A stretch of DNA of 40,341 nt, taken from contig NZIP01000031.1 of NCBI GenBank assembly GCA_002691645.1, positions 29,597 through 69,937 of the forward strand. The letters are read 5' to 3'. The stretch is from Flavobacteriaceae bacterium (GTDB lineage: Bacteria > Bacteroidota > Bacteroidia > Flavobacteriales > Flavobacteriaceae). This document shows, piece after piece, positions 1 to 40,341 of the stretch (position 1 is the first letter of the stretch; each line of letters starts with the position of its first letter). Under the pieces are notes generated by a model. The model saw nothing but the letters and a program-made list of their open reading frames with translations, was not told the origin of the DNA and ran no database searches. The position numbers and the translations under genes are program-made.

Positions 1-110
1 TAGAAGAGCCTCGAAAAGAAGAGGCCAAAAAATCAAATATTAAAAACATCAAACTTTGGAAAAGTATTTCCAAGGGCATTGAAAAATTTATAACCGAAGC
101 AGAAGAATAA
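1..110 (+). CDS. ftsA: FtsA, C-terminal end (partial)
   Basis: The reading frame entering from the left edge, with codons starting at base 3, stays open to a TAA at 108-110. It encodes about 35 residues: a lysine/glutamate-rich stretch, then a short helix-like segment (LWKSISKGIEKFI) and an acidic tail. FtsA, the actin-like protein that tethers FtsZ to the inner membrane, ends in such an amphipathic membrane-targeting helix, and ftsA normally lies directly upstream of ftsZ. Here ftsZ starts 28 bp downstream on the same strand. The call rests on position and the C-terminal helix only, because none of the ATPase core is in the window. Confidence 0.75.
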   Translation, partial: EEPRKEEAKKSNIKNIKLWKSISKGIEKFITEAEE

Positions 111-138
111 ATATACCCACCCCAAACAATTATTACTT

Positions 139-2157
139 ATGGAAGAAGGATTCAGCAATCTCAATTTTGATTTACCAAAACACCAAAGCAATGTCATTAA
201 AGTCATAGGCGTTGGTGGAGGTGGAGGTAATGCTATAAATCATATGTTTAGAGAAGGAATTAACGGCGTTGATTTTGTATTGTGCAATACAGATCGTCAG
301 GCTTTGGCAAACAGTCCTGTGCCTATTAAAATTCAACTCGGCGTATCCTTGACCGAGGGGTTAGGTGCTGGTGCAAATCCAGAAATTGGGGAACAAGCTG
401 CTCTTGAGAGTTTGACCGATATCAAAGCGTTTTTAGAAGAAAACACTAAAATGATATTTATCACCGCAGGCATGGGTGGGGGAACTGGAACAGGAGCTGC
501 ACCTATCATTGCAAATCTAGCTAGAGAATTGGGTATTCTCACAGTGGGAATCGTAACTACTCCCTTTAAGTTTGAAGGTAATATGAGAACTGTTCAGGCT
601 CAAAAAGGTATAGAGACTTTGCGCAAAAGCGTAGATTCTCTTATTGTTATAAACAATAATAAACTCAGAGATATCTATGGAAATCTGGGATTTAAAACTG
701 GATTTGCGAAAGCCGACGAGGTATTAGCTACTGCAGCAAAAGGTATTGCAGAGGTTATAACCCATCACTACGTCCAAAATATTGATTTAAGAGATGCTAA
801 AACAGTCTTGTCCAATAGTGGTAGTGCAATAATGGGATCAGCTACAGCCTCAGGTGCTACTAGAGCTCATGAAGCTATTGCCAAAGCTCTCGATTCACCT
901 CTTTTAGATGATAACAAAATCAATGGTGCTAAAAACGTATTGTTGCTAATTGTATCTGGTGCTCAAGAAATCACCCTTGATGAAATAGGAGAAATTAACG
1001 ATTTTATTCAGCAAGAAGCTGGATACAATGCAGACATCATTATGGGGGTTGGAGAAGACGAAAATTTGGGTGAATCTATATGTGTTACAGTAATTGCAAC
1101 TGGCTTCAATGCGGAACACCAGCAGCTTTTAACGAATACTATTCAAGAGCCTATCACTCATGTTTTAGATGACCTAGAAGAGCCAAAAGCAATAGCTGAA
1201 CCAACTGTTGAACACGAGCTTGTTGCAGAAATTACAAAAGAAGATATGGAGCTCACAGAACAACAAGAGTTAAGAGAAATCGAAGTCGTGAAACATGAGC
1301 TAGTAGAAGCAGATACGAACGTACACGAGATTGAGGTTCATTTAAAGGAAGATGCAATCGTAGGAGAAGAGCCTATAGATACAAAGCCTGCTGAGGAATC
1401 TAAAAAAGAAGTGAAACAATTTGAAGGTTATATTCCTACTACTTTCTTTATAAAAGAGATAGATGTTGTTTACGAGGAGGTGGTCACACAAGAAATTGAA
1501 GAAAAACAAAGCGTTGACTTTGGAAATTTAATTGAAACGACCGACTTGATTCGAGAAATTGAAGTGAATGCATTTGAAGAGGTAAAGGTTGAAGTTACAA
1601 GCATGACTCAGACTGAATTGAGTTTTGATTTAAATGATTCTCAAGAAGACGAAGAGGCTATCACCTTTGATTTTGATATAGATGCTACTGAGTTGCCTCA
1701 AACTTCGAAAAATCATTCTGATAGCAGCGATTATCAAAGTTTTGAAAAAGCTCTTACCACTGCTAAGGCAGGTGATGAGACACAAATGAATTACAAGAAA
1801 ATTGATATTGAAGAGAGTGAATCCGTGATTACTGGTTTTACATCCAAAGATGCCCCTCCAGAACTTCAGCTCAAAGAGGTTAATCCTTATGATCAGTCGA
1901 TTGAAGATACCATGAAATCTCTCGCCGAGAATAAGGATAGACGAATTGCAGTTTTCAAAAATTTCAATCACAAGTTTAATGCGAGTAATAAAAAGTTAGA
2001 AGAGCTTGAAAATATTCCAGCATTTAAAAGAGCTGGAGTGGAACTCGAAGATCCTGATTTAGATGCAAAATTATCACGATCTAGTATAGGAGAAGATGCC
2101 AATGAAGATCTTCAAATTCGATCGAACAATTCTTTCTTACACGACAATGTAGATTAA
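139..2157 (+). CDS. ftsZ: Cell division protein FtsZ with long C-terminal linker
   Basis: FtsZ is the tubulin-like GTPase that forms the cytokinetic ring in the cytoplasm. The GTP-binding signature GGGTGTG is at residues 113-119, the glycine-rich nucleotide loop is near 25-31, and the T7 catalytic loop NIDLRD, with two aspartates, is at about 214-219. The globular part ends near residue 325. A roughly 335-residue acidic linker follows, so the protein is 672 residues against about 380 in E. coli. Long FtsZ proteins are usual in Flavobacteriia. The linker contains four EI[ED]V repeats (380-383, 397-400, 440-443, 473-476). Near the end come an IPAFKRAGVEL segment (about 626-636) and the terminal peptide SFLHDNVD, the probable FtsA-binding tail. 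It lies between ftsA and yqeY, probably in one operon. Confidence 0.97.
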   Translation: MEEGFSNLNFDLPKHQSNVIKVIGVGGGGGNAINHMFREGINGVDFVLCNTDRQALANSPVPIKIQLGVSLTEGLGAGANPEIGEQAALESLTDIKAFLEENTKMIFITAGMGGGTGTGAAPIIANLARELGILTVGIVTTPFKFEGNMRTVQAQKGIETLRKSVDSLIVINNNKLRDIYGNLGFKTGFAKADEVLATAAKGIAEVITHHYVQNIDLRDAKTVLSNSGSAIMGSATASGATRAHEAIAKALDSPLLDDNKINGAKNVLLLIVSGAQEITLDEIGEINDFIQQEAGYNADIIMGVGEDENLGESICVTVIATGFNAEHQQLLTNTIQEPITHVLDDLEEPKAIAEPTVEHELVAEITKEDMELTEQQELREIEVVKHELVEADTNVHEIEVHLKEDAIVGEEPIDTKPAEESKKEVKQFEGYIPTTFFIKEIDVVYEEVVTQEIEEKQSVDFGNLIETTDLIREIEVNAFEEVKVEVTSMTQTELSFDLNDSQEDEEAITFDFDIDATELPQTSKNHSDSSDYQSFEKALTTAKAGDETQMNYKKIDIEESESVITGFTSKDAPPELQLKEVNPYDQSIEDTMKSLAENKDRRIAVFKNFNHKFNASNKKLEELENIPAFKRAGVELEDPDLDAKLSRSSIGEDANEDLQIRSNNSFLHDNVD

Positions 2158-2168
2158 ACGAAAAGACT

Positions 2169-2618
2169 ATGGGTTTACAGCAAAAAGTAATGGAAGATAT
2201 GAAAGCAGCAATGCGAGCAAAAGACGCAGTCGCACTAGAGGCATTAAGAGCTATAAAATCAGCTATATTGCTTGCGCAGACTGAGTCTTCTTCAAAAGAA
2301 TTGTCTGAAAAAGACGAACTTAAAATTTTACAAAAGCTCGTAAAGCAACGCCGCGACAGTGCTCAAATTTTCAATGAACAAAACAGATCTGATTTAGCTG
2401 AGCCTGAGATAAATCAGGCTAAAATCATTGAAAAATTTTTGCCAGAACAATTGTCAGAACAAGAAATCGCTAATATTGTTAAGCAAATAATTACGGACAC
2501 AGGAGCTGCTTCGATGAGTGATATGGGTAAAGTTATGGGTGTTGCTAATGCAAAATTAGCGGGACGTGCAGACGGAAAAACGATTTCTACAATCGTTAAA
2601 AGAGAACTAAGTTCTTAG
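2169..2618 (+). CDS. yqeY: GatB/YqeY domain protein
   Basis: This 149-residue protein matches the YqeY family along its whole length. It starts with a charged helix (MGLQQKVMEDMKAAMRAKD), continues with the conserved ALRAIKSAI and KLVKQRRDSA helices, and ends with a small domain containing MGKVMGVANAKLAGRADGK. YqeY resembles the tail domain of GatB, the tRNA-dependent amidotransferase subunit. Its own role is not settled, and a tRNA-related function is only inferred from the fold. It begins 11 bp after ftsZ and is probably cotranscribed with it. Its TAG stop overlaps by four bases the stop of a small ORF on the other strand. Confidence 0.92.
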   Translation: MGLQQKVMEDMKAAMRAKDAVALEALRAIKSAILLAQTESSSKELSEKDELKILQKLVKQRRDSAQIFNEQNRSDLAEPEINQAKIIEKFLPEQLSEQEIANIVKQIITDTGAASMSDMGKVMGVANAKLAGRADGKTISTIVKRELSS

Positions 2619-2710
2619 ACGTATTTAATCACCATAGATACGGTGTAAAACCAAAACGCAAATAGAAAGGTGCGAATAATCCACTTTGAAAAGATGTTTG
2701 AGATTCTCAT
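2615..2710 (-). CDS. Candidate 31-residue single-pass membrane microprotein
   Basis: This short ORF reads leftward from an ATG at 2708-2710 to a TAA at 2615-2617. Its product is MRISNIFSKWIIRTFLFAF, then WFYTVSMVIKYV. It has a basic, amphipathic N-terminus followed by about 20 uninterrupted hydrophobic and aromatic residues, as in a small inner-membrane protein. It lies downstream of the esterase gene on the same strand, 132 bp away. Its stop overlaps the yqeY stop by four bases (TTAG), the same geometry as the well-supported convergent gene pairs elsewhere in this window. I do not recognise the family. No Shine-Dalgarno sequence is seen, but that is normal in Bacteroidota. A chance ORF of this length cannot be excluded. 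Confidence 0.45.
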   Translation of the reverse strand: MRISNIFSKWIIRTFLFAFWFYTVSMVIKYV

Positions 2711-2842
2711 GACTTCTGATTTTTATATCAATTTAGAAAAGCTTTAATAAAGATGATTTCTTTATCTATAAAGCGCATGTTAATTAGATATAGTAATGCT
2801 GTATCTGAATTATGAGGATCTTTTTGAGCGCTTCAATTTATT
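2711..2842. other. Short gap, nothing recognised
   Basis: This 132-bp AT-rich stretch lies between the 31-codon ORF and the esterase stop codon. I found no hairpin followed by a T-run, no TAnnTTTG promoter element and no further plausible ORF in it. Confidence 0.5.
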
Positions 2843-3790
2843 TTATGTATTCAGAATAAGTTTTTCAAAAAATTTCCAAATTTCTTGGGATGCACTGATA
2901 TCTTGATTTCCTGAACCTCCCCATCCGGGCCATTGGTGACCACCTCCATCAATCTGATAAAACCAGACTTGTCTATTGTCAAATTCTGTGGTGTATTTAT
3001 AAACCGAGGCAGTCGAGTTGTCTGAAGTCACAATATTTGGGAAATCTATGGTTTCGGTTAGTGTGCATTCGTTTACTTCCGCCCATAAGTCGATTACTTG
3101 AAATATATGTGGAGCTCCTCCCCAACCTCCTTGAGTTGACATGCTTCCGTCCCAAGGGACTACTCTGTCTTGAGTTCCTGACATTTGCATCACAGACATT
3201 CCCTGCTGAGGATTGCAATTATTCCAATCATAACCACTCATTGTCCCTGTAATTGAGGCAATACCTTTAAATATATCGGGTCTTTCGCACGCTAGAGTAT
3301 AAGACATAAAACCACCATTAGACATTCCAGCAACGAATGTGTGTTTTGGATTTGTATTGAATTCTTCCTGAATAGCAATTGCTAATTCACTTAAGAATCC
3401 TGTATCATCTACCGAACTAAAAGTAAGGTTGGCATTCCAATGCGTTTGATTTGTATTTTCGTTTACAGTACCTTGTGGATAACATACCATAAAGCCATTC
3501 GCCTCTGCCAAATCATTCATTTTTGAATAATTCATGATGTTATCCTTATTGCTGGTATAACCGTGTAAAAGCATGACAAGAGGAGCATTTGACTTAAAAC
3601 CATTTGGTTTGTACAAAGTGTATTCTCTTACCTTACCATCGTGCAACAAACTAAAGTCTTTGATCGTCCAAGAATTATTTTCTGGAATATTGATCTGCTG
3701 TTCTTCGGATACAGATTCACTTTTCTCACAAGATTGATTGATAAAAAGTAATACAAATAGCGGAATTAAAGGGACGTGTAGTAGTTTCAT
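2843..3790 (-). CDS. Secreted esterase of the feruloyl esterase / PHB depolymerase (LpqC) family
   Basis: This is a 315-residue alpha/beta hydrolase. A hydrophobic N-terminus ends at Cys21 (INQSC), so it is probably a lipoprotein or at least exported, although the lipobox is weak. The oxyanion region is LLHGYTSN (about 74-81). The nucleophile elbow is G-M-S-N-G with Ser157. The likely acid is Asp208 in GTQDRVVPW and the likely base His285 in GGGHQWPGW. These features fit the family of secreted feruloyl/acetyl-xylan esterases and polyhydroxybutyrate depolymerases. Removal of ester groups from plant or algal polysaccharide would suit the xylose locus nearby, but that substrate is inferred from context. 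It has no type IX secretion C-terminal domain. Confidence 0.8.
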   Translation of the reverse strand: MKLLHVPLIPLFVLLFINQSCEKSESVSEEQQINIPENNSWTIKDFSLLHDGKVREYTLYKPNGFKSNAPLVMLLHGYTSNKDNIMNYSKMNDLAEANGFMVCYPQGTVNENTNQTHWNANLTFSSVDDTGFLSELAIAIQEEFNTNPKHTFVAGMSNGGFMSYTLACERPDIFKGIASITGTMSGYDWNNCNPQQGMSVMQMSGTQDRVVPWDGSMSTQGGWGGAPHIFQVIDLWAEVNECTLTETIDFPNIVTSDNSTASVYKYTTEFDNRQVWFYQIDGGGHQWPGWGGSGNQDISASQEIWKFFEKLILNT

Positions 3791-3885
3791 TTTTTGAAGA
3801 ATGATATTTAAATACGACCTATCAGCAACCTCATTTTAATCTAAAAATAATCAAATGAATTGAGGTTTTAGGTATTTTCATTGCT

Positions 3886-3893
3886 TATATTTG
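3886..3893 (+). promoter_or_regulatory. Promoter -7 element of tRNA-Arg
   Basis: TATATTTG is an exact match to the Bacteroidota sigma-A -7 consensus TAnnTTTG. It lies ten bases before the first base of the tRNA, so a transcript start at or just before the tRNA 5' end is expected. A clean -33 TTTG at the usual spacing is not obvious. Confidence 0.6.
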
Positions 3894-3902
3894 CCACTTA
3901 TC

Positions 3903-3976
3903 GGCCCAGTAGTTCAACTGGATAGAATATCAGATTTCGGCTCTGAGGGTTGGGGGTTCGAATCCTCCCTGGGTCA
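3903..3976 (+). tRNA. tRNA-Arg (anticodon TCG)
   Basis: The acceptor arms GGCCCAG (3903-3909) and CTGGGTC (3969-3975) pair in seven positions with one G-T wobble. The D-stem is GTTC/GAAT. The anticodon stem TCAGA/TCTGA encloses the loop TTTCGGC, giving anticodon TCG, which reads CGA arginine codons. The T-stem GGGGG/CCTCC encloses the loop TTCGAAT. The discriminator base is A3976 and no CCA is encoded. The last three bases of the tRNA (3974-3976) are also the stop codon, read on the other strand, of the convergent ADP-ribosylglycohydrolase-like gene. Confidence 0.95.
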
Positions 3977-5260
3977 CTTTTCTTTTGGCAACAACCACTT
4001 CTCATCCTGTTCTTCATAAAGTTGGAAACTTGAATTGACCATTTCAATAATTTGAACTCCCTTATCAGCCATATTTTCAAAGTTGTCGATTCCATTATTT
4101 TCGAAACCTTGTCTAGTGCGATGTATATTAAATTGATTTGAAAAATCTACTCCAAAATCCGATGTTAGCTTTTCAGCCCCATACATAAATCCGAGTAAGC
4201 CACCCCAAGTAGCTGTTGGATTGTCTGAATCCCAGCCACAAAGCGCTCCAATTTTGATGGTTTCTTTAAAATCACCTTCACCATAAAAATAGCTAATCAT
4301 TCCTGCGCCAAAGTTGATGCCAGCTGCAAAACAACCTTGACATATAGTATCGGTAGTGGCCATTTTGTAATTATCCTCTTGGTTAATTTGATATTTTATG
4401 TGAAGATCGTCTCTAGTTTCTTCCCAAGTTTTACCTTCGAGATAATTCGATTTTACGAAGTCATACATTTTTGCAGGATACCCCTGATCATCCATTTTGG
4501 AACGAGCTTTTTCGGCCATTTCAAAAACTCGGTCTTTAGGAGTTTGATTCGAAGGAACAGCTCCAAGCGCATATAGACGTACATAAAATTCTGAGATTTC
4601 AGCAGCCTCATCTCGTGCAGTAGTTCGTATGGGTAAATGCGCTAAATCGACGGCAACTTCAGGATATCCCGGCGCATAAAACCCAAAAATTTCAGTGGTT
4701 AATTGGGCGTCAATCATATTGAAATTCGAATTTAGTTCTGGTTTTGATGTCATAGGAGGCACTACGCCTTCACCCATTAAATCAAAAGCGGTTTGATTAG
4801 AAACCCATAGATAGTTTTCTTCTTCGGCTTTAATGTGTTTTAGCCATCCGTTTTTAATTTGTTCACCACTTAATTTGGGTGTTTTATTTTCCAAAAGCAA
4901 TTCTTGATATATGTATTCGATGTCTGTATCGTCATCTGCTCCCCAAAGACTATCTCCTACAGCGTAAATGAAATCAATATTTTGAGAATAATTGTTCGAA
5001 CCCCATAAATTGGGTAAATCTTGAGCTCCCCAATTTTCACGTGTATAAAATTCTGAAGAGGTATTGGGTGTGTCAAAACCTATCTTGTCCATTTCAGTGA
5101 TGAGTCCAGTCCAGTTGGCGATACATTGCCCTAACCAAAACCCGTGGAGTTGATTTTTATATTCGCTTTTAGAAATTTCGATGTAATCATTTGAGCTTGG
5201 TGAACAGGAGTTTAGTACTACTAAGACACAGCAAATGAAAAAGGTGTTTATAGTTTTCAT
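3974..5260 (-). CDS. ADP-ribosylglycohydrolase-fold lipoprotein
   Basis: This 428-residue protein has a lipoprotein signal peptide ending LNSC with Cys19, so the mature protein should be membrane-anchored outside the cytoplasm. The rest has the ADP-ribosylglycohydrolase (ARH/DraG) layout: an N-terminal G-F-W-L-G-Q-C helix (about 40-46), an acidic metal-site motif DDDTD (109-113), and a C-terminal GWDSDNPTATWGG segment corresponding to the second metal-binding aspartates. Exported family members in Bacteroidota are common near polysaccharide loci, and their substrate is not known to me. A role in sugar or nucleoside hydrolysis is inference. Its TGA stop overlaps the last three bases of tRNA-Arg. 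Confidence 0.8.
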   Translation of the reverse strand: MKTINTFFICCVLVVLNSCSPSSNDYIEISKSEYKNQLHGFWLGQCIANWTGLITEMDKIGFDTPNTSSEFYTRENWGAQDLPNLWGSNNYSQNIDFIYAVGDSLWGADDDTDIEYIYQELLLENKTPKLSGEQIKNGWLKHIKAEEENYLWVSNQTAFDLMGEGVVPPMTSKPELNSNFNMIDAQLTTEIFGFYAPGYPEVAVDLAHLPIRTTARDEAAEISEFYVRLYALGAVPSNQTPKDRVFEMAEKARSKMDDQGYPAKMYDFVKSNYLEGKTWEETRDDLHIKYQINQEDNYKMATTDTICQGCFAAGINFGAGMISYFYGEGDFKETIKIGALCGWDSDNPTATWGGLLGFMYGAEKLTSDFGVDFSNQFNIHRTRQGFENNGIDNFENMADKGVQIIEMVNSSFQLYEEQDEKWLLPKEK

Positions 5261-5357
5261 GATTAGTTCTTTTAGAACAAATTACAAACTATTTCCTGAA
5301 AAGAATCACTTCTATTTTATAACTTTAAGCAGCTAACTAAATTTAAACCTAACTAAT

Positions 5358-6479
5358 GTGAAAAACGCTAAGTTTCTTTTTGCGTTTGCCCTGTGTTTTA
5401 TGATAACTAGTTTTAGGCCTAGTCTATTTGCACAGCGAGATAAAACTAAAGTGTTCTTAATAACTCTTGATGGATTGCGATGGCAGGAGCTCTTTACGGG
5501 AGTTGATTCTGTTTTAGCTCACTCCAAATCTTTCACCTCAAACCCTAAACAACTTGAAAGATTTATGAACCACACAACCGTTCAAGAAAAAAGAGCCTCC
5601 TTAATGCCTTTTGTGTGGAATAGAGTGACAAAAATGGGTGCAATCTATGGAAATCGACACTTTAAAAACAAGGTAAATTTGACCAACAAAATGTGGTTTT
5701 CCTATCCGGGTTACAATGAAATACTAACTGGTAAAGCAGATGATGAGCATATCACCTCAAACGCTAAAATTAATAATCGCAATATCACCGTCTTAGAGGA
5801 ATATCAGAGAATTGCTAAAAGAAAATATGCAAGTGGTGCCTTTGCAAGTTGGGATGTATTTCCTTTCATAATTAACAAGGAACGTTCCGGGGTATATGTC
5901 AATGCTGGTTTTGATTCTGCGTACAATGAACCGCTAAGCAGAGAAGAAAAGCTTTTAAATGATTTACAACGACAAGTTCCTAGCCCATGGTCTAGTGTTC
6001 GTTTAGATGGATTTACACATCAATACGCCAAGGCATTTATCAAAAAAAACCATCCAGATTTGGTGTACATCGCTTACGGAGAAACTGATGATTTTGCTCA
6101 TGATGGTGATTATGAAGCCTACATAAAGGCGACTCACAACACAGATGCCTTACTAAAAGAGTTATGGGAACTTACACAAGTTGATGAATTTTATCGCGAT
6201 CAAACAGTTTTTATAGTTACAACAGACCACGGAAGAGGAACTGTTCCGATTGAGAGCTGGAAATCGCATGGAGCATCCGTTAAAGGTGCGGATCAAACAT
6301 GGATATTAGTATATGGTTTCGGAATAAAACCTCAGGGAGAACTTCAAGAAGAAGGACAGTATTATGCTAATCAAATCGCTCCTACTATTCGAAAAATTAT
6401 GGCTTTAGAAAGCAAAGACGTAGCTCAAGGTTACGGAAAAGCCTTAGATGTTCAACTAAATCGTGTAATTCAACAGTAG
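5358..6479 (+). CDS. Secreted alkaline-phosphatase-superfamily phosphodiesterase/phosphatase
   Basis: This 373-residue protein has an N-terminal signal peptide ending near SLFAQ. It has the nucleotide pyrophosphatase/alkaline phosphatase fold: a first metal aspartate in ITLDGLRW (Asp38), a likely nucleophile serine in FSYPGYNEILTG (Ser115, where many relatives have Thr), and metal ligands in ETDDFAHDGD (Asp244/245, His248), TTDHGRG (Asp290, His291) and KSHG (His304). The start is GTG at 5358, and the overlapping ATG at 5356 is followed at once by TGA. It ends one base before xylB, so the two are almost certainly cotranscribed. It could remove phosphate or a phosphodiester from an incoming glycoside. 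The true substrate is unknown. Confidence 0.78.
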   Translation: MKNAKFLFAFALCFMITSFRPSLFAQRDKTKVFLITLDGLRWQELFTGVDSVLAHSKSFTSNPKQLERFMNHTTVQEKRASLMPFVWNRVTKMGAIYGNRHFKNKVNLTNKMWFSYPGYNEILTGKADDEHITSNAKINNRNITVLEEYQRIAKRKYASGAFASWDVFPFIINKERSGVYVNAGFDSAYNEPLSREEKLLNDLQRQVPSPWSSVRLDGFTHQYAKAFIKKNHPDLVYIAYGETDDFAHDGDYEAYIKATHNTDALLKELWELTQVDEFYRDQTVFIVTTDHGRGTVPIESWKSHGASVKGADQTWILVYGFGIKPQGELQEEGQYYANQIAPTIRKIMALESKDVAQGYGKALDVQLNRVIQQ

Positions 6480-6480
6480 T

Positions 6481-7968
6481 ATGGAAAAGTATTTTTTGGG
6501 ATTGGATATAGGGAGTTCTTCGGTAAAGGCTGCCTTGGTTGAAGTTAATTCGGGAGAATGCAAGGCATCCATTTCAAAACCAGAACAAGAAATGCAAATC
6601 ATCGCAGCGCATCAAATGTGGGCAGAACAAGATCCCGAGCTGTGGTGGAGTTTATGCTGTGATTGTATTAAAGAATTAAAGAATCAAAATCATTTAAGTG
6701 CAGATCAAATTATTGGAGTAGGTATTTCGTATCAGATGCATGGTTTGGTCACCCTAGACAACTATGGTAATCTTCTCAGACCGGCTATAATATGGTGTGA
6801 TGGTAGAGCAGTTAGCCATGGTAATCAGGCATTCGAAGAATTAGGGGAGGTTTATTGTGCCACACATTTGTTTAATGCTCCAGGAAATTTCACGGCTGCA
6901 AAACTTAAATGGGTAAAAGAAAATGAACCTCAAGTCTTTGATAAGATAGACAAGATCATGCTTCCGGGTGATTATATTGCTTATCGATTCACTGAAGTTG
7001 TCAACACGACAATAAGCGGGCTTTCCGAGGGCATTTTTTGGGATTTCGAAGGGCATAGAGTAGCAGATGCTCTCTTAGAAAATCTCGGTATCCCAAATCA
7101 GTATATGCCAGAGCTTGTAGACACCTTTAGTGAGCAGTCTAAAGTAAGTGCCAAAGGAGCTCGTGAATCCACCTTACTTGAAGGAACTCCTGTTTTGTAT
7201 CGATCAGGTGATCAGCCAAATAACGCATTGTCTTTAAATGTAATGAACTCAGGAGATATTGCAGCTACGGCAGGCACCTCTGGAGTAGTCTACGCCCTTA
7301 CTGATCAAAAGAAGACCAATGAGTTAAAGCGTATTAACAATTTCGCCCATGTAAATCACAGTGCTGAAAAGACCAGTATCGGTAAGTTGTTATGCATTAA
7401 TGGTTGTGGGATATTGTACAAGTGGATCAAAGAGAATTTAGATGTATACTCTTATGAGCATATGAATGAATTAGCCGCTAAAGTTCCTCAAGGGTCCGAT
7501 GGTCTTTTAGTATTTCCATTTGGAAATGGTCCAGAGCGTATGTTTGAGAACAGACCTTTGAGTTTTGAGCTGAGAGGTATGCAATTTAATCGGCACGATA
7601 AAGCTACAATTTGTAGAGCTGCACTCGAGGGAATTGCTTTTTCGTTCTATTACGGAATCAAAATTCTATTGGAAGACGGTATCCCAGATGGTATAATCAG
7701 AGCAGGAAATGACAACTTATTTCAGGCAGAAATTTTTGGTCAAACATTGGCAGATTTAACGCAGCTTGAAATCCATATTTATGACACCACAGGAGCTATA
7801 GGGGCTGCTCGTGCTTGTCAAATAACCACTTTTGGGCAAGTTCAATTCTCACAAAGTATAGAAAAAAATGATTTTGTTCGTAGCTTTCACCCTAATGCCG
7901 AATCCGAAGACATTATGAAGGTCTACAACAATTGGGAGTTCATTATAAAACATCAACTTAATAACTAA
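6481..7968 (+). CDS. xylB: Xylulokinase
   Basis: This is a 495-residue FGGY-family sugar kinase that phosphorylates D-xylulose to xylulose 5-phosphate in the cytoplasm. The N-terminal phosphate-binding motif DIGSSSVKAAL is at residues 9-19, the sugar-contacting motif YQMHGL at 84-89, and the likely catalytic aspartate is Asp244 in SGDQPNNAL. An ATP-binding ATAGTSG segment follows. Length and motifs match xylulokinase rather than glycerol kinase or rhamnulokinase, and xylA follows directly (7-bp gap), which fixes the substrate. It is the middle gene of a phosphodiesterase-xylB-xylA operon. Confidence 0.95.
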   Translation: MEKYFLGLDIGSSSVKAALVEVNSGECKASISKPEQEMQIIAAHQMWAEQDPELWWSLCCDCIKELKNQNHLSADQIIGVGISYQMHGLVTLDNYGNLLRPAIIWCDGRAVSHGNQAFEELGEVYCATHLFNAPGNFTAAKLKWVKENEPQVFDKIDKIMLPGDYIAYRFTEVVNTTISGLSEGIFWDFEGHRVADALLENLGIPNQYMPELVDTFSEQSKVSAKGARESTLLEGTPVLYRSGDQPNNALSLNVMNSGDIAATAGTSGVVYALTDQKKTNELKRINNFAHVNHSAEKTSIGKLLCINGCGILYKWIKENLDVYSYEHMNELAAKVPQGSDGLLVFPFGNGPERMFENRPLSFELRGMQFNRHDKATICRAALEGIAFSFYYGIKILLEDGIPDGIIRAGNDNLFQAEIFGQTLADLTQLEIHIYDTTGAIGAARACQITTFGQVQFSQSIEKNDFVRSFHPNAESEDIMKVYNNWEFIIKHQLNN

Positions 7969-7975
7969 ATAAATT

Positions 7976-9301
7976 ATGGCTTTAATAGGTGATAAAGAAT
8001 ATTTTAAAGAAGTAAAGGAAATCAAATTCGAGGGGAAAGATTCAGACAATCCCCTTGCCTATAAGTATTACGACCCAGATCGCATCATAGCGGGTAAATC
8101 ACTTCGAGAGCATTTTAAATTTGCGGTGGCTTATTGGCATTCGTTCTGTGGTACTGGGGCCGATCCTTTTGGGCCTGGCACTCAAATTTATGAATGGGAC
8201 GCTCCCTCCGACCCTGTAATAGCGGCCAAAGAAAAGGCAAATGCAGCCTTTGAGTTTATCACCAAGCTGGGGTTTGATTATTTCTGTTTTCACGATTATG
8301 ATTTAATTCGAGAAGGTTCTTCTTGGGGTGAATCTGAGTCGAGATTAAATACTATTGTAGATTATATCAACCAAAAAAAGAAGGCCTCTGGGGTAAATGT
8401 GTTGTGGGGAACAGCGAATTGCTTTTCGAATCCACGATACATGAATGGTGCCGCAACCAATCCAGATTTTAAGGTTGTAGCCAATGCTGGTGCACAGGTT
8501 AAATTAGCCTTAGATGCAACAATAGCTTTGGGTGGAGAGAACTATGTCTTTTGGGGCGGACGTGAGGGATATATGTCACTGCTCAATACAGATATCAAAA
8601 GAGAACTAGACCATATGGCACAATTCTTGTCAATGGCAAGAGATTATGCTAGAGGACAAGGCTTTAAAGGAACTTTCTTTATCGAACCTAAGCCTATGGA
8701 GCCAATGAAGCATCAATATGATTTCGACGCAGCTACGGTTCTTGGATTTCTAAATCAATACGGATTGGCTGATGATTTTAAAATCAATTTGGAATTTAAT
8801 CATGCTACCCTCGCTAGTCACACCATGCAACATGAAATGGCGGTGGCGGGATCTAATGGGATGCTTGGCAGTATTGACGCAAACCGCGGAGATTACCAAA
8901 ACGGTTGGGATACCGATCAATTTCCAAATAATCTCGTGGAGGTTACTGAAGCCATGCTTGTCTTTTTGCAATATGGAGGTCTGCAAGGTGGAGGAATTAA
9001 TTTTGACGCAAAAATTCGCAGGAATTCAACAGATCAAAAAGATATTTTTTATGCGCATATTGGTGGGGTAGATACAATTGCTCGTAGTATTATCGCTGCC
9101 GATAAAATCATTTCTTCTTCTGATTATCAAAAACTAAGAGATGATCGCTATCAATCATTTGACAACGCTTCTGGAAAGGATTTTGAACAAGGTCGATTAC
9201 AGCTTAAAGATTTATTTGATATTGCCGCAGCTCATGGCGAGCCTCAACGAATCTCGGGTCGACAAGAATACTTTGAAAATATTGTAAACCAGTATATTTA
9301 A
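7976..9301 (+). CDS. xylA: Xylose isomerase
   Basis: This 441-residue TIM-barrel enzyme interconverts D-xylose and D-xylulose. The catalytic pair is visible in FCFHDYDL as His106 and Asp109, equivalent to His101/Asp104 of the E. coli enzyme. The metal-ligand segment FIEPKPMEPMKHQYDFD and a late NFDAKIRR segment are also present. Its size, like that of E. coli XylA, fits class II. It is the last gene of the xylose operon. Its TAA overlaps the stop of the convergent Nudix-type regulator by four bases (TTAA, 9298-9301), with no room for a terminator between them. Confidence 0.97.
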   Translation: MALIGDKEYFKEVKEIKFEGKDSDNPLAYKYYDPDRIIAGKSLREHFKFAVAYWHSFCGTGADPFGPGTQIYEWDAPSDPVIAAKEKANAAFEFITKLGFDYFCFHDYDLIREGSSWGESESRLNTIVDYINQKKKASGVNVLWGTANCFSNPRYMNGAATNPDFKVVANAGAQVKLALDATIALGGENYVFWGGREGYMSLLNTDIKRELDHMAQFLSMARDYARGQGFKGTFFIEPKPMEPMKHQYDFDAATVLGFLNQYGLADDFKINLEFNHATLASHTMQHEMAVAGSNGMLGSIDANRGDYQNGWDTDQFPNNLVEVTEAMLVFLQYGGLQGGGINFDAKIRRNSTDQKDIFYAHIGGVDTIARSIIAADKIISSSDYQKLRDDRYQSFDNASGKDFEQGRLQLKDLFDIAAAHGEPQRISGRQEYFENIVNQYI

Positions 9302-10011
9302 GCGGAGTTAAAACTATACAGGTAAGGAGCTTTATGTGCTTTGCCTGTGTATTTTTTTTCATGTCGAACCAAAATATCTTTTGCCAATATTTTGCGCTGA
9401 AAGGCTGTTCTAACCAATTTTTTTTGAAGAATACTCTCGTAGACAGTTTGAAGATCTTTCATGGTAAATTTTTCTGGTAATAAATTCATGCCTACTAACT
9501 TTTCGTCTAGATTTTTTTGAAGTACTTCAAGGGCTTTGGACACCATTTCTTTATGATCTAGTATCAATTCAGGTAACTCATCAAGACTATACCAACCAAT
9601 AGAGTCAGAGAGTCCATCTGATTGAAGAGTGACTTCTTCAAAGTTGAGAAGGGCATAATAACAGACACTTATGAAACGATCCAAGAGCCAGTGATCATCA
9701 TTGATTTGGTGGTCATGCACTTTACAAATATCTTTTAGTACTTTTTTATTTCTCCTTTTTTGATTTCCAAACGTATGGCATTGTTCTAATTGAATGTCCG
9801 TTAAGCCTGTTCGGTTTTTAACACTTTGATATACAGCGTCGTCCAAATTTTGATTGTATTGAACAAACCCACCGGGCAAGGCAAAATGATGAGTTTTTTG
9901 ATATTCTAAAACGACTATCTTCAACTCCGTACCATTAAACCCAAAAATAACGGCGTCATAAGCTAGATGCGGAATGAAATCCTCTTTCTTGGGTAGTACT
10001 ATTTTTTTCAT
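9298..10011 (-). CDS. Nudix-fold sugar-responsive transcription regulator (NrtR/AraR/XylR type), catalytically dead
   Basis: This 237-residue protein has an N-terminal Nudix domain (about 10-155) and a C-terminal winged-helix-like domain (about 175-237). The Nudix box consensus GX5EX7REUXEEXGU is at 48-70 but broken: the first E is Gln54, RE is Gln62-Ser63, and EE is Asn66-Arg67. The metal-binding glutamates are therefore gone and hydrolysis is not expected. Known relatives in Bacteroidota use the same architecture as sugar-sensing regulators of arabinose and xylose genes. Convergent to xylA and divergent from susC, it most likely senses xylose, xylulose or a phosphorylated product. A perfect 9-bp inverted repeat lies 36 bp upstream of its start. 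The ligand and sign of regulation are inferred. Confidence 0.85.
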   Translation of the reverse strand: MKKIVLPKKEDFIPHLAYDAVIFGFNGTELKIVVLEYQKTHHFALPGGFVQYNQNLDDAVYQSVKNRTGLTDIQLEQCHTFGNQKRRNKKVLKDICKVHDHQINDDHWLLDRFISVCYYALLNFEEVTLQSDGLSDSIGWYSLDELPELILDHKEMVSKALEVLQKNLDEKLVGMNLLPEKFTMKDLQTVYESILQKKLVRTAFQRKILAKDILVRHEKKYTGKAHKAPYLYSFNSA

Positions 10012-10046
10012 CGTCGTAAATATAAACTAAATCACAAATTTCATAT

Positions 10047-10069
10047 TATTGTATCTAACCGATACAATA
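10047..10069. promoter_or_regulatory. Perfect 9-bp inverted repeat, candidate operator of the Nudix-type regulator
   Basis: TATTGTATC and GATACAATA are exact reverse complements separated by five bases (TAACC), 36 bp before the regulator start codon at 10011. On the minus strand it lies upstream of GAAATTTG, a one-mismatch form of the TAnnTTTG -7 element, so a bound protein would sit over the core promoter. Perfect 23-base operators of this form suit dimeric winged-helix regulators. I saw no second full copy upstream of the xylose operon or susC. A partial GATAC box occurs at about 10387. Confidence 0.65.
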
Positions 10070-10104
10070 GAAAATGGAAATACCCTCCTTGCCTTTTTTG
10101 CAGG

Positions 10105-10224
10105 ATTATTTATACGGATTTTGAGCCTGAAACCAAAGCTGGTGTTTATCACTTAATTTTTGAGGTTACGGACAGTGGTATCCCATCCTTAAGCTCATAT
10201 TCACACTTACTTATTGAACTTTAA
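10105..10224 (+). pseudogene. Remnant of a cadherin-like extracellular domain
   Basis: The frame ending with TAA at 10222-10224 encodes TDFEPETKAGVYHL followed by IFEVTDSGIPSLSS and SYSHLLIEL. The pattern VTDsGxPSLSS followed by a hydrophobic strand is typical of the last strands of cadherin and related extracellular beta-sandwich repeats. No start codon precedes it in frame and no partner domain remains. It is therefore most likely the 3' end of a deleted secreted or adhesin-like protein. The match rests on about 30 residues, so this is tentative. Confidence 0.4.
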
Positions 10225-10492
10225 TAAGCAACGATTTTTCGCTCGAAAATCACAGAAAAAAATAATGTATACTATTTTATCAAATAATGAAAAAATAATT
10301 TCATTCGATTTTTTCATGTAATTTTTTCATTCTTTTTATTAAATGTAAAATACTTAATATCAATATATTACACTCATTTCAATTAAGATACGTTTAAGGG
10401 TGTAAATAGTGTAACATTTTTACAAATGACCTACAGTTAAATATAATGTTGTGAAATTGTTAACAAAATTTTCAATTCAAGAATCATTTTGT

Positions 10493-10500
10493 TATACTTG
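10493..10500 (+). promoter_or_regulatory. Candidate susC promoter -7 element
   Basis: TATACTTG matches TAnnTTTG at seven of eight positions and lies 51 bp before the susC start codon. No clear -33 TTTG is present, only a T-rich TTTTC at 10469-10473. A TTGTTAACAA palindrome lies about 30 bp upstream and might bind a regulator. Confidence 0.35.
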
Positions 10501-10551
10501 TTCTATGCCTTTATCAGAAAAGGTTTAACTAACTATTAATTCAAACAAATT

Positions 10552-13500
10552 ATGAACCGACACAGAATTTTGATTTTGAGTAAGAAGAGTGTTCAGTCAG
10601 CACTGACGAGTCTCTTTTTATTGATGTTCGTCTTTGGTTCGAGTGCCTATTCATGGGCGAACTCCAACCCAGAGATTAAGAATGACACAGGTTTAAGTCC
10701 TGTACAAATGACCGTTTCAGGTACAGTAACAGATTCGGCTGGTGAACCATTACCGGGTGCAAACGTTATTGTGCAAGGAACCACAAACGGAACCCAAACT
10801 GATTTCGATGGTAACTATTCCATCAATGCTGCATCTGATGCCGTACTTGTTGTTTCTTACTTAGGTTTCCAAACCCAAGAAGTTTCAGTAAACGGTAGAT
10901 CTTCAATTGATGTAATGTTAGCTGAAGATGCTTCTGCACTTGAAGAAGTAATCGTTACGGGTTACCAAACATTTACTAAAAAGGAGTCTACGGCTGCGGT
11001 ATCTGTGGTACAAGCAGATGAATTAGCTGGAATTCCTTCTGGTAACATTGAGCAGCAATTACAAGGACGTGTTCCTGGGGTTACTGTAATTACAAACGGA
11101 CAGCCTGGTACAACTTCTCAAGTTCGTGTGCGTGGTTTCAACGCCTTCGGTGGAAATAATCCGTTATACATTGTTGACGGGGTACCTACACAAGACATTT
11201 CGTTTATCAATCCAGATGACATTGCGACAGCAACAGTACTTAAAGATGCAGCTTCTGCTTCTATCTATGGTGCAAGAGCGGCGAATGGTGTAATCGTTTA
11301 TACCACTAAATCAGGATCTAAAACGAAAAGAGAAACAAGTATTTCACTTAATGTATCTACAGGATTCACTGATCCAAACGTAAACGGGTCTATTGAAATG
11401 TTAAATCCAACAGATATGGCGCGCTACACGCACATCGCATACGAAAACAATGCGGCGGCGAATGGTACGCCTGTAGCCTACACCCATCCACAGTACGGTT
11501 CGGCTGCTACACCTGTACTTCCAGATTATTTATTTGCTACTGGAATAGGATCAGCTAATATTTCTCAAGCTCAAGTAGATGCTAATTTCACAGCGATTCA
11601 AGCGGCTTACGACGCAGATCCTCTGAATACTTTCTTAATTCGCTCAAACAAAGAAGGTACTAACTGGTATGATGAGATTACAAGACAAGCACCTATTCGA
11701 AGAGTAACTTTAGGATTTGACGGTGGTAATGAAAATTCTCGTTTCTACATTGGATTATCTGGACAAGACCAAAGCGGTATTGTTTTAGGACAAGAATTCC
11801 AGCGTTTCGCGCTTCGTGTAAACTCAGAATTTGATGTAACACCTTGGTTAACCATTGGTGAAAATTTCCAAACTACATACCGTTCTGCTGTAGGTATCTT
11901 CGGTGGAGGTGGTGGAGTAGAAGTTGCTGATGATGAATCAGAAGTTCTTTCCGCATACAGAATGCCAACCATTATTCCTGTATTTGATGAATTTGGAAGT
12001 TATGCTTCTACCAAAGCAGCTGGTTTCAATAACCCACGTAACCCAGTACGTCGTTTAGTAAATAATCAAGGAAGCGATAAGAACTATAGCATTGGAGGAT
12101 TTGGTAACGTTTATGCTACAATCAAACCAATCGAAGGTCTTACCTTGAGAACAAGCTTAGGTGGACAGTTCAGTAACTATCACTATGTAGACTATGGTTT
12201 CAGATATTTTGGAGATTCAGAGCCACAGGCGTCTGATAACTTCGGTGAAGGAAGTGGATACTCGTATGCATGGACATTCACTAATACTGCAGAATATCAA
12301 AGAGATTTCGGAAAGCACGGAATTAGAGTACTTGGAGGTATTGAAGCATTAAATACTGGTGCTGGAAGAAATATCAGCGGTTCTGGTATCAATCCTTTCT
12401 CTACAGATTTAGACTTCCAATCTTTAAGTGTTGTACAATCGCCAGTTGTAAACTCAAACCTATTTAAAGGAGTTAATTTCTTCTCAGTTTTCGGAAAACT
12501 GGATTACAACTATGACGAGAAGTACTTATTAACAGGTATCCTTCGTCGTGATGGATCTTCAAGATTCGGTGCCAATTCAAGATACGGGGTATTCCCAGCG
12601 GTATCTGGTGCATGGAGAATTTCTAATGAAGATTTCATGTCGAACAACGATAACATCAACGAACTTGTTGTTAGAGCAGGTTGGGGTGAAATGGGTAACT
12701 CTGAAAATGTAGACCCTAACAACCAATATTCTCTTTACAACGCAAATAGAGGAAGAACATTCTATCCAATTGGAGGTCAGAACTCTGGAGCAGACGAAGG
12801 TTTTGCTGCAAGTAGAATTGGTAACCCTGATGCAAAATGGGAAACCTCTACTACGATCAACGTAGGTTTTGATTTAGGATTATGGAATGATAAACTTAGA
12901 TTAGAGTTAGACTGGTGGGATAAAACTACCGATGACTTATTATACACTGTACCTTTAGCAGCCGTTACTGGTAACTACGCTGCTGCTCCATCTGTGAATA
13001 TTGCAAGTATGGCTAACACGGGTCTTGACTTTGCGATTTCAACTCGAGGAGATATCGGTGATAAAATGCAGTTTAACTTAGTGATGAATAACGCGTTCTT
13101 GAGTAATGAGATTACAGCTCTTGCTCCGGGTATTGATTTCTTCGATACAGGTAGCTATAGAGGTATTCAGCCAGTTCGTAACGCAGTTGGACAGTCTATT
13201 TCTTCTTTCTTCGGATACGAAGTAATTGGATACTTCAACTCTCAAGCTGAGGTTGATTCAGCTCCTGCTCAGGTAGGAGCTGGAATCGGTAGATTCCGTT
13301 ATGCTGATGTAAACGGAGACGGTGCAATTACTCCAGATGATAGAACATTCATTGGAAGTCCAGTTCCAGATTACACAGGAGGTTTAACTTTTGATTTATA
13401 TGCTGGAAACTTTGAAATGACAATGATGTGGTACTGGTCAATTGGTAATGATATCTTCAACCAAAGAAAGTGGTTTACTGATTTCTTTGGATCGTTTGAA

Positions 13501-13878
13501 GGTTCTGCCAAAGGTGCTGCTGCATTCAATTCATGGACTCCTGAGTTAGGTAACAATGCTGCTGCTCCAATTTGGGAATCAGCGTCTAACCTTTCTACAA
13601 ACGGAGCTTCTAACTCTTGGTATGTTGAGGATGGTTCATTTGCAAGATTACAAATGCTATCTTTGGCTTATAATTTTGATAGAGATAAAATCGAGCAATT
13701 CGGATTATCTAAGTTAAAATTAGGAGTTTCGGCAAATAACATTTGGACAATTACAGGTTATGAAGGATTAGATCCTATGGTAGCTGGTCCAGATACGAAC
13801 TTTGGTATTGATGTTGGTAACTTCCCTGTTACTCCATCTTACTTATTCAATTTAGAATTAGGAATATTAGGATTATAA
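10552..13878 (+). CDS. susC: SusC-like TonB-dependent outer-membrane transporter
   Basis: This 1108-residue protein is an outer-membrane beta-barrel that imports oligosaccharides with energy from TonB. A signal peptide covers about residues 1-37. It is followed by a carboxypeptidase-regulatory-like beta-sandwich (about 52-130, with VSGTVTDSAGEPLPGANV). The SusC linking segment EEVIVTGY comes next, then the plug domain with the SusC signature PLYIVDGVP near residue 205, and finally the barrel. The next gene is SusD-like, confirming SusC rather than a siderophore receptor. The substrate is not readable from sequence. Adjacency to xylA/xylB and the Nudix regulator suggests a xylose-containing glycan. 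No ECF sigma/anti-sigma pair or hybrid two-component regulator accompanies it. Confidence 0.95.
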   Translation: MNRHRILILSKKSVQSALTSLFLLMFVFGSSAYSWANSNPEIKNDTGLSPVQMTVSGTVTDSAGEPLPGANVIVQGTTNGTQTDFDGNYSINAASDAVLVVSYLGFQTQEVSVNGRSSIDVMLAEDASALEEVIVTGYQTFTKKESTAAVSVVQADELAGIPSGNIEQQLQGRVPGVTVITNGQPGTTSQVRVRGFNAFGGNNPLYIVDGVPTQDISFINPDDIATATVLKDAASASIYGARAANGVIVYTTKSGSKTKRETSISLNVSTGFTDPNVNGSIEMLNPTDMARYTHIAYENNAAANGTPVAYTHPQYGSAATPVLPDYLFATGIGSANISQAQVDANFTAIQAAYDADPLNTFLIRSNKEGTNWYDEITRQAPIRRVTLGFDGGNENSRFYIGLSGQDQSGIVLGQEFQRFALRVNSEFDVTPWLTIGENFQTTYRSAVGIFGGGGGVEVADDESEVLSAYRMPTIIPVFDEFGSYASTKAAGFNNPRNPVRRLVNNQGSDKNYSIGGFGNVYATIKPIEGLTLRTSLGGQFSNYHYVDYGFRYFGDSEPQASDNFGEGSGYSYAWTFTNTAEYQRDFGKHGIRVLGGIEALNTGAGRNISGSGINPFSTDLDFQSLSVVQSPVVNSNLFKGVNFFSVFGKLDYNYDEKYLLTGILRRDGSSRFGANSRYGVFPAVSGAWRISNEDFMSNNDNINELVVRAGWGEMGNSENVDPNNQYSLYNANRGRTFYPIGGQNSGADEGFAASRIGNPDAKWETSTTINVGFDLGLWNDKLRLELDWWDKTTDDLLYTVPLAAVTGNYAAAPSVNIASMANTGLDFAISTRGDIGDKMQFNLVMNNAFLSNEITALAPGIDFFDTGSYRGIQPVRNAVGQSISSFFGYEVIGYFNSQAEVDSAPAQVGAGIGRFRYADVNGDGAITPDDRTFIGSPVPDYTGGLTFDLYAGNFEMTMMWYWSIGNDIFNQRKWFTDFFGSFEGSAKGAAAFNSWTPELGNNAAAPIWESASNLSTNGASNSWYVEDGSFARLQMLSLAYNFDRDKIEQFGLSKLKLGVSANNIWTITGYEGLDPMVAGPDTNFGIDVGNFPVTPSYLFNLELGILGL

Positions 13879-13899
13879 AAACTTTAAAAGAATTACAAA

Positions 13900-15621
13900 A
13901 TGAAACAATTTAATACTATGAAGAAGTATTTTGCTGTTGGTGTTACCGCACTTATGTTAGTCGTTTCTTGTAGCGACGACTTTCTAGAAGTGGCACCTAC
14001 GGGTTCTCTTGCCGATGCGCAAGTGGGAACCAAAGCCGGTATTGAAGGACTTTTAATTGGTACTTATTCTGCTCTAAATGGAGTATTTGGAAGTCGATTT
14101 GAAGGTCCAAACCACTGGGTAACAGGATCTGTTGTTGGTGGTGAAGCAAACAAGGGTACAGATGCGGGAGATTATTCTGCTATCAACCCTATACAACGCT
14201 ATGAAGTAGACCCTACTTCAGGTGATTTATTTAACCTATGGAGAGGTCGATACGAAGGTGTCGCTCGTGCTAATGGTGTGTTACGCGCCCTAGCTAATGC
14301 CACTGACGTATCCGGAGCTGACGCTGCTCGAATTGAAGGAGAGGCAAGAATGCTCAGAGGGCATTTCTACTTTGATTTGAAAAAGCACTTTAACAGCATT
14401 CCTGTTTTTGACGAAACAGTTTCTGCCACTGATGTTATTTTAGTTCCTAACACTACTGACGTTTGGGGCCAAATTGAAGCAGATTTCCAGTCAGCTTACG
14501 ACAACCTACCTGTAAACAATGGACCAGGTCGCGTGAGTAAAATGGCTGCTGCTGCTTACATGGGTAAAGCTAAATTGTACCAAGGTAAGTGGTCTGAAGC
14601 TAAGCAATGGTTCGATATCGTAATTGGTAGTGGACAGTACATGCTTTTAGATGATTACATGCAAATCTTTAATGCTGAAAACGATAACCACGCGGAGTCA
14701 GTAATGGATGTAGAATCTGCCAACAATACTGGTAGTACGCAAAATGCTAACTATTTTGATGATTTGAATTATCCATACAACACAGGACCTGACGGACCTG
14801 GTAACTGCTGTGGATTCTTCCAGCCTTCATTTGAATTAGGAAATTCGTTCAGAACTTCTGGTGGATTACCGCTATTAGACGGTTCATACAATGATCCAGC
14901 GAATGAAATCGCAACTGATTACAACGTTGAATCTTCTGATTCATTTACAGAAGATGCTGGTGAATTAGATCCAAGAATTGATTTTTCAATCGGTCGTAGA
15001 GGTATTCCTTACCTAGATTGGATAGAGCACCCAGGTAAAGCTTGGATTCGTTCTCAGCCTTATGCTGGTCCATATTCACCAAAGAAATTTATCTACTATA
15101 AATCTCAAGAAGGGTCTTTTACAGATGCATCTTCTTGGACTCGTGGATATTCACTTATGAACTACAACATTATTCGTTATGCTGATGTATTGTTAATGCA
15201 AGCAGAAGCTGAAGTAGAATTGGGTAATCTAGAGGCTGCAAGAGCGCTAGTGAACCAAGTTCGTGCAAGAGCTGCAAATTCTGCTTATTGGGTAATGGAG
15301 TATGACGGTTCTGCACCAGCGGCAAACTATGTTATCTCTGAGTATACTGACCCATGGACTGATGCTAACACGGCTAGAGCTGCTGTTAGAATGGAGCGTA
15401 AATTAGAGTTATCAGGTGAAGGACACCGTTTCTTTGACCTTGTACGTTGGGGAATAGCTGCCTCAACTCTTAATGATTATTTAGCTTACGAGTCTCAGTA
15501 CTTAGTGACTAAGTTTGGTGGTGCATCATTTAATACTGGTAAAAATGAGTACTATCCAATTCCACAATCACAGATTGATATTCAAGGATCTGATGTATTA
15601 ACTCAGAACCCAGGATACTAA
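13900..15621 (+). CDS. susD: SusD-like glycan-binding outer-membrane lipoprotein
   Basis: This 573-residue protein has a lipoprotein signal ending LVVSC, then SDDFLEV, the usual opening of the SusD/RagB family. The alpha-helical TPR-like scaffold is visible through motifs such as EARMLRGHFYFDLKKHF and AAAYMGKAKLYQGKWSEAKQW. The C-terminal RMERKLELSGEGHRFFDLVRWG segment is a SusD hallmark. SusD sits over the SusC barrel as a lid and binds the glycan. It starts 21 bp after susC and is cotranscribed. A second ATG at 13918 (MKKYF) is an equally plausible start. A strong hairpin with a T-run follows the stop codon. Confidence 0.95.
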   Translation: MKQFNTMKKYFAVGVTALMLVVSCSDDFLEVAPTGSLADAQVGTKAGIEGLLIGTYSALNGVFGSRFEGPNHWVTGSVVGGEANKGTDAGDYSAINPIQRYEVDPTSGDLFNLWRGRYEGVARANGVLRALANATDVSGADAARIEGEARMLRGHFYFDLKKHFNSIPVFDETVSATDVILVPNTTDVWGQIEADFQSAYDNLPVNNGPGRVSKMAAAAYMGKAKLYQGKWSEAKQWFDIVIGSGQYMLLDDYMQIFNAENDNHAESVMDVESANNTGSTQNANYFDDLNYPYNTGPDGPGNCCGFFQPSFELGNSFRTSGGLPLLDGSYNDPANEIATDYNVESSDSFTEDAGELDPRIDFSIGRRGIPYLDWIEHPGKAWIRSQPYAGPYSPKKFIYYKSQEGSFTDASSWTRGYSLMNYNIIRYADVLLMQAEAEVELGNLEAARALVNQVRARAANSAYWVMEYDGSAPAANYVISEYTDPWTDANTARAAVRMERKLELSGEGHRFFDLVRWGIAASTLNDYLAYESQYLVTKFGGASFNTGKNEYYPIPQSQIDIQGSDVLTQNPGY

Positions 15622-15646
15622 GAAATACAATTCTTAGCATAAAATT

Positions 15647-15677
15647 AAAGCTGCCTAGATTTAGGCAGCTTTTTTTA
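15647..15677 (+). terminator. Rho-independent terminator after susD
   Basis: An 11-bp perfect stem, AAAGCTGCCTA with TAGGCAGCTTT around a four-base loop (GATT), runs into seven T residues or more. It is the strongest plus-strand terminator in the window. It lies 25 bp after the susD stop and 27 bp before the next gene start. Confidence 0.9.
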
Positions 15678-15703
15678 TTAAGTTTAATGTACGATTTAGA
15701 CCA

Positions 15704-18700
15704 ATGATGAACATGAGATATTTAGTACTGTTACTGCTAGGGGCTTTTACTTTTTCTTGTACAAACCATACCGAGCCACCATTATTCAAAGTTTTAAATG
15801 CGGAGGCCTCAGGAATAGACTTCAATAACCGGTTAGTAGAAGATGATACCGTTAACATTTTAGACAATGAATTTGTCTATAACGGAAGTGGAGTAGCTAT
15901 TGCAGATCTTAACAACGATGAACTACCTGACCTTATTTTTACCGGAAATCAGGTTGCGAACAAAATATACCTCAATAGGGGAGAACTTCAATTCTTAGAT
16001 GTCTCAAATCAGGCCGGATTTATAAAACCTGATTCATTAATGTGGTCTTCAGGGGTGAGTGTTGTAGATGTCAATGCAGATGGATTAAATGATATCTACG
16101 TCTGTAATACGTTTAGAAAGCAAAGTACACTTCGTAAAAACTTATTGTACATCAATCAAGGTCTAAATGAGCAGGGACTACCAGTTTTCGTTGAAAAAGC
16201 CGCTGAATACGGCCTAGACAATGATTCATATTCTTCAAATGCTCAATTTTTTGATGTGGACAATGACGGAGATTTGGATGTTTTTATAGGTGTCAATCAA
16301 ATCGATGGAATTAACCCGAATGAATTTAGACCCAAACAAGACGATGGAACCTCACCAAGTCGAGATCGACTATTACTCAACTCAACAGCAGAGGGGCAAA
16401 TCAAATATCAAGACGTCTCTGCATCAGCTGGTATCAAATTCCACGGATATACGCATTCGGCATTAACCTACGATTTTAATGCAGATGGATTTTTAGATAT
16501 TTTCGTGGCCAATGACTTTTTAAGCAATGACCTTTTGTATATTAACAATCAAGACGGGACTTTTAGCAATCAAATAAGTGATAGTTTTAAACACCTTAGT
16601 CTTTCTTCAATGGGAAGTGACATTGGTGACATCAATAGCGATGGAAGGGCAGATTTATATGTCACAGAAATGCAACCCTTCTACAACAAAAGAAAAAAAT
16701 TATTTCAGGGCCCGAGCAATTATCAAAAAGAGATTTTCACCAAGCGCTACGGATTTGAAAAGCAGTATGCTCGTAATGTGTTGCACGTAAACCAAGGTGT
16801 TTCTTCGGCTGATGGACTCCCTATTTTTAGTGACTTAGGAATGATGGCGAAGGTTCAGGAAACCGATTGGAGCTGGACACCTCTTTTTATGGATGCAGAC
16901 AACGACGGCTTACAAGATTTATTTGTGACCAACGGTTTTCCTAAAGACGTTACAGATCGTGACTTTGGAGACTTTCGAGTAACAGCAAGTCGTCTGGAAA
17001 CAAAAGAACGACTCTTAGCAGCCATACCTGAGATTAAAATCTCCAATTTTATTTTTAAAAATAAGGGGGCTTATGATTTTGAAGATTACACCCAAAAGTG
17101 GGGTCTTGATTTTGGCACCTATTCTCATGGTGCGGCATACGGTGATTTAGACAAAGACGGAGATTTAGACTTGGTGGTCAATAATATGAATGATACTGCA
17201 AGCGTTCTGGTCAATCAGCTCAATACAATCGAATCTGAGACACATTGGGCGACATTTAAGCTGCAGGGTCCAGCTTCGAATAAAAATGGTATAGGGGCTG
17301 AATTAAGGCTTTACACTAATAATGGTATTCAGTCTCGTTATCAACTGACCAATAGAGGCTACCTATCTCAATCTGATTTAAAACTTCATTTCGGACTGGG
17401 AACAACAAATCAAATCGATAGTGTAGTAGTGAACTGGCCGGGTAATCAAAGTCAAGTATTTCATGATTTAGCAATAGATGCATTAAATACACTGACCTAT
17501 AATGCTGATCAAATTGAAGAGCGCACTCTTAAGACTATAATTAGCCCACAATTTGTTAATGCAAATCAAAAATTAGGCTTGGATTATTTGTCAAGAGACA
17601 TCGACTTCATCGATTTTAATTTTCAGAGAACTATACCACATAAATTTTCATCTTATGGGCCGTCAATCGCGGTAGGAGATATTAATGCTGATGGTATTGA
17701 AGACTTTTTTCTGTCGGCCAGTCGAAATTTTAAAGAAGTTTGGTTTATGGGGAAGGCTGACGGAAGTTATGCCAAACAAGAAGTCAATTATAAGGCCAAT
17801 ATAGAATTAGAAGAAGAAGACTCTTCGAGTTTACTTTTTGACGCAGATCAAGACGGAGATTTAGACCTCTACATCGCAAGAGGATGTGCACAATATCCAG
17901 AAAATCACCCCTACTACAAAGATGAGTTATGGATGAACGATGGAATTGGAAACTTCACTCTTTCTAAAGATGTGCTTCCAGAATTTTTATCAAATACCTC
18001 CGCAGTCAAGGCAGCTGATTTTGATCGCGATGGTGATTTAGACCTCATCGTAAGTGCCTCTGTTAAGCCATTTACTTATCCCTATGGCGATTCGCATTAC
18101 ATTCTCATCAATGAACTCGATTCAGGATCATTAAAGTTCAGTCTTGCTGATGAGTCAATCGAACCAGAATTGATGGATATAGGTATGTTGAGTGACGTTT
18201 TATGGACCGATTACAACAATGATGGCTGGGTAGATTTACTGCTCGCAGGGGACTTTATGCCCATTACTTTTTTAGAAAATCGCAAAGGGAAATTTAAACG
18301 TCTCAAAAACTCAGGCTTAGAAGAACATTTAGGATGGTGGAGCAGTTTAAGTGCGGCAGATTTCGATCGTGACGGAGATATGGATTACGTCGTCGGAAAT
18401 ATTGGGCGAAACATCAACACACAAGCAAAGGCAGATGAACCCATAAGAATCTACGCCAAAGATTTAGATCAAAATGGAACCATAGATCCTTTAGTTTCTT
18501 ATTTTTTAAGAGATAGTTTAGGCGTAAAGAAAGAATACCTCTATCATCCTTGGGATGATATATCCAAGCAATTTGTAGGCATTAGAAAACGTTTTAATTC
18601 TTATGGACAATTCGGTGAATTGTCTGTGCCTGATATGTTTGAGGATGGCTTATTAGCAGATGCTGATGTATATACCTTGAATGAAATGAATTCGGTTTGG

Positions 18701-19261
18701 ATTGAAAACCTTTCCAATGGAAAATTTAAAATCCATTATCTCGATGTAGAAGCGCAAATTGCACCCATATTCGGCACGCTTGCCACGGATATTGACGCTG
18801 ATGGATATACCGATATTTTACTTGTAGGAAATGACTTCGGCATGGAGGTACAGCAAGGTCCTGCAGACGCCTTTAATGGCTTGGTTTTGCGTAACAATCA
18901 GCAAGGTTCTTTCGCAGTAATTCCCAAAGAGGAGACGGCTTTTTATGTGCCAGGTAATGCGCGTGCCCTAGCTGCTGTTTATAGAGAAAAAGACCCTGTT
19001 GTATTGGCTTCTGTAAATAATGATAGTCTTCAAAGCTTTGTATGGAACAATGCGAATCAAAAAAGCCAATACCTGCAATTAGGTGCTAATGAGATAACAG
19101 CTTTGGTGAGTTATAGCGAAGGAAGTACTCAAAAAATAGAACAATTTTACGGTGATGGCTTTATGTCACAATCCAGTCGCTTTTTGACACTTTCAAAAGA
19201 AGTCATTCAGGTAGAGACCTTTGATGCTGAGCAACAACAAATTCGATTGCTCAAATTCTAA
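15704..19261 (+). CDS. Large FG-GAP/VCBS-repeat lipoprotein with ASPIC/UnbV domain
   Basis: This 1185-residue protein has a lipoprotein signal ending TFSC (TNHTEPP follows). It then carries a long series of FG-GAP beta-propeller blades. I count 14 calcium-binding-type motifs of the form DxDxDGxxD, for example DVDNDGDLD, DLDKDGDLD and DFDRDGDMD. An ASPIC/UnbV domain lies in the middle (about 520-590, with NGIGAELRLYTN and DSVVVNWPGN), and further blades follow. Such proteins accompany SusC/SusD pairs in marine Bacteroidota and probably bind or present glycan at the cell surface, but their exact role is not established. The start could be either of the two adjacent ATGs or the MRY Met. There is little room for a promoter after the terminator upstream. 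Confidence 0.9.
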   Translation: MMNMRYLVLLLLGAFTFSCTNHTEPPLFKVLNAEASGIDFNNRLVEDDTVNILDNEFVYNGSGVAIADLNNDELPDLIFTGNQVANKIYLNRGELQFLDVSNQAGFIKPDSLMWSSGVSVVDVNADGLNDIYVCNTFRKQSTLRKNLLYINQGLNEQGLPVFVEKAAEYGLDNDSYSSNAQFFDVDNDGDLDVFIGVNQIDGINPNEFRPKQDDGTSPSRDRLLLNSTAEGQIKYQDVSASAGIKFHGYTHSALTYDFNADGFLDIFVANDFLSNDLLYINNQDGTFSNQISDSFKHLSLSSMGSDIGDINSDGRADLYVTEMQPFYNKRKKLFQGPSNYQKEIFTKRYGFEKQYARNVLHVNQGVSSADGLPIFSDLGMMAKVQETDWSWTPLFMDADNDGLQDLFVTNGFPKDVTDRDFGDFRVTASRLETKERLLAAIPEIKISNFIFKNKGAYDFEDYTQKWGLDFGTYSHGAAYGDLDKDGDLDLVVNNMNDTASVLVNQLNTIESETHWATFKLQGPASNKNGIGAELRLYTNNGIQSRYQLTNRGYLSQSDLKLHFGLGTTNQIDSVVVNWPGNQSQVFHDLAIDALNTLTYNADQIEERTLKTIISPQFVNANQKLGLDYLSRDIDFIDFNFQRTIPHKFSSYGPSIAVGDINADGIEDFFLSASRNFKEVWFMGKADGSYAKQEVNYKANIELEEEDSSSLLFDADQDGDLDLYIARGCAQYPENHPYYKDELWMNDGIGNFTLSKDVLPEFLSNTSAVKAADFDRDGDLDLIVSASVKPFTYPYGDSHYILINELDSGSLKFSLADESIEPELMDIGMLSDVLWTDYNNDGWVDLLLAGDFMPITFLENRKGKFKRLKNSGLEEHLGWWSSLSAADFDRDGDMDYVVGNIGRNINTQAKADEPIRIYAKDLDQNGTIDPLVSYFLRDSLGVKKEYLYHPWDDISKQFVGIRKRFNSYGQFGELSVPDMFEDGLLADADVYTLNEMNSVWIENLSNGKFKIHYLDVEAQIAPIFGTLATDIDADGYTDILLVGNDFGMEVQQGPADAFNGLVLRNNQQGSFAVIPKEETAFYVPGNARALAAVYREKDPVVLASVNNDSLQSFVWNNANQKSQYLQLGANEITALVSYSEGSTQKIEQFYGDGFMSQSSRFLTLSKEVIQVETFDAEQQQIRLLKF

Positions 19262-19263
19262 AA

Positions 19264-19638
19264 ATGAATTTTGATTAATTCTCAGTTTATTCTTGTTTTG
19301 CTCTCTTACGCAAATTCAGGTACAAGGTGATACAGGGGTACTTTCTTTAGGAAGTTTAAAGACAGATTACTTAAACGAACCCTAGGGAATTGACGTAGCC
19401 TCACCGCGATTCTCTTGGCAATTAGAGAAGGACATTTCTAGAAGAAACATTTCAAAAAAAGATATCTAATCACCGTCTTTCTTTAGGGGTTTCGGTTGTA
19501 GAATTCTACGATAACGAGTTTGAGCCGGTAAAAGATTGGCAAGTGTCTTCAGGTGAGAGCTGGCAAGACTGGTAAGAATCGACCTATGGCTCTGATATTT
19601 ACCAAGTTCAAGCTCCAGTATTAAAAAGTAAAGCCTAA
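19264..19638 (+). pseudogene. Decayed GH78 alpha-L-rhamnosidase-like gene (start plus a short 3' fragment)
   Basis: An ATG at 19264 opens a signal-peptide-like sequence only if one base is restored near 19275. The correct frame then reads LILSLLFLFCSLTQIQVQG, followed by SLKTDYLNEP, a TAG at 19383, and GIDVASPRFSWQLEKD. The phrase about an L..EYL..P.GID..PRFSW block is the N-terminal signature of bacterial alpha-L-rhamnosidases (GH78). The frame closes at 19467. A second open frame, 19459-19638, encodes EFEPVKDWQVSSGESWQDW, an in-frame TAA at 19573, and ESTYGSDIYQVQAPVLKSKA. I cannot assign that piece. It may be the 3' end of the same or another gene after a large deletion. Its TAA overlaps the ypdA stop by four bases. 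Confidence 0.8.
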
Positions 19639-20615
19639 TCTTTCTTTGTGGCAATGTGCTGAGCGATGAGGTCGGCATGCACAATAGAATTTTCGATGAA
19701 CCATTTGTGCGTCTTCATTCCACCTACAATAACACCAGCGAGATAGACTCCAGGAATATTACTTTGCATACTGTTCTCGTCATAGGAAGGTGCTTTATGT
19801 TCATCCTCACTTAAGCTTACACCTAATTCATTGAGGAATTGAAAATTGGGATGATAACCCGTCATGGCTAACACAAAATCGTTTTCTAATCGAACTGTCT
19901 CATCAGGGGTTTGAACGACCACTTCACTAGGGGTAATTTCAAGGAGCTCACTATGGTAAAAGGCCTTTATACTGCCTTCTTCAATACGGTTTATGATATC
20001 AGGTCTAACCCAATATTTTACGCGTTGACCTACTTCAGCTCCTCTGACGACTAAAGTGACATCAGCACCTTTTCGATGGCACTCTAGAGCAGCATCAATG
20101 GCAGAGTTACTCGCACCTACAACAACCAGTTTTTGATTGACGTAATAAAATCCATCATCAAAATAATGGCTGACTTTTGGCAGCCCTTCACCTTTGATAT
20201 TCAATGCTTTGGGAATGTCAAAAAATCCAGTGGCCAAAATTACTTGATGGGCACTGTAGGAGTTTTTATCCGTGTGAACGATAAATTTTGTTTGTGTCTC
20301 GACACTTTGATTTTCAATTCGTTCTACTTTCTCAAATAGGTGGAGATTTAGCTGGTGCTGTTGGGCAACTCTTCGGTAATATTCAAGAGCTTGGTCTCTT
20401 GTGGGTTTAGTTTGATCACAAACGAAAGGAATCTCATCGATTTCTAATTTTTTGGAGGATGAAAAAAAACGCATGTTTTTGGGATAGTTGAACAGTGAAT
20501 TAACAAGCGTCCCTTTTTCGATAATGGTATAATCTATACCTCTTTTTTGCAGGGCAATTCCACAGGCAATGCCTATGGGACCTCCACCAACTATAACAAC
20601 CTCAGTAGATTTCAT
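19635..20615 (-). CDS. ypdA: YpdA-family FAD/NADPH-dependent thiol-disulfide oxidoreductase
   Basis: This 326-residue flavoprotein has an FAD-binding Rossmann motif VIVGGGPIG (7-15). The YpdA-typical stretch after it reads EKGTLVNSLFNYPKNMRFFS and then SSKKLEIDEIPFV. A second dinucleotide-binding motif, VVVGASNSAIDAAL, binds NADPH, and a final GVYLAGVIVGG motif contacts FAD. There is no CxxC redox pair, as expected for YpdA. In Firmicutes the family reduces bacillithiol disulfide, and a similar low-molecular-weight thiol role is plausible here. Its start overlaps the rpe stop by four bases (ATGA), so the two are translationally coupled. Confidence 0.85.
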   Translation of the reverse strand: MKSTEVVIVGGGPIGIACGIALQKRGIDYTIIEKGTLVNSLFNYPKNMRFFSSSKKLEIDEIPFVCDQTKPTRDQALEYYRRVAQQHQLNLHLFEKVERIENQSVETQTKFIVHTDKNSYSAHQVILATGFFDIPKALNIKGEGLPKVSHYFDDGFYYVNQKLVVVGASNSAIDAALECHRKGADVTLVVRGAEVGQRVKYWVRPDIINRIEEGSIKAFYHSELLEITPSEVVVQTPDETVRLENDFVLAMTGYHPNFQFLNELGVSLSEDEHKAPSYDENSMQSNIPGVYLAGVIVGGMKTHKWFIENSIVHADLIAQHIATKKD

Positions 20616-21268
20616 GAGCCTTTTTTAAGGTCTAAAATCACCTGCTTTGGAGTTGCACTTTTAAATACAGCGCTTCCTGCGACTAAAACGTCTGCACCTG
20701 CTTGGTGAATTGTGTGTGCGTTGCTTAAATCTACTCCTCCGTCGATTTCAATGAGTGCATTGGAATTATTTTGATCGAGAAGACTTCTTAAGTGCTTTAT
20801 TTTATCTATGGTTCTGGGAATAAATTTTTGACCTCCAAATCCTGGATTTACACCCATCAAACAGATAATATCTATGTCCTCTATACAATCCTCAATTAAA
20901 TCAATACGACTGTGAGGATTTAGAGCTACACCCGATTTTAATCCGAGTTGAAGAATGTGATTGAGGGTTCTGTGTAAATGATTGCAAGCTTCAAGATGAA
21001 CTGTAATGTGGTCTGCGCCTAAATCCGCGAAGGTATCGAGGTAGCGATCGGGATCAACAATCATTAAATGAACATCTAGTGGTTTTTTCGCTATGGGTTT
21101 GAGTTGTTTGATAATAGGCATTCCAAAAGATATATTTGGAACAAATACCCCGTCCATAACATCGACATGAATCCAATCTGCATCTGATTCTTCGATCATT
21201 CTAATTTCTTTTTCTAGGTTCATAAAATCAGAAGCTAGAATAGAGGGTGCAATTAAGGGTTGTTTCAT
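20612..21268 (-). CDS. rpe: Ribulose-phosphate 3-epimerase
   Basis: This 218-residue TIM-barrel enzyme interconverts ribulose 5-phosphate and xylulose 5-phosphate in the pentose phosphate pathway. Family motifs run through it: APSILASDF at 7-15 (Ser near the active site), HVDVMDGVFVPNIS (metal His and Asp), VHLMI, MGVNPGFGGQKF, and EIDGGVD with the second metal aspartate, then GADVLVAGSAVF for phosphate binding. It is downstream of the rpoD terminator and upstream of, and overlapping, ypdA. Its product pool links to the xylose operon at 5358-9301, but it belongs to the housekeeping block. Confidence 0.97.
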   Translation of the reverse strand: MKQPLIAPSILASDFMNLEKEIRMIEESDADWIHVDVMDGVFVPNISFGMPIIKQLKPIAKKPLDVHLMIVDPDRYLDTFADLGADHITVHLEACNHLHRTLNHILQLGLKSGVALNPHSRIDLIEDCIEDIDIICLMGVNPGFGGQKFIPRTIDKIKHLRSLLDQNNSNALIEIDGGVDLSNAHTIHQAGADVLVAGSAVFKSATPKQVILDLKKGS

Positions 21269-21289
21269 GTTGTAAAATTACGACAAAGC

Positions 21290-21319
21290 AAAAAAAAACT
21301 CCGACATAAGTCGGAGTTT
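21290..21319 (-). terminator. Rho-independent terminator after rpoD
   Basis: A ten-base perfect stem (AAACTCCGAC at 21296-21305 and GTCGGAGTTT at 21310-21319) with loop ATAA is followed, on the minus strand, by a run of T residues (plus-strand A residues 21290-21298). It lies 60 bp beyond the rpoD stop and just upstream of rpe, separating the two transcripts. Confidence 0.9.
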
Positions 21320-21378
21320 AAATCATCAATCAAAAAACGAACAGTTATAACTGTCGACTGCAAAATAATCATTTTTTT

Positions 21379-22242
21379 TTAACCGAGATAGGTTTTGAGA
21401 ATTTTGCTTCTTGATGTGTGTTTTAGTCTTCGGATTGCCTTTTCTTTAATTTGTCGAACGCGTTCGCGGGTCAAATCAAAGGTTTCTCCTATTTCTTCAA
21501 GTGTCATAGAGTGCTGTCCAGCAAGGCCAAAATACAATCTTACCACGTCGGCTTCACGAGGTGTTAAGGTGTCTAAGGCACGCTCGATTTCTGTTCTCAA
21601 AGATTCGTGTAATAATTCTTTATCTGGATTAGGTGATTCGCCAGAACGCAATACATCGTATAGATTAGAGTCCTCCCCGTCTATTAAAGGAGCATCCATA
21701 GAAACATGACGTCCAGAATTTTTAAGGGATTGCTTTACGTCCTCTACTGTCATATCAAGTTCTTTTGCTATTTCTTCTGCCGAGGGAATACGCTCATGGG
21801 CCTGTTCCAAGTGGGCAAAAGTCTTGTTGATTTTATTGATAGAACCAATTTTATTTAGTGGAAGTCTCACAATTCTCGATTGTTCAGCTAGTGCTTGTAG
21901 AATCGATTGTCTAATCCACCAAACGGCATAGGAAATAAACTTGAATCCTCTAGTTTCATCAAAACGTTGAGCTGCTTTAATGAGTCCAAGATTTCCTTCG
22001 TTGATAAGATCAGGAAGAGTTAAGCCTTGATTTTGGTATTGCTTTGCAACAGATACTACGAATCTTAAGTTGGCTTTTGTCAGTTTTTCAAGGGCAATTT
22101 GGTCACCTGCTTTTATTTTTTGTGCGAGTTCGACTTCTTCTTCTGCAGTGATTAAGTCTACCTTACCAATTTCTTGTAAATACTTGTCAAGTGATGCGGT
22201 CTCTCTGTTGGTGACCTGTTTTGTAATCTTGAGCTGTCTCAT
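21379..22242 (-). CDS. rpoD: Primary sigma factor RpoD/SigA
   Basis: This 287-residue housekeeping sigma factor directs RNA polymerase to TTTG/TAnnTTTG promoters. It starts directly at region 1.2 ([20 protein letters not shown]). Region 2 carries [19 protein letters not shown] and [14 protein letters not shown], the core-binding and -10-melting helices. Region 3 follows, and region 4 ends with [20 protein letters not shown], the -35 helix-turn-helix. Region 1.1 is absent and the protein is short, which is usual for the Bacteroidota primary sigma factor. A long inverted repeat occupies its leader. A strong terminator follows. Confidence 0.97.
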
Positions 22243-22263
22243 AGTTGTGAATTAATTCTTACC

Positions 22264-22302
22264 GTGTAACCTTTATACGTAGAAAAACGCAAAAGGTTAC
22301 AC
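22264..22302. repeat. Perfect 11-bp inverted repeat in the pnp-rpoD gap
   Basis: GTGTAACCTTT (22264-22274) and AAAGGTTACAC (22292-22302) are exact reverse complements with a 17-base spacer. The repeat begins 22 bp upstream of the rpoD start codon and ends 40 bp after the pnp stop. There is no T-run on either side, so it is not an ordinary terminator. On the minus strand the upstream arm runs into TTTTGCG, which resembles the TAnnTTTGC promoter core with one or two extra bases, so it may be an operator or an RNA hairpin in the rpoD leader. Confidence 0.6.
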
Positions 22303-22342
22303 TAGTAGAATAATTTAACGTGAATTCGCTAAAAATGGTATG

Positions 22343-24547
22343 TTAATCTCTTCTTCTGTGGTCTCTTCTTTGACTTGATCTAGGTTTACCGCCACGATCT
22401 GATCTTGGAGGACGCTCTTGATATCCTTCAGGTTTTTCTAAAAGAGCTTTTCGAGAAACTTTTTCTTTCTTGGTTCTAGGGTCAAAACCAAAATATTTTA
22501 CTTCTATGATATCACCTAAGTTCACCACGTCAGTAACATTTTCTGTTCTTTCCCACGCCAATTCAGAAACGTGAAGTAAGACTTCGTTTCCAGGTGCTTC
22601 TGTGTATTCGACAACTGCACCAAAATCTAGGAGTTTAATTACTTTAACCTCATAGCGTTCTCCAACTTCAGGTTTAAACTGCAAAGATTCGATTGCTTTA
22701 AGAACCTTGTCGATTCCTTCTTGGTCTGTTCCTAATATTTCAACAACACCCTCACCATCTTCATTTTCATTAATAACGATAGTGGTGTTCGTGTCTGCTT
22801 GAAGATCTTGAATATTCTTACCACCACTTCCAATGAAGGCTCCGATTAAATCACCCGGTAAAATAGTCGTCACGATTTTCGGTGCATGTGACTTAACCTC
22901 TGTATTTGGTGTATCTATAGTTTCGACAAGTTTATCTAGGATGTGAAGTCTACCATCTTTTGCTTGCACTAAGGCTTTGGTTAAGATTTCATACGACAAT
23001 CCTTTTACTTTAATGTCCATCTGGCAAGCTGTGATACCATCAGCTGTTCCAGTAACTTTAAAATCCATGTCACCTAAATGGTCTTCGTCTCCTAAAATGT
23101 CTGAAAGAACAGCATACTTACCACTTTCAGCATCAGTAATGAGTCCCATTGCAATACCAGAGACCGGTTTTTTGATTTGTACCCCAGCATCCATAAGAGC
23201 CAGTGTTCCAGAACATACCGTAGCCATTGATGAAGAACCGTTTGATTCTAATACTTCAGAAACCACACGAACAGTGTAAGGGCAGTCTTCAGGAATCATT
23301 CCTTTTAGGGCGCGTTGGGCTAAATTTCCGTGTCCAACTTCTCTTCGTGATGTTCCTCTTAAAGGTCGAGCTTCACCCGTTGAGAAAGGTGGAAAATTGT
23401 AGTGTAAATAGAAACGCTCTTCGCCTTCAAGTGAGGGCATGTCAATGATATTAGCATCTCTAGAGGTGCCTAAAGTTACTGTTGATAATACCTGTGTTTC
23501 TCCACGAGTAAAAATGCCAGAACCGTGTGTAGATGGCAAGTAATCAATCTCACACCAAATTGGTCGAATTTCATCTGTCTTTCTACCGTCTAATCTAAGG
23601 CCTTCTTCTAAGGTTAAATTTCGAACTGCATTTTTCTCAGTTTTACTGTAATACTTTGAAATCAAATCTTTCTTTTCTTCCAATTCTTTTTCTGAGAATT
23701 CGGCCATTAAAGCTTCTTTTATTTCTGAAAAAGCGCTTCCTCTTTCTTTCTTAGAAGAACCTTGTTTAGCCACTTCATATACCTTGTCATAAACCATTGA
23801 ATTTACTTTTTCTTCTAATTCAAGGTCCTGAGGTTCAGGTTCGTACTCGCGTTGTTCTTTCTTACCAACTTGAGCAACGAGTTTCTTTTGAGCCTGACAT
23901 TGCACTTTAATCGCTTCGTGAGCGAATTTGATGGCTTCTACCATTTCTTCTTCTGAAATTTCTTTCATTTCTCCTTCTACCATCATAACTGAATCTTCAG
24001 AAGCACCGATGATCATATCGATATCAGATTCTTTCAATTGAGCAAGTGAAGGATTGAGAACGAGCTCTCCATCTATTCTTCCCACTCTTACCTCAGAAAT
24101 TGGGCATTCGAATGGTATATCAGAAAGCTGAATTGCTGTTGAGGCAGCTATTCCCACTAGAGCATCAGGTGTAATGCTGTCGTCATAAGACATCATTTGA
24201 ATCATCAATTGTGTCTCTGAGTGATAATCTTTCGGGAATAATGGACGTAATACACGGTCCACAATTCGCATGGTTAAAACTTCTCCGTCACTTGGTCGAG
24301 CTTCACGCTTAAAAAATCCACCGGGAAAACGTCCTGCGGATGCAAATTTTTCGCGGTAGTCTACAGTTAGGGGAAGAAAGTCTACGTCTGCCGCTTTGTA
24401 GTTCGATACTATAGTACATAAGAGCATGCAATTACCCGACTGTACGACAACCGAGCCATGAGATTGTTTGGCTAATTTGCCAGTTTCAATAGAGATGCTT
24501 CTGCCATCTCCGAGGTCGATGACCTCATTGTAAGTTTTTGGAATCAT
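22343..24547 (-). CDS. pnp: Polyribonucleotide nucleotidyltransferase (PNPase)
   Basis: This 734-residue 3'-5' phosphorolytic exoribonuclease works in cytoplasmic RNA decay. Both RNase PH domains are present: the first with [15 protein letters not shown] and DRVLRPLFP, the second with [29 protein letters not shown] and the catalytic segment [22 protein letters not shown] domain follows ([13 protein letters not shown], about residue 575) and then an S1 RNA-binding domain (about 630-700). The tail is rich in Arg and Pro (RRDHRRRD). It lies downstream of rpsO, the usual neighbour. Three inverted repeats occupy its 150-bp leader, recalling the autoregulated pnp leaders of other bacteria. Confidence 0.98.
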
Positions 24548-24554
24548 AAAATTT

Positions 24555-24619
24555 TCGCATATGCGATGTTTTGGAGTTTAGCACTCCGTTGTTAAATTGA
24601 TCGTACGTCGTCCTGACGT
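24555..24619. repeat. Three inverted repeats in the pnp leader
   Basis: Directly upstream of the pnp start (24547) lie the 12-base palindrome TCGCATATGCGA (24555-24566), a GGAGT/ACTCC hairpin with a five-base loop (24573-24587), and an ACGTC/GACGT hairpin with a five-base loop (24605-24619). Each alone is short. Three in 65 bp suggest a structured 5' leader. In E. coli pnp is autoregulated through an RNase III-cut leader hairpin. Whether that applies here is inference. Confidence 0.45.
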
Positions 24620-24657
24620 TAAGGGTTGTGTTGTGGTGATCAATAAAAGACTGAGGC

Positions 24658-24693
24658 AAAAAAAGGTGTATTTTGACAAAAAACACACCTTTT
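24658..24693 (-). terminator. Rho-independent terminator after rpsO
   Basis: AAAAGGTGT (24661-24669) pairs with ACACCTTTT (24685-24693). Read on the minus strand, the stem is followed by further T residues (plus-strand A residues from 24658). It lies 6 bp after the rpsO stop at 24699. The stem is 9 bp with a long 15-base loop, so termination may be partial, with some read-through into pnp. Confidence 0.65.
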
Positions 24694-24698
24694 CAGGA

Positions 24699-24968
24699 TT
24701 ATTTTCGAATACCGAGCTCTTTAATTAGCTCACGATATTTTTGAATGTCTTTGTTTTTCAAATAGTCTAACAGCGCTCTTCGCTTTCCTACCAGTTTAAC
24801 AAGCGATCTTTCTGTATTGAAATCTTTGTGATTCTTTTTAAGATGTTCTGTTAAGTGGTTAATTCTGAATGTGAATAAGGCGATTTGACCTTCTGTAGAC
24901 CCAGTGTTACCCGCATCTCCACCGAAATTTGAAAATATTTCGCGTTTTTTGTCTTTAGATAAATACAT
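24699..24968 (-). CDS. rpsO: 30S ribosomal protein S15
   Basis: This is an 89-residue small ribosomal subunit protein that binds the 16S rRNA central domain. It has the family motifs GSTEGQIALFTFRINHLTEHLK, KDFNTERSLVKLVGKRRALLDYLK and YRELIKELGIRK. The start is placed at the ATG at 24966-24968 (MYLSKDKKREIF), because the family length is 89 residues. An in-frame ATG 45 bases upstream would add residues with no family match and lies inside the leader. A consensus promoter and a small leader hairpin precede it. pnp follows after a terminator. Confidence 0.98.
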   Translation of the reverse strand: MYLSKDKKREIFSNFGGDAGNTGSTEGQIALFTFRINHLTEHLKKNHKDFNTERSLVKLVGKRRALLDYLKNKDIQKYRELIKELGIRK

Positions 24969-25000
24969 GCTAATATTATTTAAATGATTTTTATGTATTT

Positions 25001-25015
25001 CATTGACTATCAATG
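25001..25015. repeat. Hairpin in the rpsO leader
   Basis: CATTGA (25001-25006) and TCAATG (25010-25015) form a perfect six-base stem with a three-base loop, 32 bp upstream of the S15 start codon and just downstream of its promoter. S15 represses its own translation through leader structures in several phyla, so this is a candidate regulatory element. The specific binding mode is not established here. Confidence 0.4.
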
Positions 25016-25021
25016 AGAGCG

Positions 25022-25051
25022 CAAAGGTAATACATAAATTCTAATCTGCAA
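25022..25051 (-). promoter_or_regulatory. rpsO promoter (Bacteroidota consensus)
   Basis: On the minus strand TTG (plus 25049-25051) is followed after exactly 19 bases by TACCTTTG (plus 25022-25029), an exact TAnnTTTG. This is the best-spaced sigma-A promoter in the window and predicts a leader of about 45-50 bases for rpsO. Confidence 0.8.
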
Positions 25052-25055
25052 GGTT

Positions 25056-25916
25056 CTATGAGCGAATTGGCAGGTTGAGAATCAAATCAATATAAAGGTT
25101 GATTTTTGTTTTTAACTCTTTTCGATGTACGATAAAGTCTAAAAATCCATGCTCTTTTAAGAATTCAGAGGTTTGAAAGCCATCTGGCAGCTCTTGACCT
25201 GTTGTATCTTTTACTACTCTTGGACCGGCAAATCCAATCAATGCTCCAGGTTCAGCAATATTCACATCACCGAGCATAGCATAAGAAGCGGTAGTTCCAC
25301 CTGTTGTAGGATCTGTGCAAAGAGAAATATAAGGAATTTTAGCCTCCGCTAGCTGAGCCAACTTTGCAGAGGTTTTAGCCATTTGCATAAGAGATAAGGC
25401 AGCTTCCATCATTCGCGCTCCACCAGATTTGGAAATCATAACAAATGGAACTTTCTTTTTTCGAGCAACATCGATTGCTCTAGAGATTTTCTCACCTACG
25501 ACACTACCCATGGATCCTCCAATAAAACTGAAATCCATACAAGCAATAACAACGTCTCTTCCATTGGATTTACCAATGGCAGTTCGTACTGCATCCTGTA
25601 GACCTGATTTTATTTTGGCGGCTTTGAGTCGGTCACTGTACTTTTTAGTATCCTCAAACTGAAGGGGGTCTTCAGAACTTATTTGTTCGTTGAGTTCTTT
25701 GTATTCCCCATCAAATAAAATCTCAAAGTATTCCTTAGATCCAATACGAACGTGATAATCGTCTTCAGGACTTACAAAGTCATTCTTTGCAAGTTCTTCA
25801 GATTCAACAATTTTTCCCGTTGGTGATTTGTACCAAAGACCTTTGGGGGTGTCTTTTTTTTCTTCGGTTAAGGTTTGGATACCTTTTTCTTTTCTTTTGA
25901 ACCAAGCAGATGACAT
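25056..25916 (-). CDS. accD: Acetyl-CoA carboxylase carboxyltransferase subunit beta
   Basis: This 286-residue protein forms, with AccA, the carboxyltransferase that makes malonyl-CoA for fatty acid synthesis. The crotonase-like core is clear: [53 protein letters not shown] and GFAGPRVV. The N-terminal zinc ribbon of E. coli AccD (two Cys-x-x-Cys pairs) aligns with WYKSPTG and FVSPEDDYH, but all four cysteines are replaced (Ser31, Gly34, Ser49, Asp52), so no zinc site is possible. I recall the same Cys-less form in other Flavobacteriia. It lies 18 bp downstream of fba, in the same operon. Confidence 0.95.
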
Positions 25917-25934
25917 AGTCCTATAAATTTAGGG

Positions 25935-27002
25935 TTACAATGTATCAATATTGTTTAAATCCTCAAAGGCTTTTTTCAATCTGTTTCTAAAGGTATCTTC
26001 TCCTTTTCTCAACCAAACTCTTGGATCGTAGAATTTTTTGTTCGGTACATCGTCTCCTTCTGGGTTACCAATTTGTGCTTTGAGGTAGGCTGCCTTTTCA
26101 CCCATATAGTCTCTGATACCTTCTGTGAAAGCGTATTGTAAATCAGTGTCAATGTTCATCTTGATAACTCCGTAACCTATTGATTCACGAATTTCATTTA
26201 GGCTTGATCCAGATCCGCCGTGAAAGACAAAATCGATATGATTGTGCGGAACACTGTATTTGTTACTGATGTATTCTTGTGAGTTTTTCAAAATTTCAGG
26301 AGTAAGTTTAACGTTTCCTGGTTTGTATACGCCATGCACATTTCCAAAGGCAGCAGCTACGGTAAAGCGAGGGCTAATTTTAGAAAGTTCTTCATAAGCA
26401 TAAGCTACCTCTTCAGGTTGAGTATAGAGTTTTGAGCTGTCAATATCAGTATTGTCTACACCATCTTCTTCACCACCTGTTACACCCAATTCGATTTCTA
26501 GGGTCATACCCATTTTGTGCATTCGTGCCAAATATTGCTTACAAATTTCGATGTTCTCTTCTATGGGTTCTTCAGATAAATCAATCATATGCGAACTGAA
26601 AAGCGGCTTTCCTGTGAGTTCGAAATGTGCTTCAGAGGCATCGAGAAGTCCGTCGATCCAAGGCAATAGTTTTTTAGCGCAGTGGTCCGTATGCAAGATA
26701 ACAGACGCTCCATAGGCTTCAGCCAAATCATGTACATGTTTTGCTCCGGCAACGGCACCTAGGATGGCTGCTTTTTGTCCTTCATTAGAAAGTCCTTTTC
26801 CTGCGTTGAAAATTGATCCTCCGTTCGAAAATTGAACAATAACAGGTGCATTTAATTCTGCAGCTGTTTCCAAAACGGCATTAATCGAATTAGATCCAAC
26901 AACATTTACTGCTGGAAGCGCGAACGCTTTTTGTTTTGCAAGTGAAAAAATGGCTTGAACTTCATCTCCGGTAGCTACTCCGGCCTTGATTTGAATTGAC
27001 AT
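25935..27002 (-). CDS. fbaA: Class II fructose-bisphosphate aldolase
   Basis: This 355-residue zinc-dependent aldolase cleaves or forms fructose 1,6-bisphosphate. Family motifs include NVVGSNSINAVLETA near the start, VILHTDHCAKKLLPWIDG with the catalytic Asp and zinc His, EIELGVTGGEEDGVDN with the zinc Glu region, AAFGNVHGVYKPGNV with zinc His, and DFVFHGGSGSS and NIDTDLQYAFTE for phosphate binding. The length matches the class IIA FbaA of E. coli (359 residues). An exact TAnnTTTG element lies 29 bp upstream, and accD follows after 18 bp. Confidence 0.97.
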   Translation of the reverse strand: MSIQIKAGVATGDEVQAIFSLAKQKAFALPAVNVVGSNSINAVLETAAELNAPVIVQFSNGGSIFNAGKGLSNEGQKAAILGAVAGAKHVHDLAEAYGASVILHTDHCAKKLLPWIDGLLDASEAHFELTGKPLFSSHMIDLSEEPIEENIEICKQYLARMHKMGMTLEIELGVTGGEEDGVDNTDIDSSKLYTQPEEVAYAYEELSKISPRFTVAAAFGNVHGVYKPGNVKLTPEILKNSQEYISNKYSVPHNHIDFVFHGGSGSSLNEIRESIGYGVIKMNIDTDLQYAFTEGIRDYMGEKAAYLKAQIGNPEGDDVPNKKFYDPRVWLRKGEDTFRNRLKKAFEDLNNIDTL

Positions 27003-27030
27003 TTGATTATAATTTGGTTTGTTCTGCCGG

Positions 27031-27038
27031 CAAATGTA
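27031..27038 (-). promoter_or_regulatory. fbaA promoter -7 element
   Basis: On the minus strand the sequence is TACATTTG followed by C, an exact TAnnTTTG, 29 bp before the fba start codon. The position expected for -33 overlaps the end of the tamL-like gene and holds no TTTG. Confidence 0.6.
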
Positions 27039-27052
27039 CTAATAAATAAAGA

Positions 27053-29608
27053 TTAGAAGGGGTAGTTAATACCAATATTAAAAACAGCTTCTTTCCAATT
27101 TAAATCTCGAAACCATCTTTCAGTTCTAGGTCTTATAGGATTGTAGGTTTTAAATCCTGTATCAAATCGAAAAATGAAGTAAGAAAAGTCAAATCGAAGC
27201 CCTAATCCAGACCCAATTGCGGTATCTCTCAAGGATGAAAAGCCTCTGAAAATAGCAGCCTCATCCTGTTGATTATCTAAGACATTCCATATGTTTCCCG
27301 CGTCGACAAAAAGTGCCCCTCTTAAATTAGCAAACAGCGGAAAACGGTATTCTACATTTAGGTTAAGTTTAAAATTTGCTTCATTGAATTCGTTAGTACT
27401 TTGGGTCGTACCGGGACCAAGACCATAGGCATTCCAGGCTCTGTTATCATTAGAACCTCCGGCGAAATAGGAGCGAACGAAGGGAATGTTTTGTGCATTA
27501 CCCAAAGGGATGGCAACCCCGCCAAAAAAACGAAAAGCCAGGTGGTTGTTCTCACTAAAACGAAAATGTTTGATGTAATCCAATTCGCCCTTAACATATT
27601 GGGAGTAGGCTACACCAAATAAACGCTGTCGCACTTCTGGCTTGTTGATCGAGAAATTATTAAGCAAATTTCCCGCGGCCTCTAATTTGAATCTAAACTG
27701 TCTAAAGTTGTCACTTGAGGTGGTGCCATTAACTGCCGAAACAAAAGTGTAGGCCGTTGAAACAATTAGATTATTCTCTGTGAGTCTACTTCTTCTTTCT
27801 TCTATGCGATTGACTTCTGTAACAGCCTGATTGTCCAACTTAATACTGCTGTTTTGAACACCTTCTATAAATAAATTTGCCCCCGAGGGTATTGAAAGAA
27901 CGAGCTGATTACCTTGCAAATCGAAAAGATTTTGGTATTCACTTTGATCTTCAATTTGGTTAGCTATTTCGTCTAAAGCTTCGAATGTATTAGAGTATAC
28001 CCTGAAAAAATTGTCTGGATTTAAGTTTCTGACATATTCAATTTTAGCCAATTCGAAGTTTTTTCGATTTGTTCTTTTTTGCCAGTTGTAACTAAAAATA
28101 GTGTTAAAACGCTGTCGGTCTAACCCAATATTATTTTGAAAGTTTGTACCTATTGAAAAAAGTGTTTTTGGCAATTTCTCAGATGAAACCAGTGACTTTT
28201 TAGTAAATGGAATCCAAAATCGCGGAAAGGTTAAATTGATGTCTGCACCAAATTCTGAAGTGTTCGTTTGCGTCGGCCCACTATCTCCTAATACACCGAC
28301 TGATCCTCGAATGGATAAACCTAAATTTGCCATTTGACCAAACACATTACGAGAGAGAATAGAACTGCTAAATGCCGTACTGATCGGTCTGATATTTGAA
28401 TGCGTGATGTCAAAATCTAAGCTCAAGGCATACTTTGATTTTGGTCGAAGATAAATATTGGTATTGAGCTCTTTGGTCTGGTCGTTTGGAATAAATTCAA
28501 TTGAAGGATAGGAAAAAATATTCAAACTGCTGAGCTGTCTACTGGTCAAGGTTCGATTCAGTTCTTGATAAACCTCACCTTTTCTAAGAAATATAAATGG
28601 CGACAACAACTCTGGTTTGTATTTCATCTTTTTAATGTAAAAGAAGTTAGAGCCCTCTTGCGCTATGGAAGCGTAATTTTGATTTTCAGCCGCCGGTTGA
28701 AAATCAGTATAAACATTGATGTCACCTATGGTATAGGCATTGTATTCTTCACTTGAAATTCCTCTTGGGTTATCAATATTCAAAAGTACTTTGACCCTTG
28801 GCTTAGTATCAGAAGCAATTGCCGTGGTGTCACCCAATATATCAAACGAAATAGAACTCTCTTGAAAGTTATAGACGCCTTTATTTCTAAACAATGCAGT
28901 TAGGCGCTTGCGCTCATCACTAAAGTTTTTAACCAAAAAAGGCGACCCTATTTGAATGACTGAGGTGCTGTCTCCTTCTTTTGCATAGATTTCACTGATT
29001 ACGCTTGAAGCAATATTGGTGTCAAATTCTTCAATTGTATATTGGTCGCCTGTATCTACCTTATAAACTATTTGACTTTTTTGTTCTCCTTTAGTGTTTT
29101 TGTCATACCTGATATTCGCATTAAAATAGCCTCTGTTTTTGTGATATAACTTTAATCGGTTCACATTGGTTTTTATAGCGGAGGAATCTAGTAATACAGG
29201 CGCTTCGCCAATATTTTGTAAAAATTGATGGATACCGCTTACAAAAAAAGACTCTGAAAGCCTTTCGAACTGTTTTTGTGATAATAAGCGCTTTAATCGG
29301 TCGCTTCGATTTGGTTTTTTATTCAACCATTTCTCATAATTACCTTGAATGTCACTGCTGCTGAGATTGTACAGGTGCAAACGAAGTGGGATACCTAAAA
29401 TTTTGCTATTAGTGCTCTGAGTGAGGAGTTCTTTGAGCTGGCTTTGGTCTTTTGTTTTTCCGTTGAGTTCAATTTTTTGTTTGACTAATAGTTCTTCGTT
29501 TGGAAGAACTTTTTTTGTGGTTTTACAGCTTGTAGTAAGAATTAAAAAAAGAATCCAATATTTTGGCCAAATGGCGAAAGCTTTTGATATATTTAGGCTT
29601 CTAGGCAT
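27053..29608 (-). CDS. tamL: TamA/BamA-like Omp85 outer-membrane lipoprotein (TamL type)
   Basis: This 851-residue protein has a hydrophobic N-terminus ending at LTTSCKTTKKVLPNEELLVKQ, so it is a predicted lipoprotein. POTRA-like domains follow (about 40-400, for example the segment beginning at VNRLKLYHKNRGYF). The C-terminal part is an Omp85 beta-barrel with SYFAGGSNDNRAWNAYGLGPG, similar to the FxxGGxxSxRGY lid-lock motif of TamA/BamA, and it ends in aromatic NIGINYPF. In Bacteroidota the lipidated TamA homologue (TamL) works with TamB in outer-membrane assembly or lipid transport. No tamB gene is in the window. The start lies only 22 bp from the divergent SpoU gene. Confidence 0.85.
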   Translation of the reverse strand: MPRSLNISKAFAIWPKYWILFLILTTSCKTTKKVLPNEELLVKQKIELNGKTKDQSQLKELLTQSTNSKILGIPLRLHLYNLSSSDIQGNYEKWLNKKPNRSDRLKRLLSQKQFERLSESFFVSGIHQFLQNIGEAPVLLDSSAIKTNVNRLKLYHKNRGYFNANIRYDKNTKGEQKSQIVYKVDTGDQYTIEEFDTNIASSVISEIYAKEGDSTSVIQIGSPFLVKNFSDERKRLTALFRNKGVYNFQESSISFDILGDTTAIASDTKPRVKVLLNIDNPRGISSEEYNAYTIGDINVYTDFQPAAENQNYASIAQEGSNFFYIKKMKYKPELLSPFIFLRKGEVYQELNRTLTSRQLSSLNIFSYPSIEFIPNDQTKELNTNIYLRPKSKYALSLDFDITHSNIRPISTAFSSSILSRNVFGQMANLGLSIRGSVGVLGDSGPTQTNTSEFGADINLTFPRFWIPFTKKSLVSSEKLPKTLFSIGTNFQNNIGLDRQRFNTIFSYNWQKRTNRKNFELAKIEYVRNLNPDNFFRVYSNTFEALDEIANQIEDQSEYQNLFDLQGNQLVLSIPSGANLFIEGVQNSSIKLDNQAVTEVNRIEERRSRLTENNLIVSTAYTFVSAVNGTTSSDNFRQFRFKLEAAGNLLNNFSINKPEVRQRLFGVAYSQYVKGELDYIKHFRFSENNHLAFRFFGGVAIPLGNAQNIPFVRSYFAGGSNDNRAWNAYGLGPGTTQSTNEFNEANFKLNLNVEYRFPLFANLRGALFVDAGNIWNVLDNQQDEAAIFRGFSSLRDTAIGSGLGLRFDFSYFIFRFDTGFKTYNPIRPRTERWFRDLNWKEAVFNIGINYPF

Positions 29609-29630
29609 AAGCTTTAAAATTAGTTATTTA

Positions 29631-30347
29631 ATGCTTACTTCAAAGGAATTAAAGCGCTTCAAAAAGCTACATCAAAAAAAACATCGAATACTTGAGCAAC
29701 TATTTATTGCAGAAGGGGTAAAGGTGGTGGAAGAATTTATTGTAGAGGGCTTTAAACCAATTAATGTATTTGCAGACCACACTTATGAGGGAAAAGTATC
29801 GACATCCGTTTACAGAGTTGGGAGCAAACAAATGGAGCAATTAAGTGCATTTAAAAAAAGTCCAGGCCTTTTAGCTGTTTTTGAAATGCCAATCAAAAAA
29901 AAGTTAAATTTTAATGGTTGGACAGTAGCCTTGGATAGCATTAATGATCCCGGAAACTTAGGTACAATTATCAGAACCTGTGATTGGTTTGGAATAGATC
30001 AAATCCTTTGCTCATCGGACACTGTTGATTGCTATAATCCAAAAGTTGTTCAAGCATCGATGGGTTCATTGGCCAGAGTGAACTGCTATTATGGTGATTT
30101 AGGTCTTGAGCTAAAATCAAGTGGACAAGTTGTATATGCGGCTGATGTTAAGGGAGAATATTATCACGAAGTTGAATGGCCTGTATCAGGAATTTTATTG
30201 ATGGGTAGCGAATCTCATGGAATATCACCTAGTTTAAAAAATACGATTCATCGTTTTGTGCACATACCAAAGTCTCAAAATTCTAGAGCCGAGAGTTTAA
30301 ATGTGGGTGTGTCAGCATCAATTCTACTCAGTGCATTGCAGAAATAA
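29631..30347 (+). CDS. SpoU/TrmH-family RNA 2'-O-ribose methyltransferase
   Basis: This 238-residue knotted (SPOUT) methyltransferase modifies a ribose in rRNA or tRNA using S-adenosylmethionine. The N-terminal substrate-binding domain contains LEQLFIAEGVKVVEEF. The catalytic domain contains ALDSINDPGNLGTIIRT (motif 1, with the catalytic Arg), LLMGSESHGIS (motif 2) and SRAESLNVGVSASI (motif 3). The start is placed at the ATG at 29631 (MLTSKELKRFK). The upstream in-frame extension runs antisense through tamL and has no family similarity. The exact target base is not readable. It abuts the porT stop codon with no spacer. Confidence 0.9.
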   Translation: MLTSKELKRFKKLHQKKHRILEQLFIAEGVKVVEEFIVEGFKPINVFADHTYEGKVSTSVYRVGSKQMEQLSAFKKSPGLLAVFEMPIKKKLNFNGWTVALDSINDPGNLGTIIRTCDWFGIDQILCSSDTVDCYNPKVVQASMGSLARVNCYYGDLGLELKSSGQVVYAADVKGEYYHEVEWPVSGILLMGSESHGISPSLKNTIHRFVHIPKSQNSRAESLNVGVSASILLSALQK

Positions 30348-31166
30348 CTACTCAAAGGTCAATACAAAGAAAACACCTCTGTTTTTAAGACCTCTTCTTG
30401 TAACACCCTCTTCCACAATTCTCTGACTCCAATGTAGGCCGTCACTATCATCGATCAATAGTTCATTTTCTCTACCGTAAATTGCTCTAATTGCAGGAGT
30501 GAACTTAAAGTAAGGTAAGTACAAGTCTATGCCTATACCAATCTCCAGTTGATTTATATTTGATCTTAGGTCAATGATGCCTTGTCTAACCTCATCGTTT
30601 TTCGCTCCTAGTCTCACCGACTTAGAGATTCCAGCCACTACAAAAGGTCTAAAGTTCTCAAAACGCGCACTGCTCAATTTAATGAGAAGGGGTAAGTAGA
30701 GCATGCTTTGTTTTAATTGAAGAGTAACATCCTGGCCTTGATATAACGAGCTTACTACAATTGAATTGAAATCGATATTGGTTCTGCCATAGAGGTAACC
30801 TGGTTCAAATCGCAAATCAATGAAGTTGGCAAGTCTTAATTCTGTAATAAAACCAACTCCAAATCCTGTTTGAGGCTCAAAAATAATCTCCTTAACATCG
30901 TATGCCGCCGGATTAGTTCCTGAGCTTGATTTGCTACCTAATAATTCATTGTAATTTAATTTATAATTCAACTGGTAAGCCCCAAAATAATATCCAAAGT
31001 TGAAGTCTTTTAAATCTGCATTTTGAAGAAACATGGGTTTGTCACCTCTATAGTTATAATCAGAATATCTAATTCGATTTAAAAGCTTTTTAATTCCTCG
31101 TTCTTGGCTGAAAGAATTAAAACTAAAACACAAAACGATTAGGGTAAAAAAGAGCTTTTTAATCAT
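30348..31166 (-). CDS. porT: PorT/SprT-like type IX secretion outer-membrane protein
   Basis: This is a 272-residue predicted outer-membrane beta-barrel. It has a signal peptide (MIKKLFFTLIVLCFSFNSFSQ), then an outer-membrane-protein-beta-barrel domain with alternating hydrophobic strands, and ends in an aromatic strand (FFVLTFE). PorT/SprT is needed for type IX secretion and gliding in Bacteroidota, and the menG-porT order is common in Flavobacteriia. The start is placed at 31166 because that ATG overlaps the menG stop as ATGA. An upstream ATG at 31190 lies inside menG. The family call rests on size, gene order and the PMFLQNADLKDFNFGYYFG region. Confidence 0.8.
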   Translation of the reverse strand: MIKKLFFTLIVLCFSFNSFSQERGIKKLLNRIRYSDYNYRGDKPMFLQNADLKDFNFGYYFGAYQLNYKLNYNELLGSKSSSGTNPAAYDVKEIIFEPQTGFGVGFITELRLANFIDLRFEPGYLYGRTNIDFNSIVVSSLYQGQDVTLQLKQSMLYLPLLIKLSSARFENFRPFVVAGISKSVRLGAKNDEVRQGIIDLRSNINQLEIGIGIDLYLPYFKFTPAIRAIYGRENELLIDDSDGLHWSQRIVEEGVTRRGLKNRGVFFVLTFE

Positions 31167-31894
31167 AATTTGGAACCAAAATACAAACAAGCAACACCCA
31201 GTGTTTGAGATTCATACTTGCAATTTAAAAATCCTACAGATTCTAAAATACTGATAAAATCAGCGCGATATGGAAATTTGGCAGCAGATTTCGACAAATA
31301 GCTATAGGCATTGTTATCTTTCGAAAATAGTCTACCGACTCCGGGAAGTAAAAGATTCGAGTGTAATGCATAACCCAGTTTTACAATGGGGTTTGAAGGA
31401 ACTGAAGTCTCAAGAATGCCTAAGATTCCTCCGGGTTTTAATACTCTTAAAATTTCTTTTAGTCCCAATTCTAGGTTTTCGAAGTTTCGTACCCCAAAAG
31501 CAACGGTTACAGCATCGAAGGTATTGTCCTTGAAAGGTAATTGTTCTGAATCACCGATAAGCATATCAATGTGCTTGCCTAATCCTTGCTTCTTTATTTT
31601 ATCTTTGCCAATTTCAAGCATTCCAGGAGATAGGTCTAAGCCTGTAATTTCAGGAACGCCTCTTTGCGCCAATTCAATGGCTAAGTCACCTGTTCCCGTT
31701 GCGACATCTAATACTCGATTTGGATTGGATTGTACAATTTGTTCTATTAAATTTCTTCTCCATTTCAAGTCAATACCGAAAGTGATCACACGATTTAAGT
31801 CATCGTACTCTCCAGAAATTCCATCAAACATTTTCTGCACTTGCTGCTTTTTGGATGCTTCTGAATTATTGTAAGGAACAACAGGTTTTGGCAT
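31163..31894 (-). CDS. ubiE: Demethylmenaquinone methyltransferase
   Basis: This 243-residue class I SAM methyltransferase makes menaquinone from demethylmenaquinone (the protein is also called MenG). Motifs include KKQQVQKMFDGISGEYDDLNR, the SAM-binding VLDVATGTGDLAIELA, GLDLSPGMLEIG, and DAVTVAFGVRNFENLELGL, which are diagnostic of UbiE/MenG. The start is placed at the ATG at 31892-31894 (MPKPVVPYNN). The longer frame adds 22 residues without family similarity and would begin upstream of the promoter element. It overlaps porT by four bases, so the two are cotranslated. Confidence 0.95.
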   Translation of the reverse strand: MPKPVVPYNNSEASKKQQVQKMFDGISGEYDDLNRVITFGIDLKWRRNLIEQIVQSNPNRVLDVATGTGDLAIELAQRGVPEITGLDLSPGMLEIGKDKIKKQGLGKHIDMLIGDSEQLPFKDNTFDAVTVAFGVRNFENLELGLKEILRVLKPGGILGILETSVPSNPIVKLGYALHSNLLLPGVGRLFSKDNNAYSYLSKSAAKFPYRADFISILESVGFLNCKYESQTLGVACLYFGSKL

Positions 31895-31909
31895 AAATGG
31901 TATTTTGTG

Positions 31910-31917
31910 CAAAGATA
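31910..31917 (-). promoter_or_regulatory. Candidate ubiE-porT promoter -7 element
   Basis: On the minus strand TATCTTTG (followed by CA) is an exact TAnnTTTG, 16 bp before the ubiE start. A TTTG lies 15 bases upstream, slightly closer than usual. The predicted leader is only about ten bases long. Confidence 0.45.
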
Positions 31918-32051
31918 AGGGTGTATTCTTAGCAAAACTAGGTTTTAACATAAGCTTCAAAAAGACATCTTTAATAGCACTTCATATTTGCTCGCATTTT
32001 GAAAGGAATCTTTCGAATAGTTATAAAAATTGTACTTTTATTCTTCGATTG

Positions 32052-32080
32052 ACTGTCAGAAAAAGAAGCACATTGACAGT
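32052..32080. repeat. Inverted repeat in the trkA leader
   Basis: ACTGTCA (32052-32058) and TGACAGT (32074-32080) are exact reverse complements with a 15-base spacer. They end 16 bp before the trkA start codon. There is no T-run. It could be an operator or a leader hairpin for the potassium uptake genes. Confidence 0.4.
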
Positions 32081-32096
32081 TTACTGAACGAAACCA

Positions 32097-33446
32097 ATGA
32101 AAATTATTATATCTGGAGCAGGGGAGGTTGGTACCCATCTTGCTAAACTCCTTTCCTTTGAAGCACAAGATATTACACTGATTGATCATGATCGAGAGCG
32201 ATTGAACGTCATCGAATCACAGCTCGATATTCGAACTATTCACGGAAATGCCACTTCTATTGAAACCCTTCTCGAAGCTCAGGTTGATACTGCTGATTTG
32301 ATGATTGGAGTGACCTCTAGCGAAGCAGCCAATTTTACGCTATGTGTTTTGGCAAAGCAATTGGGTTGTCATAAGGCAGTTGCGCGTATTAGAGACACAT
32401 CTTTTATAAAACATAAAGAAAGAGTTAATTATCAAAGCTTAGGAATTGATGAGCTGATCTCACCTGAAGAACTTGCTGCAGACGAAATTAAAGAATTACT
32501 GAACCAATCAGCCTTTAACGATGCACATGATTTTGAAGGTGGTTTATTGAGAATGATTGGCTTGACCTTACCTCCCAATTCAAAGTTCAATGCCAAGTCA
32601 ATTAAGCAAACGGCTGAAGAATATCCTAATTTACACTTCATGCCAGTGGCAATGAAGCGCTGTGATGATGAACAAACAATCATACCTCGAGGAGATACTA
32701 TTTTAAATGAAGGAGATACCGTAAACTTTATTACAAATTCAGAAGGTATCAATGAAATCAACAAGCTGATTGGTAATATTAAAACGAATATTAAAACGGT
32801 AATGATACTGGGAGGAGGAAGTGTTGGTGTCAACACGGCAAAAGATCTAGCCGAGCAGCATTTTAACGTAAAACTAATTGAACGAAAAAAAGAGAAGGCT
32901 GAGCTGCTCACGGATTTGCTTCCCAATACTTTGATTATACATGGAGATGGTCGAAACGTAGAATTATTAGATGATGAAGCTTTAGATTCTATGGATGCTT
33001 TCATCGCCGTCACTGGAGATAGTGAAACCAATATCATCTCCTGCTTATTGGCGAAAACAAAAGGTGTCAAAAAGACAATAGCTTTAGTTGAAAACATGGA
33101 TTATTTTCAGCTTTCACAATCTATAGGAATAGATACCCTAATTAATAAAAAACTCATTGCTGCAAACGCGATTTTTAGATACGTCAGAGAAGGAACGGTG
33201 TTGGCAGTGGCCATGTTAAATAACTTGGAAGCTGAAATTTTGGAATTTGAAGTGCAGGCAAATACATTAATTGAAAATAGATTTATCAAAGACTTAGATT
33301 TTCCTAGACAAGCTGTGATTGGAGGGGTTATAAGACAAGGAACAGGAAGAATTGCCCTGGGTAATTTTAAAATTATTGAAGGAGATAAGGTGCTGGTTTG
33401 CGCTACTTCGAACGCCATTAAAAAAGTTGAACGCTTGTTTAGATAA
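32097..33446 (+). CDS. trkA: Trk potassium uptake regulator TrkA
   Basis: This 449-residue cytoplasmic regulator gates the TrkH channel by binding nucleotides. It has two tandem halves, each with an RCK/Rossmann domain and a C-terminal RCK_C domain. The first nucleotide motif is IIISGAGEVGTHLA (3-16) with an acidic end of the second strand (IDHDRE). The second is VMILGGGSVGVNTA (about 235-248) with IERKKEK after it. Two copies of this layout in one chain are typical of TrkA rather than the single-RCK KtrA. trkH follows with a 3-bp gap. Confidence 0.95.
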   Translation: MKIIISGAGEVGTHLAKLLSFEAQDITLIDHDRERLNVIESQLDIRTIHGNATSIETLLEAQVDTADLMIGVTSSEAANFTLCVLAKQLGCHKAVARIRDTSFIKHKERVNYQSLGIDELISPEELAADEIKELLNQSAFNDAHDFEGGLLRMIGLTLPPNSKFNAKSIKQTAEEYPNLHFMPVAMKRCDDEQTIIPRGDTILNEGDTVNFITNSEGINEINKLIGNIKTNIKTVMILGGGSVGVNTAKDLAEQHFNVKLIERKKEKAELLTDLLPNTLIIHGDGRNVELLDDEALDSMDAFIAVTGDSETNIISCLLAKTKGVKKTIALVENMDYFQLSQSIGIDTLINKKLIAANAIFRYVREGTVLAVAMLNNLEAEILEFEVQANTLIENRFIKDLDFPRQAVIGGVIRQGTGRIALGNFKIIEGDKVLVCATSNAIKKVERLFR

Positions 33447-33449
33447 GAG

Positions 33450-34925
33450 ATGAACAGCAGAATCATCATGTATATTATGGGGCTCTTGCTCGTCTGTAAT
33501 GCGAGCTTCATGTTATTTGCCAGTATTATCAGCTTTGCTATGGGGGATTATGTGGCTACAGACATACTCATGGCCGCCTTGATGACTTTGTCTTTGGGTG
33601 GTTTAGGGATGTATGCTTTTCGCAATCACAAAAAAGAGCTTCGTAAACGCGAAGGTTTTTTTATTGTAGGTGCAGGATGGCTTTTACTCGTTTTCTCAGG
33701 AGTATTACCATATGTCTTTAGTGGCAGCGTAAAGGGTTTTGAAAATGCCTTTTTTGAAACCATGTCAGGTTATACCACTACCGGTGCCACCGTGATTGAT
33801 CAAATTGAAATCCTACCCAAGGGAATATTGCTTTGGAGAAGTTTAACGCATTGGATTGGAGGAATGGGAATCATTGTTCTGGCCATTGCGATTATACCGC
33901 TATTGGGAATTGGAGGAATGCAATTGTTCGCTGCAGAGGCTCCAGGTCCTGGAGGAGATAAATTACATCCTCGAATTACAGATACTGCAAAGCGACTTTG
34001 GTACATTTATGTAGGCTATACCTTAGTAGAAACTATTTTGTTGTGGGGTGCTGGAATGAGCCTTTTCGATGCGCTCAATCATTCACTCTCTACTATGTCT
34101 ACTGGTGGTTTCTCCACCAAAAATAGCAGCATCGCCTTTTGGAATGATCAGCCTTTGATTCAATACATCATCATTGTATTTATGTTTTTAGCGGGTACAA
34201 ATTTTGTGTTGTCTTATTATGCGCTCACTGGTAAAGTGCAAAAAGTACTTCAAGATGACGAGTTTAGATTTTACTTTAAACTGGTTATAGCTTTTGCCAT
34301 CATCACTGCCTTAGGAATACGTTACTACAGCGATTTATCTGCCGCTCAAACAGGATGGGATTCCATAGAAACCGCATTTAGACACGGACTATTTCAAGTG
34401 GTTGCCGTAATAACCACAACGGGTTTTGTTACCTCTGATTTTACGGCATGGAATTCATTTTTAACAGTTCTTTTCTTTGGGTTAATGTTCGCTGGAGGAT
34501 CTTCAGGCTCAACCAGCGGAGGTGTTAAAATTGTTCGTCATTTATTGATCATCAAAAACAGTCTTTTGGAGTTTAAACGTAGTCTACATCAAAATGCAAT
34601 TATTCCAGTTCGTTTTAACTCTAGAGCTGTAGATAAGCAAATCGTTGACAATGTCATCGGATTTTTTGTGCTCTATATGCTATTGTTTATCGCAGGGTCT
34701 GCTATTCTTGCCCTCTGCGGATTGGATTTTGAAACATCGATAGGTGGCGCAGCATCCGCTTTAGGAAATGTCGGACCGGCCTTAGGAGAAATTAATCCCG
34801 TAAGCACTTATGCCGCACTTCCAGTTGCCGCCAAAATCTGCCTTAGTGTTCTTATGCTATTGGGAAGACTAGAACTCTTTACTATTTTGATACTGGTCAG
34901 CCCTTCTTTTTGGAGAAAATTTTAG
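33450..34925 (+). CDS. trkH: Trk potassium uptake channel subunit TrkH
   Basis: This 491-residue inner-membrane protein is the potassium-conducting subunit. Four pore-loop motifs can be read: SGYTTTGATV, STMSTGGFST, TTTGFVTSDF and a final ALGNVGPALGEIN, each centred on the selectivity-filter glycine. About ten hydrophobic membrane segments flank them. Other family motifs are WRSLTHWIGGMGIIVLA and GGSSGSTSGGVKIVR. It forms an operon with trkA. Its TAG overlaps the aspC-type gene's stop by four bases on the opposite strand. Confidence 0.95.
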   Translation: MNSRIIMYIMGLLLVCNASFMLFASIISFAMGDYVATDILMAALMTLSLGGLGMYAFRNHKKELRKREGFFIVGAGWLLLVFSGVLPYVFSGSVKGFENAFFETMSGYTTTGATVIDQIEILPKGILLWRSLTHWIGGMGIIVLAIAIIPLLGIGGMQLFAAEAPGPGGDKLHPRITDTAKRLWYIYVGYTLVETILLWGAGMSLFDALNHSLSTMSTGGFSTKNSSIAFWNDQPLIQYIIIVFMFLAGTNFVLSYYALTGKVQKVLQDDEFRFYFKLVIAFAIITALGIRYYSDLSAAQTGWDSIETAFRHGLFQVVAVITTTGFVTSDFTAWNSFLTVLFFGLMFAGGSSGSTSGGVKIVRHLLIIKNSLLEFKRSLHQNAIIPVRFNSRAVDKQIVDNVIGFFVLYMLLFIAGSAILALCGLDFETSIGGAASALGNVGPALGEINPVSTYAALPVAAKICLSVLMLLGRLELFTILILVSPSFWRKF

Positions 34926-36112
34926 CTTACCGCTTCTTCAATTCTTCTCAATGCTTCTAGCAATTCTTTTTCTGATGCAGCATAAGAGATTCGTATGCAA
35001 TCTGGATTTCCAAAAGCCTCACCGGTAACAGTAGCCACATGTGCTTCTTCTAATAAGTACAAGGCGAAATCAGAGGCGTTTGCAATTTTCTTGTTTTTTA
35101 GTGTTTTTCCAAAAAAGTATGAGATATCAGGAAATACATAGAAGGCTCCTTCAGGTACATTGACCTTGAATCCTTGTATGTCATTTAATTTTTGTAGAAC
35201 TAAGTCTCTTCGCTGTTTAAATTCATCTACCATGTACTGAATTTTACTCGGAGATTCCTGAAGTGCAGTAATAACAGCGCGCTGAGCGATAGCATTGGCT
35301 CCACTAGTCACCTGACCTTGTAGTTTGTTACAGGCTCTTGCAATCCATTCAGGGGCTCCGATATATCCGATTCGCCATCCTGTCATGGCAAAGGCCTTAG
35401 AGACTCCATTAACCGTTATCGTTCGTTCTTGCATACCTTCAATAGTTGCAAAACTGGTATGACCTCCACTGCTAAAATTGATGTGTTCGTAGATTTCATC
35501 AGAAACCACGATAATGTCTGGATACTTTTTTAACACCTGAGCTAAGGATTCTAATTCTTCTTTGCTGTAAAAGGATCCGCTTGGATTACATGGTGAACTA
35601 AACCACAGCATTCGAGTCTTATCATTAATAGCGGTTTCTAATTGCTCAGCCGTCATTTTAAAATCGTTTTCAATTGAAGTTGAAACTTCAACAGGAACAC
35701 CTTCGGCTAGTTTGACAATATCACTATAACTCACCCAATACGGTGCGGGTAAAATAACTTCGTCACCCTTATTGAGCACCACCATAGCTACATTGTAAAG
35801 CGATTGCTTTGCTCCAGTAGAGACCACAATTGAATTAGCGGTATAATCGATATTGTTATCTCTCTTAAATTTATTTATGATGGCTTCTTTTAAATCGGCA
35901 TAACCATCTACAGGGGTGTAGGAGCTGTAATTGTCGTCTATTGCTTGTTTGGCGGCTTCTTTGATAAAGTCTGGAATATCGAAATCGGGTTCTCCCAGAG
36001 ACAGTCCAATGACATCGACGCCATCATTTTTTAAGCTTCTCGCTTTGGCAGCCATAGCAAGTGTGGCTGAGGTTGACATTTTTTGTAATCTTTCGGATAC
36101 TTGATTGTTCAT
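34922..36112 (-). CDS. aspC: Class I/II PLP-dependent aminotransferase, aspartate aminotransferase-like
   Basis: This 396-residue cytoplasmic aminotransferase resembles the Thermus/Bacillus type (Ib) aspartate aminotransferases. Key motifs are LSLGEPDFDIPDFI (substrate arm), YTPVDGYADLKEAI, SSPCNPSG with the PLP-binding Asn, SDEIYEH with PLP-contacting Asp205 and Tyr208, the Schiff-base lysine Lys239 in VNGVSKAFAMTGWRIGY, and a carboxylate-binding Arg in DCIRISYA. Aspartate is the likely amino donor, but prephenate or other substrates are possible for this subgroup. It is 10 bp downstream of the desaturase gene. Confidence 0.9.
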   Translation of the reverse strand: MNNQVSERLQKMSTSATLAMAAKARSLKNDGVDVIGLSLGEPDFDIPDFIKEAAKQAIDDNYSSYTPVDGYADLKEAIINKFKRDNNIDYTANSIVVSTGAKQSLYNVAMVVLNKGDEVILPAPYWVSYSDIVKLAEGVPVEVSTSIENDFKMTAEQLETAINDKTRMLWFSSPCNPSGSFYSKEELESLAQVLKKYPDIIVVSDEIYEHINFSSGGHTSFATIEGMQERTITVNGVSKAFAMTGWRIGYIGAPEWIARACNKLQGQVTSGANAIAQRAVITALQESPSKIQYMVDEFKQRRDLVLQKLNDIQGFKVNVPEGAFYVFPDISYFFGKTLKNKKIANASDFALYLLEEAHVATVTGEAFGNPDCIRISYAASEKELLEALRRIEEAVS

Positions 36113-36122
36113 TTTTGAGTGA

Positions 36123-37223
36123 TTAAACTGCTACAGCAGGTCTGTTTCCTAAATGTTTAAGGTGATTAAAATGTGATTCTATGGCTACCCAAATCGAACT
36201 GTATTCGTGATAAGGTAGATTAAATTCTTTCGCCGTTGATTTGACAATTTCTGCAATCTTAGAATAATGTACGTGACTAATATTTGGAAATATATGGTGT
36301 TCGATTTGATGGTTTAATCCGCCGCTAAACCAGTTTAAAAATTTACTTCTTGTACCAAAATTTGCCGTGGTAAACAACTGGTGAATAGCCCATGTGTTTT
36401 TCATGAATCCAGATTCGTTTGGAGTCGGTGTTTCTGCTTTTTCCACAATATGTGCCAATTGGAATATCATACTTAATATGAGTCCAGCGATGTAATGCAT
36501 CACAAAAAATCCAATAAAGACTTGATACCAAGCAATGTCAAAAACAACAATAGGTAACACAAGCCAGATGATGAAGTACAATATCTTGGTCAAGATCAAC
36601 ATGCTCCACATATAGGTGTCACTTTTCTCAGCTCCAACCGATAGTTTTCGTTTTCTGTATCTAATCATTTGGGTGAAATCACTGGTTAGTGACCAGTTGA
36701 TTGTAAGTAAACCGTAGAGAAGAATCGAATAGAGGTGTTGATATCGGTGATGCTTTTTCCAAGGTGTATGTTTTGAAAATCTCAAAATTCTACCAGCCTC
36801 TAAATCTTCGTCATGCTCGTGAATATTGGTAAAGGTGTGGTGCAGTAAATTGTGCTGCACTTTCCAATTGTAGACATTTCCCGCTAATAGGTAAATACTA
36901 CTTCCCATAATTTTATTCACCCATTTTTTTGATGAGAATGAACCGTGATTTGCATCGTGCATAACATTCATGCCGACTCCAGCGACTCCAATTCCCATGA
37001 TAATACAAAGCGCGAAATCTAAGGCGAAGTGAAAATCAAAAATGGTAATTAGAAAATAAGGGGTCACAAGAAGTAAAAACATGATAAGTGTTTTAAAATA
37101 CAACTTGAAATTTCCCGTCTTTTTCAATGATTTTTGTCTGAAATAATCGTTTACTCTTTTGTTTAGGGTGGTAAAGAACTTGCGTTGGTCCGATCGTTCA
37201 AATCGAATATTTTTCTTTTTCAT
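36123..37223 (-). CDS. Membrane fatty acid desaturase (acyl-CoA/front-end type)
   Basis: This 366-residue integral membrane di-iron enzyme introduces a double bond into a fatty acyl chain. The three histidine boxes are HDANH (89-93), HNLLHH (124-129) and HQIEHH (305-310). The Gln/His form of the third box (HxxHH with Q before IEHH) is typical of linoleoyl-CoA/Delta-6 front-end desaturases. Several hydrophobic membrane spans separate the boxes. No fused cytochrome b5 domain is present, so an external electron donor is needed. It lies divergent from rsmG (53-bp gap). Changing membrane fluidity in the cold is a likely role, but the position specificity is not known. Confidence 0.9.
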   Translation of the reverse strand: MKKKNIRFERSDQRKFFTTLNKRVNDYFRQKSLKKTGNFKLYFKTLIMFLLLVTPYFLITIFDFHFALDFALCIIMGIGVAGVGMNVMHDANHGSFSSKKWVNKIMGSSIYLLAGNVYNWKVQHNLLHHTFTNIHEHDEDLEAGRILRFSKHTPWKKHHRYQHLYSILLYGLLTINWSLTSDFTQMIRYRKRKLSVGAEKSDTYMWSMLILTKILYFIIWLVLPIVVFDIAWYQVFIGFFVMHYIAGLILSMIFQLAHIVEKAETPTPNESGFMKNTWAIHQLFTTANFGTRSKFLNWFSGGLNHQIEHHIFPNISHVHYSKIAEIVKSTAKEFNLPYHEYSSIWVAIESHFNHLKHLGNRPAVAV

Positions 37224-37276
37224 AACTCGGTTAATTAGCCTGTTTAGAATGATTAATTTAGCGCAAAATCCTTTTA

Positions 37277-37903
37277 ATGTCCACAGAAAAAGTCTTTAAA
37301 TACTTCAATAAACTCAATTCAAAACAGATAGCGCAAATTAGCGATTTAGAACGATTATACAATGACTGGAATCTTAAAATAAATGTAGTTTCTAGAAAAG
37401 ATATAGAGCAGATTTACCTTAGACACGTACTACATTCAATGTGTATTGCGAAGTTCATTTCATTTAAAGAAAATTCAAAGGTCATTGATGTTGGCACCGG
37501 AGGTGGATTTCCAGGGATTCCTCTTGCCATTCTATTTCCGGAGGTGAATTTTACCCTTGTTGATTCCATTGGAAAAAAGTTAAAAGTTGTTGAAGAAGTA
37601 GTTGCAGGTTTGAACCTCTCCAATGTAAAAACCATTCACAGTAGGGTAGAGGATTTATCATCAGGTCAATTTGACTTTGTAGTCTCTAGAGCAGTTGCCT
37701 ATATGCCAACATTTGTGCATTGGACGCAGCACTTACTTTCAAAAAAGGATGTTCACCCTATTGCTAATGGAATTCTATATCTCAAAGGCGGAGACCTAGA
37801 AGAAGAGCTTTCAACCTATCCACAAAGTCAAATCTATAAGCTCTACGATTGGATTCCTGAAGAAGAATTCCAAACGAAGAAATTAGTGTATCTACCCTTT
37901 TAA
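37277..37903 (+). CDS. rsmG: 16S rRNA (guanine-527-N7)-methyltransferase
   Basis: This 208-residue SAM-dependent enzyme methylates G527 of 16S rRNA (also called GidB). Motifs include LYNDWNLKINVVSRKD near the N-terminus, the SAM site VIDVGTGGGFPGIPLAI, FTLVDSIGKKL, and the late DFVVSRAVAYMP segment. The length is that of the family. The ATG at 37277 is close to a TAATTTAG element (7 of 8 matches to TAnnTTTG) at 37254. Its TAA overlaps the pruA stop by four bases (TTAA). Confidence 0.95.
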   Translation: MSTEKVFKYFNKLNSKQIAQISDLERLYNDWNLKINVVSRKDIEQIYLRHVLHSMCIAKFISFKENSKVIDVGTGGGFPGIPLAILFPEVNFTLVDSIGKKLKVVEEVVAGLNLSNVKTIHSRVEDLSSGQFDFVVSRAVAYMPTFVHWTQHLLSKKDVHPIANGILYLKGGDLEEELSTYPQSQIYKLYDWIPEEEFQTKKLVYLPF

Positions 37904-39531
37904 CTTTCTAAGAAAGGATAAGTGTAATCCTCAGGGCTTACAAAGGTCTCTTTAATTAATCGTGGAGAAACCCATCTGAGTAGATTAAGTGCAGATCCTG
38001 CTTTGTCATTTGTTCCAGAGGCTCTTGCTCCTCCAAAAGGCTGTTGGCCAACTACAGCCCCCGTAGGCTTGTCATTGATGTAAAAGTTTCCTGCTGAATT
38101 TTCTAAGGCTTTTAGCGCCTCGTTGATGAGGTAACGGTCTTTTGCAAATACAGCACCGGTTAGCGCATACTCTGAAGTGGAATCTACCAGTTTGAGCGTG
38201 TTTTCCCACTGATCGTCTTCGTATACAAAGACAGTAACCACTGGGCCAAAAAGTTCGGTTTCCATGGTTTCATACCTTGGATTTGTGGTCACTATAACCG
38301 TAGGATCGATAAAGTAGCCGCAGCTATCATCGTAAGCACCACCTGCATGAATAGTAGCTTCATTACTTTTTTTAGCACGTTCAATAAAATGTACATTGCG
38401 ATCAAAGGCTTGCTGATGAATCACAGCAGTTACAAAGCGCGTCATATCCTCAGGACTCCCAGGTTTACCGATTTTATCAATATCTTCTTTTACAAAGTCT
38501 AGAATGGCATTCGCTTTTGATTTTGGAAGGTATACTCTAGATGCAGCACTACACTTTTGACCTTGTAACTCGAAAGCTCCTCTTACGATAGCCGTACTAA
38601 CTTGTTTGCTATTCGCAGAGGGGTGCGCAATGATAAAGTCTTTTCCTCCAGTTTCTCCGACTATTCTCGGATAGGTTTTGTAGTTGTGAATATTACTTCC
38701 GATTTGCTTCCAAAGATTTTTAAAAACATTAGTAGATCCGGTAAAATGTAGACCAGAAAAATCAGAGTGGCCTAAAACTTTGTCACTGATCATTACGGGA
38801 TCTCCGTAAATCATATTAATTACTCCAGAGGGTAATCCAGCTTCTTGAAAGACTTCCATAATCACTTGAGCACTGTATACCTGAGAATCACTTGGTTTCC
38901 AAACCACTGTATTTCCCATTAGAGCTGCAGATGCTGGTAAGTTTCCTGCAATAGCGGTGAAGTTAAAAGGTGTAATGGCGTATATAAAACCTTCCAATGG
39001 TCTGTAGCTAACTTGATTCCACATGCCTGAAGCTGATTGTGGTTGATCTGAATAAATCTGAGTTAAAAAGCTCGCATTGAATCGCAAGAAGTCAATAAGC
39101 TCACAAGCAGCATCGATTTCCGCTTGATGAATAGTCTTTGATTGTGCGAGCATTGTAGCGGCATTAATTCGTGCTCTATAAGGTCCAGCTAAGAGGTCAG
39201 CCGCTTTTAAGAATACCGCAGCACGAGATTGCCAAGGTGTCTGTCCCCATTTCTCTCTTGCATCTAAGGCGCTGTCAATAGCGAGTTGAACTTCTTTTTC
39301 AGAAGCTAAATGATATTTTCCGATTTCGTGTTTGTGGTCGTGCGGAGGGGTAATAGAATTGCATGATCCAGTCCGTACTTCTTCACCGTTAATGTACATC
39401 GGTATATCGATATGATTTTTATACAGTGATTTATAGGTCTGTAGAACATTTTGTTTTTCAATACTGTTTTTTTTGTAATCCAGAACTTTTTCGTTAGTAA
39501 TTTCTGGAACCTTAAATAGGGCGTTAGACAT
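37900..39531 (-). CDS. pruA: L-glutamate gamma-semialdehyde dehydrogenase (proline catabolism)
   Basis: This 543-residue aldehyde dehydrogenase oxidises glutamate semialdehyde (P5C) to glutamate. The catalytic glutamate is in VGETGGKD and the nucleophile Cys in GQKCSAASR. NAD-binding segments ITPFNFTAIAGNLP and GDPVMISDKV, and the C-terminal GGARASGTNDKAGS, fit the monofunctional P5C dehydrogenase family. The start is placed at the ATG at 39529-39531 (MSNALFKVPEI). The upstream ATG at 39546 would leave a leader of only about five bases after the promoter. Proline dehydrogenase is not in the window. Confidence 0.92.
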   Translation of the reverse strand: MSNALFKVPEITNEKVLDYKKNSIEKQNVLQTYKSLYKNHIDIPMYINGEEVRTGSCNSITPPHDHKHEIGKYHLASEKEVQLAIDSALDAREKWGQTPWQSRAAVFLKAADLLAGPYRARINAATMLAQSKTIHQAEIDAACELIDFLRFNASFLTQIYSDQPQSASGMWNQVSYRPLEGFIYAITPFNFTAIAGNLPASAALMGNTVVWKPSDSQVYSAQVIMEVFQEAGLPSGVINMIYGDPVMISDKVLGHSDFSGLHFTGSTNVFKNLWKQIGSNIHNYKTYPRIVGETGGKDFIIAHPSANSKQVSTAIVRGAFELQGQKCSAASRVYLPKSKANAILDFVKEDIDKIGKPGSPEDMTRFVTAVIHQQAFDRNVHFIERAKKSNEATIHAGGAYDDSCGYFIDPTVIVTTNPRYETMETELFGPVVTVFVYEDDQWENTLKLVDSTSEYALTGAVFAKDRYLINEALKALENSAGNFYINDKPTGAVVGQQPFGGARASGTNDKAGSALNLLRWVSPRLIKETFVSPEDYTYPFLES

Positions 39532-39557
39532 GACGTTTGAATTCAAAAGTTATGCCG

Positions 39558-39565
39558 CAAAGGTA
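39558..39565 (-). promoter_or_regulatory. pruA promoter -7 element
   Basis: On the minus strand TACCTTTG followed by CG is an exact TAnnTTTG, identical over ten bases to the rpsO promoter core (TACCTTTGCG). It lies 26 bp before the chosen pruA start. No TTTG is seen at the -33 position. Its place decides against the earlier pruA ATG. Confidence 0.55.
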
Positions 39566-39579
39566 GAGGATTTAACGCA

Positions 39580-39963
39580 TTAATTCATGTAATATTCAGG
39601 GTGCAATTGAATCAGAACAGACTTTATCTCAATGAAGTCTTTTGAGATGACGTCTTGAAATAAGAAGTAAGCCTCAATAGCACCGAATTCAGATTCAATC
39701 GCCAAATTTGATTTATAAGAAAATGATTCTAGAGGAAGAATTAAAGGTTTTTGACCTCGAAGAGATGAACTGAAGATTTCGTAATTCTTATTTAATTCGA
39801 AGACGTTCCACTTAACGCTGATAAACCGAAGCGCTATAGTACTCTCATTGGTAATGGTAGTGTTGTAGCTGTAGCCGTATAATGGCTTGTCATTTTTGTA
39901 AAAAACCTCATCGTTTTTGATGGAATTTTTGATAAATATAAGTTGGTTAGCTTCAGCATTCAT
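39580..39963 (-). CDS. apaG: Divergent ApaG-domain protein
   Basis: This 127-residue protein has the length and strand pattern of ApaG, a small fibronectin-III-like beta-sandwich. The core YGYSYNTTITNESTIALRF matches the family's YxYxVTITN segment, and GQKPLILPLESFSYKS matches the GxQPxLxPGexFxYxS segment. The glycine-rich GxGVVG loop, however, is reduced to SLRGQKP, and the usual HW and DG residues are changed (VKWNVFELNK). The start is placed at the ATG at 39961-39963, giving the family length. A longer frame adds 22 residues without similarity. It lies between the plug-like protein and pruA. The biochemical role of ApaG is not settled. Confidence 0.7.
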   Translation of the reverse strand: MNAEANQLIFIKNSIKNDEVFYKNDKPLYGYSYNTTITNESTIALRFISVKWNVFELNKNYEIFSSSLRGQKPLILPLESFSYKSNLAIESEFGAIEAYFLFQDVISKDFIEIKSVLIQLHPEYYMN

Positions 39964-40045
39964 GTTTTCAATGTAGGCCAAAACAACTGCATTTCGTCGA
40001 ATAGAAATATTATTTCGATTAAGGCTCAAAATTTAAGACAAACGC

Positions 40046-40341
40046 TCAAAGTCCTAGATCTGACGAATAAATTTTTTCATAACCGATTACTCGATCGTAA
40101 TTCAAATCAAAATCCTTGTAATGAAATAAAATCTGATAAGCATTTTCAGTATTTAAAAAACTACCATTGATACTGCTAGCGTCTAATACACCTTCTTTGT
40201 TTTTGGTGACAAAAAGATAGTTGTATATGCCTTGTTTAAGCAAAAGTCTTGTCTTCCAGATGTTAGATTGTTCATCGAATTCAAGTTGGTACTCCTTATT
40301 GAGTTCAAAATTGTTGAATCCACCGATGATATACACCTCGT
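40046..40341 (-). CDS. Type IX secretion plug-like protein (DUF5103 family), C-terminus (partial)
   Basis: The frame enters from the right edge with no in-window ATG and ends at 40046, so about 98 C-terminal residues are visible. They read EVYIIGGFNNFELN, then a segment with TRLLLKQGIYNYLFVTK, GSFLNTENAYQILFHYKDF and YDRVIGYEKI. This matches the end of the DUF5103 family, now known as plug proteins of the type IX translocon, with its GxFNxW carbohydrate-binding-like fold and LKQGxYNY motif. Together with porT at 30348-31166 it supports a working type IX system in this organism. The gene would be upstream of, and possibly in an operon with, the ApaG-like gene. Confidence 0.8.
   Translation of the reverse strand, partial: EVYIIGGFNNFELNKEYQLEFDEQSNIWKTRLLLKQGIYNYLFVTKNKEGVLDASSINGSFLNTENAYQILFHYKDFDLNYDRVIGYEKIYSSDLGL

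Follow-up and report, generated by a model that had tools for sequence, protein, structure and literature searches.

In many Flavobacteriales, the primary sigma factor gene rpoD is preceded by a conserved promoter, TGTAAC-N16/17-CGTATA, and genome comparison indicates that this promoter is probably served by one dedicated SigW-like ECF sigma factor with rpoD as its target. Two short boxes separated by 16 or 17 bases form a sequence pattern that points to a sigma factor. The promoter overlaps a perfect inverted repeat between pnp and rpoD in a 40,341-nt stretch of a Flavobacteriaceae genome (hereafter the window), as had been proposed in a preliminary description of this DNA. Coordinates are compiled in Table 1.

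The upstream sequence was inspected at 110 rpoD-like loci, and a set of 94 genomes was defined which leaves out 15 paralogues, L001 (the same place as L002), L024 (a second rpoD-like match of G072 on a 3.7-kb contig) as well as genomes G002, G014, G061 and G095, which have no full main rpoD. The exact promoter precedes the main rpoD in 71 of these 94 Flavobacteriales genomes, a number rising to 79 with at most one mismatch, and the 71 are the only exact occurrences at all 110 loci. None of the 15 rpoD paralogues fetched carries the promoter even with one mismatch allowed, and 2200 shuffles yielded no exact copy of it. A second rpoD-like gene (G000:C1:51642-52502, L163), 77% identical, is present in the source genome G000 and many relatives. 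Base and spacer statistics were gathered from 76 promoters, leaving out G081, G083 and G085. In this set, taken with at most one mismatch overall, the -10 box starts with CGTA in 76/76 cases and the following T and A are conserved at 96-97%, while spacers are 16 (26 promoters) or 17 bases long (50 promoters), lengths of 15-18 having been allowed.

The promoter is kept at loci without pnp found in the upstream stretch; since pnp lies upstream in some loci and was not found there in many others, the motif goes with rpoD. Order-wide, it was detected at a fitting distance from ATGAGACA in 156 of 395 genomes, with 0 in the reversed control. When the pattern was searched with spacers of 15-17 in 98 whole genomes, 126 sites were found, 71 of them at rpoD. 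The reversed control, which has a different base order and is thus a rough yardstick for a surplus of sites, yielded 130, so no surplus exists outside rpoD. In the source genome, the sole site of the promoter pattern is the one at rpoD. A larger regulon in this genome was also considered using TGTAAC-N15-17-CGTNT and rejected, none being seen with 9 sites versus 18 in the reversed control.

The Bacteroidota primary-sigma box TAnnTTTG, quoted in passages of PMC6847099 and PMC7366714, was found within 120 nt upstream of rpoD at 0/76 promoters, against 7.6% in shuffles. The box expected before rpoD for an autoregulated primary-sigma promoter is thus missing from all 76. The same search returned 2/15 genomes lacking the sigma factor described below (shuffles 4.8%) and 4/15 rpoD paralogues (shuffles 9.9%). 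According to a section of PMC10936215, the rpoD promoter of F. johnsoniae was used to drive a transposase, and it therefore works as a promoter.

The candidate sigma factor was identified by phylogenetic profile. Sigma70 region-2 matches were listed in the source genome and in 13 genomes selected because they have few ECFs or lack the promoter, and 52 ECFs were extracted and placed in a tree, one G020 ECF with an internal stop (L232) being left out. One clade, with nine members and support of 100/98, is represented once in every one of the nine panel genomes that carry the promoter (G000, G009, G053, G056, G065, G066, G069, G072 and G091) and is absent from the five promoter-less ones (G020, G045, G063, G077 and G084). 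G084 has no ECF, and the other four have no promoter yet encode other ECFs, about 11 in G020 and about 7 in G077. In G069, the clade member is the only ECF found. Scores of the clade profile (A1) are bimodal in 98 genomes, with at least 171 bits in 78 genomes and at most 125 bits for the other listed matches. High scorers occur once per genome except in G058 (6% contamination), which has two copies; the 395-genome search gave two matches in G142. Scores in families f5, which we take to be Weeksellaceae, and f14 reach just 171-175 bits in the 98 genomes, and some f5 matches in the 395-genome search are as weak as 5e-47.

Promoter and sigma factor co-occur closely. Both are present in 76 of the 94 genomes and both are absent from 15, with three genomes carrying the promoter only and none the sigma only (Fisher p 9e-15, a statistic that ignores kinship). 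The three are G081 (one mismatch, 83% complete), G083 (96% complete) and G085 (68% complete). Under the strict promoter pattern, the 395 genomes divide into 151 with both, 5 with the promoter only, 55 with the sigma only and 184 with neither. Loci were inspected in 12 of the 55 sigma-only genomes and 12/12 carry the promoter with at most one mismatch. The promoter-only genomes are G174 (86% complete), G183 (94%), G295 (79%), G349 (76%) and G364 (99%). Genus g104 gave no clade match at the 1e-38 cut in any of its five genomes (G119, G174, G183, G324 and G344), through either divergence below this cut or true loss. When the promoter/sigma label was mapped onto an rpoD tree of 61 of the 94 genomes, whose bootstrap had not settled, 8 changes were counted (7-9 in bootstrap trees), at least 3 of them forced by well-supported branches. 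In family f1, long rpoD branches lead to G045 and the pair G020/G032, all without promoter and ECF, which would fit a faster evolution of the primary sigma after the change.

The source-genome protein scores 106.5 bits against TIGR02937 (sigma70-ECF superfamily; cut-off 42.9), and the closest solved structure to the G287 orthologue is SigW. Among the 25 listed matches for each of two orthologues, no subfamily or equivalog model reached its cut-off, i.e. no named ECF subgroup was recovered. Judged from these genome searches, the ECF appears to be nearly always single-copy, and no conserved target other than rpoD was detectable. The pattern TG[TA]AAC-N15-18-CGT was not found upstream of 30 sigma genes (up to 300 nt; 31 and 50 nt at two loci). 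By a mechanical rule, the ECF gene apparently starts with TTG rather than ATG in 20/30 loci (L241-L270), which could mean low expression. Nearly identical ECF genes were further observed on two contigs of the source genome (G000:C16:8728 and G000:C59:6246), which may reflect a duplicated or strain-mixed stretch in the assembly.

The motif could alternatively be a real rpoD promoter served by several or other ECFs, the profiled clade being merely correlated with it. Overlapping ECF regulons for CGT-box promoters are suggested by the F. psychrophilum authors in part of PMC9723704, and eight promoter-bearing genomes of the two sets have no detected sigma. No other ECF clade of the panel, however, matches the pattern of presence and absence, promoter-less G020 and G077 keep other ECFs, and 0/76 sigma-bearing genomes lack the promoter, making this alternative unlikely. 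Under the preferred reading of a dedicated sigma factor, RNA polymerase with the SigW-like ECF would transcribe rpoD from TGTAAC-N16/17-CGTATA, the ECF presumably binding TGTAAC and CGTATA as the profile and class match suggest. The rpoD mRNA would begin around ten bases past the -10 box, i.e. in arm 2 of the repeat. We would guess from its housekeeping target that the ECF is always active; its level would then set the level of housekeeping transcription, with the primary sigma made under the control of another sigma. On balance, we lean towards a broader hypothesis, in which an essential, constitutively active ECF with a one-gene regulon (rpoD) would operate across much of Flavobacteriales, the housekeeping sigma would not transcribe itself and all housekeeping transcription would be dependent on the ECF. 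This two-tier hierarchy would have evolved apart from ShbA-hrdB and would have been dismantled several times, promoter and sigma together.

The gene neighborhoods of 11 clade ECFs were inspected. Nearby homologues include a lipA-like radical-SAM protein in 8 (the lipA label is our reading of a Radical_SAM match), murB in 7, a small membrane protein in 6 and GAPDH in 5. Five immediate downstream neighbors were scanned and matched Radical_SAM, Nramp, GidB and TonB_C, one being without a family. Directly downstream of the ECF in G287 (L278), which belongs to the large genus g74, lies a gene for a TonB-like protein (PF03544). An RskA-type anti-sigma factor (PF10099) is encoded two genes upstream of the ECF in 4/11 neighborhoods (G000, G005, G042 and G024) and may control it. 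This anti-sigma factor sits beside a second, different ECF (L271; in the source genome on G000:C44 at 38706) with which it probably pairs, and no RskA-type homologue was seen in the other seven neighborhoods.

Table 1 Features of the pnp-rpoD region and of the candidate sigma factor gene.
Feature	Position	Strand	Remarks
Arms of inverted repeat	22264-22274 and 22292-22302	.	17-bp loop between the arms
-35 box TGTAAC	22296..22301	-	Inside first arm (mRNA sense); conserved promoter
Spacer, 16 bp	22280..22295	-	N16 in 26/76 promoters, N17 in 50/76
-10 box CGTATA	22274..22279	-	In loop; last base is first base of arm 2
Second arm AAAGGTTACAC	22264..22274	-	Lineage-specific; over predicted transcription start
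Predicted transcription start	~22264-22270	-	Estimated from ECF promoter geometry
Rest of rpoD 5' UTR	22243..22263	-	0-1 differences among the three repeat-bearing species
rpoD, primary sigma factor, 287 aa	21379..22242	-	Best matches are RpoD models, all below curated cut-offs
pnp, polynucleotide phosphorylase, 734 aa	22343..24547	-	Pfam RNase_PH, PNPase, KH_1, S1
Clade ECF of source genome	G000:C44:40180-40716		Outside window

The repeat itself, GTGTAACCTTT-N17-AAAGGTTACAC, is a perfect 11-bp inverted repeat at 22264-22302, exactly as first described. It sits 21 bp from the rpoD start, within the 100 bp that separate this gene from pnp (both genes are on the minus strand); in gene sense the gap reads ...GTGTAACCTTTTGCGTTTTTCTACGTATAAAGGTTACAC..., followed by those 21 bp. 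One arm had been credited with a near-promoter core, and it does carry part of the core, the -35 box, the -10 box lying in the loop. The reported lack of a T-run was borne out by a terminator scan of 22000-22600: the repeat is not followed by the T-run of an intrinsic terminator, and no terminator was found between pnp and rpoD in the source genome. The GTGTAAC noted near 10408 is likewise present (at about 10409), but no CGT box lies there at promoter spacing. The window contains 3 perfect repeats with arms of at least 11 and loops of 3-30, compared with a mean of 0.4 and a maximum of 3 in 30 shuffles, and words similar to GTGTAACCTTT occur at chance level (17 vs 14 expected). Another perfect 11-bp repeat, with a 4-bp loop, is located at 15647-15672 shortly before a gene at 15704 and is possibly a terminator. 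A perfect repeat of at least 11 within the promoter region of about 67 bp was seen in about 0.12% of 3240 shuffled promoters and in 5/81 real ones, the latter from two lineages. The source genome (2.48 Mb, 62 contigs, 91% complete) holds one such repeat only. A scan of named genomes matched six stretches, two from kin MAGs sharing the repeat (Flavobacteriales WTJC01000036 and Flavobacteriaceae NZIQ01000054) and the remaining four from Palleniella, an uncultured bacterium, Desulfovibrio and a lake Bacteroidetes MAG.

Conservation over the repeat is divided: the promoter, and with it the ECF sigma, is conserved, but the repeat is not. Among ten genus members inspected, three (G000, G005 and G006) carry the repeat, its 39 bp being identical in all three, while the pnp-rpoD gaps of the other seven keep the promoter but are missing arm 2. 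Across the -10 box, a repeat this large is missing from 76/81 promoters. A conserved operator or RNA switch, as the preliminary description had envisaged, does not agree with this distribution. A second lineage, G071/G082, has a different 12-bp repeat, CTACGCCTCCTT-N9-AAGGAGGCGTAG, around the same -10 box, identical in both genomes although their flanks differ; further repeats of this kind were looked for in the family of G071, where the same two genomes alone were recovered. Arms of at least 6 surround the -10 box in 23/81 promoters versus about 19% of 4000 mixed pairs, an excess too weak to count as general enrichment of repeats beyond the two lineages. The possibility that the second arm drives a divergent promoter was likewise discarded by eye: TGTAAC-N17-CGCAAA on the opposite strand departs from the -10 consensus, and in the other repeat lineage the second arm contains no -35 box.

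The first arm is explained by the -35 box, and arm 2 appears from the sequence comparison to have been added just after the -10 box in the lineage of the window. Arm 2 could have no function and stem from template switching that copied the -35 region in an ancestor shared by the three species, in keeping with an exact reverse copy of a conserved arm and a narrow distribution. Yet no decay is seen at high synonymous divergence (the nearby UTR is likewise conserved), and G071/G082 provide a second independent case; we consider this origin possible but doubtful. An operator private to the lineage, where a dimeric regulator on both arms would cover the -35 box and the start and repress rpoD, seems rather unlikely. 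All 39 bp agree among the three species despite differences at 61-74/287 third codon positions of rpoD, with 6-10 of 40 upstream bases also differing and the 21-bp UTR conserved too, and the other repeat, in G071/G082, flanks the same -10 box and does not differ between these two genomes. Against an operator, there is no second repeat copy in the source genome, the first arm is accounted for by the -35 box, and the arms of the two lineages differ in sequence and spacing (17 vs 9), so that no regulator is shared.

With about even chances, the repeat encodes a 3' hairpin for RNA reading through from pnp, on DNA that also serves as the promoter: such RNA would form a strong hairpin across the promoter and thereby gain a 3'-end structure. 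Among loci with the promoter and pnp at most 400 bp upstream, 20/28 have an intrinsic terminator in the gap. The 8 loci without one include the five loci of the two repeat lineages, the others by the strict rule being L018 and L019 (other hairpins) and L024 (none). The 3'-hairpin role is favored because both repeat lineages lack a pnp terminator; it is based on these two lineages, and the repeat hairpin is without a U-tract. The predicted RNA fold of the whole pnp-rpoD gap (106 nt) is strong, with z -6.8, and could also suggest an RNA switch in the rpoD leader. This is highly improbable, given that the predicted start lies in arm 2 and an rpoD mRNA from this promoter would thus be without arm 1. 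Furthermore, an Rfam scan of 22100-22500 gave one sub-threshold match, outside the gap, and the proposed comparison of the pnp-rpoD gap across relatives revealed no compensatory changes, the arms being identical in the 3 genomes that have them. Averaged over 79 promoters, the fold of the 5' UTR is no stronger than that of shuffles (mean z -0.12), and 24 hand-picked f5 UTRs show a weak hairpin (mean z -1.0). Several f5 genera have a short rpoD 5' UTR hairpin of varying sequence (GTCC/GGAC, AACCT/AGGTT, AACTC/GAGTT); the quality of a MAFFT alignment of these f5 UTRs was too low for base pairs to be counted.

The way in which bacteria adjust the level of their main sigma factor is a fundamental question, usually answered by self-transcription. 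If the proposed arrangement is true, a sigma ahead of the housekeeping sigma would be a recurrent design, an ECF clade outside all curated family models would gain a first named target, and genetic tools could draw on a promoter read by just one sigma. No report of a dedicated ECF for rpoD in Flavobacteriia or Bacteroidota was found in searches of an open-access library.

A sigma ahead of the primary sigma is already known from the ShbA-hrdB system of Streptomyces, where an ECF likewise drives the primary sigma gene in normal growth. ShbA has very few targets, hrdB and shbA in vitro (part of PMC9205884; the system is also covered in sections of PMC4493692). In contrast to ShbA, whose own gene is a target, no such promoter was found before the flavobacterial ECF gene. 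The two systems belong to different phyla, the promoter here is TGTAAC/CGTATA, and the likeness is a proposed one of arrangement, drawn from co-occurrence (76/3/0/15). Compared with the Bacteroidota primary-sigma promoters (-33 TTTG/-7 TAnnTTTG) of the same organisms, the -7 box is absent from the rpoD promoters within 120 nt. An ECF-type CGT -10 box is also found in the SM6 promoters of Flavobacterium psychrophilum, a motif from start-site mapping whose listed genes, in the part of PMC9723704 concerned, include T9SS and envelope genes and an ECF/anti-sigma pair; the sigma is not settled there and rpoD is not among the SM6 genes of the printed selection. In sequence, the rpoD promoters resemble Bacillus SigW-class promoters, with the same -10 box, the same spacing and one base of difference in the -35 box. 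SigW, which has an anti-sigma factor of its own, controls a stress regulon, whereas the flavobacterial ECF has one detectable conserved target. The SigW consensus is given in an excerpt of PMC2375139 as TGAAAC-N16,17-CGTA(T). The rpoD promoters share its CGTA (76/76) and its spacer of 16-17, and depart from it at the -35 box, which is TGTAAC in nearly all of them and TGAAAC in L019, L141 and L148.
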